DNA from: Natranaeroarchaeum aerophilus
Lineage (GTDB): Archaea > Halobacteriota > Halobacteria > Halobacteriales > Natronoarchaeaceae
Length of the DNA stretch: 64,000 nt
Direction: 5' to 3'
Assembly (NCBI RefSeq): GCF_023638055.1
Contig: NZ_JAKRVY010000002.1
Location: 248,001-312,000 of the forward strand
In this document: in pieces, positions 1 through 64,000 of the stretch
How the letters are laid out: every line of letters begins with the position of its first letter
Numbering within the stretch: position 1 is the first letter of the stretch
The notes under the pieces: model-generated
What the model was told of the DNA's origin: nothing
The model's database searches: none
What the model saw: only the letters and a program-made list of their open reading frames with translations
Made by a program: the position numbers and the translations under genes

Positions 1-1548
1 CCCATCAGTGCCGGACCTGAGCACGAGGCTTCGCGACTGGACGCCACCCTGTCGCTGGTTCTGTGAGACGAGCAAGTAGTCGTCGATGCCGTCGCCGGTG
101 AAGTCGGCGACGACCGGGTCAATAGAACGGATCGAGGGGACGCCCCACTGTCGTTCGGCGTCACCATCGATCGCAATTAGATCGCCGCTGGCAGCGGTAA
201 TCGCGATGTCGTCCCCGGCGGCACCCACGTAGCCGGTCCCGCTACTCGGTCCGCCCCGCGGGTCCGCCCCCGGGACGGTGTCGACCGCAAATGTCGTGGT
301 AACGCTGCCATCGTCAAGTCCCAGCACGTCGACCTGCTGGCCGTCCTCGTCTGGCGGTTCGGGCACCAGTAGCCCTCCGGCTGCCTCGCTATACGCGACG
401 TTCCCAACCCCCTCAAAGTCTATTTCGGTATCCGACCAAACGATATCGCCCGACCCGACATCGAGTCGATGCAGTGCAGTCGTCTCGGGTCGGTAGTTGC
501 GGTTATCCGGCTGTGCCTCGATTTGGACGACAGCGATCAGGGCGTCCTCGGCGACGATCAGCTCGACGTTCTCGAAGTTCGCGTCGCCGGGCAGCGTCGG
601 ATAGCCGGCTCGTTCATCCCCGCGGTAGTAGGTCTCGAGGCTGTCGTCGTCCAGTTCGAGCACCTGTTCGCTCCAGATTGCCGTTCCATCCGAGCGATCC
701 GCGAGGACGACCTGGCCGTCCTCGGTCGAGAGGGCGAGCCGTTCCGCTCCGTCGACCGTTGTCGGCTCGACGCTCCAGACCGAATGCGGGATCTCACCCA
801 TCTGGTCGTGTGTGAACGTCCCCGCGACCTGCTCGTCGTACAGCTCCGTTCCATCCGGATCGAGACCGAGAAGGGTGCCGCCCTGCGTTCCGGCGTAGAG
901 GCGGTCCCCATCGTACGCCAGCTCCCAGACGTTGTGCGAGCGGTCATGTTGCCAAAGCTGCTCGCCGTCCTCGCCGCCCAGAGCGATGATCGACTTGCCA
1001 GCCGCGACGGCGACGTCGTCAGTGCCGTCACCGGTGCGATCGCCGATCGGCGCGGCGTCGAACGCAGGCACCTGTCGGTCGACGAAGCCGAAGTCGTTGC
1101 TATAGACGGTTCGTTCGTGTGACTCGGACCAGATGATCTCGCCGTTCCAAAGATCGACCAGCAGAACGTTCGCAAACTGGTCGTCGTCAGTGAGCACGAC
1201 AACACGGTCATCACCGACGTTGGAGACGTCCTTCACCGGTCGCGTATCGATGTACTGGTCGATCTCACCGTTGTCGATCACGTAGAGCCCCCGGTCGGTT
1301 CCCACCACGACGTTGTCGCCGACGTGGGTAGGCGGCATCGTCACGTCACCCTCGATGGTGGCCGGGATCATCAGTTCCCCGTCCACGGAATGGGCCGGCT
1401 GGTCGATCTGCGCGTCCCATTCTACTGTCGTGTCGGGACCGATCGGTCCGTCTTCACCGTCCGCAGCCAGGACACCGCCAACTGCTGCGCCGAGAAGTAT
1501 CGCGGCGACCACGAAGGCGATCCCGATTATCGCCTGGCGTTTCGACAC
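1..1548 (-). CDS. Membrane-anchored PQQ-like beta-propeller protein (partial)
   Basis: The frame is open from a GTG at 1548 to the window edge, so the C-terminus is missing (516 codons visible). Residues about 5-25 form one hydrophobic segment rich in Ala, Ile and Val, followed by an acidic linker, suggesting an N-terminal membrane anchor with the rest outside the cell. The body is a string of blade-like repeats such as GEIIWSE, GEQLWQHD and GTAIWSE, with Asp/Gly-rich turns (GDRTGDGTDDVAVAAG) typical of BamB/PQQ-like and FG-GAP propellers. Function is not known; a scaffold or binding role is an inference. An in-frame GTG at 1557 is an alternative start. An AT-rich stretch at about 1585-1620 could hold its promoter. 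Confidence 0.75.
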   Translation of the reverse strand, partial: MSKRQAIIGIAFVVAAILLGAAVGGVLAADGEDGPIGPDTTVEWDAQIDQPAHSVDGELMIPATIEGDVTMPPTHVGDNVVVGTDRGLYVIDNGEIDQYIDTRPVKDVSNVGDDRVVVLTDDDQFANVLLVDLWNGEIIWSESHERTVYSNDFGFVDRQVPAFDAAPIGDRTGDGTDDVAVAAGKSIIALGGEDGEQLWQHDRSHNVWELAYDGDRLYAGTQGGTLLGLDPDGTELYDEQVAGTFTHDQMGEIPHSVWSVEPTTVDGAERLALSTEDGQVVLADRSDGTAIWSEQVLELDDDSLETYYRGDERAGYPTLPGDANFENVELIVAEDALIAVVQIEAQPDNRNYRPETTALHRLDVGSGDIVWSDTEIDFEGVGNVAYSEAAGGLLVPEPPDEDGQQVDVLGLDDGSVTTTFAVDTVPGADPRGGPSSGTGYVGAAGDDIAITAASGDLIAIDGDAERQWGVPSIRSIDPVVADFTGDGIDDYLLVSQNQRQGGVQSRSLVLRSGTDG

Positions 1549-1750
1549 GAGTACCACCCCTTCCGGTTCCTAAACATACTAAATCTAAGATAAAGAGTAA
1601 TGTTTATATTTTTCGGTATATTCAAGTGTGGTTACCAGTTAATTATCGTCGGGACCAATGATAGCTACCCGATAGTCGCTACGAGATTGGGATCGAAAAC
1701 GACGGACTTAGGTCGTAACCTATTGGGCCGTCCGGGTTGCATACACGAGT

Positions 1751-3211
1751 ATGACCACGTACGACGCGGACGGGATCACCCTGCACAAGGTTCGGGACTA
1801 CGTCTGGGAGATTCCACAGGAGGACGATATGCGCACCCCGGCGCGCGTGCTCGCCAGCGAGCAGTTGCTCGACGAGATCTCCGAGGACAAGACGCTCCAG
1901 CAGCTAAAAAACGCCACACATCTCCCCGGAATTACCAGACATGCCATCTGTATGCCCGACGGGCACCAGGGTTACGGCTTCCCCGTAGGTGGCGTGGGCG
2001 CACTCGACGCCGAGAACGGCTGTATTTCGCCGGGAGCGGTTGGCTATGACGTGAATTGCGGAGTTCGAATGATGACGACCAGCCTCACGTACGACGACGT
2101 GAAGGGTCACGAAGAGGAGCTCGTCGACTCGCTATTTACCAACGTACCATCAGGTCTTGGCGGCGGCGGCATCGTCGAGAGCGGCATCGATACCATCGAG
2201 GCCATCCTCGACAAGGGCGTCGAGTGGGCCGTCGAGGAGGGTTACGGTGTCGAGGCCGACCTGCTAGCCTGCGAGGACGAAGGTCGGCGTCCCGATGCCG
2301 ACCCCTCGGCGATCTCCCAGAAGGCGAAGGATCGGGGGAAAAACCAGATCGGCAGCCTCGGCAGCGGGAATCACTTCCTCGAAGTCCAGCGCGTTACGGA
2401 CGTCTTCCGCGAGGGCGTCGCCGAGGAGTTCGACCTTCGCGAGGACCAGATCGTCGTCCTCATTCACTGCGGGAGCCGTGGGCTCGGTCACCAGACCTGC
2501 AACGACTACCTCCGTAAGATCGAAAAAACCCACAGCGGGCTCCTGGACCAGTTGCCGGACAAGGAGCTGGCGGCCGCGCCCGCCGGCTCACAGCTCGCCG
2601 AGGAGTACTACGGCGCGATGTGTGCCGCGATCAACTTCGCGTGGGTGAACCGCCAGCTGATCATGCATCGCACGCGGCGGGTGTTCGAGCGCGTCTTCGA
2701 CCGGCCGTGGGAGCAAATGGAGATGGAGTTGCTCTACGACGTGGCCCACAACATCGCCAAGAAGGAGACCCACACCGTCGACGGCGAGGACCGGGAGCTG
2801 TACGTCCACCGGAAGGGCGCTACCAGAGCCTTTCCCGCTGGCCATCCCGAGGTTCCGGCGGCCTATCGTGATGTCGGGCAGCCGGTCATCATCCCCGGCA
2901 GCATGGGCGCGGGCAGCTACGTCCTGCGCGGCGGCGAGCACTCGATGGCAGAGACTTTCGGCTCGACAGCACACGGCGCGGGGCGTCTCATGTCCCGGAC
3001 GCAGGCCAAAAACGAGTTCTGGGGCGGCGACGTTCAGGACGATCTGCGCGAGACTCAGCAGGTGTATGTGAAAGCACAGAGCGGGGCAACAGTGGCAGAG
3101 GAGGCACCCGGCGTCTACAAGGATGTCGACGAAGTCGTCCGGGTCTCGGACGCGCTCGGGATCGGCGACAAAGTCGCCCGGACGTTCCCCGTGTGCAATA
3201 TCAAAGGATAG
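1751..3211 (+). CDS. rtcB: RtcB family 3'-phosphate RNA ligase
   Basis: 486 residues, the usual archaeal length. RtcB joins a 2',3'-cyclic phosphate or 3'-phosphate end to a 5'-OH end using GTP and Mn2+; in archaea it seals tRNA exons after splicing. Family hallmarks are visible: CMPDGHQGYGFPVGG near residue 67, GAVGYDVNCGVR near 95 (with the metal-binding Cys), SGNHFLEV near 206, HCGSRGLGHQ near 240 (His ligands), and GSMGAGSYVLRG followed by a GSTAHGAGR motif near 385-415 that contains the guanylylated-His region. The start ATG is preceded by a small inverted repeat TAGGT-N4-ACCTA at 1709-1722, close to where a promoter would lie. No archease gene is adjacent. Confidence 0.95.
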   Translation: MTTYDADGITLHKVRDYVWEIPQEDDMRTPARVLASEQLLDEISEDKTLQQLKNATHLPGITRHAICMPDGHQGYGFPVGGVGALDAENGCISPGAVGYDVNCGVRMMTTSLTYDDVKGHEEELVDSLFTNVPSGLGGGGIVESGIDTIEAILDKGVEWAVEEGYGVEADLLACEDEGRRPDADPSAISQKAKDRGKNQIGSLGSGNHFLEVQRVTDVFREGVAEEFDLREDQIVVLIHCGSRGLGHQTCNDYLRKIEKTHSGLLDQLPDKELAAAPAGSQLAEEYYGAMCAAINFAWVNRQLIMHRTRRVFERVFDRPWEQMEMELLYDVAHNIAKKETHTVDGEDRELYVHRKGATRAFPAGHPEVPAAYRDVGQPVIIPGSMGAGSYVLRGGEHSMAETFGSTAHGAGRLMSRTQAKNEFWGGDVQDDLRETQQVYVKAQSGATVAEEAPGVYKDVDEVVRVSDALGIGDKVARTFPVCNIKG

Positions 3212-3223
3212 CGATCCCCTCGC

Positions 3224-4117
3224 CTACGCCCGCGTCCGGAGGTAGTGAAACACATACGTCTGGACGTAGCCCGCGTAGTTGTCGCCGTCGCCGACGCCGA
3301 ACCGACGCCGAATCGCCCGCGAGGTGTCGGCGTAGTTGCCGCGGTCACAGTCGGGAAAGTACTCCTCAATTGCGGTTTTGATCCACGTATCCAGCGGTAC
3401 CGCCTCAAGATAGTCAAGCGAGAACAACAGGACACAGTCAGCGACTTTGTCACCGACGCCGACGAACCGGGTGAGACTCTCACGGGCGTCCTCGTAGGGG
3501 AGGCCGATGGCTTCGGTCGGCTCGGCCTCGCCGTCGGCGACCATCTCCGCCGTCCGCACCACGTACGGCGCACGATAGCCCAGTCCGAGCTCTCGGAGCT
3601 CGGACTCGGTTGCGACCGCGAGTTCCTCGGGTGTCGGGAAGGCATGATACGTCCGGCCGTCAAACGCGATCTCTCGACCGTATTCGCGGGCCAGCGTCGT
3701 CGTCATCGAGTGGATGCGCTCGACGCGCATCTGCTGGGAGAGAATGAACGAGATCAGCGTCGGAAACGGCGGGTCGTCGACGAGTCGCAGCCCCTTTGCG
3801 TACTCGTAGGCCTCGCCGAGCATCGGCTCGTCGGGCGCGGCCGCGAAGATCCCTTGCAAGTCGTCGTCGAGTCGCAACAGCTCCGTGACCAGCCCCTCGG
3901 CGTCCGTGCTGGCGTGCCACTCGATCGCAGCATCGGTCTGTCTGACCCGGATCACATCGCCGTCGACGAAGGTGTAGTACCAGGGAGAGCCCTCGCTATC
4001 GTTCTCGTACATCCGTCCGTCCTCGCGCCGCCAGAGATACGACTGGCCGCTTTCGAGCGTGACGTGAAGATCCATTCCGCCAGACAACGAGGCCGTCGGT
4101 ATCGCACCCGTGGGCAT
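3224..4117 (-). CDS. ogg: OGG1-type DNA glycosylase/AP lyase
   Basis: 297 residues, convergent with rtcB with a 12 bp gap. The protein has the 8-oxoguanine glycosylase layout: an N-terminal beta domain (LESGQSYLWRRED, residues 21-33), an all-helical middle, and a helix-hairpin-helix GPD motif. In that motif FVGVGDKVADCVLLFSLD (218-235) supplies the catalytic lysine K224, matching human OGG1 K249, and VPLDTW supplies D243, so both residues for glycosylase and beta-lyase chemistry are present. It should remove oxidised guanine from DNA. A second Met at residue 15 (start 4075) would give a shorter N-terminus and cannot be excluded. Confidence 0.88.
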   Translation of the reverse strand: MPTGAIPTASLSGGMDLHVTLESGQSYLWRREDGRMYENDSEGSPWYYTFVDGDVIRVRQTDAAIEWHASTDAEGLVTELLRLDDDLQGIFAAAPDEPMLGEAYEYAKGLRLVDDPPFPTLISFILSQQMRVERIHSMTTTLAREYGREIAFDGRTYHAFPTPEELAVATESELRELGLGYRAPYVVRTAEMVADGEAEPTEAIGLPYEDARESLTRFVGVGDKVADCVLLFSLDYLEAVPLDTWIKTAIEEYFPDCDRGNYADTSRAIRRRFGVGDGDNYAGYVQTYVFHYLRTRA

Positions 4118-4164
4118 TACCGGAAGGGTAGGACGAGGGGGGCTTGTGGGTTTCGAGTCGACCG

Positions 4165-4301
4165 CTGTAGTGTTATATTGTATAGAACGTCACAATGTTA
4201 CAGCACGATATCGCAGCACTGTCGGTAGCCCGCCCCCGAGCACAGCGCCCGCCTCCCGCAGTCGGTGGATTCAAGCGCCCGCTGGCTGAACTACCGACAC
4301 G
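4165..4301 (+). promoter_or_regulatory. cysS promoter and leader with long-range inverted repeat
   Basis: A TATA-like TTATATT lies at 4173-4179, predicting transcription from about 4200 and an untranslated leader near 100 nt, which is long for a haloarchaeon. Inside the leader TGTCGGTAG at 4220-4228 is perfectly complementary to CTACCGACA at 4291-4299, which ends two bases before the cysS ATG. Pairing would place the start codon at the base of a stem. The loop of 62 nt does not fold as a tRNA or T-box that I can recognise. Confidence 0.45.
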
Positions 4302-5741
4302 ATGACGCTGCAGGTCACGAACTCCCTGACGGGCGAGACGGAGCCGTTCGAGCCACAGGATCCCGACTCGGTGCTCCTGTACTACTGTGGCCTGACGGTC
4401 TCTGACCTCCCACATCTCGGTCACGCCCGTTCGTGGGTCCACGTCGACGTGATGCATCGCTGGCTGGAGCAGCTGGGCTACGACGTCCGCCACGTAGAGA
4501 ACTTCACGGACGTTAACGAGAAGATCGTCGCCAGAACCGGCGAGGAGTTTGGCGACACCGAACCAGAGGTCGCTCGTCACTTCGTCGGCGAGACGATCGA
4601 GGACATGCGCTCACTCAACCTCAAGCGTGCCGACGTCTACCCCCGTGTCAGCGAGCACGTCCCCGAGATCATCGACCTCGTCGAGACCCTGCTTGAGCGT
4701 GGCTACGCCTACGAGGCAAACGGCTCCGTGTACTTCGACGTCTCGACGTTCGAGGAGTACGGCAAGCTCTCGAACCAGGACCTCGACGAGATCGAATCAC
4801 AGGGCGACCCTGACGAACGCTCGGAGAAGCACAACGCCGCCGACTTCGCGCTCTGGAAGGCGGGCGAGGCCCACCCGGACGACGCCGCCCCTGGCGGGCA
4901 GACCTGGGACTCGCCGTGGGGCGAGGGACGCCCCGGCTGGCACATCGAATGTTCGGCGATGAGCACGACCCATCTGGACGACTCGATCGACATCCACGTC
5001 GGCGGCCAGGACCTGATCTTCCCCCATCACGAAAACGAGATCGCCCAGAGCGAGGCCGCGACCGGCGAACGCTTCGCCAGCTACTGGCTCCACGTCAACC
5101 TGCTCGAAACCGAGGGCGAGAAGATGTCCTCCAGCCTGGAGAACTTCTTTACCGTCCGCAACGCGGTACGCGAGTTCGGCCCGAACGCCATCCGGATGTT
5201 CCTGCTGTCGGCGGCCTTCGACAGCAAACAGACCTACAGCGAGGCGGCCCTCGATGAGGCTGTCGAGCGCTGGGAGCGCCTCGACCGTGGCTACCGGACC
5301 GCCGTCGAGGCCGCCGACAGCCCCGACGCCGGGACGAAAGTCGTCGACGAACAGCTCCGCGCCACCGTCGAAGATGCCCGGAAGGAGTTCGAGGCCGCGA
5401 TGAACGATAACTTCAACACCCGGGAGGCGATTGCCGCGCTCTTGGAAATCGCCAGTGCGGTGAACAAACACACAGAGGGCAAACGGTACGACTATCAGGG
5501 CCTCACCGATGCCATCGACGCCTTCGAGACGCTCGGCGGCGAGGCACTGGGCTTCGCCTTCGACGGCGACACGGGCGGTGACGTCCGACTCGCCGAGGAA
5601 CTGGTTGAACTCGTGCTGGACGTCCGCGAGGACGAACGCGCGGCAGGGAACTACGAGCGGGCTGACGCGCTTCGGGACGATTTAGAGGGACTCGGGATTA
5701 CGGTCGAGGATTCCGACGATGGTGTGGAGTACCGGTTTTAG
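4302..5741 (+). CDS. cysS: Cysteinyl-tRNA synthetase
   Basis: 479 residues, class I aminoacyl-tRNA synthetase that charges tRNA-Cys in the cytoplasm. The Zn-binding Cys of YYCGLTV is at 29, the HIGH signature appears as HLGH at 38-41, the zinc and cysteine-specificity segment shows GWHIECSAMS and FPHHENEIAQSEA, and the KMSKS loop reads KMSSS (274-278), a variant that keeps the first lysine. The C-terminal helical anticodon-binding region ends with EERAAGNYERADALRDDL-type sequence normal for the family. It has its own leader with an inverted repeat. The stop codon overlaps the stop of the converging pilin-like gene by four bases (TTAG). Confidence 0.96.
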   Translation: MTLQVTNSLTGETEPFEPQDPDSVLLYYCGLTVSDLPHLGHARSWVHVDVMHRWLEQLGYDVRHVENFTDVNEKIVARTGEEFGDTEPEVARHFVGETIEDMRSLNLKRADVYPRVSEHVPEIIDLVETLLERGYAYEANGSVYFDVSTFEEYGKLSNQDLDEIESQGDPDERSEKHNAADFALWKAGEAHPDDAAPGGQTWDSPWGEGRPGWHIECSAMSTTHLDDSIDIHVGGQDLIFPHHENEIAQSEAATGERFASYWLHVNLLETEGEKMSSSLENFFTVRNAVREFGPNAIRMFLLSAAFDSKQTYSEAALDEAVERWERLDRGYRTAVEAADSPDAGTKVVDEQLRATVEDARKEFEAAMNDNFNTREAIAALLEIASAVNKHTEGKRYDYQGLTDAIDAFETLGGEALGFAFDGDTGGDVRLAEELVELVLDVREDERAAGNYERADALRDDLEGLGITVEDSDDGVEYRF

Positions 5742-8245
5742 CTGATCACGATCTCGTCGACACCGACGTCGACGTTGCCTGTGCCATCACCGGCTCCGCC
5801 ACTCACGTCACTCGTTTCCGTATTGACCGTCCGTTGTTCGCCATCGAGCGTTGGATCGCTGTGGAGCGGGTCCTCGTTTTCGACATACGACTCGCCGGGA
5901 TCAACCTCGACGTACCCGATGACGTCGTTGAAGTTGGGGTCGCCAGTTTCGGACTGTGCAGTGTGCCGGTAATCCTGCGCGATGTCCCACGCTGCTTGGT
6001 TGGCGAGTGTCTGATCGTCCGAATTGAATGTATCCGAGTAGTCACCGTCGTAACCGTTCGGATGGTCATATTCGTCCGCTAGTTCGGTCTGGTCCATCGT
6101 TACTTCCATCATAAACGCGAAGTCTTGGGCGCCAAGCTGGAGCTCCCCGTTCTCCAGTTCTATGTCTTCGGTTCCGTCGTCGAATACCTCCTGTACACTG
6201 CGCTGCCGGTCGAATCCTTCCTCAATATCCGGCAGCTCATTACGCGTTTGGTCCCGTGTCATAATGAACCCGGCGTCAGGATCAACGTCACCGTCTGTAA
6301 CATCTGCCGTTATCGGTTCTCCGAAATCAGTGCATTCGTAGTGGTCGTAACCACGGTTTTCGTACTGGTCGCTTCCTACGTACTGGTAATTGTCACATGT
6401 CCAGTACGTCGCTTCGATTGAAACTGATCCTTCTTCGATCGATTCCTCGAAGTTATATACGTTTTCCTGAGTGCCGAAAGTATTCAAGTTGAAATCCTCC
6501 ATCTGCTCTCCGGGACCAGTATCATGTGGATCATCATACGCTATCTCTTCGACAGAGCCGTCTGGCATGAACCGATATCGGGTGTCACCAACGACAGCAG
6601 AGGCAGTTACAGCACCCCACTGCTTTTGCCAATTGCCCCACCAGTCCTGCCCTTCTGCCGAGATTTCCGTCCCAATTAAGTTCACGCCAACATCAGTGGG
6701 TTCATTAACGACGATTTCACCGGGCTCCGTACCTACACCGTCGCCTGCATTCAATTCGAAGGTCCCACTGGCAATACTTTCGTCGGAATTATTATTTTGC
6801 GCAGAGGGGAAGTTCGTATCGGAGACATCGACTGTGTACTCGTACTCGCCGTACGGTAGCCGACTCTGGTTGATATCCATTTCGTAGGTTGACTCCTCCC
6901 AGGAGAGCTGTGAGACGTCATCGAGAGTTCGTTCTTCGGAGATTTCGACCTCGCCGTCTTCGCTCTCACCTTCGAGCAGAAACGTGATATCGTAGTCTCG
7001 ACTGTCGCCTGCAATATTAGTGAAGTCGGCAGTCACGACGCCCGATTCTGCATCGTAGCTGTGATCTTCGATCCGAAGGAACTCCCACTCGTAGCTGAAC
7101 AGGAAACTACCGGTCCCACTATCGTCTGCGGTCTCGATCTCGAACTCGTATTCGTCGTACTGATCGATATTCTGGTGTTTCTTATTGTTAATCCCATCGA
7201 CGTCGCGTAGTTCCGTATCATTGCCTTGGGTTTTGAATGTGAAGTGGCTTGTCTCAGTATCTCCCGGCGACAGATCGTTTATTGATTCGCGGTCGGAAGC
7301 AGAATCAGCAATCGTCATATCGACATCGGTGTCTCCCTCTGTATTACCGACGTTCTTCACTTTCACTTCGACTTCGAGGCTATCGCCATATTCAACGTTT
7401 GGGGTTATCGTATCAATCGATTCGATATTAAACGTCGGCGACTGCTCAACCGCCAACTCTTCGATCGCAACTCGGAGTACGCCAGCCTCTCGATCGTGAT
7501 AGTATTTTACATCCTCATGATCGAGATCACTATGTCGATCGAGTGCCTCTTCCCACGCCTGATAATACTCGGTTTCGATCTCAATGACGATATCGTCACC
7601 TGAATCGGTACCATCGTGCTCCAGAACGTCGCGTAGTTCTGACTCGTCGATGGAGCTTGCTCCAGGGCCTTCCGAGTGGGCGGTGAGGTCATTTCCGGAG
7701 ATCTGCGAGGAGTCATCCACGTTTGTCAACGAGACATCGAGACCGAGTGTCTCGTCGTATGAGAACCGGAATTGGGGTGCGGACTGGACCGAGGTATGAT
7801 CGTTCGAGACGCGCCACTGGCCCCCTCCTTCATAGACGAATCGCTCGTCGGTACCGTCAACGTGGTACTCGACAGCATTTATATTAATCTCGTACGGGGT
7901 CGTTGTTTCTTCCCAAGCAGTATTGTAGTTGTCCTCATTGAAATCAACGTCTGCCCGTTTGAATTCGATAGTTGTGGTTCCCGTTTTCAATTCAGCCGAG
8001 CCGTCCATATCGGGTAACCCTTGCGGATCGCCGGACTCAACAGCCTGATGCAGTTGTTGTGACGTGACATCAAAGCTCTGTTGCGTTTGTTCGATCTCCG
8101 TCTCAGTTTGAATCGTCTCCATCAGACTCATACCAGCGATCACAGTGAGCGTCGCTGCCATCGCGACGAGGCCGAACAACAATATTACGGCAACGACGGG
8201 AGTAATACCCCGGTCTTCCCGGTTTGTTAGAGACTCCCAATTCAT
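5738..8245 (-). CDS. Large type IV pilin-like surface protein with CARDB-like region
   Basis: 835 residues. Residues 10-33 (DRGITPVVAVILLFGLVAMA) match the haloarchaeal class III/type IV pilin signal: a charged head, Gly before the processing site and one hydrophobic helix, so cleavage by the PibD-type peptidase and insertion in a pilus or pilus-like anchor is expected. Most pilins are 100-200 residues; this one is four to eight times longer. A region near 275-345 (VEVKVKNVGNTEGDTDV, then LSPGDTETSHFTFKT) looks like a CARDB/alpha-galactosidase NEW3-type Ig-like adhesion module; other beta-rich segments follow. Codon choice is AT-richer than neighbours, with many ATT/AAT and AGA-free but TCT/TAT codons, suggesting a variable or acquired gene. 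Function beyond surface display is unknown. Confidence 0.72.
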   Translation of the reverse strand: MNWESLTNREDRGITPVVAVILLFGLVAMAATLTVIAGMSLMETIQTETEIEQTQQSFDVTSQQLHQAVESGDPQGLPDMDGSAELKTGTTTIEFKRADVDFNEDNYNTAWEETTTPYEININAVEYHVDGTDERFVYEGGGQWRVSNDHTSVQSAPQFRFSYDETLGLDVSLTNVDDSSQISGNDLTAHSEGPGASSIDESELRDVLEHDGTDSGDDIVIEIETEYYQAWEEALDRHSDLDHEDVKYYHDREAGVLRVAIEELAVEQSPTFNIESIDTITPNVEYGDSLEVEVKVKNVGNTEGDTDVDMTIADSASDRESINDLSPGDTETSHFTFKTQGNDTELRDVDGINNKKHQNIDQYDEYEFEIETADDSGTGSFLFSYEWEFLRIEDHSYDAESGVVTADFTNIAGDSRDYDITFLLEGESEDGEVEISEERTLDDVSQLSWEESTYEMDINQSRLPYGEYEYTVDVSDTNFPSAQNNNSDESIASGTFELNAGDGVGTEPGEIVVNEPTDVGVNLIGTEISAEGQDWWGNWQKQWGAVTASAVVGDTRYRFMPDGSVEEIAYDDPHDTGPGEQMEDFNLNTFGTQENVYNFEESIEEGSVSIEATYWTCDNYQYVGSDQYENRGYDHYECTDFGEPITADVTDGDVDPDAGFIMTRDQTRNELPDIEEGFDRQRSVQEVFDDGTEDIELENGELQLGAQDFAFMMEVTMDQTELADEYDHPNGYDGDYSDTFNSDDQTLANQAAWDIAQDYRHTAQSETGDPNFNDVIGYVEVDPGESYVENEDPLHSDPTLDGEQRTVNTETSDVSGGAGDGTGNVDVGVDEIVIS

Positions 8246-8294
8246 GTTGATGATATGTTTACTCTTATATTACTAAAATATTTCGAAGTGTGAA

Positions 8295-8342
8295 AATTAC
8301 GTCTGACGCGCTAAATATAGTGGCTGCATTAGTAACGTAATT
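8295..8342. repeat. 8 bp inverted repeat upstream of pilin-like gene
   Basis: AATTACGT at 8295-8302 is the exact inverse of ACGTAATT at 8335-8342, spaced by 32 bases, in the 118 bp between the XPB-type helicase and the pilin-like gene. The likely pilin promoter is the AT-rich TACTAAAATAT at about 8271-8281 (read on the minus strand), so the repeat lies just upstream of it. It may be an operator or part of a helicase terminator; nothing else is evident here. Confidence 0.3.
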
Positions 8343-8363
8343 CGGAACCGTCGGTCGAAAACA

Positions 8364-10268
8364 TCATTCAACTGCCGTTTCGTTTACGCGCTCGCTGTCG
8401 ACTTCCTGGACCCGAATCCCCTTCGAGCGGAGATGCTGCAACTGGCGTTGTGCGAAATCCTCTTCGGTCGTCCCACGGGTCGCAAGCACGTACACCCGCG
8501 ACTTCCCAGCGGGGCGCATCGTACGCCCGGCGCGCTGGGAGCCCTGGCGGCGTGACCCCCCGAGTCCCGACGCAAGGATCGCCAGATCGGCGTCGGGAAG
8601 GTCGATTCCCTCGTCGCCCACGCGCGATACGATCAATATATCTCGTTCATCCTGTCGGAACTGGCTGAACAGTTTCTCCCGTCGGGCGTGGGGCATCTCG
8701 CCGCTGATGAACGGAACCGAGAGCGCTTCCGAAAGCGCGTCGCCTTGATCGATGTAGTCGGCAAAGACAAGCGTCTTCGCGTCGCCATGCTCGCCGAGGA
8801 TCGATCGGATCTCGTCGATCTTCACGGGGTTGGCGGCCGCCAACTGACGTTTTTCGTGGCTCTCCGCGGTAGCATACTCCGACTGATAGACGTCCTCGTC
8901 CCAGGGTACGTACCGGATCTCGACTTCGGGTTCCTGCACATAGCCCGCGTCGAACAGTTCGTCCCAGTCGGTGCCGATCGGCGGCCCCACGAGGGTGTAG
9001 ATATCCGCTTCGCGCTCGTCCTCGCGAATCGGCGTTGCCGAAAGCCCGAGTCGATGACGGCTCTGTAACTCCCCGGTTCGCCGGTAGATGTCAGAGGGGA
9101 CGTGATGGACCTCGTCGTAGACGATCAGTCCCCATCGGCGACTGTCAAACAGCGAGCGGTGTCGGTCCATCCCCGCGGTACGGTAGGTCGCAATCGTGAC
9201 CGGTCGCATCTCCTTTGCGCCGCCGTGATACTGGCCGATCTGCTCCGACGTGAGGTTGGTCCGGGCGAGTAGTTCGTCGCGCCACTGACTTGCCAGTTCG
9301 CGGGTTGGGACGAGGATCAGCGTTTCGCCGCCGACGGCTTCCATGATCCCCATCGCGGCGATGGTCTTGCCGCTTCCGGGCGGGCCGACGAGCACGCCCG
9401 ACCCAGCGTCGACGAACCGATTCACCCAGTCTCGCTGGTAGCCTCGCAAGTCGAGATCGAGCGAGACGTCGAGCGGGTCACCCGTTTCCAGATCGCGGTC
9501 GTCCTGGACAGGATAGCCGGCGTCGTAGAGCGTTCTCTTGATCGAGGCTTCCGAGCCCTCCGCGACCCAGCTCTCGGTATCCGACATGGGTGCCCGGAGC
9601 TGAGTTTCGTCGAGTTCCTGTCTGGCGACGTTGCCCATCAACTCGGCGCTCACGGCTTCGAGGACGGTGTAGCCGTCTTCGTGCGTGCGGAGGCGGAACT
9701 GTCTGGCCCGTCGCCACTGGTCTTCGATCCATTCTTCCAGTTCTGGCTGGCGGTCCGGGAGTACCTGTCGGACAGTACGGAGCAGGCGATCGAAGCTCTC
9801 GTAGGGTGCTTGCCAGATATCCTCCTTGCGGATCTCGTAGCGGTAGGCCTCCGCGCCGGAGACGTCGACGAGATGGGCGAACTGTGAGAGCTGTGCGCGG
9901 GTGAACTGGGTCGGCTTGTCGACGACGATCTCGCGGCGTTTGGGAAACGGAATCACGCGTTCGCGGTCGGCAAGCTCGCCCCAGTCGGTCGGAAACCAGA
10001 CGACCGGATCGGTCCCGACTTCGACGCGCTGGACGTCCGTCGCGGCCGTGAGGTTCTCCAGCGCGCCCATCGCTTCGGACTGGCTCCAGTCGTGCTCGCG
10101 GGCGACTTCGCTTGCGGTCACGACCGGCCGACCGAACGCTTCGAGGGCGTCGTGGAAGCTACGCATCGAGAGGGTTCTGGCGGGGTCGTCGACTGCGTCC
10201 GAATTCTCGGGCGGTTCGTCGGTCTCCTCTACTTCTTCGTCAGCAGGCGGGGACTCGTCGTCTGTCAC
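8364..10268 (-). CDS. rad25: XPB/Rad25-type superfamily 2 DNA helicase
   Basis: 634 residues. An acidic N-terminus is followed by a winged-helix-like region (35-75) and an extended domain to about 270, then two RecA-like domains. Walker A is GPPGSGKT (295-302), motif II is DEVHH (385-389), motif III reads LSATPIRED with the RED element (415-417) that marks XPB-like proteins, and motif VI is QRAGRTMRP. XPB helicases open DNA in nucleotide excision repair or transcription. Archaeal XPB is often next to the nuclease bax1; no bax1 is seen here, so the partner must lie elsewhere or the protein works alone. Haloarchaea commonly carry several Rad25 paralogues; which one this is cannot be told. Confidence 0.88.
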   Translation of the reverse strand: MTDDESPPADEEVEETDEPPENSDAVDDPARTLSMRSFHDALEAFGRPVVTASEVAREHDWSQSEAMGALENLTAATDVQRVEVGTDPVVWFPTDWGELADRERVIPFPKRREIVVDKPTQFTRAQLSQFAHLVDVSGAEAYRYEIRKEDIWQAPYESFDRLLRTVRQVLPDRQPELEEWIEDQWRRARQFRLRTHEDGYTVLEAVSAELMGNVARQELDETQLRAPMSDTESWVAEGSEASIKRTLYDAGYPVQDDRDLETGDPLDVSLDLDLRGYQRDWVNRFVDAGSGVLVGPPGSGKTIAAMGIMEAVGGETLILVPTRELASQWRDELLARTNLTSEQIGQYHGGAKEMRPVTIATYRTAGMDRHRSLFDSRRWGLIVYDEVHHVPSDIYRRTGELQSRHRLGLSATPIREDEREADIYTLVGPPIGTDWDELFDAGYVQEPEVEIRYVPWDEDVYQSEYATAESHEKRQLAAANPVKIDEIRSILGEHGDAKTLVFADYIDQGDALSEALSVPFISGEMPHARREKLFSQFRQDERDILIVSRVGDEGIDLPDADLAILASGLGGSRRQGSQRAGRTMRPAGKSRVYVLATRGTTEEDFAQRQLQHLRSKGIRVQEVDSERVNETAVE

Positions 10269-10588
10269 TGGCGTGTTCTAGCGGGTGCGGCGGTCAAACG
10301 CGTTTCGTCGTCTATCGATCACTCTCGATTCTGCCTGACAGCCAGCGCCGCCTGCCCTTCCCCGTCGGCGCGCATACAGCGCGCCTCGGCCACCGCCGCT
10401 GGACGTTGGGGCGTGTGGGAGTGGTAACGTCGCAGTAGAGCTATCGCTCGCTGGTGGGTTTGGAGGTATTCATGCCGGACTCGTACTGATCGCTCTTCGA
10501 TGCTTGCTCCGTGAGAAGTTGTGCGTGGGTGCAGTCCCAAGAGGAATGCACCGTGCATCGACTTCGGCGGAGTTACCGCCAGTGCGAT
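10269..10588. other. 320 bp gap with GC-rich hairpins, no convincing gene
   Basis: Between the helicase start and tRNA-Leu. GGCGCGC at 10367-10373 pairs perfectly with GCGCGCC at 10379-10385 over a 5 nt loop, enclosed by CCAGCG (10342-10347) and CGCTGG (10397-10402). This could be a structured RNA or a terminator downstream of the minus-strand tRNA. A 79-codon minus-strand frame (10319-10558) overlaps it, with an Ala/Arg-rich sequence I do not recognise and no promoter or ribosome site; I do not call it. Confidence 0.35.
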
Positions 10589-10672
10589 GCGTGGGACCGG
10601 ATTTGAACCGGCGGACCTCTACAGGACAGCGCCCTCAACGCTGCGCCGTTGGCCTAGCTTGGCTACCCACGC
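10589..10672 (-). tRNA. trnL-GAG: tRNA-Leu (anticodon GAG)
   Basis: Read on the minus strand the 84 nt fold as a class II tRNA. The acceptor arms GCGTGGG and CCCACGC pair fully. The anticodon stem CAGCG/CGCTG encloses the loop TTGAGGG, giving anticodon GAG for CUC/CUU leucine codons. A variable arm CCT-GTAG-AGG and a T loop TTCAAAT follow. CCA is not encoded. A TATA-like TTTTATCC at 10711-10718 (minus strand) sits about 40 bp upstream of the 5' end, the normal spacing for archaeal tRNA promoters. No intron is present. Confidence 0.95.
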
Positions 10673-10839
10673 TCGCTGTCTTGCTGCACTCCGTTCTATT
10701 CCACGGGTGGATAAAAGGGCTTTCGTTTGTCGGCGGGAGGACAGTCGTTACCACGCGGAGTCGTACCGCGGTTTTTGTCGGTCAGTCACGGCGAGGCGAA
10801 GATCAAACGTTTTGTGACTCGACTTGTTGGGTGGGGGTA

Positions 10840-11856
10840 ATGGATCGTCGTCTGCTGGTGGGATTTACCGGAGCGACCGTCGCGCTCCTGTTGCTCGTCT
10901 ATGCGGTCGGCTGGGACGAGGTGTTCGCTGCTGCAGGCGACGCCTCGTTACCGATCTACGCGCTCGCGTTCGTCGCCGCAGGGGTCTGTCAGGTGTTCCG
11001 GAGTCTGGTCTGGTCCCGACTGCTGGGTGTCGTTGGCGAGGAAGTCTCGCATCTGCTCGTCCTTCGGATCTTCCTGACGGGAATGTTTCTCAAGTACGTC
11101 ACGCCGTACGGTCAGGTCGCTGCAGGACCGGGGATCGCGTACGTGCTCGCCCAGTACACCGAAGCAGAGTACGAGTCCGATCTCGCGACGGTCGTGAGCG
11201 CGGACTTCCTGAACTACGTACCCTATTACAGCTTCGGTGGCGTTGGCTTCCTGTACTTCGTCGTCCAGCAACCACAGTTGCCGGACCTGGGACTCTTTTA
11301 CGTCGCTATCCCGCTTCTCGTCGCGGTAATCGGTATCCTGCTGGTCCTTTTCTGGTCCCGACGCGGGGTCGTCCAGCGCGGGCTGGTGGGGGTTGCAGCG
11401 GGTACTCGCCGGCTCGTCGCCCAGGTGTCGACAGGCCTCGCCGACCGGATCAGCGAGCAAGCGGTGCGCGACCGGCTGGCCGGATTCTACGAAACGCTCG
11501 ACCTGGTCTCGAAAGACCGCCGGAGCGTGGCGATTGCAGTCGTCTACGCCCACGTCGGCTGGTTTTTCCTCATGCTTCCCGTCTACATCGTCGCGCTCGC
11601 GCTCGGGACCCACATCCCGCTCGGGGTTGCGTTCCTGGTCGTCGCGCTGAGCAAGCTCGGGTTTCTGGTTCCCCTCCCTGGGGGGCTGGGTGGGGTCGAA
11701 CTCGTGCTCGCCGCGATGATCTCGCTGTTCGTCGGCCTCTCGCCCGCGACCGCCACTGCGATTGCGATTCTCTACCGGCTGACTGCCTACTGGCAGACCA
11801 TCGCGCTTGGTGGGCTCTGTTCGGCGTCGCTATCGGTGTCCAGTCAGACGGCGTGA
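10840..11856 (+). CDS. Lysylphosphatidylglycerol synthase TM/flippase-like membrane protein
   Basis: 338 residues from the ATG at 10840; the upstream frame extension runs through the tRNA region and is not coding. About eight hydrophobic helices span the protein, beginning at residue 6 (FTGATVALLLLVYAVG). The motif GGLGGVELVLAAMISLF near 285-300 is the signature of the UPF0104/lysylphosphatidylglycerol synthase transmembrane family, whose archaeal members act as putative lipid or glycolipid flippases without the synthase domain. Also typical is FLTGMFLKYVTPYGQVAAGPGIAYVLAQ near 75-100. Substrate is unknown. It stands alone, about 100 bp before sucC. Confidence 0.8.
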   Translation: MDRRLLVGFTGATVALLLLVYAVGWDEVFAAAGDASLPIYALAFVAAGVCQVFRSLVWSRLLGVVGEEVSHLLVLRIFLTGMFLKYVTPYGQVAAGPGIAYVLAQYTEAEYESDLATVVSADFLNYVPYYSFGGVGFLYFVVQQPQLPDLGLFYVAIPLLVAVIGILLVLFWSRRGVVQRGLVGVAAGTRRLVAQVSTGLADRISEQAVRDRLAGFYETLDLVSKDRRSVAIAVVYAHVGWFFLMLPVYIVALALGTHIPLGVAFLVVALSKLGFLVPLPGGLGGVELVLAAMISLFVGLSPATATAIAILYRLTAYWQTIALGGLCSASLSVSSQTA

Positions 11857-11921
11857 ACTGCCGGCTGCTTCTCGTGGGTGCCTGCAAGCGGTGTGGTCAC
11901 CAGCGCCACGTTTCGACACTA

Positions 11922-11957
11922 CTAACTCGGGTTCTGCGAAAGTAAATGACGAGTTAG
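11922..11957 (+). promoter_or_regulatory. Inverted repeat abutting sucC start codon
   Basis: CTAACTCG at 11922-11929 and CGAGTTAG at 11950-11957 are perfect inverse complements separated by 20 nt. The second arm ends one base before the sucC ATG (11959). In RNA this would form an 8 bp stem touching the start codon; as DNA it could be a repressor site. No clear TATA box was found upstream. Confidence 0.45.
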
Positions 11958-11958
11958 A

Positions 11959-13107
11959 ATGAAGCTACACGAATATCAGGCGAAACAGGTGTTCGCCGAC
12001 GCCGGGATTCCGACGCCGCCGTCGACGCTCGCGAAGACCGTCGACGAGGCGGTCGAGGCGGCAGACGAGATTGGCTATCCGGTCGCCATCAAGGCACAGG
12101 TACAGGTCGGTGGACGCGGAAAGGCCGGTGGGATCAAACTCGTCGACGACACAGCGGAGGCCCGCGAAGCCGCCGACTCGATCCTTGGGATGGATCTGAA
12201 GGGGCTGCACGTCGACAGCGTGCTCGTCGAAGGTGCGGTCGATTTCGTCAACGAACTCTATCTGGGCATCACGATGGACCGTAGCGAAGGCAAGCCCGTC
12301 GCGATGGTTTCGACCAAAGGCGGCGTCGATATCGAGCAGGTTGCCGAGGAGGATCCCGATGCGATCGTTCGCGAGCACGTCGATCCGGCCTTCGGGATGT
12401 TCCCGTATCAGGCCCGCCGCGCAGTCTTCGAGGCAGGGGTCGACCGCGAGGTCGCAACTGACGTCGCCTCGGTCCTGCGGACACTCTATCAGCTCTGGGC
12501 CGACAGCGACGCCACGGAAGCCGAAATCAACCCGCTAATGGTTACAGCGGACGACGAAGTGATCGCTGCGGACGCCGTCATGAACATCGACGAGGACGCG
12601 CTGTTCCGCCAGCCCAAACTCGCCGAGATGGAAGACGACTCCGCCGGCGGCGACGAACTCGAAGCCAAGGCCGACGAGTACGGCTTCGATTACGTCCGCC
12701 TCTCGGGCAACGTCGGCATCATCGGCAACGGTGCAGGACTGGTGATGACGACTCTCGACCTCGTGGACCACTACGGCGGCGAACCCGCCAACTTCCTCGA
12801 CGTCGGCGGTGGCGCGAAGGCCGAGCGAATCGCCAACGCGCTGGATATGGTCTTTTCCGACGAGAACGTCGACTCGGTCGTGTTCAACATCTTCGGCGGG
12901 ATCACCCGCGGCGACGAGGTCGCGAAAGGGATCAACAGCGCGCTCGAACAGTTCGACGAGATTCCCAAACCGGTCGTCGTGCGACTCGCCGGGACCAACT
13001 GGGAGGAGGGCATGGAGATCCTCAATGAGGACCTCGTAACCGTCGAGAAGACGCTGGAGGATGCGGTGCAACGCTCGGTCGAGTACGCAACGGAGGTGCA
13101 AGAATAA
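11959..13107 (+). CDS. sucC: Succinyl-CoA synthetase (ADP-forming) beta subunit
   Basis: 382 residues. It is the nucleotide-binding subunit of the citric-acid-cycle enzyme that interconverts succinyl-CoA and succinate with phosphorylation of ADP or GDP. The N-terminal ATP-grasp domain starts [18 protein letters not shown] and contains [17 protein letters not shown] (about 46-62). The C-terminal CoA-ligase domain has [14 protein letters not shown] and [16 protein letters not shown], both standard. The stop codon TAA overlaps the sucD start (ATG within AATAATG), indicating translational coupling in a sucCD operon. Confidence 0.97.
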
Positions 13108-13976
13108 TGTCCGTTCTAGTCGATGATGATACGCGCGTCGTAGTGCAGGGGATCACCGGTGGGGAAGGCAAGTTCCACGCCGGACAGATGATCGAGTACG
13201 GGACCAACGTCGTCGCCGGTGCGGTGCCGGGCCGCGGTGGGCAGGAGGTCCACGGCGTGCCGGTGTACGATACCGTCGACGAAGCAGCACGAAAAGAAGA
13301 TGCCGACGCATCGGTAATCTTCGTCCCACCCGCTTTTGCTGGCGATGCCATCTTCGAGGCACTGGACTCGCCACTCGACCTTGCGGTCGCCATCACTGAA
13401 GGCGTTCCAACCCAGGATATGGCGAAGGTGAACAAACGCCTCTCCGAAACCGATACGAAACTGATCGGACCGAACTGTCCCGGCCTCATTACACCCGGCG
13501 AGGCGAAACTCGGTATCCTGCCCGGGAACATCTTCTCCTCGGGTAACGTCGGTCTCGTCTCCCGTTCCGGTACCCTCACGTACCAGGTTGTCGACAACCT
13601 CACCGATCGCGGCCTCGGCCAGTCGACCGCCATCGGCATTGGCGGGGACCCGATCATCGGGACGACCTTCATCGACGCCCTCGAGGAGTTTGAGGCCGAC
13701 CCCGATACTGACGTCGTCGTGATGTGCGGCGAAATCGGTGGCGAGGACGAAGAGCAGGCGGCAGCCTACATCGCCGAGAATATGGACACGCCGGTCGCCG
13801 GTTTCATCGCGGGCCGCACCGCACCGCCGGGCAAACGGATGGGCCACGCCGGTGCGATCGTCTCCGGTTCCGGTACTGGGACCGCGGAGTCCAAAATCAA
13901 CGCGCTCAACGACGCCGGCGTCCCGGTCGGCGACACGCCCGAAGAGGTCGCCGACGCCGTCGAAGACCTGCTGTAA
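13107..13976 (+). CDS. sucD: Succinyl-CoA synthetase alpha subunit
   Basis: 289 residues, the CoA-binding subunit carrying the phosphohistidine. The Rossmann-like N-terminus has [22 protein letters not shown] (10-31) and [35 protein letters not shown] (about 124-141) and [11 protein letters not shown] (about 152) are conserved, and the catalytic histidine lies in [21 protein letters not shown] near residue 247. It starts one base before the end of sucC, so the two are co-translated. It converges with the downstream carboxymuconolactone-decarboxylase-like gene, leaving 14 bp. Confidence 0.97.
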
Positions 13977-13990
13977 CAGCGGCCGTTCTT

Positions 13991-14323
13991 CTATTCTTCT
14001 GCGAAGTCGTCGATCCAGCTGAGCCCCGCCATTGCCTCCGGAAAGCCAAGTGTCGGGATCGCGAGGATCCCAACGTGTCGAAGTGCGTCAGCATCGATCC
14101 CCTCGTCGAGCCCGCGCCGAGTGTGGGAGTGGACCGCACCCTCCGATTGCGCGCCGACTGCCAGCGCGAGCTTTACGAGTCGTTTCGTCTCGTTGTCGAT
14201 GGGGCCGGCCTCCGAACAGGCTTTGCCAAGGTCCGAGTACGCCTCCCAGACGTCGGGCTGTTCGCTTGCGAGTCGACCCGGCACTGACGGCAGTTCGTCC
14301 GTATCGTCGATTTCGTCAGCCAT
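13991..14323 (-). CDS. Carboxymuconolactone decarboxylase/AhpD-like protein lacking Cys pair
   Basis: 110 residues using the ATG at 14323 (MADEIDDTDEL); the longer frame to 14350 adds nine residues of little merit. The core ETKRLVKLALAVGAQSEGAV followed by HSHTRRGLDEG is the CMD/AhpD fold signature. In active AhpD-type members this segment reads E-x-x-C-x-x-C-x-x-H; here both cysteines are absent while the histidine remains, so a thiol peroxidase-linked redox role is unlikely. Its function, perhaps a small ligand-binding or lactone-handling protein, is unknown. Confidence 0.78.
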   Translation of the reverse strand: MADEIDDTDELPSVPGRLASEQPDVWEAYSDLGKACSEAGPIDNETKRLVKLALAVGAQSEGAVHSHTRRGLDEGIDADALRHVGILAIPTLGFPEAMAGLSWIDDFAEE

Positions 14324-14446
14324 ACACGTACCATCGCGGCGCGCTATCAAGATAGCTTGGGTTCGTTCATCGAGTGACCAGCGAATTTGCGAAAAAATCG
14401 GCGCTCTTCGGAGGATTGATGTTCTGCTGAGCGATAGCTCTCGGCC

Positions 14447-14932
14447 ATGGAAACTGTCGAGTACGAGCCTATCGGAACGATCTATACCCCCTTCGAAGAC
14501 CCCGACGGAATGCCGATTCAGCCGTCGGGGGACGAAGCAGCGCGGGGGACAGTAGTCCTCGACCCCCAGTACGCCGACGGTCTAACTGATCTCGACGGGT
14601 TCTCACACTGTATCCTCCTGTATCACTTTCACGCCGGCGAGGACGGTGCCTCGATGAGTGTAGAGCCGTTCCTCGACGAAACGGAACGCGGACTCTTTGC
14701 AACTCGCGCTCCGCGTCGCCCTAACCGGATCGGGCTGTCAGTTGTTTCCGTGGAATCTATCGACGACAACGAGCTCACTGTCGGGGATGTCGACGTAGTG
14801 GACGGAACGCCGTTGCTCGATATCAAACCGCTCGTTTCGGGGTTCGATATTCCCTCGTCCACCGACGACGGGTGGGTTGCGGAGAGTCACGAGGACGTCG
14901 AGGCGAAAACAGCAGATGACCGGTTTCTGTGA
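14447..14932 (+). CDS. trmO: TrmO-type tRNA m6t6A37 methyltransferase
   Basis: 161 residues of the TsaA/YaeB family. TrmO uses SAM to N6-methylate t6A at position 37 of ANN-decoding tRNAs. Visible signatures: EPIGTIYTPFEDPDGMPIQP (residues 6-25), LTDLDGFSHCILLYHFH (46-62), and APRRPNRIGLSVVSV near 86-100, the conserved R-P-N-x-I-G SAM-binding stretch, followed by DGTPLLDIKPLV. The order and length match bacterial and archaeal TrmO. It stands alone, transcribed away from the CMD-like gene. Confidence 0.9.
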   Translation: METVEYEPIGTIYTPFEDPDGMPIQPSGDEAARGTVVLDPQYADGLTDLDGFSHCILLYHFHAGEDGASMSVEPFLDETERGLFATRAPRRPNRIGLSVVSVESIDDNELTVGDVDVVDGTPLLDIKPLVSGFDIPSSTDDGWVAESHEDVEAKTADDRFL

Positions 14933-14977
14933 TCCGCTTGGGTCAAGATCGCCAGTCCAGTTTTCGCTCGAAATACG

Positions 14978-15493
14978 CTATTCCGACTCATCTCTCGAGG
15001 ACAGTGGCTCGGCCGGAACCCCGGCAACTGTCTCACCCGGGGGGACGTCCTCAGTGACTAACGAGTTCGCCGCAACCTGTGCACCGTTACCGATCTTGAC
15101 GCCCGGAAGGACGACTGCGCCCGCACCGATCATCGCTCGCTCGCCAACGACCACCTCACCAAGTCGGTACTCGTCTTGCAGGAACTCGTGACAGAGCAAT
15201 GTGGCGTCGTAACCGATGATCGCGTGATCTTCGACGGCGATCAGCTCCGGCCAGAAGACGTCCGGCGTCGATTCGAGTCCCCATGAGACGCCCTCGCCGA
15301 CGCTCACGCCGAGGCGGCGGAGGAGCCAGCTCTTGAGTGTGAGGCTGGGTGATATCCGGCAGAGGACTATAACGACGTAGTTCAGCATGATCCGTAGCGG
15401 GTGTTTTGCGTCAGGCCAATGCCGGAGCGAGTTCAGCGGGCCGGGCGTCCCGTGATAGGAGAGTCGGTCGTGGCGTGATCCTCTATCTGTCAC
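14978..15493 (-). CDS. Left-handed beta-helix acyltransferase (hexapeptide repeat)
   Basis: 171 residues. The C-terminal half shows hexapeptide repeats ([LIV]-G-x4): VVVGERAMIGAGAVVLPGVK followed by IGNGAQVAANSLVTEDVP and the standard ending ETVAGVPAEPL. The N-terminal half has a hydrophobic stretch (IMLNYVVIVLCRI, about 35-47) that may associate with the membrane. Such trimeric enzymes transfer acetyl or acyl groups from CoA to sugars or amino acids; the substrate cannot be read from sequence, and there is no neighbouring sugar-biosynthesis cluster. Confidence 0.8.
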   Translation of the reverse strand: MTDRGSRHDRLSYHGTPGPLNSLRHWPDAKHPLRIMLNYVVIVLCRISPSLTLKSWLLRRLGVSVGEGVSWGLESTPDVFWPELIAVEDHAIIGYDATLLCHEFLQDEYRLGEVVVGERAMIGAGAVVLPGVKIGNGAQVAANSLVTEDVPPGETVAGVPAEPLSSRDESE

Positions 15494-15556
15494 AGTGCTG
15501 GGGTTCTTTCCGGGCGAATATAAACCGGTCGCCCGACCGGCTATTGTCCGGAGCTG

Positions 15557-18500
15557 CTACATGAACCCGCCAAGACCCGTCTGCTCCTGCCCGCTTTTTA
15601 CTTCCGACCACGAGATATCGAGCGCTTCGAGTACTCGCTCGATCGGCCCCTTGAGAGTCTTGTCGAGCATCTTGTCGTAGTCGATTTCGAACTCCTCTGG
15701 GATCTGATCGTCGTACTCGAAACAGATCACGTCCGGATCCCGTTTGAACTCTCCGTAGAGTAGGTCTGTCTGTGGGTCAAAGCCCTCCTCACGCTCCATC
15801 CGCTCGAAGTAATCGGGGTGGACCTTCTTCAGGTAGACCCGTTTCGGCTTCGAGCCGCTGGAGAAGTTCGTCCCCAGCAGCTCGTTGGCGTACTTCGCCC
15901 CCCGGACCTGCGCTGTGTCGGTGTCGTAGTTGTCGAGTTTCTTGCCGATCCCGCCCGGAATCCCGATTTCGTCCAGCGAAACCTCGCCAGCCTGCACTTC
16001 CTGAATGATGTCGTGGACGTACGTCTTGACGTCCTCGATATCCTCACCGCGGACGATCCGGGTAATCACCTCCAGCTGGACTTCCTTGGTGATCTGTGCG
16101 ATATCAGAACGCTGGTACTCGAAGCCGGTGATGTCGATGTCGTCGACGTCTTTGCCCTCCTTCCAGACGATGTGGCCCGCATAGCGTTTCTTTTTGCCCG
16201 CCTGGAAGAACCGTCGATAGAGCTTCTCGAACTCGATCTGGAAGCGATGGTGCTCGGCATTCAGCTGGTCGAGAGCGAACTCGTCGTACGACCCGTTGAT
16301 CTGTTCTTCGAGTTCGTACCCCTTTTCGATAGTTGCTGCCAGCGATTCCAGCTCCTCTTCGCTCATTTCCGGGTGGCTCTCACGCATGGAATCGGTAACC
16401 ACGACATCTGCTTCGACGTCGTCGGGTTGGACATGTCCGATTTCCAACATGACGCTGTCAGTGTCCCCGTATGCGACTTCGTGTCCTGCCTCGTTGGCGG
16501 CGTCTTCAGTATGTTCGATCACCTCACGTCCTGTTGCAGTTACTGCTGCTCCCATTTCCTTGTCGTACAGGCGGAACCGATCCCACCCAAGTACGCCGTA
16601 TAAAGAATTCCCGACATTTTGGAAGGTGCCGTTCCGACCGGCCAGCAGAGTGTTATTGTCCGCAACCGTGACACAATAGACGCCATTTTCTGCTGTGCTT
16701 CGGGACCCGCTCCTGTGCATCCGGAACGAGTTCTTTCCGTTTTCTGTACAGTAGATTCGCCACGTATCACTGTCACGGCTATAACTTGCAGTCAATCCGA
16801 GATGTGTACACAGCCGTAGGACGTCGTCACGAAGCTGTTTGCTCGTAGTTGAGTAACGCCAAGAGTTCTTCTGGCGGTCCCCATCGCCCTCAATCAACAC
16901 GTCAAGAAACTCTTCTTTGCGTTCTTTTGAGGCCTTGAACACCATCTCAGGGATACGTTTCTTTTTACTGCCACTACCGCAGAGTTCACGAAGTAAATCG
17001 GCTAAGACTCGGCTGGAGAAACTCACAGAACGTCCGTTATTGACATAGTGGTAATCGGCAACAGAATCAATCAATGATTCAATATGCTCTAGGTTCTTCG
17101 AATCTTCCTGTGCTATTTTGATCCGGTAATTTGCGGTGTCGGCTTCGTAGACGTTCCCTTCAGCAATGTACCACGCCATTAGCTCGAGGAAAGAGTCAGT
17201 CGAGATACGACGGGTAACATTCGGACTACCATACTTAGCTGCAAGCTTTGTCCCACCATCTGTCGCTGTCAGTGGAGTATTGGTATGGCGACGAACCAGC
17301 TCCTCCAAGTCGATCATGTCGTTGAGGCAGGATTCGTGATCGAAATCCCAATCGTACGGCATTTCGTAGTTGCAACACTCGTAGAGGTCTCCCGCTTCGA
17401 CGAATCCCCAGTCATCTTCGGTGATCCCATTCCTGTCGTTTTTCCGGACCAGCGTCCGGTGGTTCGGCGTCACACTGAGATCGATCTTGCTCGTCTCGAT
17501 GTCGACCAGTTCCCCACGATACTCCGGATACTCGTGGGTCTCGACGACCGGTTTTCGCTCCATCTCCAGCGTGTCAGGATCGATGGAGTACACCTCGTCT
17601 CCAATGTCGAGGTCCCTGATGTTCTCGACGCCTCGGGGCGTGAGAACGTCCGTATCCGGCGTGAAACAGTTCATAATAACCTTGACAGCTCCCTGCTGCT
17701 GGTCGTATCTCGCGTAGGCTTCGCTGTCGGGGTCGTGCTCGTTTCGGAGTTCCTTTTTGTTCTCTCGCTCGGTCAGCAGTTCGTCGACCATCTCCCGGAT
17801 GATCCCGTCGGGCTCCTTGCGGAAGTGTGTCCCGTTGGGTGCCCGGTAGGTCTCGTCGCCGTACTCGTCGGGATCGACTTTCGTCTCGGGCGAGGCGTTC
17901 GTCGTCACCATACACATCGGATAGAGGGACTGTCCGACCCACTGGAAGTTCCCGTTCCGTCCGGCGAGGACGGCGTGATTGTCCTTTGCTGTGATGCAGT
18001 ACACGTCGCCGTCGTGGTCCTCGACGGTGGCGTTGGTCTCCTTTTTGAACGAGCCGCGTTTGCCGACCGAGACGTACCACGTTCCGTCATCCTGTTTCGA
18101 TGCGGTCGGTTTGTGCCCACAGCGGACCGCGAGGTCTACTGCGGCGTCTTTGAGTCGGTCGCTTTTCGTCCAGAACTTGCCGAGTCCCGATTCTGTGCGG
18201 GAGCCGTCCCCCCGAATCATCGTTTCGAGCAATCCTTCGAGTAGTTCGCCGTCGAGATCGAACACCCACGCGGGGAGTTGCTTGGTCGCGTAGCCGTCCC
18301 CACAGTTGTCCTCGAGCCAGTTCAGCAGATACTGGTTGGAGATATTGATGCCGCGGTCGTCGGTGTTGTAGTTGATCCCCATTCGATCGAGGAGAGAGCG
18401 GATCGCTTCCCTGCCATCAGGATCGCTCTGATGGATCGTCACCCGGCCTGCTGCACGGTCGGCACTCCCCTCGGTGACGTACCAGCCCAGCAGCGATAGC

Positions 18501-20644
18501 CAGTCGTCCATCTCGAACGAGCAGGGGGTCTCGCGGTGCTGTGGCGCGTATTTGAGGAACGTATCGTCGGCGTGCTGCTCGATTACAGTCCGGTGCGCTC
18601 GATAGGTTTCGATCGGCACGAGGTACTTGCCGATCGATTTCTGTACGCCCATTGCCGCCGAGGAGCCGTGAACGAGTTCCAGCGATTCCGTCACGTCGTC
18701 TGGCACCCGGCTCCTGAACGCTCGCAGGTCGTCGTCGCTGTAGACGACGACGTTCCCGCCGTCGACGTGGTCGACCAGATCGAACGTCTCAGGGCGATCT
18801 CCCTCTATCCGACGATGCTGGGGGAACGCGAACCGTTCGTACTCCGGAATATCGTCGTACTCCTGCCACTCGAAATCCTCCGGTGTCTGTTCGTCCCAGC
18901 CCCGTTCGTCGGAGACAAGAAACCGATGGTTCCCGGTTACTTTCAGATCGTGAGTGTTACCGCTCAGGTGATTGAGTTCGCCAAAGCGGTTCTCGTAGGC
19001 GTGGGTCTCGACGACCGGCTTGATCTCGCACTCGAACGTGTCCGGGTTCAGCGTGTACACTTCGTCGTCGACGTCCAGCTCGGTGATGTTTCGTGGGCCC
19101 TGCGGCGTCAATACATCGGTATCGCCGCTGAAACACTTCAGGTCCAGAACTGTGACATTTTCTTTAACGCCGGTAATCGGGTCGAAAACGGCTCCACCTT
19201 CGTAATCTTCTCCCTCGTGTTTGCCTTTTGATGGGAGCGCGAAGTTGCCATGGACCTTGTGTAGCACGTACATGTCCACCGCGTCACCGGGCGTCGGCGC
19301 GTCTTCGAGTTTACAGCCGACGAACGTGCGCACCTCGTCCCAGAACTCGACGATGTTCTGTTTGCGATCCAGTTCGACACAGAGTTCGACGTCCCGGAGG
19401 TTGTACTCCAGCAACTGCTCGGGGTCTTGCTCCCAGAGGTCGCCGATGTCGCCGGTGTATCGTTCCTTGCCGACCCCGAGTTCCTGCTCGCCGACGGCGT
19501 CGAGCCGGTAGGATTCGAGTTCGGTGAACTGCGTGCGCTTGTAGGCATAGAGCAGGTCGAAGACGACCCGGCCCTTGATGTCCGGGCCGCCCCAGCCGCC
19601 CGCCCAGACCTCGCCGACGCGGGAGAGGCGGTCGGAGGCGAGCCCGAGGTTTTCGAGTCGGTTAACCAGATACGGCGCGTCGAAATCTTCGAAGTTCCAC
19701 CCGGTCGTAACATCTGGGTCAGTTTCTTCGAGATAGTCCAGAAACGCCTCCAGCATCGCTTCCTCGCTGTCGAAACTCCGCACCTTGTAGTCGGCCTCGT
19801 CAGTGAGTGGGTCGTATCCTGCCAGCGCCTCCGGGGCGTCGACGCCGCCGACCGGCGCGTCGTACAGCCAGAGGATGTACTCGTCGTCGTAGGAGTCGTG
19901 GCTCGCCAGACAGATAATCGGCTGCTCGGCGTCGTCTGGTTCGGGGAAGCCGTGTCGGTCGTCGACCTCCAGGTCGAACGTGTTGACGCGCGGCGTTGCC
20001 GTCATCTCGGCCGCCTCGACTTCCTCGTGGGCGACGATCAGCGCGCCCTCCTCGTCCCGGCGCACGGGCACCTCGACGCCGCTTTGAATGTCCTTGTCGA
20101 TCAGGAACCGGTTTGGAAAGAGGATGTCGGCCTCGTAATGGTCGAAGTCATCACGAACCTCACCGACGTCCCGCGGCGTCCGGCCGTAGATCTTCGTGAG
20201 GTGCTCCCCGCGAATGCTCTCGAAGGGCTCGCCGTTCTCGCCAGTCTCGTCGGAGTCGACCAGGCCGTCGTACTCCTCTTCAGGTGGGCGTTCGAGGGAG
20301 TCTGTTGGGGCATAGAAGTACGGCTGGAAGCCGAGCACTCTGACGTGATGTGGGTCGTCGTCCTCGTCTCGGCCGAACACGTTGATGATGGGTCGCTCGT
20401 GTTGTCCTCTCCCCGCGATCGTGTAGTCGATCTGCATCACGGAGAGCCGGATCGTCTCGGTCGGTTCGCCGTATCGAGCATCGAGACCGTCCCGCGTCGG
20501 GTCGATCGTTTCGATCCCGCTTCCGTCGCCGTCGCCGGCTACGGCCCGGGCTTCCGCGGCGAGATCCCGCTCGCCGTCGCTGGAGGACGAGTCATCCTCC
20601 CCCGAACCGAACTCGGCAAGTCCCGTCTGCCCGTCGTCAGTCAT
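15557..20644 (-). CDS. polB: Family B DNA polymerase with two inteins
   Basis: 1695-residue precursor; removing two inteins leaves a 939-residue polymerase, normal for archaeal PolB. Replicative or repair DNA synthesis with 3'-5' proofreading. Exonuclease motifs: NTFDLEVDD (221-229), GWNFEDFDAPYL (315-326), YNLRDVEL (414-421). Polymerase motif A is split as DLK (501-503) | intein 1 | SLYP (906); motif B as KVIMN (988-992) | intein 2 | SLYGVLGW (1347); motif C is AYGDTDS (1391-1397), intact. Both insertions sit exactly before an active-site serine, so the polymerase is inactive until both splice. The C-terminus GQEQTGLGGFM resembles a PIP-box (Q-x-x-[LG]-x-x-F) for PCNA binding. The start follows a 115 bp gap shared with the divergent MaoC gene. 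Confidence 0.97.
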   Translation of the reverse strand: MTDDGQTGLAEFGSGEDDSSSSDGERDLAAEARAVAGDGDGSGIETIDPTRDGLDARYGEPTETIRLSVMQIDYTIAGRGQHERPIINVFGRDEDDDPHHVRVLGFQPYFYAPTDSLERPPEEEYDGLVDSDETGENGEPFESIRGEHLTKIYGRTPRDVGEVRDDFDHYEADILFPNRFLIDKDIQSGVEVPVRRDEEGALIVAHEEVEAAEMTATPRVNTFDLEVDDRHGFPEPDDAEQPIICLASHDSYDDEYILWLYDAPVGGVDAPEALAGYDPLTDEADYKVRSFDSEEAMLEAFLDYLEETDPDVTTGWNFEDFDAPYLVNRLENLGLASDRLSRVGEVWAGGWGGPDIKGRVVFDLLYAYKRTQFTELESYRLDAVGEQELGVGKERYTGDIGDLWEQDPEQLLEYNLRDVELCVELDRKQNIVEFWDEVRTFVGCKLEDAPTPGDAVDMYVLHKVHGNFALPSKGKHEGEDYEGGAVFDPITGVKENVTVLDLKCFSGDTDVLTPQGPRNITELDVDDEVYTLNPDTFECEIKPVVETHAYENRFGELNHLSGNTHDLKVTGNHRFLVSDERGWDEQTPEDFEWQEYDDIPEYERFAFPQHRRIEGDRPETFDLVDHVDGGNVVVYSDDDLRAFRSRVPDDVTESLELVHGSSAAMGVQKSIGKYLVPIETYRAHRTVIEQHADDTFLKYAPQHRETPCSFEMDDWLSLLGWYVTEGSADRAAGRVTIHQSDPDGREAIRSLLDRMGINYNTDDRGINISNQYLLNWLEDNCGDGYATKQLPAWVFDLDGELLEGLLETMIRGDGSRTESGLGKFWTKSDRLKDAAVDLAVRCGHKPTASKQDDGTWYVSVGKRGSFKKETNATVEDHDGDVYCITAKDNHAVLAGRNGNFQWVGQSLYPMCMVTTNASPETKVDPDEYGDETYRAPNGTHFRKEPDGIIREMVDELLTERENKKELRNEHDPDSEAYARYDQQQGAVKVIMNCFTPDTDVLTPRGVENIRDLDIGDEVYSIDPDTLEMERKPVVETHEYPEYRGELVDIETSKIDLSVTPNHRTLVRKNDRNGITEDDWGFVEAGDLYECCNYEMPYDWDFDHESCLNDMIDLEELVRRHTNTPLTATDGGTKLAAKYGSPNVTRRISTDSFLELMAWYIAEGNVYEADTANYRIKIAQEDSKNLEHIESLIDSVADYHYVNNGRSVSFSSRVLADLLRELCGSGSKKKRIPEMVFKASKERKEEFLDVLIEGDGDRQKNSWRYSTTSKQLRDDVLRLCTHLGLTASYSRDSDTWRIYCTENGKNSFRMHRSGSRSTAENGVYCVTVADNNTLLAGRNGTFQNVGNSLYGVLGWDRFRLYDKEMGAAVTATGREVIEHTEDAANEAGHEVAYGDTDSVMLEIGHVQPDDVEADVVVTDSMRESHPEMSEEELESLAATIEKGYELEEQINGSYDEFALDQLNAEHHRFQIEFEKLYRRFFQAGKKKRYAGHIVWKEGKDVDDIDITGFEYQRSDIAQITKEVQLEVITRIVRGEDIEDVKTYVHDIIQEVQAGEVSLDEIGIPGGIGKKLDNYDTDTAQVRGAKYANELLGTNFSSGSKPKRVYLKKVHPDYFERMEREEGFDPQTDLLYGEFKRDPDVICFEYDDQIPEEFEIDYDKMLDKTLKGPIERVLEALDISWSEVKSGQEQTGLGGFM
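16607..17668 (-). other. Intein 2 in PolB motif B (LAGLIDADG endonuclease type)
   Basis: Residues 993-1346 (354 aa) of the precursor. It begins CFTPDTDVLTPRGVENI and ends TLLAGRNGTFQNVGN before Ser+1 of SLYG. Block B is SVTPNHRTL with the T-x-x-H core. Endonuclease motifs are ELMAWYIAEGNVY (about 1154) and FLDVLIEGDGDR (about 1246), a DOD pair, so it may still home. The penultimate residue is Gly instead of the usual His. Base composition is visibly AT-richer than intein 1 and the extein, consistent with separate, later acquisition. Confidence 0.93.
17930..19135 (-). other. Intein 1 in PolB motif A (LAGLIDADG endonuclease type, C-terminal Gln)
   Basis: Residues 504-905 (402 aa). It begins CFSGDTDVLTPQGPRNI and ends AVLAGRNGNFQWVGQ before Ser+1 of SLYP. 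Block B is KVTGNHRFL. DOD motifs are LLGWYVTEGSADR (about 718) and LLETMIRGDGSR (about 805). It is clearly related to intein 2 at both ends. The last residue is Gln in place of the canonical Asn and the penultimate is Gly in place of His; Gln-ending inteins are known, but cyclise differently and often slowly. Confidence 0.94.
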
Positions 20645-20759
20645 GTCCGTTCGGTAGGTCGCCCTCCGTTAAAAACCACCGTCATCCACGGCTCCGGACC
20701 CACCGATCGCCCGGGTGAGTGGGCGATGGGCTTTAGTCGACACTGGATGACGATAGCGT

Positions 20760-21224
20760 ATGACGGGCCGATACTACGAGGAGTTCGAGGTCGGCGAGCG
20801 GATCGTCCACGAGAAACGGCGCACGATCAGCGAGAGCGACAACCAGCGGTTCTGTGACCTGACGATGAACCAGCAGCCGCTCCACCTCGACGCCGAGTTC
20901 GCAGAGGGGACGGAGTTCGGCGAGCGTGTCGTCAACGGTCTCTACACGATGAGTCTCGCCGTCGGATTGACGATCCCCGAAACGACTGACGGAACGATCG
21001 TGGCGAACCTCTCGTATGACGATGTCGAACACCCTGCACCAGTGTTTCACGGCGATACGATACGGGCCGAGACGACCGTGACGGGCAAACGGGAGACCAG
21101 CGACGGCGAGCGCGGCGTCGTCACGATGGCTGTGGAGGTGTTCAACGGGGACGACGAGGTGGTCTGTCGGTTCGATCGGACGGTGCTCTCGGAGAAGCGA
21201 CCGGGAGATATCGACGCGTCGTGA
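20760..21224 (+). CDS. MaoC-like (R)-enoyl-CoA hydratase
   Basis: 154 residues, single hot-dog domain. The family hydratase motif is visible around NQQPLHLDAEFAEGTEFGERVVNGLYTMSL (residues 38-67), where the D-x-x-x-x-x-H and G-x-x-x-x-G spacing supports acyl-CoA hydration. Likely role is hydration of enoyl-CoA in fatty-acid, polyhydroxyalkanoate or C5-CoA metabolism; the exact substrate is not determined. It is divergent from polB. A TATA-like CTTTAGTC at 20731-20738 is centred about 25 bp before the ATG, so the mRNA is probably leaderless. Confidence 0.85.
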   Translation: MTGRYYEEFEVGERIVHEKRRTISESDNQRFCDLTMNQQPLHLDAEFAEGTEFGERVVNGLYTMSLAVGLTIPETTDGTIVANLSYDDVEHPAPVFHGDTIRAETTVTGKRETSDGERGVVTMAVEVFNGDDEVVCRFDRTVLSEKRPGDIDAS

Positions 21225-21361
21225 AACCGTGGGTCACGGCCGAACCGTCAAATTTCGTCGCGTTGTCCAAATGTATCTCACCGTTTACTGAAAGGAATGG
21301 AATTAATGAAGTAATCATTCACCATAATTGTTATCAGTCCGTGGTCTAACTGGGTGGTACA

Positions 21362-24244
21362 GTGCAACGAAGAACATTCATCACCAGTCTCGCGGCAATC
21401 ACCGGTGCGGCGGCTACCGGCGTGCCAGCCGCGGCGGACCACACGGAGAACCGATCGGAGCTCGATCTGGAGACAGACGACGGCTCCCATCACCCTGGCC
21501 CACCGCGGTTTACCCATACTGGCCGCGGGTTCGTGAACCCGAACTTCGACGAGGAGAACATCCGTGATGACCTCGCGCCGCGAAACCCCGACGGCGACGC
21601 CGAATACGAGTGGTCGGTCGTCGACGCCCCATCCGGCTCGTCCGCAACGCCGACTGACGCCGCTGTTGCCGAGTTCGAACCGGACGTTCCCGGTGAGTAC
21701 ACGCTCGAACTCGACGCGCCCGACGGGACGCACGAGCTGACCGTCCGCGTGTTCCCCGAGGAAGACGAAGATGACCCGCGTCCGCGCGTTGATCTCGATG
21801 CCGAAGTCGTCGAGGGACAGGTGCTGCTTTCGGCGAACGCGATGGCCCCCGACCGTGAGGACATCATCGACGAGCAGGTCGACGTGGAGTTCTACGTCGA
21901 CGATCGGGACAAAGACGTGCTCGCAGGCGACGGAACAGTCTCCGCCTCAGCGATCACCGAACCAGTCCGGATCCATGCGGTTGCTGTCGGCGACCGCCAT
22001 TCTGTGTCCGACATGATCAAGCTCGTTCCCGAGGGTGACGAGCTACACGTCGAACACCCATACAAAGCGCCCGACTGGGTCGAAAACTCGATTATCTACT
22101 CTATCTTCACGCGGCGCTTCCCCGAACAGCAACTCGAAGACGGTACGATCGTCGGCGAGACACCCGGCTTCGACGACATCGCTGACCGACTCGACCATCT
22201 CGACGAACTCGGCGTCGACGTCCTGTGGATGACGCCCTTTGTCCCGACCGACCGCGGGTACGGTACTTCGGAGGCACTCGGCGGCCCCCACGGCTACCAC
22301 AAGACCGACTACTTCGACGTGGACCCGGATCTGGGGACGATGGAGGACTTCGAGAACATGGTCGAGGAGGCCCACAACCGCGACATCAAGGTGGTCTTCG
22401 ATCTCGTCATCAACCACGCCTCGGAGAACCATCCGTTCTTCCAGGCGGCGCTCGATCCGAGCCACGATCAACACGAGAAGTACTACGACTGGTTCCGCTG
22501 GGACGAGGACGGCAATCGCGAGGCGTACTACGGCTGGGACGGGATTCCGAACCTTGATCACGAAAACCCCGAAGTCCGGCAGTGGTGTCTCGACGTCGTC
22601 GACTTCTGGGCACCGAAAGTGGACGGGTTCCGCTCCGACATCGCGTGGGGCGTTCCTAACCACTTCTGGAAGGAGATCTACCAGCGGGTCACCGAGTACG
22701 ACTCCGACTTCTTCATGCTCGACGAGACGCTGCCCTACGCAGAGGAGTTCGGTGCAGGCGGCTTCGACGTCCACTACGACAATCACCTGCACGGCGCGCT
22801 TGGCGCTGCCGCCGAGGGAACGGCCGAGGAGATCCTCGAAGCCTACGAGGACCGGTTCCGGAACGGCGCACATCCCGAGTCGCTGTTCATGCAGTACATC
22901 GAGAACCACGACACGGACCGGTATCTCGAACAGCACGGCTTCATGGCACAGCTGGCTGCCGGGACGGCGACGTTCACCCTCCCCGGCGTCCCGATGATCT
23001 ACTACGGGCAGGAGACCGGCCTGACCGACTGGCGCGAACCGATGAACTGGGGCGACTTCGACGAGAACATGCTGGAGTTCTACCAGCAGCTCGTCGACCT
23101 GCGCAAATCCCATCCGGCGCTCCAGCATCGCGCCCGCGTCGAGCGGATCGACTACGAGGCCGATTCGGACTCCACCCTCGCGTACGCACGCTACGATCCC
23201 GAGACGGACCGACGCGTCGTCGTGCTGCTTGATTTCAGTGACGACTCACAGACCGTCCGGATCGGCGACTACGTCGAATCGGAAAACCTCATCACTGGCG
23301 ACGATGCCGGGCTCGACGTCAACGAGCAACACGACTACATCGAGGTTGACGTCGCGACGGGGATCGTCCTCGAAGCGGACGAACCGACCGACTTCAGCCT
23401 GCCCGGCAACGTCATCGCGGAGTTCGAACAGCCCGAAGGAACCGACTTCGGCCCTGGCAACTACACCTACCCCGCTACCGAAGAGATTCCCGAGGGCGAG
23501 TTCGATCTCGCGGGCGTTGCCATCGAAGAAACCGACGAGACGTTCCGCTTCGAGTTCGAGTTCCACAACGAGGTGTCGAACCCGTGGGACAACGACAGCG
23601 GCGTCTCACACCAGCACATCCAGGTGTACCTCAACGATCCGGACGCAGAGGGCGGGGCATCGGAGGCTCGAACCGGCGTCAACGCCGAGTTCGCCGCCCC
23701 CTACCAGCACGTTCTGACTGCCGGCCCGGGCGAGCACACCGTCTACGATGCCGACGGAGACATCGTCGGTGAAGAGGGCGACTACAACTACGACCCCGAG
23801 GAGGCTCCCAACACCATCGTCGTCGAGTTCGAGAAGCACGCGATCGATTACCTGCCCGAAGCTGGCATGGCCGTGACCGTCATGAGCTACGACGGCTACG
23901 GCGACGGCGGCGTTCGTGCGGTCGAATCCGAGGCCAGCGAGTGGCAGTTCGGCGGCGCGGAACACGGCACGGCCCCGAACGTCATCGACCTGCTAACCGC
24001 CGAGGACGTCGACAACGAGGACGCACTCGCGTACGACGAGGATAGCCACGCACAGCTCCCCTACGTCGCGCTCGGTGACGAGGAGATTGACGAGGAAGAC
24101 GGAGAGGGCGAAGACGACGACGCTGATGACGAAGATGACGGACTGCCCGGCTTTGGCGTTGCCGCCGGTGCGGCGGGCGTCGCAGGCGGAGCGGTTTACG
24201 CCGCGAACCGCGTGCTCGGTGCCGAAGAGAACGCAGAGGAGTGA
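21362..24244 (+). CDS. Secreted GH13 alpha-amylase with glucodextranase-like C-terminal domain
   Basis: 960 residues from a GTG. A Tat signal (QRRTFITSLAAITGAAATGVPAAA) is followed by an acidic linker, beta-rich N-terminal domains to about residue 235, and a GH13 barrel (about 240-640): GFRSD contains the nucleophile D426, MLDETLP the acid/base E455 and IENHD the transition-state D517. Residues about 690-880 resemble the glucodextranase C-terminal (DOMON-like) carbohydrate-binding module. After an Asp/Glu-rich spacer, LPGFG plus a short hydrophobic segment (about 928-952) resembles PGF-CTERM, but ends in an acidic rather than basic tail. It should hydrolyse starch-like alpha-1,4-glucans outside the cell. 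An SD-like GGGTGG precedes the start. Confidence 0.92.
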   Translation: MQRRTFITSLAAITGAAATGVPAAADHTENRSELDLETDDGSHHPGPPRFTHTGRGFVNPNFDEENIRDDLAPRNPDGDAEYEWSVVDAPSGSSATPTDAAVAEFEPDVPGEYTLELDAPDGTHELTVRVFPEEDEDDPRPRVDLDAEVVEGQVLLSANAMAPDREDIIDEQVDVEFYVDDRDKDVLAGDGTVSASAITEPVRIHAVAVGDRHSVSDMIKLVPEGDELHVEHPYKAPDWVENSIIYSIFTRRFPEQQLEDGTIVGETPGFDDIADRLDHLDELGVDVLWMTPFVPTDRGYGTSEALGGPHGYHKTDYFDVDPDLGTMEDFENMVEEAHNRDIKVVFDLVINHASENHPFFQAALDPSHDQHEKYYDWFRWDEDGNREAYYGWDGIPNLDHENPEVRQWCLDVVDFWAPKVDGFRSDIAWGVPNHFWKEIYQRVTEYDSDFFMLDETLPYAEEFGAGGFDVHYDNHLHGALGAAAEGTAEEILEAYEDRFRNGAHPESLFMQYIENHDTDRYLEQHGFMAQLAAGTATFTLPGVPMIYYGQETGLTDWREPMNWGDFDENMLEFYQQLVDLRKSHPALQHRARVERIDYEADSDSTLAYARYDPETDRRVVVLLDFSDDSQTVRIGDYVESENLITGDDAGLDVNEQHDYIEVDVATGIVLEADEPTDFSLPGNVIAEFEQPEGTDFGPGNYTYPATEEIPEGEFDLAGVAIEETDETFRFEFEFHNEVSNPWDNDSGVSHQHIQVYLNDPDAEGGASEARTGVNAEFAAPYQHVLTAGPGEHTVYDADGDIVGEEGDYNYDPEEAPNTIVVEFEKHAIDYLPEAGMAVTVMSYDGYGDGGVRAVESEASEWQFGGAEHGTAPNVIDLLTAEDVDNEDALAYDEDSHAQLPYVALGDEEIDEEDGEGEDDDADDEDDGLPGFGVAAGAAGVAGGAVYAANRVLGAEENAEE

Positions 24245-24280
24245 GAGCGTCGGTTCCTCGTTTCGCCGCGAATTCTTCTT

Positions 24281-24883
24281 TCAGTGGACGCCAGTCGTCG
24301 TGACCGTCGCCGCCGACGAGCCATCGCTGTACCAGTAATCGAGCGGTTCACCCCACGCCACAGGAGGAATCTCGTCGTCGCCGTCGTCTGCTGCCTCGAC
24401 CTCCCGTCGGAGATCCTGCGCATCGAAATCCGGTTCGCGGGAGAGCCGTTCGACCAGTCCGGGCGTGACGGCGATTCGGCACTTGTCCGGCTGTCTCACC
24501 CAGGTGTCCTCGCCCTGGACGAGATGGATATCGTAGTTCCGGACGTGGGTATCGGTGTACTCCGGATGGACCGCTTCGAGAACGCCCGCGGCGATCCGGT
24601 AGCCCGTCGCACGGTCGGGTTCCTCGTCGGTCTCCAGTGGGACTTCGACAATTGGGACCACGATCGGGTCGCCGTCTCGATGCGTATTCACCTCTGGCGT
24701 CTTGTGGACGCTCGGTGGTTCCGCAACGAGATCCGCGTCCCGATCCAGTGATACTGTCTCCAGTGCGGACTGTGCGGCCTTCGTCGATTCCGAGGTCGTG
24801 TCCCAGTCCGGAACGTATATGACGAGAACGATCAGGATCAACAGGAGTACGACGCCACCAGCGATCAATATACTGGTTGTCAT
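24281..24883 (-). CDS. Membrane-anchored acidic protein of unknown function
   Basis: 200 residues. An N-terminal helix (SILIAGGVVLLLILIVLVIY, 4-23) anchors an acidic soluble domain. Conserved-looking stretches include DGDPIVVPIVEVPLETD (about 70-86) and VRQPDKCRIAVTPGLVERLS (about 128-147), but I do not recognise the family. It is divergent from the ComEC-like lipoprotein gene, sharing a 114 bp intergenic region with an inverted repeat, so the two may be co-regulated. Confidence 0.7.
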   Translation of the reverse strand: MTTSILIAGGVVLLLILIVLVIYVPDWDTTSESTKAAQSALETVSLDRDADLVAEPPSVHKTPEVNTHRDGDPIVVPIVEVPLETDEEPDRATGYRIAAGVLEAVHPEYTDTHVRNYDIHLVQGEDTWVRQPDKCRIAVTPGLVERLSREPDFDAQDLRREVEAADDGDDEIPPVAWGEPLDYWYSDGSSAATVTTTGVH

Positions 24884-24939
24884 GGTGCGGTATTTACTCG
24901 ATCAGGATATAATTCCTTTGTAGTCACACGAAAAAGCAA

Positions 24940-24974
24940 CGTCTCTGAAATCGAGAGACGCCCGGACGTTTATG
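24940..24974 (+). promoter_or_regulatory. Inverted repeat and TATA box of ComEC-like gene
   Basis: CGTCTCT (24940-24946) and AGAGACG (24954-24960) form a perfect 7 bp inverted repeat over a 7 base spacer. TTTATG at 24969-24974 is centred about 26 bp before the ATG at 24998, predicting a leaderless mRNA. The repeat ends 8 bp upstream of the TATA box, in the position of the BRE, where a regulator would affect TFB binding. Confidence 0.45.
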
Positions 24975-24997
24975 CGACAGAGGACTCTTAAAAGGGT

Positions 24998-26032
24998 ATG
25001 CGCCGCGCGCTTCTCGTCGTCTGCGTCAGCCTCCTGCTCGTCACGGCAGGCTGTGTCGGCGACATCCCCGTCGATGCAGCCGATGATGAACAGACCGCGT
25101 CCCTCGGCGATACCGAGGATGAAGCGACCGAACCACTCGACGACGCTGTCGAACTCCACCACATCGACGTCGGACAGGGCGACGCAACTCTGCTGATCGA
25201 ACCGGGTGGGGAAACCATGCTGATCGACACCGGAGACTGGCGACAGGACGGCGAAGAGGTCCTCGCCTATCTCGACGAACAGGATGTCGAGCGGATCGAT
25301 CACCTCGTGGCGACCCACGGCCACGCCGACCACATCGGCGGCCACGAGGCCGTGATCGATCACTACGAGCAGGAGGGTGGCGGGATCGGCACCGCCTACG
25401 ATAGCGGCGTGGCTCACACCTCACAGACGTACGAACGGTATCTCGACGCCATCGAGCGCCACGATGTCGACCTCCGACTCGTCGAGGACGGCGATAGCTT
25501 CGCGTTCGGCGAGACGACCGTCGAAGTGTACAACCCACCTGCAGGCGATTCAGGTACTGATCTTCACGAGAACAGCGTCGCGCTGTCGGTCGAAATCGGC
25601 GGGACGAGCTATCTAACGACCGGCGACGCCGAGCGTGACGCCGAACAACGGATGGTCGATGCACACGGGGATGAACTCGACGCAGAGATCTATCAGGCCG
25701 GCCATCACGGCTCCTCGACCAGCTCGACCGAGCCGTTCCTCGATGCCGTCGAGCCCGAGGTCGCAGTGATCTCCAGCGCGCTCGATAGCCAGTATGGCCA
25801 CCCCCACGACGAGGTCATGGAGTCGTTTGCCGACCGTGACATCGAAACCTACTGGACCGGCGTCCACGGCGATGTCGTTGTCTATACCGATGGCGAGGAG
25901 ACGACCGTCACGGCCGAACACGAAGAGACCACCGACCCGGATGAGTTGGTAGAACACAAGCCCGAGGACGACAGTAGTGCGATCGCTCCACCCGACACTC
26001 AAGCCCCTGTCGCGCCTATGATCCACCGATGA
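24998..26032 (+). CDS. ComEC-like metallo-beta-lactamase-fold lipoprotein
   Basis: 344 residues. A lipoprotein signal LLLVTAGC (lipobox Cys near residue 20) is followed by an acidic linker and a metallo-hydrolase domain: HHIDVGQGDATLL (about 51), the metal motif THGHADHIGGHEA (about 106), GTSYLTTGDAE, and YQAGHHGSSTSS near 230. These match the soluble C-terminal domain of ComEC/Rec2, which degrades one DNA strand or other phosphodiesters, but the ComEC transmembrane channel is absent. It would act on the outer face of the membrane. The stop overlaps the start of the DUF3006 gene (ATGA), indicating coupling. Confidence 0.85.
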   Translation: MRRALLVVCVSLLLVTAGCVGDIPVDAADDEQTASLGDTEDEATEPLDDAVELHHIDVGQGDATLLIEPGGETMLIDTGDWRQDGEEVLAYLDEQDVERIDHLVATHGHADHIGGHEAVIDHYEQEGGGIGTAYDSGVAHTSQTYERYLDAIERHDVDLRLVEDGDSFAFGETTVEVYNPPAGDSGTDLHENSVALSVEIGGTSYLTTGDAERDAEQRMVDAHGDELDAEIYQAGHHGSSTSSTEPFLDAVEPEVAVISSALDSQYGHPHDEVMESFADRDIETYWTGVHGDVVVYTDGEETTVTAEHEETTDPDELVEHKPEDDSSAIAPPDTQAPVAPMIHR

Positions 26033-26307
26033 GTGAAACGTACGATGCCGTCCTCGACCGGATCGTCGATGGCGAACACGCAACACTCCTGCTCGAAGCC
26101 GACGATGCAGTCGTCGACGAGTACGTGATAGACGTGATGGAGGTGCCCGAGGACGGACGTCACGAGGGGGCGGTGTTTCACGCCGTCGTCAGGGATGAGC
26201 GGATCGCCGAGCTCACGTATCGGCAAGAAGAGACGACGAAGCGAACGGAGAACGCACAGGATCGGCTCGATCGACTCTCTCGGCCACTCTCGGATGAGGA
26301 GAACTAG
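26029..26307 (+). CDS. DUF3006 family small acidic protein
   Basis: 92 residues. The sequence YDAVLDRIVDGEHATLLLEA (5-24) and DEYVIDVMEVPEDGRHEG resembles DUF3006, a small beta-barrel-like family often encoded beside ComEC-like MBL proteins in bacteria and archaea. It overlaps the MBL gene by 4 bp (ATGA), so both are made together. Function is unknown; a regulatory or accessory partner of the MBL protein is an inference. Its stop codon overlaps the converging MBL gene stop by four bases (CTAG). Confidence 0.78.
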   Translation: MSETYDAVLDRIVDGEHATLLLEADDAVVDEYVIDVMEVPEDGRHEGAVFHAVVRDERIAELTYRQEETTKRTENAQDRLDRLSRPLSDEEN

Positions 26308-27038
26308 CTGACCCGAACCGTCGTGAGGTCCTCGGCGAACCGGACCTCGCCCTCGTACTGTGCTGCGATCGCGTCGAGCATCTCCTCGTGGCGGCCCTCG
26401 GTGTGTGGGTACAGATGCGTCAGGTAGACGCGCCCGTACTCGTGGCCCGACAGGACGTGCCCCAGCTCGGTCGGCGTCGGATGGTTGTCGACGTCGACGT
26501 CGTCCGGGAACGAGCAGTCGTGGACGAACACGGCCGAGCCATCCGCAAAGTCGGCCAGCCCCTCGAAGGCCTCGGTATCCCCGCTCAGCGTGAGCCGGTC
26601 GCCGAACCGATAGGCGAGCGTTCGCTTCGAGTGTCTGACCTCGCGTGCGCTCACGTCGAAGCCGGCGATCTCGTGGTCGCCGGACGCGATTTCACGGATA
26701 CTCACGTCGATCCGCCCGTCGAGATACTCGTGGACCTCGAACAGACCGTCGACCAGCGCTTTCGTCCCGCGGGGGCCGACGACGGTCAGATGCTCTTCAC
26801 CGGCGAGCCACCGCGCTTTGAGTAACGGGAAAAGATCGGCAACGTGATCGAGGTGGTGGTGTGTGAGCAGGACGGTCGAGACTGCCTCGTAACCGACGCC
26901 GCTCTGTTGGAGCCGCTGTAACGCGCCCGCTCCACAGTCAACGAGCAGTGTTCGGTCGTCGTCCTGCAGGACGGTCGCCGATTGATACCGATCGCCGGTC
27001 GGCATCGCGCTGCCGGTCCCGAGAAAGGTCACTCGCAT
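26304..27038 (-). CDS. RNase Z-like metallo-beta-lactamase-fold hydrolase
   Basis: 244 residues. MRVTFLGTGSAMPTGDRYQS opens the RNase Z/ElaC-type fold, with the metal motif LLTHHHLDHVADLF (about 77-90), further ligands in SGDTEAF (about 151) and a late HLYPHTEG. It lacks the exosite arm of true tRNA 3' processing RNase Z, and haloarchaea usually have a separate rnz gene, so it is better called an MBL-fold phosphodiesterase-like hydrolase of unknown substrate. Confidence 0.85.
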   Translation of the reverse strand: MRVTFLGTGSAMPTGDRYQSATVLQDDDRTLLVDCGAGALQRLQQSGVGYEAVSTVLLTHHHLDHVADLFPLLKARWLAGEEHLTVVGPRGTKALVDGLFEVHEYLDGRIDVSIREIASGDHEIAGFDVSAREVRHSKRTLAYRFGDRLTLSGDTEAFEGLADFADGSAVFVHDCSFPDDVDVDNHPTPTELGHVLSGHEYGRVYLTHLYPHTEGRHEEMLDAIAAQYEGEVRFAEDLTTVRVS

Positions 27039-27102
27039 GCCCGGGGCAACGGTCCCCCGAGCATAATCCCTTGTGACTCGGTCGTAGCTGTTTCAGAATG
27101 CA

Positions 27103-27108
27103 TTTATA
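27103..27108 (+). promoter_or_regulatory. TATA box of DUF7504 gene
   Basis: TTTATA centred about 25 bp before the ATG at 27131. It decides the start: the upstream in-frame ATG at 27098 would precede the promoter, so the leaderless start at 27131 is preferred. Confidence 0.55.
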
Positions 27109-27130
27109 CGTCTCCTCCAAGCTATCTCCT

Positions 27131-27700
27131 ATGGCCGACGACGAGAAATTAACTTCCGGACGATCCACCCCGGTCCCGTCCAAGCAACCGGGGACCAGCA
27201 CGTTGATACTCGAAACCGGCGACGACATCGAGTACACCGAGCGATTTGCACGGGAACACTCGGTCGACGATCTGCTCGTCCTCGCCTGTGGCTCCGACCC
27301 TGCGCAGGTAATCGAGCGCACTGAACGGATCGACGCCGAGCAAAAGCGCCTCCTGACCGACGCCCGAGCAGCTGCCGAACGCGTGGGTGTCCACACGGCT
27401 GTCGAGGAGCTCTCCGACCCAGCGGACCTGAGCACCACGGGGATCGCGATCAGTTCGTTCCTCGACGACGAGGGGGGAACGGTCGTCTGTTTTCACTCGC
27501 TGACCGCACTGCTCGAAGCGGTCGAAACCGAACAGCTGTTCCGATTCCTGCACGTGCTCACCAGTCGAGTCCACGCGGCCGATGCGATCGGCCAGTTCTA
27601 TCTCGACCCCGCCAGAACCGACGACCGGACGATCTACAAGCTCCGGAGCGGGTTCGATACCGTCGTCGAGACCGATACCGTCTCTCGCTTCTCCAGATAA
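27131..27700 (+). CDS. DUF7504 RecA-like signalling protein without P-loop
   Basis: 189 residues from the leaderless ATG at 27131. The segment GGTVVCFHSLTALLEAVETE (about 106-125) and FRFLHVLTSRVHAADAIGQF (about 129-148) match the Walker B half of a RecA/KaiC-like family found only in Halobacteria (DUF7504), which is linked to sensory proteins. No Walker A is visible, so ATP hydrolysis is doubtful. It lies upstream of, and in the same direction as, the DUF7503 peptide gene (183 bp gap), and next to the CHAT protease, a recurring neighbourhood as far as I know. Its molecular role is unknown. Confidence 0.7.
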   Translation: MADDEKLTSGRSTPVPSKQPGTSTLILETGDDIEYTERFAREHSVDDLLVLACGSDPAQVIERTERIDAEQKRLLTDARAAAERVGVHTAVEELSDPADLSTTGIAISSFLDDEGGTVVCFHSLTALLEAVETEQLFRFLHVLTSRVHAADAIGQFYLDPARTDDRTIYKLRSGFDTVVETDTVSRFSR

Positions 27701-27804
27701 CGTTCCAGCGCGTCAACACACTCTGACGGCCAGATTATGACTCTTAGCCGTGTAGATCGTCGTACTATCGTTATAGTTGCTGCTTAGTCATACTTTCTCG
27801 TACG

Positions 27805-27853
27805 ATAAAGATAATCCATTATTTTACTGTAATTAACTTTTAAATATCTTTAT
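27805..27853 (+). promoter_or_regulatory. DUF7503 promoter flanked by 9 bp inverted repeat
   Basis: ATAAAGATA at 27805-27813 is the exact inverse of TATCTTTAT at 27845-27853. Between them lies a very AT-rich stretch with a TATA-like TTTTAAATA (27838-27846, partly overlapping the right arm). Transcription would start near 27865-27875, close to the ATG at 27884. The composition makes chance repeats more likely here. Confidence 0.4.
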
Positions 27854-27883
27854 TTCCATTGGCAATCACTATTACCATGTACC

Positions 27884-28021
27884 ATGGCAGACAGCAATCA
27901 CGGCAAGATGGAATCGTTCCTCAGAGAACACCCGCGGATGATCGGCGTCACGTTCACGATACTGCTGGCGCTCAGCCAGGTTGGTGGAGCGGCGGCGGCG
28001 GCAGTAAGAACGATCGACTAA
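27884..28021 (+). CDS. DUF7503-like 45-residue membrane peptide
   Basis: A 45-codon frame too small for most gene finders. The N-terminal half is polar (MADSNHGKMESFLREHPR), followed by a hydrophobic helix (MIGVTFTILLALSQVGG) and a short Ala-rich tail ending VRTID. This fits the Halobacteria-specific DUF7503 family of small single-span proteins with the E-H-P-R-M-I-G core. It has a strong AT-rich promoter and converges on the CHAT protease gene with only 2 bp between stop codons. Family members are generally found beside CHAT or DUF7504 genes. Function is unknown; a membrane effector or protease target is an inference. Confidence 0.75.
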   Translation: MADSNHGKMESFLREHPRMIGVTFTILLALSQVGGAAAAAVRTID

Positions 28022-28023
28022 AT

Positions 28024-30099
28024 TCATTCCTCAGATAGCTCCGCACTGAGTTCAGAGGACCATCGTAACCGATTATTAAGTCTAACAGGCATCCTCTCTA
28101 ATTGAAGCAAATCTACGACTTCTGACTGGTCAAAATTACCGAGTGACGATGACCCTGAGTTTAGCGTATAACTGTTCACTTCCTCAATATTTGGTGCAAA
28201 CATACCTCCCATCCCTCCAGAGGTGGTGGGGAAGCCAATCATCGAAATATTGTATTGTTCACTGCCTTCTTTTTCAAGATGGACAAGTGTCGGCGTTCCC
28301 CCCTCCGCTTGCGCGATAGCTAATCCACCATCACCGATCACGAGGTACTGGCTGCCGACGATACTTTCCCCTTTGGCGATCTGTAACGCCGCACGAAGCG
28401 GGAACCCGGAGTTAAGCAAGCGTGCGAGCGTCGAACCGATCCGGATTGCACCGGAATTGACGACGTCGCTCAGCGTGACGACACCGCCGATCGCACCCTT
28501 TTCGATCAGCGCCCGGCCCTGCTGGTAGGACTGGCAGGCGTTGAGCAGGAACGCATCGACGGCCACGCTGTCGAGATCGTTCACATCGAGGTGCCCGTCA
28601 GTGCAGCGAAAGCCGCCGTCCTCGATGTGGCCGATGTAATGGAGGAAGTCGGCAGGCTGGGCGAGGACGTCCGCGAGTTCCTCGGTCGTCAGGTCGTGGC
28701 TCATCGAGACGTCGAACGGTAGGCGGTCGCGTGAACCGTACACCTCGTCGACGACGCCGCGCTCGCGGTCCATCCGGTCGTCGTTGCAGACGACGGTAAT
28801 CGAGATGTCCCCGCTAGATGGCTCGCGGTCGAACCGGTTGCGGTAGGCTTCGGGCATCGCCTTGCTCAGGCCGACTGGCGTCTCGTCGCCGATCCAGGCC
28901 TGCTCGACTGCGTTGTCGTCTTCGTCTATCTGGACGTACGTGGTGTCGGTGGCTTGCCCAGTGGCGGTTCGGGTGTCAGCACCACGGGTGTACGCGCCCA
29001 TGCCGGTGTCCTCGACCGAGGAACGCGATACTTCCCGTGGGTCGGCGATCCGCACGATTGCGAGGTCGTTGATCAGGTACGGCAGCGTCTCGATCGTCTC
29101 CGGTGTCGGCGAGACGTGTGTCGTGAGCTTCCAGTCGGGGAGGAGGTCATCGACGTCGCTGTAGGCCACAGTGTCGAGATACGTCGCCAGGCGATCCGCT
29201 GGCGAGAGTTCGTAGAGCCGGTCGAACGGCAACTCGACCCGGTCTTCGAGTCGCGTGCGTTCCCGGAGCGGGACCGGATACAGGCCTTCGGTACGGGTCA
29301 CACAGTCGAGGAAGAACACCTGTTTGAGCGTCCGAGCAACGCTCTCCTCGTAGGTTGGTGCCGGAACGAGCTCCTGTGTGTAGTCGTCGCCCGTCACGAT
29401 GCGGGGCTCGTCGCCCGGTCGCATCGTCGCGCCGAGATAGTACGCGAGCGGGGCGGCAGGGAACACGTGTTCGTATGTCGGCGGCACCTGCAGTTCGATA
29501 CCGGTCTCCGGCGCGGCGATCCCCTCGGGAATCGAGAGGCTCTCCCCGAGTTCGATCTCTGGAGGATGGCCACGCAGCGTCGGCAGGGAGCGTTCCGGCG
29601 AGGTGGTTTTCAGCGAGGAACCAAGCGCCGACACCGTCGGCATGATATCCCTCGGCTGTTCGGTCGTGGTAATCGTCCCTGCTGGCTGTTCGTGTTTCGA
29701 TCTGGCACCGATCGAGACGTCGGTCGGGCTCCCAAAGTCGATCCGTAACTGCTCGTCGTCCGAACTGAATTCGATCGCGCTATCGACGTGGATGTATAGT
29801 TTGAATGGGAGCGACAGTTCGATGCTGTACTCCCCCGCGGGTAGCGACTCGTCCGAGAAGTGCTCGACCTGCGCGACCACGCTTTCGGAGCCGTCCCGTA
29901 CGAGCGTCGCCGGGACGGTGGGAAGCGTTAGTCGCTCACAGCGGAGCTTCACGGCAGCGTCGACGGGAAAGCGAAACCGGTCGGTATCGGCGTCGCCGAT
30001 CGACAGCCGTTCCGGTGTGTCCAGCGTGTAGTGGACGCGCTCGATCGAGTCGACGACTTCGACCCCACCACTCTTGAGCGCTGTGAATTCGATATTCAT
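28024..30099 (-). CDS. CHAT domain (caspase-like) protease
   Basis: 691 residues using the ATG at 30099, which has a strong Shine-Dalgarno (GGAGGTG, complement of 30110-30116); an in-frame GTG at 30111 overlaps that site and is less likely. The N-terminal ~150 residues are beta-rich (binding-module-like), the middle is unassigned, and the C-terminal third is a CHAT peptidase: LHYIGH carries the catalytic His (H491) and LLNACQS the catalytic Cys (C522), followed by GAIGGVVTLSD, all normal spacing. CHAT proteases are clan CD relatives of caspases and separase, used in regulated proteolysis and bacterial defence (for example gasdermin activation and the Craspase complex). The target here is unknown; the convergent DUF7503 peptide is the obvious candidate. 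Confidence 0.85.
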   Translation of the reverse strand: MNIEFTALKSGGVEVVDSIERVHYTLDTPERLSIGDADTDRFRFPVDAAVKLRCERLTLPTVPATLVRDGSESVVAQVEHFSDESLPAGEYSIELSLPFKLYIHVDSAIEFSSDDEQLRIDFGSPTDVSIGARSKHEQPAGTITTTEQPRDIMPTVSALGSSLKTTSPERSLPTLRGHPPEIELGESLSIPEGIAAPETGIELQVPPTYEHVFPAAPLAYYLGATMRPGDEPRIVTGDDYTQELVPAPTYEESVARTLKQVFFLDCVTRTEGLYPVPLRERTRLEDRVELPFDRLYELSPADRLATYLDTVAYSDVDDLLPDWKLTTHVSPTPETIETLPYLINDLAIVRIADPREVSRSSVEDTGMGAYTRGADTRTATGQATDTTYVQIDEDDNAVEQAWIGDETPVGLSKAMPEAYRNRFDREPSSGDISITVVCNDDRMDRERGVVDEVYGSRDRLPFDVSMSHDLTTEELADVLAQPADFLHYIGHIEDGGFRCTDGHLDVNDLDSVAVDAFLLNACQSYQQGRALIEKGAIGGVVTLSDVVNSGAIRIGSTLARLLNSGFPLRAALQIAKGESIVGSQYLVIGDGGLAIAQAEGGTPTLVHLEKEGSEQYNISMIGFPTTSGGMGGMFAPNIEEVNSYTLNSGSSSLGNFDQSEVVDLLQLERMPVRLNNRLRWSSELSAELSEE

Positions 30100-30227
30100 G
30101 AGGCTGAACACCTCCCACCGAAACGGGGACTACCCATGTACAACCCATTTACGGAGAGGATGTGAATAAACGTACCGACGACGTGAGACATGCCCTGAAA
30201 CACACTGTCAGTGTTTGAACCAGCGGT

Positions 30228-31625
30228 TCACTCCGTCTCGACGTCAGCAGCCGGTAACGAGATCGTTACGGCCGTACCGGATTCCTCCTCGACATCGACT
30301 TCGAGTTGCCCGCCCGAAATCGAGACGATCCAGTTGACGATCCACAGACCCAGTCCACTGCCGTGATCAAGCGGTGTCTCCGCGTCCCCGTTGAGGACCG
30401 CCCGTTCCGACTGTGGCAGTCCCGGTCCGTCGTCGAGCACACTGATCCGCGCCCAGTCTCCGCCCGATTCGACCCTCAGCCCGATGTCCGTGCCAGAGGG
30501 TGTATGATCGATCGCGTTTTCGACCAGCTCGGAGACCGCCGCAACCAGTCGGGAATCGCCGCTCACCCAGCACCGTTCCGGGGTTGTTAGCTGGATTTCC
30601 GCCGAGGGCGTCTGCCTGCGAACATCCCGTCGTACACGCTCAGCGACCTGTACGAGATCGATCGCAGTCGGGTCGACGCTGTCCCAGGTTTCCCGGAGGG
30701 TACTTGCTGTATCGCCCAGTCCGACGAGACTTTCGGCTGCCTGCCTGATTTCTTCGCCGACCTCCGCCGCACGCTGGTCGTCGACCTTGGAGAGTAGCCG
30801 CTCGACGTTCCCGAGGATGACGTTCATGTCGTTGCGGAGGTTGTGACGGAGCACGCGGTTGAGCACCTTGACCTGTTGTTCCCGACACCGCTTGTTCGTC
30901 ACGTCGGTATACGTGATCCACAGGTCGGCTTCGCAGTGGTGGGATTCGACCATCCGAACGAGGTAATCCCGTCGCCCGTGTCGCGTATCCCGGCGAAGGA
31001 CGCGTTCGATGGTTTCTCCGGCTACCGCTCGATTGGTGAGGTCCGTGGTGTACTCTCTCGACACGTCCGGGACGATCAGTTCTTCGAGCCGCCTGTCCGT
31101 CACGTCCCCCGGATCGAAGCCGAACTCCGTCTCGAACGCAGTGTTGGCATGTCTCACGAACCGGCTCCCGTCGATGACGTCGACCGATACCGTGGGATCC
31201 GGGACGCAATCGATACCAACGAGGCCGTCCTGTGCCCGACGATCACTCGGGTTACTGAGGGTGTTGTGGATGCGCGCGCTCAGAGATGACGTCGGTGCAC
31301 AGGGACGAACTACGTCAGTAATCACCCTCCAGACGCAGGGCGGAACGCTTGATTCATCGGCTGTAATGTATAGAATCGGCGTCTTGCACGGTCTCTGTCC
31401 TTCAACCACCCCATCCGGAAGCTTTCCCTCCGCGACGATGGCAAGATCGAACTCCGATATCGTGATGTCGTGGGGGGTATCTACCGTTGCCAGTGGAACA
31501 GTGTCGGACAGCGCGGACTGAACCTTCGTTCGGTAGTCCTCAGAATCTGCCAGGAGAACCACCGCTGGCGTGGAACGTGAGGGCCGAGTCTCCGCGAACC
31601 GCTCCACACTACTGTGGTCTGTCAT
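30228..31625 (-). CDS. PAS-domain sensor histidine kinase with pseudo-receiver
   Basis: 465 residues with no membrane segment, so a cytoplasmic sensor. Residues 20-115 look like a response-regulator receiver fold (AVVLLADSEDY, then PILYITADE) but the phospho-acceptor region reads EFDLAIVAEG. A PAS domain follows (about 145-250), then the H-box VLRHNLRNDMNVILGNVERL (about 262-281), the N-box ELVENAIDHT, G1 DDGPGLP and G2 GSGLGLWIV. No cognate response regulator is adjacent; orphan kinases of this kind are common in haloarchaea. It is transcribed in the same direction as the CHAT gene, with 128 bp between, so it could act in the same pathway. Confidence 0.88.
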   Translation of the reverse strand: MTDHSSVERFAETRPSRSTPAVVLLADSEDYRTKVQSALSDTVPLATVDTPHDITISEFDLAIVAEGKLPDGVVEGQRPCKTPILYITADESSVPPCVWRVITDVVRPCAPTSSLSARIHNTLSNPSDRRAQDGLVGIDCVPDPTVSVDVIDGSRFVRHANTAFETEFGFDPGDVTDRRLEELIVPDVSREYTTDLTNRAVAGETIERVLRRDTRHGRRDYLVRMVESHHCEADLWITYTDVTNKRCREQQVKVLNRVLRHNLRNDMNVILGNVERLLSKVDDQRAAEVGEEIRQAAESLVGLGDTASTLRETWDSVDPTAIDLVQVAERVRRDVRRQTPSAEIQLTTPERCWVSGDSRLVAAVSELVENAIDHTPSGTDIGLRVESGGDWARISVLDDGPGLPQSERAVLNGDAETPLDHGSGLGLWIVNWIVSISGGQLEVDVEEESGTAVTISLPAADVETE

Positions 31626-31857
31626 CGGCAGCCTCCGGGAGGGGGTGATCGTAGTGCTCTGACATGGCTGAATCGTGGCCCGGTGTTCGGGGGTGTGGGA
31701 CGTCGGACTCGCCGAGCCACGAATATCCTATCGTGCCCCCGCAACTTATAATTGCCGACGGTAATTTCCATTGGTTATTGATTACGGCGTTATGGAGCAG
31801 TAGAAAAGGGATGGTTACTTATCGTCTGCCAACTATCATTACTCAAGGAGTACAACC

Positions 31858-32214
31858 GTGAAACTGCGACAGCCAACAGACTTCCTGATACTGGAAGCAT
31901 TACACGCCTACGGACGCAACGTCGCTCCGAACCTCGCTCACATCACCGGCAAGAGCCGAAAGAACGTCAACAATCGGTTACCCGTACTCGAAGATTACGG
32001 ACTGGTCGAAAAGATCGGGCCAGCCGAGCGCTCGGGCCTGTACGAAATAACTGACCGTGGAGGTGTCGCCCTCCGGTGTCGCGACGAGTACGACTCGACT
32101 GCCGACTTCGAGGGATTGGTCGAGCGACGTCTGGAGGCGAACGACTCCGCGGGAGCCAGTACAGCGATGGCCCGTGGCGGGGACGAGTCCCAGAACGACC
32201 CTGACGAACAGTAA
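31858..32214 (+). CDS. PhiH1 repressor-like winged-helix regulator
   Basis: 118 residues from a GTG preceded by AAGGAG at 31845-31850. The winged-helix domain spans about 5-70: LRQPTDFLILEALHAYGRNV, recognition region SRKNVNNRLPVLEDYGLVEKI, wing ERSGLYEITDRGGVAL. The R-x-P-x-D-x-x-I-L-E-x-L start and Y-E-I-T-x-x-G wing are typical of the haloarchaeal PhiH1-repressor-like family. The C-terminal 40 residues are acidic and disordered. It lies 52 bp upstream of the Lhr helicase on the same strand and may regulate itself and that gene. The 230 bp upstream contains several AT-rich tracts but no other gene. Confidence 0.8.
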   Translation: MKLRQPTDFLILEALHAYGRNVAPNLAHITGKSRKNVNNRLPVLEDYGLVEKIGPAERSGLYEITDRGGVALRCRDEYDSTADFEGLVERRLEANDSAGASTAMARGGDESQNDPDEQ

Positions 32215-32266
32215 TTTTCTCGGTTCGACCAAACGCACTTGAGCGACCGGGCCTCAGTAGCCGATA

Positions 32267-35029
32267 ATGGGCTGGAAAGAGCTGACCGAGAGCGTCGGTG
32301 AGACCCATATCGACAGACAGGTTGTCACCGACGGCGACGTTCTAGAACGGCTCGATCCGCTCGTCCAGGAGTGGTGGGTACGGGAGTTCGGAGAATACGT
32401 CGACGAGAACGAGGGCTTTTTTACGCCGCCTCAGAAGGAAGCCATCCCCCTGATCGACGACGACGAGCATACGCTGATCTGTGCGCCGACGGGCAGCGGC
32501 AAGACGCTCGCCAGCTTCACCGCAATTATCGACGAACTGTTCACCCGAGAACGGGAGCAGGGGCTCGACAATTCGGTCTACTGTCTGTACGTCTCCCCGC
32601 TGAAATCGCTCGCGAACGACATCCACCGGAACCTGACCGTCCCACTCGACGGCATCGCCGAGATCGAACGCGAACGCGACGACACCGACAACGCATCGAA
32701 CATCCATCATGCGATTCGTCACGGTGATACGAAAGACAGCGAACGCCAGCGGATGCTCGACGAGACGCCACATATCCTCAATACAACGCCGGAGACGCTC
32801 GCAATCTTGCTCAACTCCCCGAAGTTCCGCGAGAAACTCCGGACCGTGGAGTACGTCGTCGTCGACGAAATTCACGCGCTGGCATCGGGCAAGCGGGGCA
32901 CGCACCTGAGCGTGAGTCTCGAACGGCTCGAAGCACTCGCCGACGGCTCGCCCACTCGCATCGGCTGCTCGGCGACGATCGATCCACTCTCGACGGTCGC
33001 GGAGTTCCTCGTCGGACAAGGCGAACCCGGTGGCAACCCCCGACCATACGAGATCGTCGATGCACGGTTTGCCCGCGAGTTCGACATCCAGCTGCAGTCA
33101 CCGACCGCCGACCTGATCCACACGCGACGTGACGTGATCCAGGACCGGTTCTACCGCAAGCTACACGACCTGATCGCCGACCACACCAACACGCTCGTCT
33201 TTACGAACACCCGATCCGGGGCCGAGCGCGTCCTGCACAACCTCCGCGAACGCTTCGAGGGGTACGACGAGGACAACTCCGGCTGTCACCACGGCAGTCT
33301 CTCGAAGGACGAGCGCGAACGGATCGAAGGGGCTCTCAAAGACGGATCGCTGGAATTCGTGACGACCTCGACGAGTCTCGAACTGGGAATCGACATGCCA
33401 CATGTCGATCTTGTGGTACAGGTGGGGAGTCCGAAGTCCGTCGCCTCGCTGCTCCAGCGCGTCGGACGAGCGGGTCACCGCGTCGGCCAGACCGTCACTG
33501 GGCGAGTCATCGCCCTCGATCGCGACGAACTCATCGAGTGTGCGGTCATGCTCAAAAAGGCCGAGGAGGGGTTCGTCGACAGTGTCGATATCCCGTCGAA
33601 GCCACAGGACGTCGCAGCCCAACACGTGTACGGGATGGCGATCGCGGAGATCCGCCCCGAAGTAGAAGTTCTAAACATTCTACGTCGAGCCTACCCCTAC
33701 AGAAACTACACCGACGAAGAATTCGAGCAACTCGCTCGCTACCTGACGGCCGACTACGAGGGACTCGAAGCAAAGAACGTCTACGCCAAGATCTGGCGGG
33801 ACCAGAACGATCCGCCGGAGGGCGAACATCACCACGAGGAGTTTTCCGTCGGAATGCCGTTGATCGGAAAACGCGGTCGACTCGCACGCGTTATTTATAT
33901 GACGAATATCGGGACGATCCCCGACTCGTTTAGCTGTGATGTCTGTACCCGTGCAAGCGACGAGTGGGTCGGACAGCTCGACGAAACATACCTCGACACC
34001 CTCGAACCGGGCGATGTCTTCGTCCTCGGCGGGTCGAACTTCGAGTACCGGTATCGCCGGGGATCGAAGGTCTACGTCGATCGAACGAGCGCCCGTCCGA
34101 CAGTCCCCTCGTGGTACTCCGAGCGCCTCCCACTCTCATACGATCTCGGAAAAGAGGTCCTGCGATTCCAGCGCGAGATCGTCGACCAGTACGAGGATGG
34201 CGACGCGGCCGCTGTCCGTCACTGGCTCCGGGAATTCCCGCTCGACGACGACAGTGTCCGGGCGATCGCACGAATCTTCGAACACCAGATCCGCTATGCG
34301 GGACCCGAAAGCGTCAGTACCGATGAGCGACTGGCGATCGAAGTCGAGCGGGATCACGACGAGTACGAGCGGCGGTTTCACGTCCACTCGAACTACGGCC
34401 GACAGTTCAACGACGGCCTCTCGCGCCTGCTTGCCTATCGCTGTGCACAGGAGACGAACGCCAACGTGACCGTCGCAGTCGCGGATAACGGTTTTACCAT
34501 CTCGATGCCACTGAACCGAAAAGTCGACGTACAGGGTATCATAGAAGATACTGCCCCCGAAAACACCAGAGAACTGTTACGGTCGAGCCTCGACGGGACC
34601 GACCTGCTCCAGCGGTACTTTCGGATCAACGCAACCCGCTCACTGATGATCCTCAAACGGTACAAGGGCTACGAGAAGTCTGCGAGCGAACAGCAGGTAT
34701 CCAGCGAGATGTTGCTCGGGTTTGCACAGGATCTGGAGAACTTCGCCGTCATCGAGGAGACGTACCGCGAGATTATCGAGGACAAACTCGATATCGTGGG
34801 GATCGAGGAGGTACTGGGGGCGATCCAGCGCGGCGATATCGACGTCGTCAGTCACCCGGTCGACTCGCCGACACCGCGCGCGTTCGGACTGGCCACGCTG
34901 TCCGCCAGCGATGTCGTACTGGCAGAGGACGAAAGCGCCGTCCTGCAGTCGTTCCACGAGCGTGTTATGCAGGAACTCGACCATCCGGACGCCGACCGTG
35001 TGAGTGGATCGGTGGGCACCGGGGAGTAG
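32267..35029 (+). CDS. lhr: Lhr-type superfamily 2 DNA/RNA helicase
   Basis: 920 residues, the length of an Lhr core protein. Q-motif region FFTPPQKEAIPLI (about 51), Walker A CAPTGSGKTLAS (about 70), DEIH box VVVDEIHALASGKRGTHLS (about 198), SATID motif III, then LVFTNTRSGAERV and QRVGRAGHR of the second RecA domain, followed by the winged-helix and C-terminal beta-barrel region (SVGMPLIGKRGRLARVIYMTNIGTIP region; text here split by family). Lhr proteins unwind forked DNA and RNA:DNA hybrids 3'-5' in repair. The preceding PhiH1-like regulator is 52 bp away; the next gene has its own promoter. Confidence 0.9.
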   Translation: MGWKELTESVGETHIDRQVVTDGDVLERLDPLVQEWWVREFGEYVDENEGFFTPPQKEAIPLIDDDEHTLICAPTGSGKTLASFTAIIDELFTREREQGLDNSVYCLYVSPLKSLANDIHRNLTVPLDGIAEIERERDDTDNASNIHHAIRHGDTKDSERQRMLDETPHILNTTPETLAILLNSPKFREKLRTVEYVVVDEIHALASGKRGTHLSVSLERLEALADGSPTRIGCSATIDPLSTVAEFLVGQGEPGGNPRPYEIVDARFAREFDIQLQSPTADLIHTRRDVIQDRFYRKLHDLIADHTNTLVFTNTRSGAERVLHNLRERFEGYDEDNSGCHHGSLSKDERERIEGALKDGSLEFVTTSTSLELGIDMPHVDLVVQVGSPKSVASLLQRVGRAGHRVGQTVTGRVIALDRDELIECAVMLKKAEEGFVDSVDIPSKPQDVAAQHVYGMAIAEIRPEVEVLNILRRAYPYRNYTDEEFEQLARYLTADYEGLEAKNVYAKIWRDQNDPPEGEHHHEEFSVGMPLIGKRGRLARVIYMTNIGTIPDSFSCDVCTRASDEWVGQLDETYLDTLEPGDVFVLGGSNFEYRYRRGSKVYVDRTSARPTVPSWYSERLPLSYDLGKEVLRFQREIVDQYEDGDAAAVRHWLREFPLDDDSVRAIARIFEHQIRYAGPESVSTDERLAIEVERDHDEYERRFHVHSNYGRQFNDGLSRLLAYRCAQETNANVTVAVADNGFTISMPLNRKVDVQGIIEDTAPENTRELLRSSLDGTDLLQRYFRINATRSLMILKRYKGYEKSASEQQVSSEMLLGFAQDLENFAVIEETYREIIEDKLDIVGIEEVLGAIQRGDIDVVSHPVDSPTPRAFGLATLSASDVVLAEDESAVLQSFHERVMQELDHPDADRVSGSVGTGE

Positions 35030-35037
35030 TACTGTAG

Positions 35038-35045
35038 TTTATATA
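35038..35045 (+). promoter_or_regulatory. TATA box of MinD-like gene
   Basis: TTTATATA in the 37 bp after the helicase stop is centred 25-26 bp before the GTG at 35067, indicating a separate leaderless transcript and fixing that start over the upstream ATG at 35004 that lies inside the helicase gene. Confidence 0.65.
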
Positions 35046-35066
35046 CGATCCCGCACCAGACACCCC

Positions 35067-35708
35067 GTGATCGCCATCGCAGGCGGGAAGGGCGGCTGTG
35101 GCAAAACGACGACGACAGTAGCGATAGCGCGAGCAATCGCGTCGGGGACAACCACTCCAGTGGTCGGCGTCGAGGCCGACTGGGATATGCCGGACCTCCG
35201 TTGGCTGGCGCAAACGGCTCCACTTCAATCGCTACCCGTCCGCTCGATCCGGGCTGAGGGGCTGAGCGATCGATCTGCTGCCCCCGGATTTACCGTGCTC
35301 GAAGCACCAGAAACGGCGACGCCACTGGGACGTCAGCAGATATTTGATCGGGTTGACCAGTTCTGCAGGAACCTCCCGGCACAGACCCTGATCGACTGTC
35401 CCGCGGGTGCTGGTAGGGACGCCGCAGTGCCCATCGAGGTTGCATCCGGAATTCTTCTGGTCTCGACCGCGGAACCGGCGAGTCTCCGCGATACGGCAAA
35501 GACCGCGGCGATGGCCGAGGAGCTCCGTTCGCCAGTCATCGGGGCTGTCCTTACCGGGACGGATACCGTCCCTGAGGGGGCTACACAACTTCTGGGTACC
35601 GACCGTATCATCCCAATTCCCGAGACCAGGCGACCGTTACGATCCCCGGAGGTCAGCCAGTGCTACGAACGTGTGGTCGGTCAACTGGAGATCAGTAACA
35701 TTGGATAA
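35067..35708 (+). CDS. MinD/ParA-like deviant Walker ATPase
   Basis: 213 residues from a leaderless GTG. It begins directly with the deviant Walker A loop GGKGGCGKTTTTVAIARAIA (signature Lys plus GKTTT), then VGVEADWDMPDL (switch I region) and LIDCPAGAGRDAAVPIE (Walker B/switch II). This is shorter than bacterial MinD (about 270) and lacks an obvious C-terminal amphipathic membrane helix. Haloarchaea have several such MinD paralogues; in Haloferax one (MinD2) influences cell shape and motility and pairs with a downstream gene. Here too the next gene, 72 bp on, encodes a RecA-like protein. Assignment to that orthologue group is an inference. Confidence 0.8.
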   Translation: MIAIAGGKGGCGKTTTTVAIARAIASGTTTPVVGVEADWDMPDLRWLAQTAPLQSLPVRSIRAEGLSDRSAAPGFTVLEAPETATPLGRQQIFDRVDQFCRNLPAQTLIDCPAGAGRDAAVPIEVASGILLVSTAEPASLRDTAKTAAMAEELRSPVIGAVLTGTDTVPEGATQLLGTDRIIPIPETRRPLRSPEVSQCYERVVGQLEISNIG

Positions 35709-35780
35709 TTGACCACTCTGGCCAGTATTCTGGTAGGAGGCAAAGAACTATGTACTAAACGAAACTATGCTACGCAGACA

Positions 35781-36407
35781 ATGACGGGGCGGCTGGATAC
35801 GGGCATCGACGTTCTCGACAGGAAGCTCAACGGAGGTATTCCTCCGGGGAGCATTATTGCCTTCAGTGCCTCCCCGGCTAGCCAGTCGGAATTATTACTG
35901 TACCAACTGACTGCCGCGCGCGGGTCGCTCTATCTCACGAGCCAGCGAAACGATCAGGCCGTCAGGGATGCTATCGAATCGACCAGTGCCCCAACCGGTA
36001 GTCCAACGGTACGAGATATCAGCGGCAACGAACCGCTCGATCAGGCGAACCGACTGATCCGGGCGCTTCCAGAAGGTGCGAATCTCATCATCGATCCCGT
36101 CGACGCGCTCGAACGGCGGGAGCCAAGCCGCTATCAGAACTTCCTCAACGACCTGCAAAACCACATGGTAAACACGGGCAGTATCGCGATTCTTCATTGC
36201 CTCTCCGGTCATTCCGTCCCCGACAACCGAGATACGACACGTCATATGGCCGACATCGTGTTCGATCTGACGACGACAGTGAGAGGGACAGATGTCGAGA
36301 ACAGGCTCTCGGTGCCGAAGTTCCGGGGCGGGCAAGCACTCACTGAGACGATCAAACTCGAAATGAAAGACGAGGTTGCGATCGACACGAGCCGGGATAT
36401 CGCCTGA
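35781..36407 (+). CDS. KaiC/RecA-like protein with degenerate P-loop
   Basis: 208 residues using the ATG at 35781 (MTGRLDTGIDVLDRKL); the 24-codon upstream extension is not protein-like. The opening TGIDVLDRKLNGGIPPGSII is the classic start of KaiC/RadA-type ATPases, but the Walker A that should follow reads FSASPASQSELLLYQL, with no GKT, so ATP binding is probably lost. NLIIDPVDALE (about 117) keeps the Walker B shape. Haloarchaeal annotation pipelines place such proteins in HTR-like/DUF7125 families. It probably forms a functional pair with the MinD-like ATPase immediately upstream. Confidence 0.75.
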   Translation: MTGRLDTGIDVLDRKLNGGIPPGSIIAFSASPASQSELLLYQLTAARGSLYLTSQRNDQAVRDAIESTSAPTGSPTVRDISGNEPLDQANRLIRALPEGANLIIDPVDALERREPSRYQNFLNDLQNHMVNTGSIAILHCLSGHSVPDNRDTTRHMADIVFDLTTTVRGTDVENRLSVPKFRGGQALTETIKLEMKDEVAIDTSRDIA

Positions 36408-36460
36408 GGTACAGCAGTCGCTCACCACTCGATCGAACCGAAAAACGACAGCGTGCGACG

Positions 36461-37396
36461 TTACTCTTCTGCGTTTTCGAGCTCTTCGACGATCTCGTCT
36501 GCGTCGACGTCGGCGTCTTCGAGCGCGTCCTCGATGTCGCCGCCGCCCATACCGCCGCCCATCATACCGCCCATACCGCCCATCATACCGGCACCCTCAC
36601 CGAGGGTCTCCTGAATGATGATGCGATCGAGGTCGAGTTTCTGGGTGACATCGCCCGCGATCTGCTGTTTCGAGAACATCCACTGCTGGTTCATCGAGAG
36701 CTGGGGCGTCGCCTCGATGTACAGCGTCTCTTTCTCGACGGTCTGGAGCTCCGTTTCCGGCTCGGCGTCCTCGTCGTCTTCCTCGTCGTCGCTCTCGACG
36801 ACGACTTCCTCCTCTTCTTCGTCCGTCTCGATCCACATCTCGAGGTCGGTGTCGACGTACATGCCGATCAGGCCTTTCGCCTGCTCGACGCGGTCCTCGA
36901 CGACGTCGAGGAGTTCGTACTCGTACTCGACATCCTGACCCGCGAGTGGGTGGTTGAAGTCGACACGGGCTCGACCGCCGATAATGGCCTCGACGTGGCC
37001 GTGCTCGCCGTCGAGGTCGACGTGAGCACCGGGGTAGCGATCGTCCTCGGGGATCTTGTCGGCGCTGACGGTACGGACCTCGTCGGGGTCGCGTTCGCCG
37101 AACGCTTCCTCTGCGGGGACGACGACTTCGCCCTCGTCGCCGACCTCGCCGCCTTTGATCGCCTCCTCGACGCTCTCGAAGATATGCCCCTCACCGAGCA
37201 CGATGACGCGCGGCTCGAAGCTCTGTTGCTGGTCGTCGACGCCTTCCTCTTCTGCGACTTCGGCGTCGGTCGTATCGACAAGCTGTCCGTTCTCGACGGT
37301 GCGCGCGGTGTAGGCGATGCGGACGAAGTCGCCGTCTGCGAGTCCGTCTGTCTCTTCCTCGGTCGATTCCGTTTCTGCCTCTTGATCGTCGCTCAT
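36461..37396 (-). CDS. SlyD-like FKBP peptidyl-prolyl isomerase with Gly/Met tail
   Basis: 311 residues. The first 175 form a SlyD-type FKBP: GDFVRIAYTARTVENGQLVDTT (about 22-43), VIVLGEGHIFESVEEAIKGG, AFGERDPDEV, and RARVDFNHPLAG, with an insert-in-flap domain between. These catalyse proline isomerisation and chaperone folding. The C-terminal 130 residues are a separate domain with a very acidic linker (DDEEDDEDAEPE), a beta/alpha part (TLYIEATPQLSMNQQWMFSK) and a Gly/Met tract of GMMGGMGGMM type (about 265-283), then an acidic end. The tract looks like the GroEL/thermosome-type C-terminal tail. Such long forms are seen in haloarchaea. Confidence 0.9.
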   Translation of the reverse strand: MSDDQEAETESTEEETDGLADGDFVRIAYTARTVENGQLVDTTDAEVAEEEGVDDQQQSFEPRVIVLGEGHIFESVEEAIKGGEVGDEGEVVVPAEEAFGERDPDEVRTVSADKIPEDDRYPGAHVDLDGEHGHVEAIIGGRARVDFNHPLAGQDVEYEYELLDVVEDRVEQAKGLIGMYVDTDLEMWIETDEEEEEVVVESDDEEDDEDAEPETELQTVEKETLYIEATPQLSMNQQWMFSKQQIAGDVTQKLDLDRIIIQETLGEGAGMMGGMGGMMGGGMGGGDIEDALEDADVDADEIVEELENAEE

Positions 37397-37518
37397 ACCC
37401 TAAACGTTTCCCGTTCGGCATTTAAACACCACGTTTCGGTCCCGTCAGCGGTGCGTCGCTCTTTATGTTCCGGATGGCAACCGACGCCCCTTTTCGGCCC
37501 GGAGTCGTTCGTCAAGTC

Positions 37519-38064
37519 ATGTACGAGGTCGAACTGAAGGTCCGTGCTGACCACGAAACAGTCCTACAGCGGCTCGACGAACTGGACGCGGATCGGGAGA
37601 ACCACATCCAGCAGGAAGACACCTACTACGATGCGCCCCACCGTGATTTCACTGAGACCGACGAGGCGCTCCGGATCCGGCGTGTCAGTCGTCCGGACGA
37701 CGACTACTCTGTCGAGCGAGTGACCTACAAGGGACCGCTGCTCGAAGCCGAATCGAAGTCACGAGAGGAGTTCGAGACCCGCGTTGAGGACGGGGATACG
37801 ATGGCCGAGATACTGCAACGGCTCGGTTTTTCGCCTGCGGCGACAGTCACCAAGGAACGAACCGAGTTCGCGTTCGACGGGTACACGATCACGCTGGATC
37901 GTGTCGAGGGCCTCGGCGAGTTCGTCGAGGTCGAAACGGAGACCGAGTCGGCAGATATCGAGACGGCGCGTGAAGGCGCGTGGACGGTTCTCGACCGACT
38001 GGATCTCGATCCCGACGAGCAGATCCGGACGTCCTACCTCGGACTATTGCTTGCCGATGAATAG
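37519..38064 (+). CDS. CYTH domain protein (class IV adenylate cyclase/ThTPase family)
   Basis: 181 residues starting MYEVELKVR, which supplies the E-x-E-x-K motif at the tunnel entrance. YDAPHRDFTETDEALRIRR (about 42-60) and VTYKGPLLEAESKSREEFE carry the Arg and Lys residues that bind triphosphates, and KERTEFAFDGYTITLDRVEGLGEFVEVE (split motifs near 115-142) completes the barrel. Members hydrolyse or cyclise triphosphate compounds; archaeal ones are of uncertain function. The frame extends 18 codons upstream to 37465 but a TATA-like CTTTATG at 37461-37467 overlaps that extension, favouring this start. Confidence 0.85.
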   Translation: MYEVELKVRADHETVLQRLDELDADRENHIQQEDTYYDAPHRDFTETDEALRIRRVSRPDDDYSVERVTYKGPLLEAESKSREEFETRVEDGDTMAEILQRLGFSPAATVTKERTEFAFDGYTITLDRVEGLGEFVEVETETESADIETAREGAWTVLDRLDLDPDEQIRTSYLGLLLADE

Positions 38065-38098
38065 GTAGAGATATAACTGCTGGACATCATACGATGCT

Positions 38099-38128
38099 CG
38101 GTGGTTTCCGCAAGTTATAGAACCACCG
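38099..38128 (+). promoter_or_regulatory. mat promoter: TATA box inside an 8 bp inverted repeat
   Basis: CGGTGGTT (38099-38106) and AACCACCG (38121-38128) are perfect inverse complements. Their 14 base spacer contains TTATAG (38115-38120), centred about 29 bp before the ATG at 38147, so it is the likely TATA box. A dimeric regulator bound to both arms would cover the core promoter. This is the clearest operator-like site in the window. Confidence 0.55.
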
Positions 38129-38146
38129 GCGTCGAACGTCCGTATA

Positions 38147-39352
38147 ATGACAGAACGGAACATCCGGGTCGAACCGATCGACCGCCATGCAGTCGAGGAT
38201 CAGGACGTCGAGATCGTGGAGCGAAAGGGGATCGGCCATCCCGATTCGATCTGTGATGGGATCGCCGAGCACGTCGCGCAGGCCCTTGCACGGGAGTATA
38301 TCGACCGGGTAGGCAAAGTCCTGCACTACAACACCGACGAGACCCAGCTGGTCGCCGGTAACGCCGCGCCCGCATTCGGCGGCGGCGAAGTTCTCGAACC
38401 CATCTATCTGCTGATCGTCGGCCGTGCGACCAAAGAGTACGAGGGGACGAAGATCCCGGCCGAACGGATCGCGCTCGAAGCCGCCCGCGAGTACCTCAAC
38501 GAGAATATTCCCCAGCTAGACGTCGGCACGGACATCATCATCGACGTCAAACTCGGCGAGGGAAGCGGCGACCTGCAAGAGGTCTTCGGCGAGGAGGGTG
38601 CGACCGTCCCGATGGCCAACGACACGAGCTTCGGCGTCGGTCACGCACCCCTCACCGAAACAGAGGAGATCGTCCTGAACGCCGAGCGGAGCCTGAACGG
38701 TCCCTACGCCGCCGACAATCCCGAGGTCGGCCCGGACGTGAAGATCATGGGCAAACGCGAGGGCGACGAGATCAACATTACAGTCGCCGCAGCGATCATC
38801 GATGAGCATATCGAGGACCTTGACGAGTACGACGACGCCGTCACGAGAATTCACGATCACGTCGTCGATCTCGCGGCCGAGTACACCGACCGTGACGTGA
38901 CGGTCGACGTCAACACGGCGGACAACTACGAGGACGGCTCGATCTACCTCACCACGACCGGCACGAGTGCCGAGCAGGGCGACGACGGCTCCGTGGGTCG
39001 CGGGAACCGCGCAAACGGGCTGATTACGCCGAACCGTTCGATGTCGATGGAAGCGACCAGCGGCAAGAACCCGGTCAACCACATCGGGAAGATCTACAAC
39101 CTGCTGTCGACGGAGATTGCAGAAAGCGTCGTCGACGACGTCGACGGCATCCGCGATCTACGCGTGCGCCTGCTCAGCCAGATCGGTCGCCCGATCGACG
39201 AGCCCCACGTCGCCGACGTTCACGTCGTCGCAGCGGACGGCGTGGAACTCGACGACGTCGAGGACGAGATCACGGAGATCGTCGACGCCAAACTCGCGGA
39301 TGTCACCGCGATCACCCAGCGCGTCATCGACGGCGAGTTGACCACCTTCTAG
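38147..39352 (+). CDS. mat: Archaeal S-adenosylmethionine synthetase
   Basis: 401 residues of the archaeal MAT family, which makes SAM from methionine and ATP. Signatures: [19 protein letters not shown] (about 25-43), [12 protein letters not shown] (about 64), [34 protein letters not shown] (about 162), [20 protein letters not shown] region (about 284-303) and [13 protein letters not shown]. Length and motif order are those of the normal archaeal enzyme, distinct from bacterial MetK. The gene has its own promoter bracketed by an inverted repeat, suggesting control by methionine or SAM status, which is an inference. Confidence 0.96.
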
Positions 39353-39391
39353 CCGAAATTCCCAATACCCCCCGACTCCCAGACCCCGATA

Positions 39392-39910
39392 GTGACCCGC
39401 GTCTGTCTCGTTGGCTCCCCGGACGTCGTCCTCAAGTACGAACTGCTCTCGCGTGAGACGTCCCGGGAGGCCCTCTCGACGTACGACCTCTCCGAACCGT
39501 TCGAAAATACCGTCGCGCTCGACACCGTCAGCGTCGGCGCTGCGATCTCGCTGCTGAACGACCTCAACTGGTATCTCGTCCGCTTTGTCGATACCGTCCT
39601 CGTCAGGGAACCGTCGATCAGCGAGGACGAATGGCTCTCCCGCGACCTCGCCGAGGCCGTTCGGTCGAATCGAATCGCCCCCGAGGAGACGGGTACGTAT
39701 CTGAAGCTCTACGGCGTCGAAACAGCGGACGGCACAGAGGCTGACGAGACGGCAAGCGACGGCGGCGGCGCGGTCCAGACCGAGCGGAAGCCACAGCTTG
39801 TCGAACCGCTCTACGTCCGGCGGAGCGACGGCGACCACCCCGAGTACGACCTGCGCGATGTCGAGGAGACAGTCGTCGTCCGCGTTTCGGAGTCGGAGTT
39901 CGAGCTGTGA
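39392..39910 (+). CDS. DUF5804 family haloarchaeal protein
   Basis: 172 residues from a GTG (TRVCLVGSPDVVLKYELLSR at the N-terminus). The middle (WYLVRFVDTVLVREPSISED, about 70-89) and the acidic, low-complexity stretch near 110-130 followed by QLVEPLYVRRSDGDHPEYDL fit the Halobacteria-specific DUF5804. No catalytic motif is visible. It sits 39 bp after mat and 28 bp before the alpha/beta hydrolase on the same strand, so the three could be one transcript. Function unknown. Confidence 0.72.
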   Translation: MTRVCLVGSPDVVLKYELLSRETSREALSTYDLSEPFENTVALDTVSVGAAISLLNDLNWYLVRFVDTVLVREPSISEDEWLSRDLAEAVRSNRIAPEETGTYLKLYGVETADGTEADETASDGGGAVQTERKPQLVEPLYVRRSDGDHPEYDLRDVEETVVVRVSESEFEL

Positions 39911-39938
39911 CGACCCGGGCCGAGCGAAGGGAGTCAGG

Positions 39939-40814
39939 ATGATCGCGAGCGAGCGCGTCCCCGCGGCGAACGCCCGATACGCCACCGTCGACGAGCAGCG
40001 CATCCATTATCTCGAAGCCGGGGTTGGCAACGCCCCCGAGGAGCCGCCGATCGTCCTGCTCCACGGGAGCGGGATCGACGACGCCGCACTTTCCTGGAAA
40101 CACACCATTGAATTCCTCGCAAACGACTGTGGACGACGCGTCTACGCACCCGACTGGCCGGGCTACGGCGAGAGCGACGACCCGAAAGAGACGACGACCG
40201 AGTACTACGTCAGCGTGCTCTCGGGCTTTCTGGACGCGCTAGACCTCGACAGAGCGGTACTAGTGGGGATCTCGATGGGCGGGAGCGCCGCGCTGGGCTA
40301 CGCGCTCGACGCCCCGGAACGAGTCTCACGGCTCGTGCTCGTCGACAGCTATGGACTCCGTGATGCAGTCCCCGGCGGAACCGGTTCGTACCTGCTGGCA
40401 AACACGCCCTTCGCGAATCTGTTCGGGCGGCAGTTCGCTGCGGCCACTGAAGCGGGGACCCGGCTCGCGATCGGCGAGTTCGTCAACGACCCCGCAGCGC
40501 TCGACGATGGGTTCGTCCGAGAGGTAAACGAGCGACTCCGACAGCCGGGTGCAGGAAGTGCCTTCTTCTCGTTCATGCGCGAGGAGTTCCGACCCGACGG
40601 CGTCCGGACGGACTACTCGGATCGGCTCTCCGAACTCCGGATTCCAACGCTGCTCGTACACGGTGCGGAGGACCCGCTCGTCCCGGTCGAGTGGTCGGAG
40701 ACGGCCGCCACGTCGATCCCCGACGCAACGCTCGAAGTGATCGAGCGATGCGGACACTGGCCACCTCGCGAGCGTCCAGACGCGTTCCACGACGTGCTGG
40801 TCGAGTTCCTCTAA
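39939..40814 (+). CDS. Alpha/beta hydrolase
   Basis: 291 residues from the ATG at 39939 with a GGAGTC-like site just upstream; the longer frame to 39798 overlaps the DUF5804 gene and is rejected. The oxyanion-hole motif is VLLHGSGIDD (about 35), the nucleophile elbow is GISMGGSAALGY (about 109, Ser nucleophile), the acid lies in LLVHGAEDPLVPVE (about 232) and the His in RCGHWPPRERP (about 271). The triad is complete. It is a soluble esterase or C-C hydrolase of unknown substrate. Confidence 0.88.
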   Translation: MIASERVPAANARYATVDEQRIHYLEAGVGNAPEEPPIVLLHGSGIDDAALSWKHTIEFLANDCGRRVYAPDWPGYGESDDPKETTTEYYVSVLSGFLDALDLDRAVLVGISMGGSAALGYALDAPERVSRLVLVDSYGLRDAVPGGTGSYLLANTPFANLFGRQFAAATEAGTRLAIGEFVNDPAALDDGFVREVNERLRQPGAGSAFFSFMREEFRPDGVRTDYSDRLSELRIPTLLVHGAEDPLVPVEWSETAATSIPDATLEVIERCGHWPPRERPDAFHDVLVEFL

Positions 40815-40885
40815 CCCGTAGCCTTCCGATGCCCAGCCCGGCGAGGGGTTCATCCGTCCGCCGCCGCTATCGCCGACGAGAACAG

Positions 40886-42079
40886 ATGACAGACAACACT
40901 CCCGGTTGGCATGGTCCAGTCGATCGGCGGACGCTGCTTCGGGCATGCGGAGTCGGGGCCGTAGTCGGTCTCGCGGGCTGTTACGGCCCTGCCGAATCCC
41001 CGGCAATCGAGGGAGCAACCGCCGAAACCATCGTCGACGGTCTCGTCCATCCCTGGGGAATGGAGTTCCTGCCCGGAAACCGTGCTGTCGTCACGGAGCG
41101 CGACGGCGCGCTGCTGCTTGTCGACCTCGACGCCGAATCGGCCGAGCCGATCGACGGCGCTCCGGAGGTCTCGACGGCGGGACAGGGCGGGCTGCTCGAT
41201 GTCGCCCTTCATCCGGACTATCCGGAATCGGACTGGCTCTATCTAACCTATGCAGGGAGCGACGAGAACGGCGACACAGCGACGATGGTCGGTCGTGGCC
41301 GCCTCGATCCCGACGCGGAAGCACTTGCCGAGTTCGAGCGCCTCCACGCCGCCGAGCCGTTTCTCGACAGGAGCAATCACTACGGCTCGCGGGTCGTGTT
41401 CGGTGAGGACGGGGCAGTCTACGTCACCACCGGCGACCGGCAGTTCAAGGACTTCGGCCCGGAGCACGTGTCACAGGATACGACGAACGAACTCGGGGCG
41501 ACGCTCCGGCTCGATCCGGATGGCTCGATTCCGGACGACAACCCATTCGTCGACGACCCCAACGTTCGGGATGCGATCTTCAGCTATGGTCATCGGAACG
41601 CACAGGGAATGACAGTTCACCCCGAAACAGGCGAAATCTGGCAGAGTGAGCACGGCGAGGAGGACGGTGACGAGCTAAATATCGTCGAGGCTGGCGGGAA
41701 CTACGGCTGGCCGGTCGCGAGCTACGGCTGCGAGTACAACACCGACGAACCGGTGGGGGACCGACCCGACGAGCGCGAGGACGTAGTCGAGCCGGTATAC
41801 TACTGGGAGTGTGGCTCCGGCGGCTTCCCGCCTGCAGGAATGACGTTTTACGATGGCGAAGCGTTCCCGGACTGGCAGGGTAACCTGTTCGTCGGCAATC
41901 TCGCCGGACAGTATCTCGGTCGCTTTGCGGTTGACGGCCGCGATGTGCGGGAACTCGACCCGCTGCTGGCAGATCACGGCTGGCGAATCCGGGACGTCGA
42001 CGTCCATCCCGGGACCGGCCACCTCTACGTGCTCGTCGACGACGGTGACGCGCCGCTCGTCCGTCTCGTGCCCGATTAA
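40886..42079 (+). CDS. Secreted PQQ-dependent aldose/sorbosone dehydrogenase-like lipoprotein
   Basis: 397 residues from the ATG at 40886. A Tat lipoprotein signal DRRTLLRACGVGAVVGLAGC (about 13-32) predicts export folded and lipid anchoring. The beta-propeller matches soluble glucose dehydrogenase: LVHPWGMEFLPGN (about 53), GQGGLLDVALHPDYP (about 100), FLDRSNHYGSRVVFGEDG (about 155), YGHRNAQGMTVHPETGEIW (about 233; the His-Arg-Asn typical of the PQQ site) and SEHGEEDGDELN. It should oxidise aldose sugars outside the cell if PQQ is available; no pqq genes are seen here. The stop overlaps the converging cysK stop (TTAA). Confidence 0.88.
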   Translation: MTDNTPGWHGPVDRRTLLRACGVGAVVGLAGCYGPAESPAIEGATAETIVDGLVHPWGMEFLPGNRAVVTERDGALLLVDLDAESAEPIDGAPEVSTAGQGGLLDVALHPDYPESDWLYLTYAGSDENGDTATMVGRGRLDPDAEALAEFERLHAAEPFLDRSNHYGSRVVFGEDGAVYVTTGDRQFKDFGPEHVSQDTTNELGATLRLDPDGSIPDDNPFVDDPNVRDAIFSYGHRNAQGMTVHPETGEIWQSEHGEEDGDELNIVEAGGNYGWPVASYGCEYNTDEPVGDRPDEREDVVEPVYYWECGSGGFPPAGMTFYDGEAFPDWQGNLFVGNLAGQYLGRFAVDGRDVRELDPLLADHGWRIRDVDVHPGTGHLYVLVDDGDAPLVRLVPD

Positions 42080-42978
42080 TCGAACATCCCAGTCGACATA
42101 TACCGCTCGCCGCTGTCCCAGTAGACGGTAACGACCAGCGGATCCTCGACACCCTCCTCGACCAGTCGCTCGGCGACCCGTTTCGCCACGAGGTTCGTCC
42201 CACCGCTGGACTGGCCGACGAAGATCCCCTCCTCGCGTGCGAGGCGGCGACATTCGGCTTCGGCCCCCTCGATCGAGACTGTCTCCACGTCGTCGAGCAG
42301 GTCAGTGTCGAGGTTCTCGCTGATAAAGCCCGGACCCATTCCCTGGAAGTCGTCGTGGCCCGACTCGCCTGTGGAAAGTACGGCGTTTTCCTCGGGTTCG
42401 ACGGCGACAATCTTCAGGTTGGGGAACGCTTCGCGGAGCCGTCGTCCCGTCCCGCTGATCGTCCCGCCGGTGCCGACGCCCGCGACGAAGGCGTCGATCT
42501 CCCGGTCGCCGACCTGTTCGAGGATCTCCACGCCCGTCGTTTCGTAGTGCGAGTTGGGATTGGCCGGGTTCTCGAACTGTCCCAGCTGGGTGGCTCCGGC
42601 CGCTTCGAGTTCGTCGGCCCGCTCGCGTGCCGCGGAGATGTCACCGTCGACGAGTTCGATGTCAGCGCCGTACGCGCGCATGATCTGTCGACGCTCCTTC
42701 GATTTGCCGTCCGGCATCACGAGCGTCAAGTCGTAGCCCCTCGCCGCGGCGACCAGTGCGAGACCGATCCCCGTGTTCCCACTGGTCGGCTCGACGAGGG
42801 CGTCTCCCGGTTCGATCGCACCGGCGTCCTCGGCAGCACGAACCATCGCCAGTGCGGGCCTGTCCTTTGCTGACCCGCCGGGGTTGAACGACTCGATCTT
42901 CGCCGCAAGCGTCGCGCCCTCCGGCGCGTCGACCGCCACGAGCGGCGACCCGATCGTCTCGAGGATGCTCGTCTTCAT
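42076..42978 (-). CDS. cysK: Cysteine synthase (O-acetylserine sulfhydrylase)
   Basis: 300 residues, fold type II PLP enzyme. PLP-lysine motif ESFNPGGSAKDRPA (about 29-42, Lys in SAKDR), substrate loop PTSGNTGIGLA (about 63-73), phosphate-binding GVGTGGTISGTGR (about 166-178) and the late GQSSGGTN (about 253). It should make cysteine from O-acetylserine and sulfide; O-phosphoserine or cystathionine-related use cannot be excluded. It converges on the sugar dehydrogenase with stop codons overlapping by four bases, and is divergent from the thioredoxin-like gene. Confidence 0.93.
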   Translation of the reverse strand: MKTSILETIGSPLVAVDAPEGATLAAKIESFNPGGSAKDRPALAMVRAAEDAGAIEPGDALVEPTSGNTGIGLALVAAARGYDLTLVMPDGKSKERRQIMRAYGADIELVDGDISAARERADELEAAGATQLGQFENPANPNSHYETTGVEILEQVGDREIDAFVAGVGTGGTISGTGRRLREAFPNLKIVAVEPEENAVLSTGESGHDDFQGMGPGFISENLDTDLLDDVETVSIEGAEAECRRLAREEGIFVGQSSGGTNLVAKRVAERLVEEGVEDPLVVTVYWDSGERYMSTGMFD

Positions 42979-43074
42979 TTATCGACCCGTTGACGGGCAA
43001 GGCCTAAAGAGTACGCGGATCGGCCGCTCCGCCGGAGCGCGGTCGTTATATCGGTCCGGTGCGAATGGCGGTGT

Positions 43075-43449
43075 ATGAGTCTCGAAACCATGGAGCCCAC
43101 GCCGACGTGGGACGCCGAGGCACACGCCGAGACGGTCGACGTACTCGAACAGCTCGACGATCTGACGTTCAAGATCTGGGGCGCGGACTGGTGCAAGGAC
43201 TGCCGGGCCGAACTCCCTGACTTCGCGGCCGCGCTCGACGCTGCAGGCGTGGATGAGGATCGGATCGAGCAGTACGAGGTCGACCGGGACAAGGACGGAC
43301 CGCTCACCGAGGAGTACGAGGTCGAACTGATCGCGACGATCGTCGTCGAACGCGACGGCGAGGAGGTCACACGGTTCGAAGAAGAAGAGGCAGTGCCCGC
43401 GGCGATCTATCTCGCCGACCAGCTACGCGAGTCCGAACTGGCTCACTGA
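43075..43449 (+). CDS. Thioredoxin family protein
   Basis: 124 residues. Active site GADWCKDC (C40 and C43) replaces the classical WCGPC and is followed by AELPDFAAALDAAG. EYEVELIATIVVERDGEEV supplies the beta strand that normally carries cis-Pro, though no proline is seen in the usual place (ELIATIV), which is unusual. It probably reduces disulfides in the cytoplasm, consistent with divergence from cysK. A TATA-like TTATAT at 43046-43051 is centred about 27 bp before the start, with a GCTCC-N3-GGAGC inverted repeat (43026-43038) just upstream. It overlaps the converging membrane protein gene by 7 bp. Confidence 0.83.
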   Translation: MSLETMEPTPTWDAEAHAETVDVLEQLDDLTFKIWGADWCKDCRAELPDFAAALDAAGVDEDRIEQYEVDRDKDGPLTEEYEVELIATIVVERDGEEVTRFEEEEAVPAAIYLADQLRESELAH

Positions 43450-43733
43450 TCGGCTGACTCGCTGTCTGTCGTCGGTTCGGTCGCGTTCTGATCGTCGTTG
43501 TCCTCCGGATTGACTAGCCAGTCTTTGAGTTTGAATCCGACGAACAGACCGCCGACGAGTAACACCGCGGTGGCGGTGATCGGATCGATAAGGACGGAGA
43601 CGACGTTGTAGACGACGAGCGCGCCGAACCAGACAACCCCAGCGAGTAGCAGGATCTGGAGCCATCCGTTGCGCATGCGCTCGCCGGGCGTGTTGCCCGT
43701 GATGGCCCACCACGAGTCCGAACCATCACTCAT
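43443..43733 (-). CDS. Small two-helix membrane protein
   Basis: 96 residues. A polar N-terminus (SDGSDSWWAITGNTPGERMR) is followed by two hydrophobic helices (about 24-46, LQILLLAGVVWFGALVVYNV; and about 50-66, ITATAVLLVGGLFVGF) and an acidic disordered tail. It resembles small haloarchaeal membrane proteins grouped under DUF7322-type names, but I cannot verify the family. The end overlaps the converging thioredoxin gene by 7 bp. Function unknown. Confidence 0.72.
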   Translation of the reverse strand: MSDGSDSWWAITGNTPGERMRNGWLQILLLAGVVWFGALVVYNVVSVLIDPITATAVLLVGGLFVGFKLKDWLVNPEDNDDQNATEPTTDSESADQ

Positions 43734-43852
43734 CGTTCCACACTCGGTTCATTATCGGAAGCCATGCAAAGAGTACGGGTAAGCGTAGCGTTTCTCTGTC
43801 ACGCCGGACGGGAGCATTTAATTACGACCACAACCCACACTCGACCAACTGA

Positions 43853-44578
43853 ATGTCCACTCGCTCCGATGGCCCGTGGCCTGACCGTGCCGAGACCGTC
43901 GATGATCCCGTGACGCTGACGGTTCTCGGCGTGGACCGCGGCGACAGCGGGTTACCCGAGGAGCTTCCCGATGCCGTTCCGGAGGATGCGGACGCGATCA
44001 TCATCGACCGCCCGACGGGGGCGCTCTCCCGGCGAGCACGATGGAGTGCATACGCACGCAACCCCGCGTTGGCACTGCTCGGCATCGCCTCGGCAATCGC
44101 CCTGACCAGTGACTATCTGAGCTACGGGACGACGGATCGGTCGTTCGACCAGCAAGCGGTTACGGATATCTCGGCGGGTCGGTCGATCCCGGTCCATTTC
44201 GTGGGGCAGTCGCCGCTCGCAGCCGTCGGTGCGGTGCCACATATCTGGCACGTGGGGGGCTGGATCGTGACGCTACTCCTGTTCGTCGCGGCGGTGTACG
44301 GGCTACTCTCACCCGGAATAGGTGGTGTCCTCTTTGCTGTCGCTGCTCTTGGGCTGGCGGGCGCGTACATTCTGGCGTATCTCGGATCCACACTCGAACG
44401 CCAGTCCGGACGACTGTTCTCGGAGATCAAGCGGCTCGCAGACGAGAACGGGTACGAACACCCGGTCGCTGTCGTCCGGCGTCGCCACCGTCTCTCGCTG
44501 ACCGATCACGCGAAAGAGGCCCGGATACGAACCAGCGACTGGGCGGTCAGTCCGACAGACGCCGACGACTGGACGTGA
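43853..44578 (+). CDS. Membrane protein of unknown function, TraB-like features
   Basis: 241 residues. The N-terminal part reads VTLTVLGVDRGDSG then EDADAIIIDRPTGALSRRAR (about 44-63) and RSIPVHFVGQ (about 110), an order that faintly recalls TraB/PrgY proteins (gene for vertebrate TIKI-like folds), though most of that domain is missing. Two or three helices follow (about 127-176), and a basic, soluble C-terminus. A short family restricted to haloarchaea seems likely. Function unknown. It is followed 39 bp later by the exonuclease-like gene, which has its own TATA box. Confidence 0.65.
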   Translation: MSTRSDGPWPDRAETVDDPVTLTVLGVDRGDSGLPEELPDAVPEDADAIIIDRPTGALSRRARWSAYARNPALALLGIASAIALTSDYLSYGTTDRSFDQQAVTDISAGRSIPVHFVGQSPLAAVGAVPHIWHVGGWIVTLLLFVAAVYGLLSPGIGGVLFAVAALGLAGAYILAYLGSTLERQSGRLFSEIKRLADENGYEHPVAVVRRRHRLSLTDHAKEARIRTSDWAVSPTDADDWT

Positions 44579-44617
44579 CTGGAAGGGTTTACAACCACCC
44601 ATCCCCATCGTTCTGTC

Positions 44618-45370
44618 GTGCGAATCGAGAATAGCTTCATCCCGGTCCGGGGTATCGGCGAGTCGACCGAACGAAAGCTCTGGTCGAACGGGATCACACA
44701 CTGGGACGAGTTCGACGGCTCGGTCGTCGGCCCGACGCGCGCGGATCGTATCGAGACGTTCATCAACGAGGCGTGGACGCATCTCGACGACGGCGACGTG
44801 AGCTTCTTCGACCAAAGCCTGCCCGCGGGCGAACGCTGGCGGCTCTACGAGAACTTCCGCGATGACACCTGCTTTTTCGACATCGAGACCACCGGACTGG
44901 ACCACCATCGCGACCGCGTGACGACCGTGAGCTTCCACCGGGACGGCGAGACGACGACGCTCGTGCAGGGTGAAGACCTCACCGCCGAACGGATCGATCG
45001 CCAGTTCGAAGACGCCAAACTGATGGTGACGTTCAACGGGAAACGCTTCGACGTACCCTTCCTCGAAACCTCCTTCGGCGTCGATCTGGACGTTCCTCAC
45101 GTCGACCTGATGTACCCGTGTCGACAGCTGGGCTACTCCGGCGGGCTCAAACAGATCGAAGGGGACGTGGGTGTCGAGCGAGGCGAGCCGGATATATCAG
45201 GAAAAGACGCGGTCCGCCTGTGGCACGAGTACGAGCGCGGCAACGAGGACTCCCTGGAGACGCTGGTCTCGTACAACCGCGACGACGCTGTGAATCTCCA
45301 GTCGCTGATGGAGACGGTCTCCGAGGAGCTCCACCGGGATGTCTTCGAGACGGCCTGCCAGCAGCCCTGA
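44618..45370 (+). CDS. RNase H-fold DEDD exonuclease-like protein (YprB type)
   Basis: 250 residues from a GTG; TTTACA at 44588-44593 is centred about 27 bp upstream, so leaderless. The N-terminus (IPVRGIGESTERKLWSNGI) is a helix-hairpin-helix-like DNA-binding start, followed by a ribonuclease H-like exonuclease: Exo I CFFDIETTGL (about 87-96, D and E), Exo II TFNGKRFDVPFLE (about 138-150, D) and Exo III SYNRDDAVNLQSL (about 223-235, final D), with the HVDLMYPCR in between. All four acidic residues of the DEDD type are present. Probably a 3'-5' nuclease in DNA or RNA metabolism. Confidence 0.85.
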   Translation: MRIENSFIPVRGIGESTERKLWSNGITHWDEFDGSVVGPTRADRIETFINEAWTHLDDGDVSFFDQSLPAGERWRLYENFRDDTCFFDIETTGLDHHRDRVTTVSFHRDGETTTLVQGEDLTAERIDRQFEDAKLMVTFNGKRFDVPFLETSFGVDLDVPHVDLMYPCRQLGYSGGLKQIEGDVGVERGEPDISGKDAVRLWHEYERGNEDSLETLVSYNRDDAVNLQSLMETVSEELHRDVFETACQQP

Positions 45371-45376
45371 TTCCGT

Positions 45377-46111
45377 TCAATCCTGCTCGACGCCGTGTTC
45401 GAGCCGTCCGATCCCCTCGATCTCTATTTCGACGCGATCCCCATCCGTGAGCGGCCCGACACCCTCGGGCGTCCCGGTCGAGATCACGTCGCCCGGTTCA
45501 AGCGTCATGTACGTCGTAATCTCCTCGATCAGTTCGGGAATCGAGAAGATCAGGCGATCACGCGTCGAGTCCTGCCTGAGTTCGCCGTCGACCCAGAGCC
45601 GAATCCGGGCGTCTTCGGGTACGTGTTCGGGGTCGGCAACGACTGGACCGATCGGCGCCGCGCCGTCGAACGCCTTCCCCCTGACCCAGTTTGTCTCGCG
45701 ACGCTGGTCGTCGCGGTTCGAGATGTCGTTGACGATCGTACAGCCCTCGACGATATCCATCGCGTCCGCGGCATCGACGTCCCGGCACTGCTCGCCGATC
45801 ACGACGCCGAGTTCGGCCTCGTGTTCGATCTTCTCTTTCCCGGCCGGGAGCGTCACCGTATCGCCGTGGCCCGCCAGCGTGTTCGGGGGCTTCAGGAAGA
45901 GCAGCGGCCGGTCCGGCACGTCCTCGCCACGCTCGGCGGCGTGGTCGGCGTAGTTTCTGCCGATACAGACTACCTTGTCCGGTGTCGACGGCGGGAGGAT
46001 GTCGACGGCTGACGCGTCGTAGCTGCTGTCGCCGAACGCGACGATCCCGTCGTCGGTGAGCTCGCCGCGGCGGATCGAGCCCGCAGGATCACGAAAGCGG
46101 ATCGTTCTCAT
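45377..46111 (-). CDS. Fumarylacetoacetate hydrolase family protein
   Basis: 244 residues. VVCIGRNYADHAAERGEDVPD (about 48-68) and LFLKPPNTLAGHGDTVTLP (about 72-90) are the FAH signature, HEAELGVVIGEQCRDV (about 97) contributes metal-binding Glu residues, and MTLEPGDVISTGTPEGVGPL (about 203-222) closes the active site. Such enzymes cleave C-C bonds of acylpyruvates or decarboxylate oxaloacetate and 2-hydroxyhepta-dienedioate-like acids. The substrate cannot be assigned. It converges with the exonuclease-like gene (6 bp gap). Confidence 0.9.
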   Translation of the reverse strand: MRTIRFRDPAGSIRRGELTDDGIVAFGDSSYDASAVDILPPSTPDKVVCIGRNYADHAAERGEDVPDRPLLFLKPPNTLAGHGDTVTLPAGKEKIEHEAELGVVIGEQCRDVDAADAMDIVEGCTIVNDISNRDDQRRETNWVRGKAFDGAAPIGPVVADPEHVPEDARIRLWVDGELRQDSTRDRLIFSIPELIEEITTYMTLEPGDVISTGTPEGVGPLTDGDRVEIEIEGIGRLEHGVEQD

Positions 46112-46180
46112 ACCGGTGTCTTGTCGTGGTGGGCGTTAAATCTTCAGAAGTCGTCAGGTCGGCCGAAACGTACAGTCGTG

Positions 46181-46645
46181 TCAGTCAGCGCCGACCGCAG
46201 CAGCCCCGGATTCAGCGCGCATCGAGCGCCAGTACGCCTGCAGGTACGCGCCGATAAACATTCCAGCGACGCCGATCAGGATCGGGTAGTTACCGACCCC
46301 GAGGCTGGCGTAGGCCGCGCCGGGACAGATGCCCGAGAGCCCCCAGCCGACGCCGAAGATCGACCCGCCGGAAAGGACGTTGCCGTCCATCGACTTGAGG
46401 CGACGTTCGTACGGCCGCCCGGTCAGTGGGGCGTTCTCGCGGAACCGCATCGCGAGGAAGATGGTTCCCGCCGTCACCGTCGCCGCGCCGCCCATCACGA
46501 AGACGAGTCCGAGGTCAACTAGCTGGAGGAAGGAGAGAACGACCTCGGGCTGAGCCATATGGCTGAAGCCAAGCCCAAAGCCAAAGAGGATGCCGCCGAC
46601 GAAAATTAGCGCCACGAACGCGCCGCTTTGCTCGTCGTTCGTCAT
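46181..46645 (-). CDS. YeeE/YedE family transporter subunit (second of pair)
   Basis: 154 residues with four hydrophobic helices, starting with AFVALIFVGGILFGFGLGFSH and containing the half-repeat GGSIFGVGWGLSGICPGAAY (about 90-109), where the Cys is the conserved family residue. YeeE/YedE proteins carry thiosulfate or other sulfur compounds inward. It follows the first YeeE/YedE gene with a 1 bp gap, so the two halves, together like one full-length bacterial YeeE, are co-expressed. Confidence 0.85.
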   Translation of the reverse strand: MTNDEQSGAFVALIFVGGILFGFGLGFSHMAQPEVVLSFLQLVDLGLVFVMGGAATVTAGTIFLAMRFRENAPLTGRPYERRLKSMDGNVLSGGSIFGVGWGLSGICPGAAYASLGVGNYPILIGVAGMFIGAYLQAYWRSMRAESGAAAVGAD

Positions 46646-46646
46646 C

Positions 46647-47210
46647 CTACGGACTCACCCCCGCAGCCCCAACGAGCAGTGCGGTCCCGATGGCCACGAC
46701 CATGAACGTCGCGACGTTGGCGATTGAGGTCTGTGAGAGCGAGCCGACGCCACAGACTCCGTGACCCGAGGTACAGCCCTTTCCGAGCCGCGTTCCGATC
46801 CCGATCAGGACGCCGCCACCGAGTAGCCGCCACCAGCTAACCTCGGTCGTCCAGATCGTCACGCCGCCGACGTCCTGCAGTTGGCCCGCCGTTGCGGGCT
46901 GGTGGAGCGAACTCGTGAGCAGACCGGACTGGAAAGTGAGCGCGTAGATGCCCGCGCCGATGACGATCCCCAGAGTAAACACAACGCGCCAATCACGCGA
47001 AGTGACGAACCGGTGCTGTTGTAATCGGGGGAGCCTGGAGGTGTACGACAGCGTCGACTCCAGAAACGTGCTCGCGCCCGCGGTGATGCCCGTTCCGAGG
47101 TAGATCACCGAGACGCCGAGCCCGATGAAGATGCCGCCGATCAGGTAGTGCCAGATGTGGTTCGGAAACAGTGTCTCGAACGTGAGTGTGGCCAGGAGTG
47201 GGTCGATCAT
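46647..47210 (-). CDS. YeeE/YedE family transporter subunit (first of pair)
   Basis: 187 residues with five or so membrane helices. The half-repeat WRLLGGGVLIGIGTRLGKGCTSGHGVCGVG (in segments, about 125-155) has the G-x-G-x-x-x-G-K-G-C-x-S-G-H-G signature with two cysteines. With the next gene it forms a split sulfur-compound transporter. In other haloarchaea this pair sits beside a persulfide dioxygenase-like MBL gene or a TusA gene; none is next to it here. Confidence 0.87.
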   Translation of the reverse strand: MIDPLLATLTFETLFPNHIWHYLIGGIFIGLGVSVIYLGTGITAGASTFLESTLSYTSRLPRLQQHRFVTSRDWRVVFTLGIVIGAGIYALTFQSGLLTSSLHQPATAGQLQDVGGVTIWTTEVSWWRLLGGGVLIGIGTRLGKGCTSGHGVCGVGSLSQTSIANVATFMVVAIGTALLVGAAGVSP

Positions 47211-47332
47211 GCGTGAATACTGAGTGAGGGGTACAACGTGCGCGTTCCGTATGTCGGTTCCGATCCGCTGGGAAGCGTCAGGATCGGGAGACAGACCCGC
47301 GAAAGAGGTTCACACGGCGACCCCGTAACGAC

Positions 47333-47342
47333 AGGTTTAAGC
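47333..47342 (+). promoter_or_regulatory. tRNA-Glu promoter (TATA-like)
   Basis: AGGTTTAAGC ends about 46 bp before the first base of tRNA-Glu, the usual TATA position for haloarchaeal tRNA genes with a short 5' leader. The leader holds a CTTCG/CGAAG inverted repeat. Confidence 0.5.
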
Positions 47343-47387
47343 GAAATAGCCAGCAACTCGAAGATACGCTTCGTACGAGCGAAGTGC

Positions 47388-47462
47388 GCTCCGTTGGTGT
47401 AGTCCGGCCAATCATTTCGGCCTTTCGAGCCGATGACCTGGGTTCAAATCCCAGACGGAGCA
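47388..47462 (+). tRNA. trnE-UUC: tRNA-Glu (anticodon TTC)
   Basis: 75 nt including discriminator A. Acceptor arms GCTCCGT and ACGGAGC pair fully; anticodon stem TCGGC/GCCGA closes the loop CTTTCGA, so anticodon TTC; T arm CTGGG-TTCAAAT-CCCAG. CCA is not encoded. Downstream lie two direct and one inverted copy of the T-arm and acceptor end, suggesting integration events at this gene. Confidence 0.96.
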
Positions 47463-47495
47463 CTACAGCGAACGCAGTGAGCGAAGCGCGCACGT

Positions 47496-47558
47496 TCTGG
47501 GATTTGAACTACGCGAGACGAGCACCAGCGAGTCTCGCCATCGAGTTCAAATCCCAGA
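47496..47558 (+). repeat. Inverted tRNA-Glu T-arm copy forming a 22 bp hairpin
   Basis: TCTGGGATTTGAACT at 47496-47510 is the exact inverse of AGTTCAAATCCCAGA at 47544-47558, and the inner GCGAGAC (47513-47519) pairs with GTCTCGC (47532-47538) across a 12 nt loop. The outer arms are copies of the tRNA-Glu T arm in opposite orientations. It may act as a terminator or be a recombination scar. Confidence 0.7.
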
Positions 47559-47565
47559 CGGAGCA
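47537..47565 (+). repeat. tRNA-Glu 3'-end copy 1 (possible att scar)
   Basis: Contains 21 bases identical to the last bases of tRNA-Glu (GTTCAAATCCCAGACGGAGCA; given split: GTTCAAATCC then CAGACGGAGCA). The 29 base unit, starting GCCATCGA, recurs at 47604-47632. A duplicated tRNA 3' end is the usual mark left by a tyrosine integrase. Confidence 0.7.
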
Positions 47566-47603
47566 CCTGTCCCAATCTCAACTCTCGAGCGAAGCGAGCG
47601 TTT

Positions 47604-47632
47604 GCCATCGAGTTCAAATCCCAGACGGAGCA
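47604..47632 (+). repeat. tRNA-Glu 3'-end copy 2 (possible att scar)
   Basis: Identical over 29 bases to 47537-47565, including the eight bases GCCATCGA before the tRNA-derived part. No integrase, excisionase or other mobile gene lies between or beside the copies, so any element has left. Confidence 0.7.
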
Positions 47633-47677
47633 GTTCTGGCCGACTGTGTGCCGCGATACAGTGGAGAGCCGAAACGA

Positions 47678-48676
47678 TCACCGCCCTGTGAGTGCCTCGC
47701 TCGCCGGGGCAAACTCGATCTCGGTGCCCAGCCCAGCCTCGCGAGCCCGCTCGTAGACCAGTGCGCCACCAGCGACGGTCTCGATGCCGGTTCCGCCGCT
47801 GTCGAAGAGCGTAATCTCGTCCGCAGCGGTACGTCCCTCCGTTTTCCCGGCAACGATCTCACCCAGTTCTGCGTGGACGTGGTCTTCGTTGACGGCTCCC
47901 GACTCGACCGCGTGGAGGAACGACCCGGCGTCGATCTCAGTTCGTTCGCGGAGGTCGGGGACATACGTCGCGCGCTCGATCGTCGTGGCGTCGAGTTCCT
48001 GCTTGTCGGCGCTATACTGGCCCATCGCGGTGACGTGCGTGCCTGGCTCTAACAGGTCGCCGTCAAAGACTGGCTGGCTTGCGTTTGTCGCGGTGATGAC
48101 CACATCAGCACCCTCGACCGCGGCCGCGCTGGACTCGACCGCCTGAACGACGGGATCGAGTAGATCGTCCATCTCCGCGGCGAACGACTCGCGATGTTCG
48201 CGGGTCGGTGAGAACACGTCCACACGCTCGAACTCCCGGACTGTCACCGTTGCCCGGAGCTGACCGCGCGCCTGCGGCCCGCTCCCGATAACTGCTAGCG
48301 TCTCGACGTCCTGCCGGGCCAGTGCGTCGACGCCGACCGCGCCCGCCGCGCCGGTCTTGAACGGGTTCATGCTCGCGCCATCGAGAACCGCGAGGGGTTC
48401 CCCGGTTTCGGCGTCGAACAGCGGCGTCATGAACCAGGCGTCCCGCTGGCCGAAGCCTGCGGCGTACATATACCCGCCCATCACGCCGGTATCGGGGAGC
48501 ACGGCGGCATAATCGGTGAGCATCCCCGGCGGATCGCGTCGGAGCAGTTTGGTTCGTGGACGTGCGGGAGCGCCCTCGCCGTGCTGTCGGTAGCCGTCCC
48601 GGACAGCATCGACGAACTCGGTGGGAGTCGCTAGCCCGTCCACGTCGCTGCTGGAGAGGAACAGTGCCTCGGTCAT
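47678..48676 (-). CDS. Ornithine cyclodeaminase/mu-crystallin family dehydrogenase
   Basis: 332 residues. The N-terminal domain has GEGAPARPRTKLLRRDPPGML (in segments about 33-52) with the substrate-binding Arg/Lys. The Rossmann domain begins LAVIGSGPQARGQLRAT (about 147-163), a G-x-G-x-x-A NAD site, and ADVVITATNASQPVF (about 210) plus FDSGGTGIETVAGG (about 290) are family features. Members include ornithine cyclodeaminase, alanine dehydrogenase of the archaeal type and imine reductases; sequence does not decide among them. Confidence 0.87.
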   Translation of the reverse strand: MTEALFLSSSDVDGLATPTEFVDAVRDGYRQHGEGAPARPRTKLLRRDPPGMLTDYAAVLPDTGVMGGYMYAAGFGQRDAWFMTPLFDAETGEPLAVLDGASMNPFKTGAAGAVGVDALARQDVETLAVIGSGPQARGQLRATVTVREFERVDVFSPTREHRESFAAEMDDLLDPVVQAVESSAAAVEGADVVITATNASQPVFDGDLLEPGTHVTAMGQYSADKQELDATTIERATYVPDLRERTEIDAGSFLHAVESGAVNEDHVHAELGEIVAGKTEGRTAADEITLFDSGGTGIETVAGGALVYERAREAGLGTEIEFAPASEALTGR

Positions 48677-48726
48677 GTGTGTCAGTAGGACCGCAATCGA
48701 AAAGAGTGCTCTGCTGTATCAGACGG

Positions 48727-49158
48727 TCACTCTCCACCGAACAGGCGCACGAGGACGAGTCGCCACGGAACCACGACGACGAGGACGGTCCCGGTCATAA
48801 CGAGCGGGAACGGCCACGCCGTGCCGCCCGCGAAGTACGGTGACGCGCGCAAGAGGAGACCGACGTTGACCGCGGCGAGTGCGGTAAGAGTAGTGTGCCG
48901 GGCGGCGACCCGTGGATCCGTCAACACGTCCGGGCGGTAGAGCCCCGCGATGCCAGCACAGAGCAGCCAGCCGACGGCAAACGGGATGACCGTCTCGAGG
49001 GTGGTAAAGGGGTCCGTGAGGCCCGCCAGACCGTGGTGCTCCACAATACCGCCCGCGACGACCAGCGATACGACCAGCAGGTCACCAGCGAGCACGGCGA
49101 ACTGTCGCGTCTCGTCCGGGACGTCCCCGAGCCGGGGTGCAAGTGTGGACATACTCAT
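48727..49158 (-). CDS. DUF3054 family membrane protein
   Basis: 143 residues with four hydrophobic helices (about 20-38, 56-74, 88-104, 116-138). The order of FAVLAGDLLVVSLVVAGGIVEH, IPFAVGWLLCAGIAGLYRPD and PFPLVMTGTVLVVVVPWRLV matches DUF3054, a small uncharacterised membrane family of haloarchaea and actinobacteria. A second ATG two codons in (MSTLAP) is an equal start. Function unknown. Confidence 0.78.
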   Translation of the reverse strand: MSMSTLAPRLGDVPDETRQFAVLAGDLLVVSLVVAGGIVEHHGLAGLTDPFTTLETVIPFAVGWLLCAGIAGLYRPDVLTDPRVAARHTTLTALAAVNVGLLLRASPYFAGGTAWPFPLVMTGTVLVVVVPWRLVLVRLFGGE

Positions 49159-49233
49159 CAGTTGCGACTCGGTGGATATGGGCGTACTGGAATTCTGTCA
49201 CACCCGGTCCGTGTTGCCGGATGCGGTTCGGCC

Positions 49234-49809
49234 TCACTGGGGCTTAACGCCCGCCACCGTGTAGCCGAAGCCACGCTCGGGGACGCTCACCTGTAGTCCC
49301 GCATCGTCGAGCATCCCCGCCAGCTCGTCGGGGCCGAAAAACGTCGAATCGAAGCCGATCAGGTGTTCGCCCGCCACGAGCGCTCGACCGCGGATCGTGG
49401 TCGGGTCGAACTCGCGAATCACCAGCACGCCGCCGGGCGCGAGCACACGAACCGCCTCTGCGATCGCCTCGCGCGATCGGCCGATGTGATGGAGTGCATC
49501 GACGATCGTGACAGCCTCGACCGACTCGTCGACGACCGGCAATCGTGCGGCGTCGCCACGGACGCCCGGGATTCCGGCAGCAGCCGCTTCGGCGAGCATC
49601 CCTCCGGAGGCATCCACGACGGTCCAGTCCATGTCCGGGATCGCACGGGCGGCTCGCCCGGTGCCGCCCCCGACATCCAGTCCGGTCGTACCCTCGTGTT
49701 CAGCAAGTGCCAGCCCGCGAGACAGGACGTCCGGGTCGGCTTTCGGCATGAACAGATCGTAGAACCCGGCGAAGATGTCGAAATGCCTCACGTCGCTGGA
49801 TCCGGTCAT
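49234..49809 (-). CDS. Class I SAM-dependent methyltransferase
   Basis: 191 residues of the UbiE/COQ5 type. Motif I is TTGLDVGGGTGRAARA (about 41-56), motif II/post-I VVDASGGMLAEA, then DAARLPVVDESVEAVTIVDALHHI (in segments about 86-107) and motif III VLAPGGVLVIREFD (about 121-134). The opening FDIFAGFYDLFMP is common to menaquinone/ubiquinone-type methyltransferases. Methyl acceptor is unknown. It is divergent from the thioesterase gene with 90 bp between. Confidence 0.85.
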   Translation of the reverse strand: MTGSSDVRHFDIFAGFYDLFMPKADPDVLSRGLALAEHEGTTGLDVGGGTGRAARAIPDMDWTVVDASGGMLAEAAAAGIPGVRGDAARLPVVDESVEAVTIVDALHHIGRSREAIAEAVRVLAPGGVLVIREFDPTTIRGRALVAGEHLIGFDSTFFGPDELAGMLDDAGLQVSVPERGFGYTVAGVKPQ

Positions 49810-49899
49810 ATTCGGTTTAGGCCCCCATTATACAAAAAACAGTGTCCGGGCAATATTCGGACCCACGGACTCTTGTCATCCCGCAGTCTACGAATCGAC

Positions 49900-50334
49900 A
49901 TGCCAACGCTGATGGACACCTACATCGAGAACAGGTATCGCGTCCAGCCCAACCACGCGAACAACTACGAGACCGCACACGGGGGGAACGTAATGAAATG
50001 GATGGACGAAGTGGGCGCGATGTCTGCGATGCGCTTTGCCGGCCACTCCTGTGTGACGGCGAACGTCGACGAGCTCGACTTCCAGCGCTCGATCCCGATC
50101 GGTGATAACGTGCTCGTCGAGGCGTACGTGTATTCGGCCGGTCGGACCAGCGTCCAGGTCCACCTGCGAACCTATCGTGAGAACCCCCGCACGGGCGAGT
50201 GCGAACAGACGACCGAATCCAATTTCGTGTTCGTCGCACTGGAGAACGGTTCCCCGACCGAAGTACCGGAGTTGACCGTCGAGTCCGAGCGCGGCGAGGA
50301 GTTGCACCAGCGTGCGCTCGAATACGACCCCTGA
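49900..50334 (+). CDS. Hot-dog fold acyl-CoA thioesterase
   Basis: 144 residues from the ATG at 49900; the 179-codon upstream extension lies antisense to the methyltransferase and is rejected. QPNHANNYETAHGGNVMKWMDEVGAM (in segments about 15-40) is the BACH/YciA thioesterase signature with catalytic Asn/Asp, followed by HSCVTANVDELDFQRSIPIGD (about 48-68). It should release fatty acids from acyl-CoA in the cytoplasm; chain-length preference is not known. Confidence 0.9.
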   Translation: MPTLMDTYIENRYRVQPNHANNYETAHGGNVMKWMDEVGAMSAMRFAGHSCVTANVDELDFQRSIPIGDNVLVEAYVYSAGRTSVQVHLRTYRENPRTGECEQTTESNFVFVALENGSPTEVPELTVESERGEELHQRALEYDP

Positions 50335-50380
50335 CAGAAAGCCAATAGATATATGATTTCCTGATGGTAATCCGAGGGTA

Positions 50381-51676
50381 GTGAAACGAACAGTCAGTAT
50401 CGCCCTGGCAGTGATCGTAATAGCGGTTGGCGTCTCGGCGGCGATGTCGTTTATCGCACCGCCGACAGCCGATCTGATCGCGCCACAAGAGGACGAAGAA
50501 CCGGAACTCGTCCAGCTTGAAGGCAGCGAGAGCAGTTTCTACCCCTATCTGAGTGCGGCCGAAGAACATCGGAAGGGAAGCTCAATCAACGTGGTCGTCC
50601 GTGCGGATCTGGACACGACGCTCCAGATAATGGCGGACGATGGGGACTGGAACGTGACCGACGGACACGAACACGAACTCGGTCCCGAAGAGCTCTCCGC
50701 CGATCAGATCCAGATCAACACCACCGACGGGACGTCGATGGAATGGGACGAAGCCGGTGGTGCGACCCGGTACGCGTACATCGACGACACGGCCCGGGGC
50801 AACGACGCCGAGTTCGTCACCGAGTCGGCACAGGTCCACTTCGGCGATTACTACGGCCACCGGTACCACATCCGGATGTACGAAGCCCCCCATCAGGACG
50901 ACGAGTGGGTGATCATGCAGGCCCACGACGAGCACTTCGACTGGTTCACGCTACGTCACGCGGTCCACGGCAATGACGAGGCCCAGACTCGAGTAGAGCA
51001 GGACTTCATGCAACAGGAGTTCGTCGACGACGTCTGGCGGAAGCACGTCGGGAACGACGAGCCGTACGACAACGACGGGTGGATGACCGTCGTCGAACTC
51101 GCGTGGGTGATGCCGTTGCTGCTGATGGGTGCGCTCGGTCGCCAGCGGATCAGAGACACGGGGCTGTCCCTGTGGGGACGTCTGAACTCGGTCGACCGAC
51201 AACGCATCCGGGCGGCGTACGATCGGTTGACCCTGAACCACTTTCTGGTGTTTGGTTCGATCGTCGGGCTATATTTCGGGGTCCGGGTCAGCGGCATTCT
51301 GCTCGAGTGGTACGTCCCGGCGCTCTCGATGCACGGCATCGCGATGGTACTGTACCCCTTCATCGCGATCGGTATCCCCGCCGTGACGTATCTGACCGCC
51401 CGCCGGATGACCAGACGGATGGACGCAGGGGTCGTCGCCGCAGGCGCACTGGCAACCGCCGTCGTGCTCGATCTTCTGGCGCTGTCGGTCGACATGATAC
51501 CCATCGGGATCGTGATCCAGCGCGCTGGCGTCGTGCTCGCGCTCGGGTTGATCGCGATCGGTGCGACGGACCGTGCGAACAGACAGGACAACGAAACGTT
51601 GCCAAATGACTGGCTGGTAGTCGGTGCGACCATCTGGGTCGCCCTGCTCGTCGCGACGCTGATGGGCTGGATCTGA
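50381..51676 (+). CDS. Membrane protein with extracytoplasmic domain, unknown function
   Basis: 431 residues from a GTG. An N-terminal helix (VSIALAVIVIAVGVSAAMSF, 4-23) leads to an acidic soluble domain of about 200 residues (30-230), predicted outside, rich in His, Asp and Trp (for example EWVIMQAHDEHFDWFTLRHAVHG in segments near 170-190). Then come six or so helices from about 238 to the end, closing with LLVATLMGWI. The His/Asp/Glu richness hints at metal binding, an inference only. I do not recognise the family. AGATATAT at 50346-50353 may be its TATA box. Confidence 0.7.
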   Translation: MKRTVSIALAVIVIAVGVSAAMSFIAPPTADLIAPQEDEEPELVQLEGSESSFYPYLSAAEEHRKGSSINVVVRADLDTTLQIMADDGDWNVTDGHEHELGPEELSADQIQINTTDGTSMEWDEAGGATRYAYIDDTARGNDAEFVTESAQVHFGDYYGHRYHIRMYEAPHQDDEWVIMQAHDEHFDWFTLRHAVHGNDEAQTRVEQDFMQQEFVDDVWRKHVGNDEPYDNDGWMTVVELAWVMPLLLMGALGRQRIRDTGLSLWGRLNSVDRQRIRAAYDRLTLNHFLVFGSIVGLYFGVRVSGILLEWYVPALSMHGIAMVLYPFIAIGIPAVTYLTARRMTRRMDAGVVAAGALATAVVLDLLALSVDMIPIGIVIQRAGVVLALGLIAIGATDRANRQDNETLPNDWLVVGATIWVALLVATLMGWI

Positions 51677-51695
51677 CGGCCGGCCGGAAGGCCAA

Positions 51696-51701
51696 TTTTA
51701 A
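51696..51701 (+). promoter_or_regulatory. TATA-like box upstream of leader ORF
   Basis: TTTTAA centred about 28 bp before the ATG at 51727 and about 72 bp before the regulator ATG at 51771, so transcription probably starts at or near the leader ORF, not the regulator. Confidence 0.45.
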
Positions 51702-51726
51702 GCACGTCGCTCCCAGTACGTATTAT

Positions 51727-51774
51727 ATGGACATGCCGTCAGATCTCTCCGACTCGTGGGGGCGATATCGATGA
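51727..51774 (+). CDS. 15-codon leader ORF overlapping regulator start
   Basis: A short frame encoding MDMPSDLSDSWGRYR ends in a TGA that overlaps the ATG of the next gene (ATGA, 51771-51774). The TATA-like TTTTAA at 51696-51701 places the transcript start close to its ATG, so it could be translated as a leaderless ORF and couple to the regulator by termination-reinitiation. There is no homology I recognise. It may be a regulatory leader peptide, or just untranslated sequence. Confidence 0.4.
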   Translation: MDMPSDLSDSWGRYR

Positions 51775-52121
51775 GCGTCTCGACCGCCGAAGCGGAGCTA
51801 TCCGAAGAGGAGCGAGCGGGGCTCGAACTGGTCCGCGAGACGGGCGGGATCCACCAGAGCGATCTCTGGAAGGAACTGGATGTCTCCTCACGACAGGGAA
51901 GCCGGATCGTCGATTCACTCGCAGAAAAGGAGCTAGTCGACCGCGAGGAAACGGTCTACGAGGGACACAACACCTACTACGTCTCGCCGACTGCGATGGA
52001 TCTCGACTTCGCGCTGTTGATGGCGGGGGATATGCTCTCGCCGTTTATCGGCGAGGAGGAGATCGATTCACAGAGTGACGCCTTTTCGCAGTGGATGATG
52101 AACCTCGCCTACGAGGAGTAG
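51771..52121 (+). CDS. Winged-helix transcription regulator (MarR/Lrp-like)
   Basis: 116 residues from the ATG at 51771 (MSVSTAEAELSEEERAGLEL). An in-frame GTG at 51756 would add five residues. The winged helix is GLELVRETGGIHQSDLWKELD, SSRQGSRIVDSLAEKELVDREE and a wing YEGHNTYYVSPT. The C-terminus (FALLMAGDMLSPFIGEEE) is hydrophobic and could bind a ligand or dimerise. It overlaps a 15-codon upstream ORF by four bases. No regulated neighbour is obvious; the small tail-anchored protein gene follows 44 bp later with its own TATA box. Confidence 0.8.
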   Translation: MSVSTAEAELSEEERAGLELVRETGGIHQSDLWKELDVSSRQGSRIVDSLAEKELVDREETVYEGHNTYYVSPTAMDLDFALLMAGDMLSPFIGEEEIDSQSDAFSQWMMNLAYEE

Positions 52122-52135
52122 TCCGCGCTCGTAGC

Positions 52136-52143
52136 TTTATATT
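52136..52143 (+). promoter_or_regulatory. TATA box of small membrane protein gene
   Basis: TTTATATT centred 26-27 bp before the ATG at 52166, supporting that start and a leaderless transcript. Confidence 0.6.
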
Positions 52144-52165
52144 CTCTCGCGCTCTACTGACAGGT

Positions 52166-52375
52166 ATGGCGCTAGAACGATTACGCACCCCGTCGCTGTC
52201 GGGCAGTGAAACCGAAGAAGCCGAGGAAACCCAGACCGAACCGGACGAGAAAGACGAACAGGAATCGAGCGGATCACGATTTGGCAAACTCAAGAAGACG
52301 CTCGGTGTCGCGTTCGCTGCCGTTGTGACAGTCGTTACATTCAGAAGGCTCCGGAATCGCGGCGACGACGAGTAG
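52166..52375 (+). CDS. Small tail-anchored acidic protein (69 aa)
   Basis: 69 residues. An acidic, disordered N-terminal part (about 12-36, rich in E, T, D) is followed by a basic patch (GKLKKTLG) and one hydrophobic segment (VAFAAVVTVVTF, about 47-58) ending in RRLRNRGDDE. This N-cytoplasmic single-helix plan is shared with the 68-residue protein at 53403. No family recognised; the leaderless promoter supports that it is a real gene. Confidence 0.65.
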   Translation: MALERLRTPSLSGSETEEAEETQTEPDEKDEQESSGSRFGKLKKTLGVAFAAVVTVVTFRRLRNRGDDE

Positions 52376-52393
52376 CGGTTACCGCCCTGCGAA

Positions 52394-53296
52394 TCATTTT
52401 TGTAGATGTCCTATCAGTAGCTCCGTCACTGCCTCGGACTCCTCCTGATGGACCCAGTGGGTCGCCTCCGGAAAACGCTCGACGCGACCGTTCGAGCAGT
52501 ACTGGCGGCTCATCGGTGCGAGATCTGGAATCAGTGCGGTATCTCGTTCTCCCCAGATGATGAGCGTCGGGGCGTCGACCTGCTCGCTGCCGGACGTGCT
52601 CCCCGTGAGTAGATCCGTCGGGTGAAGTCCGGCCGCACGGTACCAGTTGATGAGACCGGACAGCGAGCCTGCGGTCCGCCAGCTCGCACGGTAGCGCTCC
52701 ATATCGACGGGTGAGAACGCGGTCGGTGAGCCGCTCTCCAGCAGGGCGTCGCTCAGCAGTCGGTACTCGTCGCGGGCGAGCGCCCATTCCGGAAGTCCCG
52801 GGAGCTGGAAGAAGAAGACGTACCAGCTCCGACGGAACTGTTCCACACTGGACCGCAGTGCTTCACGGAACGCGGCCGGATGCGGGACGTTGATGATACC
52901 AAGCCGGTGGACCACGGACGGATAATCGATCCCCAGCTCCCAGGCGACGATTGCCCCCCAGTCGTGGCCGATAACGTGCGCGGACTCTCGCCCCTCCGAC
53001 TCGATGAGCGCCCGGATATCCGCGGTGAGGTCATCGATCCGATAGGCATCGGTACCCCGTGGCGAGTCGCTCAGGTTGTAGCCGCGCTGGTCCGGGACGA
53101 CGACCCGATATCCGGCGTCGACGAGCGGCTCGATCTGCTCGCGCCAGCCGTACCAGAAATCCGGAAACCCGTGGAGCAAGACTACGAGCGGGTCCGCCGG
53201 ATCACCAGCAGCTACGACGTGCAGGTCGACACCGTTGACTGTTCGTGTCGTCGATTCGACGTCTGGAGCGTCGAGCAGGCTCGCGTCGGTTCGCAT
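52394..53296 (-). CDS. Epoxide hydrolase-like alpha/beta hydrolase
   Basis: 300 residues. VVLLHGFPDFWYGWREQIEPL (in segments about 38-58; HGFPDFWYGW is the HGxP oxyanion motif of epoxide hydrolases), nucleophile elbow HVIGHDWGAIVAWEL (about 107-121) with Asp in the nucleophile position, as in epoxide hydrolases and haloalkane dehalogenases, not Ser. The acid and base regions read IIWGERDTALIPD (about 233) and EATHWVHQEE (about 275). The cap contains Tyr residues expected to polarise the epoxide. It should hydrolyse epoxides; substrate unknown. Confidence 0.88.
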   Translation of the reverse strand: MRTDASLLDAPDVESTTRTVNGVDLHVVAAGDPADPLVVLLHGFPDFWYGWREQIEPLVDAGYRVVVPDQRGYNLSDSPRGTDAYRIDDLTADIRALIESEGRESAHVIGHDWGAIVAWELGIDYPSVVHRLGIINVPHPAAFREALRSSVEQFRRSWYVFFFQLPGLPEWALARDEYRLLSDALLESGSPTAFSPVDMERYRASWRTAGSLSGLINWYRAAGLHPTDLLTGSTSGSEQVDAPTLIIWGERDTALIPDLAPMSRQYCSNGRVERFPEATHWVHQEESEAVTELLIGHLQK

Positions 53297-53402
53297 AGCT
53301 CATACTTTGTGAATATCAATAAATGCGTTCGGATCGGTCCGGCGCTGGTAGGCGTGCTTAGCCGTCGCGCGGCTTAAGCCATCGGACCACATACCATCAG
53401 AC

Positions 53403-53609
53403 GTGATATCGAATACAGGCGTTCTCAGGCGATTTCTGGGCGCTGAAACGGACGAGACGGAAACCGAAGCGGCTGATGACGGTGAGGAGCGACCCCCACC
53501 GAAGCTCCGATCGAAACTCGGCCTGTTTCTCGCTCTCGTTGTTCTGACCGCGCTTGGGGAGGCGACGGTCCGGGGAATCCGAAAACAGCGACGAAAACGA
53601 GCGGCCTGA
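53403..53609 (+). CDS. Small tail-anchored acidic protein (68 aa)
   Basis: 68 residues from a GTG. It has an acidic linker (GAETDETETEAADDGEE, about 13-29), a basic patch (KLRSKLG) and a hydrophobic helix (LFLALVVLTALGEA, about 40-53) with a strongly basic tail (RGIRKQRRKRAA). The design resembles the protein at 52166, which lies on the far side of the hydrolase gene. A TTAAGC-like box at about 53374 is near the right distance for a promoter. It converges with gatA (2 bp gap). Function unknown. Confidence 0.62.
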   Translation: MISNTGVLRRFLGAETDETETEAADDGEERPPPKLRSKLGLFLALVVLTALGEATVRGIRKQRRKRAA

Positions 53610-53611
53610 GG

Positions 53612-54877
53612 TTAGTCCAGAGCCGATCCGGCGCGAATTATCTGTTCTTCGCCAAAGGCAGGCCCGACGAACTGGATCCCGACTGGCAGCCCGTCGACCT
53701 CGCCCGCCGGAACAGAGATTGCGGGGAGGTCGGCGAGGTTGACCGGTGTGGTGTTCGCATCGGCGAGGTACATCTTCAGCGGATCGTCGAGACTCTCGCC
53801 GAGCTCGAAGGGCGTGATCGGCATGGTCGGGCTGGCGAGGACGTCTGCCTCCGACAGTGCCTCGTCGAAGTCCTGTTTGACCCACGCCCGGGCGTCCTGG
53901 GCTTTCTTGTAGTACTTGTCCTGATAGCCCGCAGACAGAGCGAAGGTGCCAAGCAGGATGCGTCTTTTTACCTCGTCGCCAAAGCCCTCGCGTCGTGCCG
54001 CCGAGAACGCCTCGTTCCAGTTGCCGTCGAACCCGCCGGACTGGCCGTACCGGACGCCATCGAATCTGGCGAGGTTCGAGGAGGCTTCCGACATCGCGAT
54101 CACGTAGTACGCTTCCACGGCGTGCTTGACCGAGGGAAGGCTCACTTCATGATAGCGTGCGCCCTGCGCTTCGAGTTTGTCGATGGCACTCCAGAACTGC
54201 TCGACGACGCCCTCGTCGGCCCCCTCGACGAGTTCGGTCGGGACGCCGATCCGGAGTCCGTCGACATCGCCGTCAGCTGCGGCGGCGTAGTCGGTATCGG
54301 GTCGCTCCCGTGTTGTCGCGTCGTTGGGATCCTCGCCAGCGATGACATCGAGCAGTTCGGCGGCGCCCTCGACGCTCGGGGCGAGCGGGCCAACCTGTTC
54401 CAGACTGTTGCCGTAGGCGATCAGCCCGTACCGCGAGACCAGCCCGTATGTGGGCTTGATGCCGACGACGCCACAGAAGGCGGCGGGACAACGCACCGAG
54501 CCGCCAGTATCGGTTCCCAGCGCAAGGTCGGCCTCACCAGCGGCGACCGCGGCGGCAGAGCCGCCGGAGGAGCCACCGGGGACGTGACCCGGCGCGGCAG
54601 GGTTGTCGGTCGCGCCGAACGCGGAGGTTTCGGTCGTCGTCCCCATCCCGAACTCGTCCATGTTCGTCTTGCCGTTGATCGTCGCACCCGCCTCTTTGAG
54701 ACGTTCGACGACTGTCGCGTCGTAGGGCGGGACGTACTCGTCGAGCATCGCGGAGCCACAGGTCGTCCGGACGCCCTCGGTAGAGATGTTGTCCTTGACC
54801 GCGACGGTTTTTCCTGCAAGTTGCCCCTCACCCTCACCGTCGATCCGTTCTTCGGTAATGTAGACGTTCTCGGTCAT
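53612..54877 (-). CDS. gatA: Asp-tRNA(Asn)/Glu-tRNA(Gln) amidotransferase subunit A
   Basis: 421 residues, amidase-signature family. GKTVAVKDNISTEG (about 22-35) holds the catalytic Lys, and PGGSSGGSAAAVAAGEADLALGTDTGGSVR (in segments about 100-129) the cis-Ser and nucleophilic Ser, completing the Ser-cisSer-Lys triad. PITPFELGESLDDP and the ending VGIQFVGPAFGEEQIIRAG are typical. It makes ammonia from glutamine for GatB; in archaea GatCAB mainly forms Asn-tRNA. It overlaps gatC by four bases (ATGA). gatB is not in this window, so the complex is encoded at two loci. Confidence 0.95.
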   Translation of the reverse strand: MTENVYITEERIDGEGEGQLAGKTVAVKDNISTEGVRTTCGSAMLDEYVPPYDATVVERLKEAGATINGKTNMDEFGMGTTTETSAFGATDNPAAPGHVPGGSSGGSAAAVAAGEADLALGTDTGGSVRCPAAFCGVVGIKPTYGLVSRYGLIAYGNSLEQVGPLAPSVEGAAELLDVIAGEDPNDATTRERPDTDYAAAADGDVDGLRIGVPTELVEGADEGVVEQFWSAIDKLEAQGARYHEVSLPSVKHAVEAYYVIAMSEASSNLARFDGVRYGQSGGFDGNWNEAFSAARREGFGDEVKRRILLGTFALSAGYQDKYYKKAQDARAWVKQDFDEALSEADVLASPTMPITPFELGESLDDPLKMYLADANTTPVNLADLPAISVPAGEVDGLPVGIQFVGPAFGEEQIIRAGSALD

Positions 54878-55152
54878 GAGACGTTCGGACCCTTGAAGTA
54901 GCCGTCCTCACTCGATTCGGCGTTCGACAGCGCTTCCTCCTGTGTCAGACTTTCGCGCTCTTCGTCCGGTCGCATCACGTTTACCAGTTCGGCCTCCCGA
55001 TCGACCTCGGGCACGTCCTCGATCGTCTCGAAGTAGTCGAGGATGTCGGCGAACTGCTCGGCGAACTGGTCGACCTCGTCGTCGTCGAGATCGACCCGCG
55101 CGAGCTCCGCGACGTGACGGACGGTGTCGGGTCCGGCGGGATGGTCGCTCAT
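54874..55152 (-). CDS. gatC: Aspartyl/glutamyl-tRNA amidotransferase subunit C
   Basis: 92 residues from the ATG at 55152; the upstream 28 codons are unlike the family. VRHVAELARVDLDDDEVDQFAEQFADILDYFETI (in segments about 11-44) is the helical start of GatC, and VMRPDEERESLTQEEALSNA (about 58-78) the conserved belt that wraps around GatA. It stabilises the GatCAB complex. Coupled to gatA by a 4 bp overlap. It is divergent from the TFB gene. Confidence 0.95.
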   Translation of the reverse strand: MSDHPAGPDTVRHVAELARVDLDDDEVDQFAEQFADILDYFETIEDVPEVDREAELVNVMRPDEERESLTQEEALSNAESSEDGYFKGPNVS

Positions 55153-55242
55153 ACACGAGGTCACTGGTGGATCGGGAGTAAGGGTTTCGATCCGTCCACT
55201 TGGTCGTGCCGATCGGTCGTGCGCGGGTGTGTCCATACCGCG

Positions 55243-55275
55243 GTAGGTTTAAGTTGCTGACGTTGCAACAGAAGA
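55243..55275 (+). promoter_or_regulatory. TFB promoter with GTTGC palindrome
   Basis: A TATA-like GGTTTAAGTTG at about 55244-55254 is followed by GTTGC, TGAC and GTTGCAAC, a repeated and self-complementary TTGC/GCAA arrangement in the first 20 bases after the box. With the ATG at 55319 the leader would be about 45 nt. The palindrome may be a regulatory site. Confidence 0.35.
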
Positions 55276-55318
55276 TTGCATTACAGCGTTTTCCGCCCGC
55301 AGTCACCCCCCAAAAGCA

Positions 55319-56305
55319 ATGACTGACACTACGATTCGAGAGCACTCGAATACGCGCGAGCACGCGCGAAGACAGAAGAAAGAACAGACTAGAGAAGACG
55401 GCGAGGAACGACTGGACTGTCCGGAATGTGACGGTCAACTGGTCTCCGACGAGGAGCGCGGTGAGACCGTCTGTGTCGATTGTGGTCTCGTCGTCGACGA
55501 GGACGAGATCGACCGCGGCCCGGAGTGGCGTGCGTTCGACTCCAAAGAAAAGGACCAGAAGTCCCGCGTCGGCGCACCGACGACGAAGATGATGCACGAC
55601 GACGGACTGTCGACGAACATCGGCTGGCAGAACAAGGACGCCTATGGCCGGTCGCTCTCTTCCCGCCAGCGCGAGAAGATGGAGCGGCTTCGAACGTGGA
55701 ACGAACGGTTCCGAACCCGCGATGCAAAGGAACGCAATCTCAAGCAGGCGCTGGGCGAAATCGATCGGATGGCCAGCGCGCTGGGCCTGCCAAAGAGCGT
55801 CCGGGAGACGGCGAGTGTCATCTACCGGCGTGCGCTCGACGAGGATCTGCTCCCGGGCCGGTCGATCGAGGGCGTCGCGACCGCGTCGCTGTACGCCGCG
55901 GCCCGACAGGCTGGAACGCCACGCAGCCTCGACGAAATTAACGCAGTGAGTCGGGTCGATCGTTCCGAAGTCGCCAGGACGTACCGCTATATCGTCCGCG
56001 AACTCAACCTGGAGATCCAGCCCGCCGATCCCGAACAGTACGTCCCCCGGTTCGCATCGGATCTGGAGATCACGGAGGAAGCGGAACGGCGCGCCCGCGA
56101 CCTGCTCAAAACCGCCAAGAAAGAGGGGATCCACAGCGGCAAGAGCCCGGTCGGCCTCGCCGCCGCCGCCGTCTACGCCGCATCGCTTCTGGTCAACGAG
56201 AAAGTGACCCAGAACACGGTCAGCGAGGTGGCGAACATCTCCGAAGTGACGATCCGGAACCGGTATCACGAACTGCTCGAAGCCGACGGTCACGCCCCCG
56301 ACTGA
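55319..56305 (+). CDS. tfb: Transcription initiation factor IIB
   Basis: 328 residues. The zinc ribbon is complete: LDCPECDGQLVSDEERGETVCVDCGLVV (in segments about 38-65, four Cys), then a B-reader/linker (DRGPEWRAFDSKEKDQKSRVG) and two cyclin-like repeats (about 125-215 and 220-318), the second with the DNA-reading helix-turn-helix near SEVANISEVTIRNRYHEL. TFB binds TBP and the BRE and recruits RNA polymerase. Haloarchaea encode many TFB paralogues; this one's role cannot be told from sequence. The N-terminus (TNTRE/HARRQKKEQT) is longer and more basic than usual. Confidence 0.96.
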   Translation: MTDTTIREHSNTREHARRQKKEQTREDGEERLDCPECDGQLVSDEERGETVCVDCGLVVDEDEIDRGPEWRAFDSKEKDQKSRVGAPTTKMMHDDGLSTNIGWQNKDAYGRSLSSRQREKMERLRTWNERFRTRDAKERNLKQALGEIDRMASALGLPKSVRETASVIYRRALDEDLLPGRSIEGVATASLYAAARQAGTPRSLDEINAVSRVDRSEVARTYRYIVRELNLEIQPADPEQYVPRFASDLEITEEAERRARDLLKTAKKEGIHSGKSPVGLAAAAVYAASLLVNEKVTQNTVSEVANISEVTIRNRYHELLEADGHAPD

Positions 56306-56380
56306 GCGAGTTCGTCTTCTCCGCTGGTCTCCCGTGCCGAAAGCGACGGCTACAAACGGCACCTGCCCCAGGCGAGAGGT

Positions 56381-56851
56381 ATGGAGACCACTCGACACTT
56401 CGTTGCGACCGTCTTCGTGGTCCACGACGGCGCAACGGCGTTACACGAGCACGAAAAGCTGGACATGTGGCTCCCGCCGGGCGGGCACATCGATCGCGAC
56501 GAACTACCACATGAAGCGGCACTCAGAGAGCTCGAGGAGGAGACGGGGCTGGATGTCGAGCTGATCAGCGAGGCCGAGGGTGTGGAATCCGATACTGCTC
56601 GCCCCCTTCCACAACCCGAGCAGTTCAAGCTCGAAGACATCGACCGGCTCGACGGTGCGGTCGCCCACCAGCACATCGACTTCGTCTACTACGCCAGAGC
56701 GGCTGACCGGGTGATGAGTCCGGCTGAGGGGGAGGCCGGTTCACAGGCATGGGAGTGGTTCACCGAATCCGACCTCCGCGACCGTCGCGAGGAACTCGAA
56801 GCGGATGTCGTGGCGGCTGGGATCGACGCCATCGAGACTGTCGAAGAGTAG
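56381..56851 (+). CDS. Nudix hydrolase
   Basis: 156 residues. The Nudix box is perfect: GGHIDRDELPHEAALRELEEETGL (in segments about 31-54), with R-E-x-x-E-E for metal binding. The opening RHFVATVFVVHDGATALHEHEKLDMWLPP is typical of (d)NTP or ADP-ribose pyrophosphatases. It would cleave a nucleoside diphosphate linked to another moiety; substrate not known. Standing alone, 75 bp downstream of the TFB gene on the same strand. Confidence 0.92.
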   Translation: METTRHFVATVFVVHDGATALHEHEKLDMWLPPGGHIDRDELPHEAALRELEEETGLDVELISEAEGVESDTARPLPQPEQFKLEDIDRLDGAVAHQHIDFVYYARAADRVMSPAEGEAGSQAWEWFTESDLRDRREELEADVVAAGIDAIETVEE

Positions 56852-56882
56852 TCCACAACGCGAGCACGGAGGGGGATTTCCG

Positions 56883-57992
56883 CTACAGCGATACGTCGCC
56901 CGACCCCTCCGCCATCTCCAGGGTTCGTTTCGCGAGCCGTGGAACGCCCTCGCGCATCTTCGGATAGAGCGGGTCGGCGGCGTTGCCCTCCAGATGGCGG
57001 CGGAAGAACATCTCGCCGAGCGCGGCCATCTTGTAGGCGGCCAGTACCCGGTAGAATCGAAGATCCCCAGCCTCGATGCCACTTTGCTTCTCGTATCGGT
57101 CGATCAGCTCTCCCCGGGACAGATACCCCTCCTTTGCGGTAAAGGTCGGCATCAACTCGGGGATCGGCGGGTCGGGATCGGCGGGATCCTGCCAGAACAG
57201 AAGCAGGAGGCCGAGATCGGTCAGTGGGTCACCGAGTGTCGAAAGTTCCCAGTCGAAGACGGCGGTCAGTTCGGGTGGTGTCCCCTCCGCGAACATGAGA
57301 TTGTCGAGTTTAAAATCGCCGTGGACCAGCGTGTGCGGGTGCTCCTCGGGGGCGTGCTCGGTGAGCCACGACATGAGCTCGTACACTTCCGGTACTTCTC
57401 GCTCCTCGCCGGTGACGTCGAAGGCCCAGGTGAACTGCTCAGACCAGCGCCGGACCTGGCGCTCGGTAAAGCCTGCAGGATAACCGAAGTCGTCGAGACC
57501 GACCGCCGCAGGATCGACCGAATGAATCGCCGCGAGCGTGTCGATCACCTCCGTGCTCAGTTCGTTTCTGGCCGCCGGGGTCTGGAACCGCTCGGGCTCT
57601 TCCGTCCGGAGCACGTCGCCGTGCTGGCGCTCCATCAGGTAAAAGGCCGCGCCGAGAACGTCCTCGTCCTCACAGGCACGTACGGTCGTCGGAACCGGCA
57701 CCGGCGTCTCCTGTAACGCGTCCATGACCCGATACTCGCGGGTCACCTCGTGGGCCGTCTCGGCCGTCTCACCGGCAGGCGGGCGGCGGAGCACCAGCTC
57801 GCGGTCGCCCCACTCCACGAACAGCGTCTCGTTCGAGTGACCCTGCTCGTGACGCATCACGTCGAATCGCTCAGCGGAATCGAGCTCGTCCGTGAGATAG
57901 GCCGAGAGCGCGTCCTCGTCGACGATCCGGTCCAGATACTCCTCGCTCACGTTGATCCACCATCCACGAGTTTGTCGTTCATAGTTCTGCAT
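56883..57992 (-). CDS. ACAD10/11-like phosphotransferase
   Basis: 369 residues, aminoglycoside-phosphotransferase fold. HSNETLFVEWGDRELVLRRPP (about 53-73) holds the ATP-binding Lys/Arg strand, LVHGDFKLDNLMF (about 222-234) is the Brenner motif with catalytic Asp and the HGD-x-x-x-x-N pattern, and VFDWELSTLGDPLTDLG (about 246-262) contains the DWE metal motif. This subfamily is fused to an acyl-CoA dehydrogenase in human ACAD10/11, where it phosphorylates a 4-hydroxyacyl group. An acyl-CoA dehydrogenase gene is divergent from it (75 bp). An in-frame GTG at 57950 is an alternative start. Confidence 0.87.
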   Translation of the reverse strand: MQNYERQTRGWWINVSEEYLDRIVDEDALSAYLTDELDSAERFDVMRHEQGHSNETLFVEWGDRELVLRRPPAGETAETAHEVTREYRVMDALQETPVPVPTTVRACEDEDVLGAAFYLMERQHGDVLRTEEPERFQTPAARNELSTEVIDTLAAIHSVDPAAVGLDDFGYPAGFTERQVRRWSEQFTWAFDVTGEEREVPEVYELMSWLTEHAPEEHPHTLVHGDFKLDNLMFAEGTPPELTAVFDWELSTLGDPLTDLGLLLLFWQDPADPDPPIPELMPTFTAKEGYLSRGELIDRYEKQSGIEAGDLRFYRVLAAYKMAALGEMFFRRHLEGNAADPLYPKMREGVPRLAKRTLEMAEGSGDVSL

Positions 57993-58067
57993 TGTCGACC
58001 GTTATCAAATAGCTTGGGTGAGAGACCCCGGGAACACGCTTTTCACGGCTTACAATAATGAACGAAT

Positions 58068-59288
58068 ATGAAGTTCACGTACGATGACCCAAAGCGAGGG
58101 CGAGCGGTCGCCGAACGGACCCGCAAGTTCGTCGACGAGGTCGTCCTGCCGGTCGAACGCGAGTATCTCGGTCGTGGGCCAGTCCCCAGCGAGGAGATCG
58201 AACGCCTCCGCGATGCGGCGCGCGAGCGCGACCTCTACGCGCCGCAGGTCCCCGAGGAACACGGCGGGCTCGGACTGGACTTCCGAGAGATGCTTCCCGT
58301 ATTCGAGGCGGCGGGGCGCAGTTTGCTCGGCCCGGCCGCACTGCGCTGTTCCGCGCCCGACGAGGGGAACATCCACACCATCGAACTGGTGGGGACCGAC
58401 GACCAGAAAGAGCGCTGGCTCGACCCCCTCGTCGCCGCTGACGCCCACTCGGCGTTCTCGATGACCGAGCCGCCACAGGGCGGTGGCTCGGACCCGAAGA
58501 TGATTGCCACGACCGCCGAAAAAGACGGCGACGAGTGGGTGATCGACGGCCACAAGTGGTGGACCACCGGCGGGAGCGAGGCCGACGTGCTGATCGTGAT
58601 GGCGCGAACCGATCAGGACGCCCACCCGTACTCGGGCACCTCGATGTTTCTCGTCCCCACCGACGCCGAGGGGGTCGAGATCGTCCGCGATATCCCGCAT
58701 CTCGGCCCCGACCTCGTGGAGATCGGCCACGCCGAGGTCAAGTACCACGGCGTCCGCGTCCCCGAAGAGAACCTGCTGGGCGCAGAAAATGCCGGGTTCG
58801 CAATCGCCCAGCAACGCCTCGGCCCCGCACGGCTGACCCACTGCATGCGATTCCTCGGGATGGCCGATCGCGCGCTGGACATCGCGACGGCCTACGCCAG
58901 CGAGCGCGAGGCATTTGGCGAACCGCTCGCCGAGAAACAGGCGATCCGCTTCGACGTCGCAGAGCATCGGATCCAGCTCCACGCCGCCCGGACGATGGTC
59001 CGCCACGCCGCCGAGCGGATCCGACAGGGTGAGGACGCCCGGATCGAGGTGGCGATGTGCAAGACGTTCGCCGCGAACGCCACCCAGCAAGCGGTCGATT
59101 CGGCGCTCCAGTACTGCGGCGGGACGGGGATCAGTCGTGATCTGCCGCTCGCGGACTTCTACGAGAGCGTCCGCCAGTTCCGCATCATCGACGGCGCGGA
59201 CGAGGTCCACAAACGCTCCATCGCTCGCGAGGTGTTCGCGGACCCACCGATGGAGGAGTTGGAGACGATTACGCGGTTTGGAGAGTAG
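58068..59288 (+). CDS. Acyl-CoA dehydrogenase
   Basis: 406 residues, ACAD family flavoprotein. N-terminal helical domain with RTRKFVDEVVLPVEREYLG (about 18-36); the FAD/substrate strand AFSMTEPPQGGGSDPKMI (about 132-149); and the C-terminal helical domain with AYASEREAFGEPLAEKQAI, ALQYCGGTGISRDLPLAD (about 351-368) and RIIDGADEVHKRSIARE, where the Glu before V-H is in the usual catalytic region. It oxidises an acyl-CoA to the 2-enoyl-CoA with an electron-transfer flavoprotein as acceptor. With the divergent phosphotransferase it may handle 4-hydroxyacyl-CoA. Confidence 0.93.
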   Translation: MKFTYDDPKRGRAVAERTRKFVDEVVLPVEREYLGRGPVPSEEIERLRDAARERDLYAPQVPEEHGGLGLDFREMLPVFEAAGRSLLGPAALRCSAPDEGNIHTIELVGTDDQKERWLDPLVAADAHSAFSMTEPPQGGGSDPKMIATTAEKDGDEWVIDGHKWWTTGGSEADVLIVMARTDQDAHPYSGTSMFLVPTDAEGVEIVRDIPHLGPDLVEIGHAEVKYHGVRVPEENLLGAENAGFAIAQQRLGPARLTHCMRFLGMADRALDIATAYASEREAFGEPLAEKQAIRFDVAEHRIQLHAARTMVRHAAERIRQGEDARIEVAMCKTFAANATQQAVDSALQYCGGTGISRDLPLADFYESVRQFRIIDGADEVHKRSIAREVFADPPMEELETITRFGE

Positions 59289-59368
59289 TCGGAGACGTGT
59301 TGGGTTGCTTACGATTACAGAATGCAGTGCAAGATACAGGGTGTGTACATATCACTCATGAATGTCTA

Positions 59369-59812
59369 CTACGGTAACAGACCAGTATCTCGTTCTTTCA
59401 CGATTTCACTCCCAACGGGTGGTTCTTCGGCTACTCTGACGATAGCTGGAAGTTCCTCCTCGAAATGGACTATCACACGATACGATACCGCTTCATCAAC
59501 TTCTTCACATTCGTCTCTTCCATCATGCTGTCTAGTAAGTTCGATATGTAGCTTATCATCCTCTACATCATAGACTGGTTCTTCAAGATGTGCATCATAG
59601 CACATGTCTCCAGTTGAATACACACCACTCGCATATACTGCATTATCACTGAAACGTACTCTTGGATCGTCATCGGGTCTCTTATCAACGCCAACGCCGG
59701 TTTCAAATTCGACATTAGTAATTTCTGCAGCCCGGTTGAGGTTCCCAATACACCCAGACGCGCCAATAGAGATGGAGAGTCCAACGCCAGCAAGCAACTG
59801 CCTTCTGTTCAT
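59369..59812 (-). CDS. Putative Tat lipoprotein, unknown function
   Basis: 147 residues from the ATG at 59812. MNRRQLLAGVGLSISIGASGC is a twin-arginine signal with a lipobox Cys at about 21, so it is exported folded and lipid-anchored. The mature part is acidic, with VEFETGVGVDKRPDDDPRVRF (about 34) and a Cys pair (MCYDAHLEEP; RDECEEVDEA) that may form a disulfide. No family recognised. It lies in AT-richer DNA (59.3-60.1 kb) than its neighbours, suggesting recent arrival. Confidence 0.68.
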   Translation of the reverse strand: MNRRQLLAGVGLSISIGASGCIGNLNRAAEITNVEFETGVGVDKRPDDDPRVRFSDNAVYASGVYSTGDMCYDAHLEEPVYDVEDDKLHIELTRQHDGRDECEEVDEAVSYRVIVHFEEELPAIVRVAEEPPVGSEIVKERDTGLLP

Positions 59813-60143
59813 AATAAAACTAGAACCGTCGTTGCATAAATGTCTTCTACTGACCCGACTGGAGTGAACAGTTCGCACAGCTACTGATCGGTTGGTTCAT
59901 CTGGATCTATGCGAAATCAACACCGACCGACTGCTGACTTCATCCTCTGTACTGACCGATCCGGTCTGATCGAATCCGAAAATAACTCAATGCAAGACTC
60001 GCGCCCTATATTTTGCACGCTGTTCCTGACAGAAGGTTCCATAACGGGCTCAACGACGTCATCTCCCGATACTATAATTGTTGAAGTGTGTTACTATAGT
60101 TTTCGAAGTTTAGTGCTACGGTGACCGAATAGCCAACAGCAAC
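59813..60143. other. 331 bp AT-richer gap without a supported gene
   Basis: A 71-codon plus-strand frame (59909-60124) is present, but has no promoter in place, no family resemblance and codon use unlike a haloarchaeal protein, so it is not called. The composition matches the adjacent lipoprotein gene. ATG-proximal TATA-like tracts occur near 60075-60105. No terminal inverted repeats of an insertion sequence were seen. Confidence 0.5.
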
Positions 60144-60641
60144 TCACCCGAGGATCCGTAACAGGCGCTCCATCCCGTACCACGACGCGGCGGCGAGCAC
60201 GCTTGACCAGAGCACGAGACTCCCGGTCATCCAGCCGAGCACTCGACGACGCGAGGAGCCGAAGGCCAGTCCCAACACGGCTGCGAGATGCGCGCCAGTC
60301 GTCACCGGCGCGGCCAGTGCGACGCCGGGCAGGCCGTATTTGTTCCAGATCCGGCGGGCACGCCGAATCGTCTTCGAATCGCTATCGTCAGTTGGGTCGC
60401 CATACCGGCGTCGAACGAAATCGAGACTCCAGTCGGAGGCCACGACCACGAGATACACAGTAGAAAGGTTGCCGGTCGCCGCGGCGAGTCCGACGAGGAT
60501 GGGGTCGAGCCCGACGGCGACGCCGAAGGGGATGACCACGAGCACCTCGACAACGGGGATCGCCGCGAAGACGAACACCAGCAGGTACGCGAGGAAGCCG
60601 TCCGCGCGGTCGATCGTTTCGAGCCCGGCGAGGAGGTCCAT
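60144..60641 (-). CDS. Small multidrug export-like membrane protein (COG2426)
   Basis: 165 residues. Four or five hydrophobic helices with FAAIPVVEVLVVIPFGVAVGLDP (about 29-51) and KYGLPGVALAAPVTTGAHLAAVLG (about 100-123), characteristic of the COG2426/small multidrug export family, whose members resemble a half-DedA protein. Its transport substrate is unknown. It starts 1 bp after the end of the asparagine-synthase-like gene, so it is the last gene of the PHP operon. Confidence 0.82.
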   Translation of the reverse strand: MDLLAGLETIDRADGFLAYLLVFVFAAIPVVEVLVVIPFGVAVGLDPILVGLAAATGNLSTVYLVVVASDWSLDFVRRRYGDPTDDSDSKTIRRARRIWNKYGLPGVALAAPVTTGAHLAAVLGLAFGSSRRRVLGWMTGSLVLWSSVLAAASWYGMERLLRILG

Positions 60642-60642
60642 A

Positions 60643-61740
60643 CTACACCACCCGCGAGCGGATGTACTGGGTCACGTGGTTGTCCATTCGGCGTTTGAAC
60701 CCGGCCTGTCGAGCGAGTCGATCGAGTTCGCGACCCACCAGACTGCCGTACTGGACGGCCTTCTTCTCGCGGAATGCGATACTGTCGGGGACGAACTCGC
60801 GGGCAGCAAGACGGAAGGCTCGCTTTCGTTCGCCCCGGTCGTCGACGAGCGAGTCGGCGGGTAGTTTGAGCGCCGTCTCGACGACGTTGTCGTGGAGCAG
60901 GGGCGCGACGGGCTCGAGCCCCGCCGCGCGGAGCGCGAGGACGTCCCGTTCGAGCTGGTTGGGCAGCGTGGCGATCAGCTCGCGCTGCGCGCCGCGGACG
61001 GTGTCAGCGTCGACCCGCGGATCGTCGGGTGCCCGGGCGACTTTCGCGTAGCCGCCGAATAGCTCGTCGGCACCCTGGCCGACCGCGAGGTACTCGTAGC
61101 CGTCCGCACGGGCCTGCTCGGCGACGAGGTACAGCGGGAGCGCGATCTGGACCGCCATCGCATCCGGGCGGCCGATCGCCCGGGCGACTTCGGGGACGGC
61201 ACGCTTGAGGACCTCCTGAGTGAACTCGACGCTCCGGAGCTCCCTGTCCATCGCCGCGGCTGCCGTCCTGGCCGCCTCGCGGTCGTGGCTCCCGTCGAAG
61301 CCGCCGACGTACAGCGGGGCGTCGAAGTTTGCGGCGACGACCGACGAATCGACGCCGCCCGAAAAAGCGATGGCAACTGATTTGGGATCGTCGGGACGGG
61401 CTGCCGCGATGCCCTCGCCGATAGCGTCGACGAGGTCGCTGACTGCCTCGCGTTCGTGCTCGTACGGTTCGGGATCGGGAAGCGACCAGAGCTGCTGTGG
61501 CTCCTCGCCGTCCCGCCTACGGTGACCGGCGGGAAAGGAATTCGGCTCTTCGAGATCAGTTCTGTCCGGTGACCAGTTGGGGGGCGCAGTCGGCACTCGG
61601 TCCTCGACAAAGAGCGGATATCGGCCGAGAATGTCACGCACGAGCGCGCCGTCGACGCGACCGGCAAAACCCGCCGTTCCGGGCAACGGATTGCCGGTAT
61701 CGATCGCACGCCGAACGAGATCGGGATCGGCCCCCTGCAC
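60643..61740 (-). CDS. Asparagine synthase-like ATP-pyrophosphatase without glutaminase domain
   Basis: 365 residues. The PP-loop is AIAFSGGVDSSVVAANF (about 123-139), followed by VGQGADELFGGYAKVARAP (about 222-240) and LRAAGLEPVAPLLHDNVVETALKLP (in segments about 272-296), all typical of asparagine synthetase C-terminal domains. The N-terminal glutaminase domain with catalytic Cys2 is missing; the protein begins instead with about 120 residues including GTAGFAGRVDGALVRDILGRY, possibly a remnant of it. So amide transfer must use ammonia, or the product is not asparagine. It lies between the PHP hydrolase (2 bp gap) and the export protein (1 bp gap). Confidence 0.85.
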   Translation of the reverse strand: MQGADPDLVRRAIDTGNPLPGTAGFAGRVDGALVRDILGRYPLFVEDRVPTAPPNWSPDRTDLEEPNSFPAGHRRRDGEEPQQLWSLPDPEPYEHEREAVSDLVDAIGEGIAAARPDDPKSVAIAFSGGVDSSVVAANFDAPLYVGGFDGSHDREAARTAAAAMDRELRSVEFTQEVLKRAVPEVARAIGRPDAMAVQIALPLYLVAEQARADGYEYLAVGQGADELFGGYAKVARAPDDPRVDADTVRGAQRELIATLPNQLERDVLALRAAGLEPVAPLLHDNVVETALKLPADSLVDDRGERKRAFRLAAREFVPDSIAFREKKAVQYGSLVGRELDRLARQAGFKRRMDNHVTQYIRSRVV

Positions 61741-61742
61741 TA

Positions 61743-62426
61743 TCAGAACAGCTCCCGGAGTCGGCTCTTGACACGTCGTTTCGCTCCGCCTGCGGCCTGT
61801 CGGAAGCTGATCCGCCAGGGGGTTCGTTTTCCGGCGACCTCTGTTCGGCCCGCAGCGACGGCATCGAGGATCGCGTCGACATCACGTTCGTCGGTGTCGA
61901 TCAGCGTGACCGCCTGTCCGACCATCTCGCTGATATGGGCGTCGCTACCTGCCGTCATCGGGAGATCGTACTCCGTGGCGAAGGTGCGGGCCTGTCGGTT
62001 GCCCCGACCGGTGAGCAAGCGGGAGTTGTACACCTCGATCGCGTCGGCCGTCGCGAGCGCCTCGGGCGTGATGTTGGCCATCACGCCGCTGCGTGACTCC
62101 TGGTAGGGATGTGGTACGATCGCGATCCCGCCCTGTTCGTGAATCCGGTCGAGCGTCTCGCCAAAGGACAGGCCGGGCGGGATGGCCTCCTCGATGCCGA
62201 GTCCAAGGACGTGGCCCGCGCGGCTGGTGATCTCGATCCCCGGAATGCCCACCAGTCCGTACTCGGGGGCCTTACGGACGGCCTCCAGACTGGCGTCGAT
62301 CTCGTCGTGATCGGTGACGGCGATGGCGTCCAGTCCGACGGCCGCTGCCTGTTCGAGCAGCAGGTCGACCGGGTCGCGACCGTCGTGGGAGAGCTCCGAG
62401 TGAGTGTGTAGCTCGACCGATAGCAC
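61743..62426 (-). CDS. PHP domain phosphoesterase-like protein
   Basis: 227 residues from the GTG at 62426 (VELHTHSELSHDG); an ATG at 62459 adds 11 residues that are not family-like. ELHTHSELSHDG (3-14), AVTDHDEIDAS (about 37-47), GIEITSRAGHVLGLG (about 64) and TAGSDAHIS (about 161) provide the His/Asp metal ligands of the trinuclear PHP site. Relatives hydrolyse phosphate esters (for example histidinol phosphatase, nucleoside-3',5'-bisphosphate phosphatase); substrate unknown. First gene of an operon with the asparagine-synthase-like and export-like genes. Confidence 0.88.
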   Translation of the reverse strand: MLSVELHTHSELSHDGRDPVDLLLEQAAAVGLDAIAVTDHDEIDASLEAVRKAPEYGLVGIPGIEITSRAGHVLGLGIEEAIPPGLSFGETLDRIHEQGGIAIVPHPYQESRSGVMANITPEALATADAIEVYNSRLLTGRGNRQARTFATEYDLPMTAGSDAHISEMVGQAVTLIDTDERDVDAILDAVAAGRTEVAGKRTPWRISFRQAAGGAKRRVKSRLRELF

Positions 62427-62490
62427 ACCCTGTCGTTCCGGGTGTACCGACAAAAACACCTCGGTACGGGCAGAGACCGACGCGCTGGTG

Positions 62491-63096
62491 CTACAGAACT
62501 GTCACGAACGCCGGCTCGAACGTGTTGCCGTAGGTATGATTGAGGATGACGTAGGTGACGACACCGAGGACGAGACTCAGGATCCACGAAGCGGCGGCGA
62601 TCCGGCCGACCTGTGCGTGGCGCGTGTCCCGCAGTTCGCTCGGCGTGTGCGAGAGTCCGAGCAGGAGTGCGTAGACCACGACGGGCATCGCCAGTCCCGA
62701 CAGCAGGATGTGGATCGCAAGCATGATGAAGTAGGCAAGGGCAACGAGGTCAGGGGCAGCGTCGGCGATGGCTTTCTGTCCCCCGCCGCCGACCTTCGGG
62801 AGATACAGTACGAGGAAGACGAGGATCAGGGCAAAGGCAGACCCCATCGCTTTCCGGTGTTTGTCAACCTCACCGTTGCGGATCCAGTACCACCCAGCGA
62901 CCAGACAGATCGTCGCCAGCGTGTTTACCGCCGCGATAGCGTGGCCCAGCAGGTCAACGCCGGACTCGGTGATGTTCGGATACGGGAACCAGCCGCCAAA
63001 GGTTCCGGCCACCAGCAGGTAGCCGACGACCGTCAGGAGGACCGTCAGTTCGTTCACTCGACCCTTGATCGGTCGGGCGGGTGTCGCTGTCGCCAT
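62491..63096 (-). CDS. DUF420 family membrane protein
   Basis: 201 residues from the ATG at 63096; the upstream extension overlaps a divergent promoter and is rejected. Five hydrophobic helices, with ELTVLLTVVGYLLVAGTFGGW (about 16-36), NTLATICLVAGWYWIRNGEVDKHRKAM (about 57-83; the E-x-D-K-H-R-K motif is the DUF420 mark) and LAYFIMLAIHILLSGLAMPVVV (about 118-139). DUF420 proteins are associated with haem-copper oxidase assembly or the inner membrane in bacteria and archaea. Ligands His residues may bind a cofactor, an inference. Confidence 0.85.
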   Translation of the reverse strand: MATATPARPIKGRVNELTVLLTVVGYLLVAGTFGGWFPYPNITESGVDLLGHAIAAVNTLATICLVAGWYWIRNGEVDKHRKAMGSAFALILVFLVLYLPKVGGGGQKAIADAAPDLVALAYFIMLAIHILLSGLAMPVVVYALLLGLSHTPSELRDTRHAQVGRIAAASWILSLVLGVVTYVILNHTYGNTFEPAFVTVL

Positions 63097-63178
63097 ACTG
63101 GGGGGCTTGGGAGCCCCCCGGTATTTTCCTGTCGTTTCCGGAGAGGGTCCGACAGGTAGAGCCGGATCGTGATCAAAG

Positions 63179-63184
63179 TATAAA
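63179..63184 (+). promoter_or_regulatory. TATA box of methylmalonyl-CoA mutase subunit gene
   Basis: TATAAA centred 27-28 bp before the ATG at 63209, so the transcript is probably leaderless. GATCGTGATC lies just upstream (63165-63174). Confidence 0.6.
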
Positions 63185-63208
63185 CGAATCGCTAGCAAAC
63201 TATCGTGT

Positions 63209-63622
63209 ATGAGTGCCGAACAACAGCGGACCATCCGGTGTCTCGTGGCCAAGGTCGGCCTCGACGGCCACGACCGGGGGGCACACGTGATCGCCCGTGC
63301 GTTCCGCGATGCCGGGTTCGAGGTGATCTACTCCGGACTGCACAAAGCACCCGACGAGATCGTCCGGGCCGCGGTTCAGGAGGACGTCGACGTACTCGGG
63401 ATCTCGATCCTCTCGGGAGCACACAACACGCTCGTCCCGAAAGTCGTCGAGGGACTCAAGGAGTACGGGGCCTTCGAGGACACCCTATTACTCGTCGGCG
63501 GCGTGATCCCGGACGACGACAAGGCGGCTCTCAAAGCTGAGGGCGTTGCCGAGGTGTTCGGCCCGGGAACGGAGCTCGAAGAGACGATAGAGTTCGTGCG
63601 AGAGAACGTGCCCGAGCGATGA
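63209..63622 (+). CDS. mcmA2: Methylmalonyl-CoA mutase B12-binding subunit
   Basis: 137 residues, a stand-alone cobalamin-binding domain. AKVGLDGHDRGAHVIARAF (about 14-32) has the D-x-H-x-x-G motif (D19, H21, G24) that supplies the lower His ligand to cobalt; LGISILSGAHNTLVPKVVEGL (about 73-93) holds the S-x-L motif and LLVGGVIPDDD (about 103) the GG motif. It pairs with a separate catalytic chain, not in this window, to convert methylmalonyl-CoA to succinyl-CoA. Its stop overlaps the meaB start (ATGA). Confidence 0.94.
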   Translation: MSAEQQRTIRCLVAKVGLDGHDRGAHVIARAFRDAGFEVIYSGLHKAPDEIVRAAVQEDVDVLGISILSGAHNTLVPKVVEGLKEYGAFEDTLLLVGGVIPDDDKAALKAEGVAEVFGPGTELEETIEFVRENVPER

Positions 63623-64000
63623 GCGACACGAGGATGGAACTGGTCGATGACCTGCTTGCGGGCGACTATCGCGCCCTCGCAAGGGCAATTACCACGATCG
63701 AGAACCGTCAGGATGGGTATCGGGACCTCGTTGCCACACTGCACGAACACACCGGGAACGCCGAAGTGATCGGGATCACGGGCAGTCCGGGCTCGGGCAA
63801 GTCGACGCTCGTGGACAAACTCGCGCTCGCCTACCGCGAACGCGGCGAACGGGTTGGTATCGTCGCCGTCGACCCCTCATCGCCGTACACCGGCGGTGCC
63901 GTCCTCGGGGACCGGATCCGGATGGCCTCCTCGGTCGGCGACATGGATGTCTTCGTCCGCTCGATGAGTGCCCGTGGGAGCCTTGGCGGGCTCTCAATGG
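63619..64000 (+). CDS. meaB: Methylmalonyl-CoA mutase-associated GTPase MeaB (partial)
   Basis: The first 127 codons only; it runs off the window. GITGSPGSGKSTLVDKLA (about 52-69) is the P-loop, and VAVDPSSPYTGGAVLGDRIRM (in segments about 80-100) and FVRSMSARGSLGGLS (about 106-120) are the switch and base regions of the MeaB/ArgK family. MeaB loads and protects the B12 cofactor of methylmalonyl-CoA mutase using GTP. Overlapping with the mutase B12 subunit gene, it is clearly in the same operon. Confidence 0.94.
   Translation, partial: MSDTRMELVDDLLAGDYRALARAITTIENRQDGYRDLVATLHEHTGNAEVIGITGSPGSGKSTLVDKLALAYRERGERVGIVAVDPSSPYTGGAVLGDRIRMASSVGDMDVFVRSMSARGSLGGLSM

Follow-up and report, generated by a model that had tools for sequence, protein, structure and literature searches.

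Short two-hairpin cassettes ending in tRNA-tail copies behind tRNA genes of Natranaeroarchaeum aerophilus and other Halobacteriales: a candidate family of non-autonomous mini-elements

The window analysed here, a stretch of 64,000 nt from the genome of Natranaeroarchaeum aerophilus, bears a tRNA-Glu(TTC) gene whose 3' tail recurs downstream, which raises the question of whether such copies are scars of departed viruses, parts of an RNA or elements in their own right. According to the original prediction, the intact tRNA is followed by one inverted and two direct tail copies, and all of these were found where it had placed them (Table 1; the tRNA end is that of the Rfam tRNA model, and ARAGORN puts it at 47463). 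The last 21 nt of the tRNA are repeated exactly in both direct copies, and the inverted copy (15 nt) is 100% complementary to 47544-47558 and 47611-47625. The direct copies share, as had also been claimed, 29 identical bases (47537-47565 and 47604-47632) and not 21, because both H2 hairpins end in CATCGA. The pairing that had been described as a 22 bp hairpin is real, but its exact form is a 15-bp outer stem and a 7-bp inner stem with an asymmetric internal loop between them. Folded as single-stranded DNA, the first unit (47463-47565) reached z = -5.7 against dinucleotide shuffles. The exact 21-mer has three sites in the 3.29-Mb genome, every one at this locus, and allowing up to three mismatches adds a single further site, the end of tRNA-Glu(CTC) itself. 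Chance origin of the tail copies was ruled out by this genome-wide search together with shuffled-flank controls. ORFs across the locus are mechanical only. No cassette was found behind the other tRNA of the window, tRNA-Leu(GAG) at 10588-10672.

Table 1. Features of the tRNA-Glu(TTC) locus, in positions of the window
Feature	Position	Strand	Source
tRNA-Glu (anticodon TTC), intact	47388..47462	+	ARAGORN, Rfam
tRNA 3' tail (positions 53-73), source of the duplicated sequence	47442..47462	+	
H1 segment of cassette 1, directly against the tRNA end	47463..47495	+	
Inverted copy: T-loop and T-stem 3' strand	47496..47510	-	
Inner part of hairpin H2, cassette 1: TACG / stem CGAGAC..GTCTCG / CCATCGA	47511..47544	+	
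Direct tail copy 1, end of cassette 1	47545..47565	+	
Start of cassette 2 (truncated, without inverted arm)	47566..47586	+	
3' half of H2 hairpin, cassette 2; similar to the H2 3' half in the sister species' single cassette	47587..47611	+	
Direct tail copy 2, end of cassette 2	47612..47632	+	

Genome analysis showed that such cassettes stand almost exclusively behind tRNA genes. A copy of the own tail lies within 300 nt downstream of 25 of the 43 tRNA genes of this genome and upstream of one, the inverted arm downstream of 26 and upstream of one, and both elements downstream of 23. For the sister species the tail copy is downstream in 27/45 vs one upstream, the inverted arm in 27/45 vs two, and both in 23. 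The tail criterion is a loose one (14 of 21 matches within 300 nt), under which shuffled flanks of the two genus members gave 26/860 and 15/900. Tails of other tRNAs match more often than shuffles (118/928 and 156/1066), presumably because the T-loop is common to all tRNAs. A hairpin pattern (inverted T-arm, 20-50 nt, direct T-arm) occurs four times in the genome, each time near a tRNA gene, and a looser version occurs ten times, always just downstream of one; the tenth follows a tRNA-Gln missed by the tRNA family search. A covariance model of the inner H2 (AG[T/A]CGC...CGTCT type), free of tRNA letters, gave 16 matches at E < 1e-4 (two further ones near 0.05 were left out), and 15 of them are cassettes of tRNA arrays. 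Fourteen are located in the array beside their tRNA and on its strand, including one at tRNA-Pro(CGG), a gene likewise missed by the family search; another has been moved 17 kb away from tRNA-Val(GAC) by an integrative element standing between that array and its tRNA. One H2-like hairpin without tRNA arms was observed away from tRNAs (C5:154069-154118, E = 2.8e-5), between two ribosomal-protein-like ORFs, which we take to be rpl7ae (L7Ae) and rps28e (S28e).

Each cassette consists of a hairpin H1, an inverted T-arm copy, a structured hairpin H2 and a direct copy of tRNA positions 53-73, and a unit was counted from the tRNA end through the end of the next tail. The median length is 125.5 nt with a 5-95% range of 83-192 nt (viral L099-L168 and L179, L213, L215, L236 and L242 were left out, as were tRNAs failing the end test), and units of that size have no room for an integrase gene or an element body between the tail copies. 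The inverted copy, previously regarded as an odd inversion, turned out to be a regular part of the cassette, present in 192 of 221 distinct ones. H1 folds more stably than shuffles (mean z -2.1, n = 180) and the inner H2 more weakly (mean z -1.4, n = 179), compared with a mean z of -0.2 in upstream control windows (n = 86). Inner H2 sequences fall into recurring types. In the AG[T/A]CGC...CGTCT type, the flanking triplets are exactly complementary in 32 of 57 units, in ten different kinds, and the inner stem covaries, with compensatory changes at three pairs of an alignment of 20 in which two rows have hand-copy differences.

The exact hairpin is present in 69 of 81 sampled Halobacteriales genomes vs 3 of the 311 others in a phylum sample of 392 genomes (order rows counted by hand). 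These three have one match each, by our rough estimate about the few expected by chance, and the reversed-pattern control gave zero matches in each of the 392. In a species-level genome collection, a stricter pattern led to 108 stretches; the record titles of the 80 that were listed point almost throughout to Halobacteria, with Nitrosocosmicus/Nitrososphaerales and one Methanomassiliicoccales making up the remainder and no bacterial title among them. These 80 stretches hold 82 hairpins, of which 73 are downstream of a tRNA within 500 nt, eight have no called tRNA and one has a miscalled one. No tRNA was called near the Nitrosocosmicus/Nitrososphaerales loci or the Methanomassiliicoccales locus, and they were omitted from later counts.

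Between relatives, the number and order of the cassettes change. At orthologous tRNAs of the two genus members (28 array loci; 3 of 43 tRNAs have no accepted orthologue) the upstream flanks are closely similar and the arrays are not. Cassette number differs at 22 of the 28, counting Val(GAC), which is displaced by an element, Gly(TCC), which retains a decayed cassette, and Asp, whose pairing is doubtful. At seven of the 28 loci the distal flank is homologous as well, with counts in this genome and the sister of 0/1 for Gly(CCC), 1/0 for Cys, 2/3 for Arg(CCT), 2/1 for Glu(TTC), 2/1 for Met, 3/2 for Arg(GCG) and 2/3 for His; Lys(CTT) and Thr(TGT) are two weaker cases. Two units stand in opposite order between the sisters (A-B vs B-A) at tRNA-His and Ser(CGA), and at Ser(GGA) the first H2 is the same in both while the two H1 segments on either side of it have changed places. 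As for the Glu locus of the window, the sister species has a single unit there, with H2 TACGCAAACG...CGTTTGCATTCGA; unit 1 of the window has the same H1 and a different H2, while unit 2 is truncated and retains just the 3' half of a sister-like H2. The tRNA-Cys locus is filled in this genome and empty in the sister, where the two matching stretches have the tail in common, exactly as an empty site should look. Of seven other family genomes, six are empty at tRNA-Cys and one has an unrelated unit. Since the site is empty in the sister and in most outgroups, the alignment points to a precise gain in this genome. The inverted arm of this apparently recent cassette does not fully match the Cys T-stem. 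tRNA-Gly(CCC) is empty here and filled in the sister, and because several outgroups are filled too, the empty site may be a loss.

Families of H1 and H2 are shared between tRNA genes, with ends that are local. In the best cases, units of different tRNA types have an H1 or inner H2 with 93-100% identity over 45-62 nt; tRNA-Gly(GCC) and tRNA-Asp, both of this genome, are among them. Of all matches, 1189 of 1235 matches between isotypes are on the same strand (46 on the opposite one). H1 and H2 assort independently. Many loci were picked by the hairpin pattern, so that pairing at positions 53-63 is biased in them, and the ends were scored in the unbiased set, the 36 cassettes of the two genus members. 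There, the acceptor part of the direct copy agrees with the own tRNA at 7.14 of 8 positions, as compared to 3.58 for random tRNA tails, and the inverted arm agrees with the own positions 61-65 at 3.83 of 5 (comparison value 2.68).

We consider it somewhat probable that the cassettes are a family of non-autonomous mini-elements whose attachment site is the 3' end of a tRNA gene. They are inserted precisely, with a copied tail; the duplicate at the far end that marks a tRNA-integrated element is seen here as exact 21-nt tails and in the empty/filled pairs. Each insertion would keep the tRNA intact and end in a duplicate of positions 53-73 of that tRNA, and for this reason cassettes would stack in tandem and in one orientation. 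Movement would take place by site-specific recombination at the tRNA tail, with H1 and H2 as recognition structures and not as products. The agents would probably be tyrosine recombinases like those inserting plasmids and viruses there, since archaeal tRNA 3' tails serve as att sites for integrative elements (accessible text of PMC8371274), an element sits at a tRNA-Val tail in this genome and an ORF follows a unit tail in Haloferax larsenii. Our comparison of genome sequences revealed no excised circle, recombinase or transposition event. Cassette losses and order changes could result from ordinary recombination between the 21-bp repeats, and the tail-specific ends are hard to reconcile with one recombinase shuttling cassettes between tRNAs. 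The absence of the Glu core from the viral contigs and the imperfect fit of the Cys inverted arm to its T-stem also count against the mini-element reading.

The main alternative, possible though doubtful, sees the cassettes as a functional module of tRNA transcription units, either a terminator or an RNA, which would serve in termination, in 3' processing or as a small RNA that ends like a tRNA, and whose arrays are resized by repeat recombination. It would account for a structured motif conserved with compensatory changes, for the T-rich starts of the cassettes (CTTCT or TTTTC being commonest) and for the strict orientation, with a purine-rich sense strand in 172 of 185. The better RNA fold, from inverted arm to tail, is usually on the tRNA-sense strand too (lower energy in 147 of 192, against 43 on the other strand), which could reflect an RNA role. 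However, mismatches on that strand are more often A-C than G-T (86:21 and 113:50, counts on which the fixed mismatches of the H2 motif bear), and this lack of a G-T preference would speak against selection for RNA there, so that the energies and the mismatch counts disagree. A known structured RNA was rejected. In the window stretch, Rfam recognised the tRNA and, below threshold, one more match covering that same tRNA; at eight loci, with gathering scores as cut-off, it called nothing but tRNAs and a single r-protein leader lying outside the units. The presence of the cassettes is also irregular for such a module, as 15 of the 43 tRNAs have none and sister species differ at orthologous tRNAs. 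Neither genus member has a cassette at tRNA-Ala(TGC), Asn, Ser(GCT), Leu(CAG) or Leu(GAG). Some cassette-free tRNAs appear to share a transcript with other genes, a possible reason for the absence; for tRNA-Ala(TGC) and tRNA-Ser(GCT), whose lack of a cassette fits a terminator module, the co-transcription is our reading. An identical arrangement in all relatives had been proposed as a sign of a functional RNA; the type of arrangement is widespread in Halobacteriales, but unit number, order and content vary between sister species.

It is unlikely, in our judgement, that the arrays are a gene-less system of the integron kind, in which tRNAs would be the anchors, H2 with tail and inverted arm would fold in single strands to rebuild a double-stranded T-arm site, and one recombinase recognising the T-arm common to all tRNAs would insert, excise and shuffle cassettes over the full tRNA set and re-template their arms on every new target. 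Integron arrays consist of short units that stand in the same orientation beside an anchor and contain an imperfect hairpin as their site, and their order and number are variable. The cassette arrays have likewise tandem units, a recurrent folded site and variable order and number. They differ in that they have no genes, no integron integrase was seen, their anchor is a tRNA gene and their hairpin arms are copies of a tRNA end.

That the array is a stack of att-site scars, left by separate viruses or plasmids which later excised or decayed, was the explanation of the original prediction, and we hold it to be quite improbable, although the insertion at the tRNA 3' end on which it was built is precise and such ends are att sites. 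Tail copies are the expected att duplications, and this genome offers a genuine case, a 17.1-kb integrative element located between tRNA-Val(GAC) and its cassette array (locus C1:478900-497000; from the tRNA to C1:479200). It is flanked by the 15-bp att repeat CTGCCCAAACCCACT and has at its far end an integrase-like ORF (Pfam Phage_integrase 1.2e-5, just below the curated cut-off), which stops some 60 nt short of the repeated CTGCCCAAACCCACT. The Val(GAC) array of the sister species follows its tRNA directly, with no intervening element. In Haloferax larsenii (L199), the ORF that starts just after a unit tail resembles ORFs beside tRNA-Glu(CTC) genes, and its integrase-like N-terminus is our reading, Pfam giving no match for the fragment. 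At this locus (L199 1-3800) the same H2 hairpin occurs twice, at a distance of 3.6 kb; the integrase-like ORF comes after the first, and a tRNA-Glu-like sequence without a normal 5' end comes before the second. The locus looks like an element recombined in or near a cassette. Leftovers of excised viruses would not be expected to share a constant start, two hairpins and an end behind most tRNAs. Decay of many different elements is not expected to yield the same two hairpins, whereas starts, hairpins, length and orientation are similar behind 29 tRNA types and H1 and H2 families extend across types. An att core in viruses had been suggested, yet the exact 20-nt Glu core GTTCAAATCCCAGACGGAGC is present in 0 viral contigs, which together with the recurring H2 types and the shared H1 and H2 families disfavours a virus-scar stack. 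The 70 viral hairpin matches look like background, tRNA genes and proteobacterial-looking proviruses. Seven viral contigs with a GC content near 60% (L117, L126, L132, L146, L150, L163 and L167) bear long near-perfect palindromes resembling tRNA 3' ends, CATGGATTTGAACCATG...CATGGTTCAAATCCATG, which may be a separate instance of tRNA-tail hairpins, in bacterial proviruses.

Little credence is also due to an origin without any mobility, in which units were duplicated in tandem on the spot through homologous or microhomology recombination and gene conversion kept their tails and arms similar: duplicate adjacent cassettes at tRNA-Thr(TGT), near-duplicates at Arg(CCT) and the independent assortment of H1 and H2, as expected from short-repeat recombination, agree with it, but the apparent gain at an empty tRNA-Cys and the like cassettes behind different tRNA genes require an outside source.

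Known systems share parts of this anatomy. The tyrT/rtT repeats of E. coli are tandem units with a tRNA 3' end in each, at one locus and of another length, and to our knowledge they have no inverted arm. Archaeal tyrosine-integrase elements (SSV, pNOB8 and SNJ2 types), as far as the accessible text of PMC8371274 describes them, likewise have their att site at the 3' end of a tRNA gene, which stays intact while its tail is duplicated; they are kilobases long, carry their own integrase and are usually solitary, unlike the cassettes, which are about 125 nt, gene-less, stacked and built of two regular hairpins. The MITE, PATE and SMR of Haloquadratum are, like the cassettes, short, gene-less, palindromic and repeated; the accessible part of PMC3119063 gives them fixed terminal repeats or palindromes and does not describe them as tied to tRNAs. 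Unlike MITE and PATE, the cassettes have no fixed ends, and those they have copy the target tRNA. Partial tRNA genes made by element integration are comparable as partial copies that arise by insertion, but those in the available text of PMC9897764 flank elements of about 9 to 23 kb. No description of such cassettes was found in the open literature, most subscription journals being outside that coverage.

For annotation, short copies of a tRNA tail do not prove past viruses. Should the cassettes be mobile, over half of all tRNA genes in this archaeon, together with many elsewhere in the order, would serve as active landing sites, and their 3' flanks, down to terminators and processing sites, would be under constant revision. 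As Haloferax relatives carry cassettes, mini-elements of this kind would, if real, provide a tractable system to study how a mobile unit gets target-matched ends, as well as a route to why tRNA 3' ends are favoured as attachment sites.
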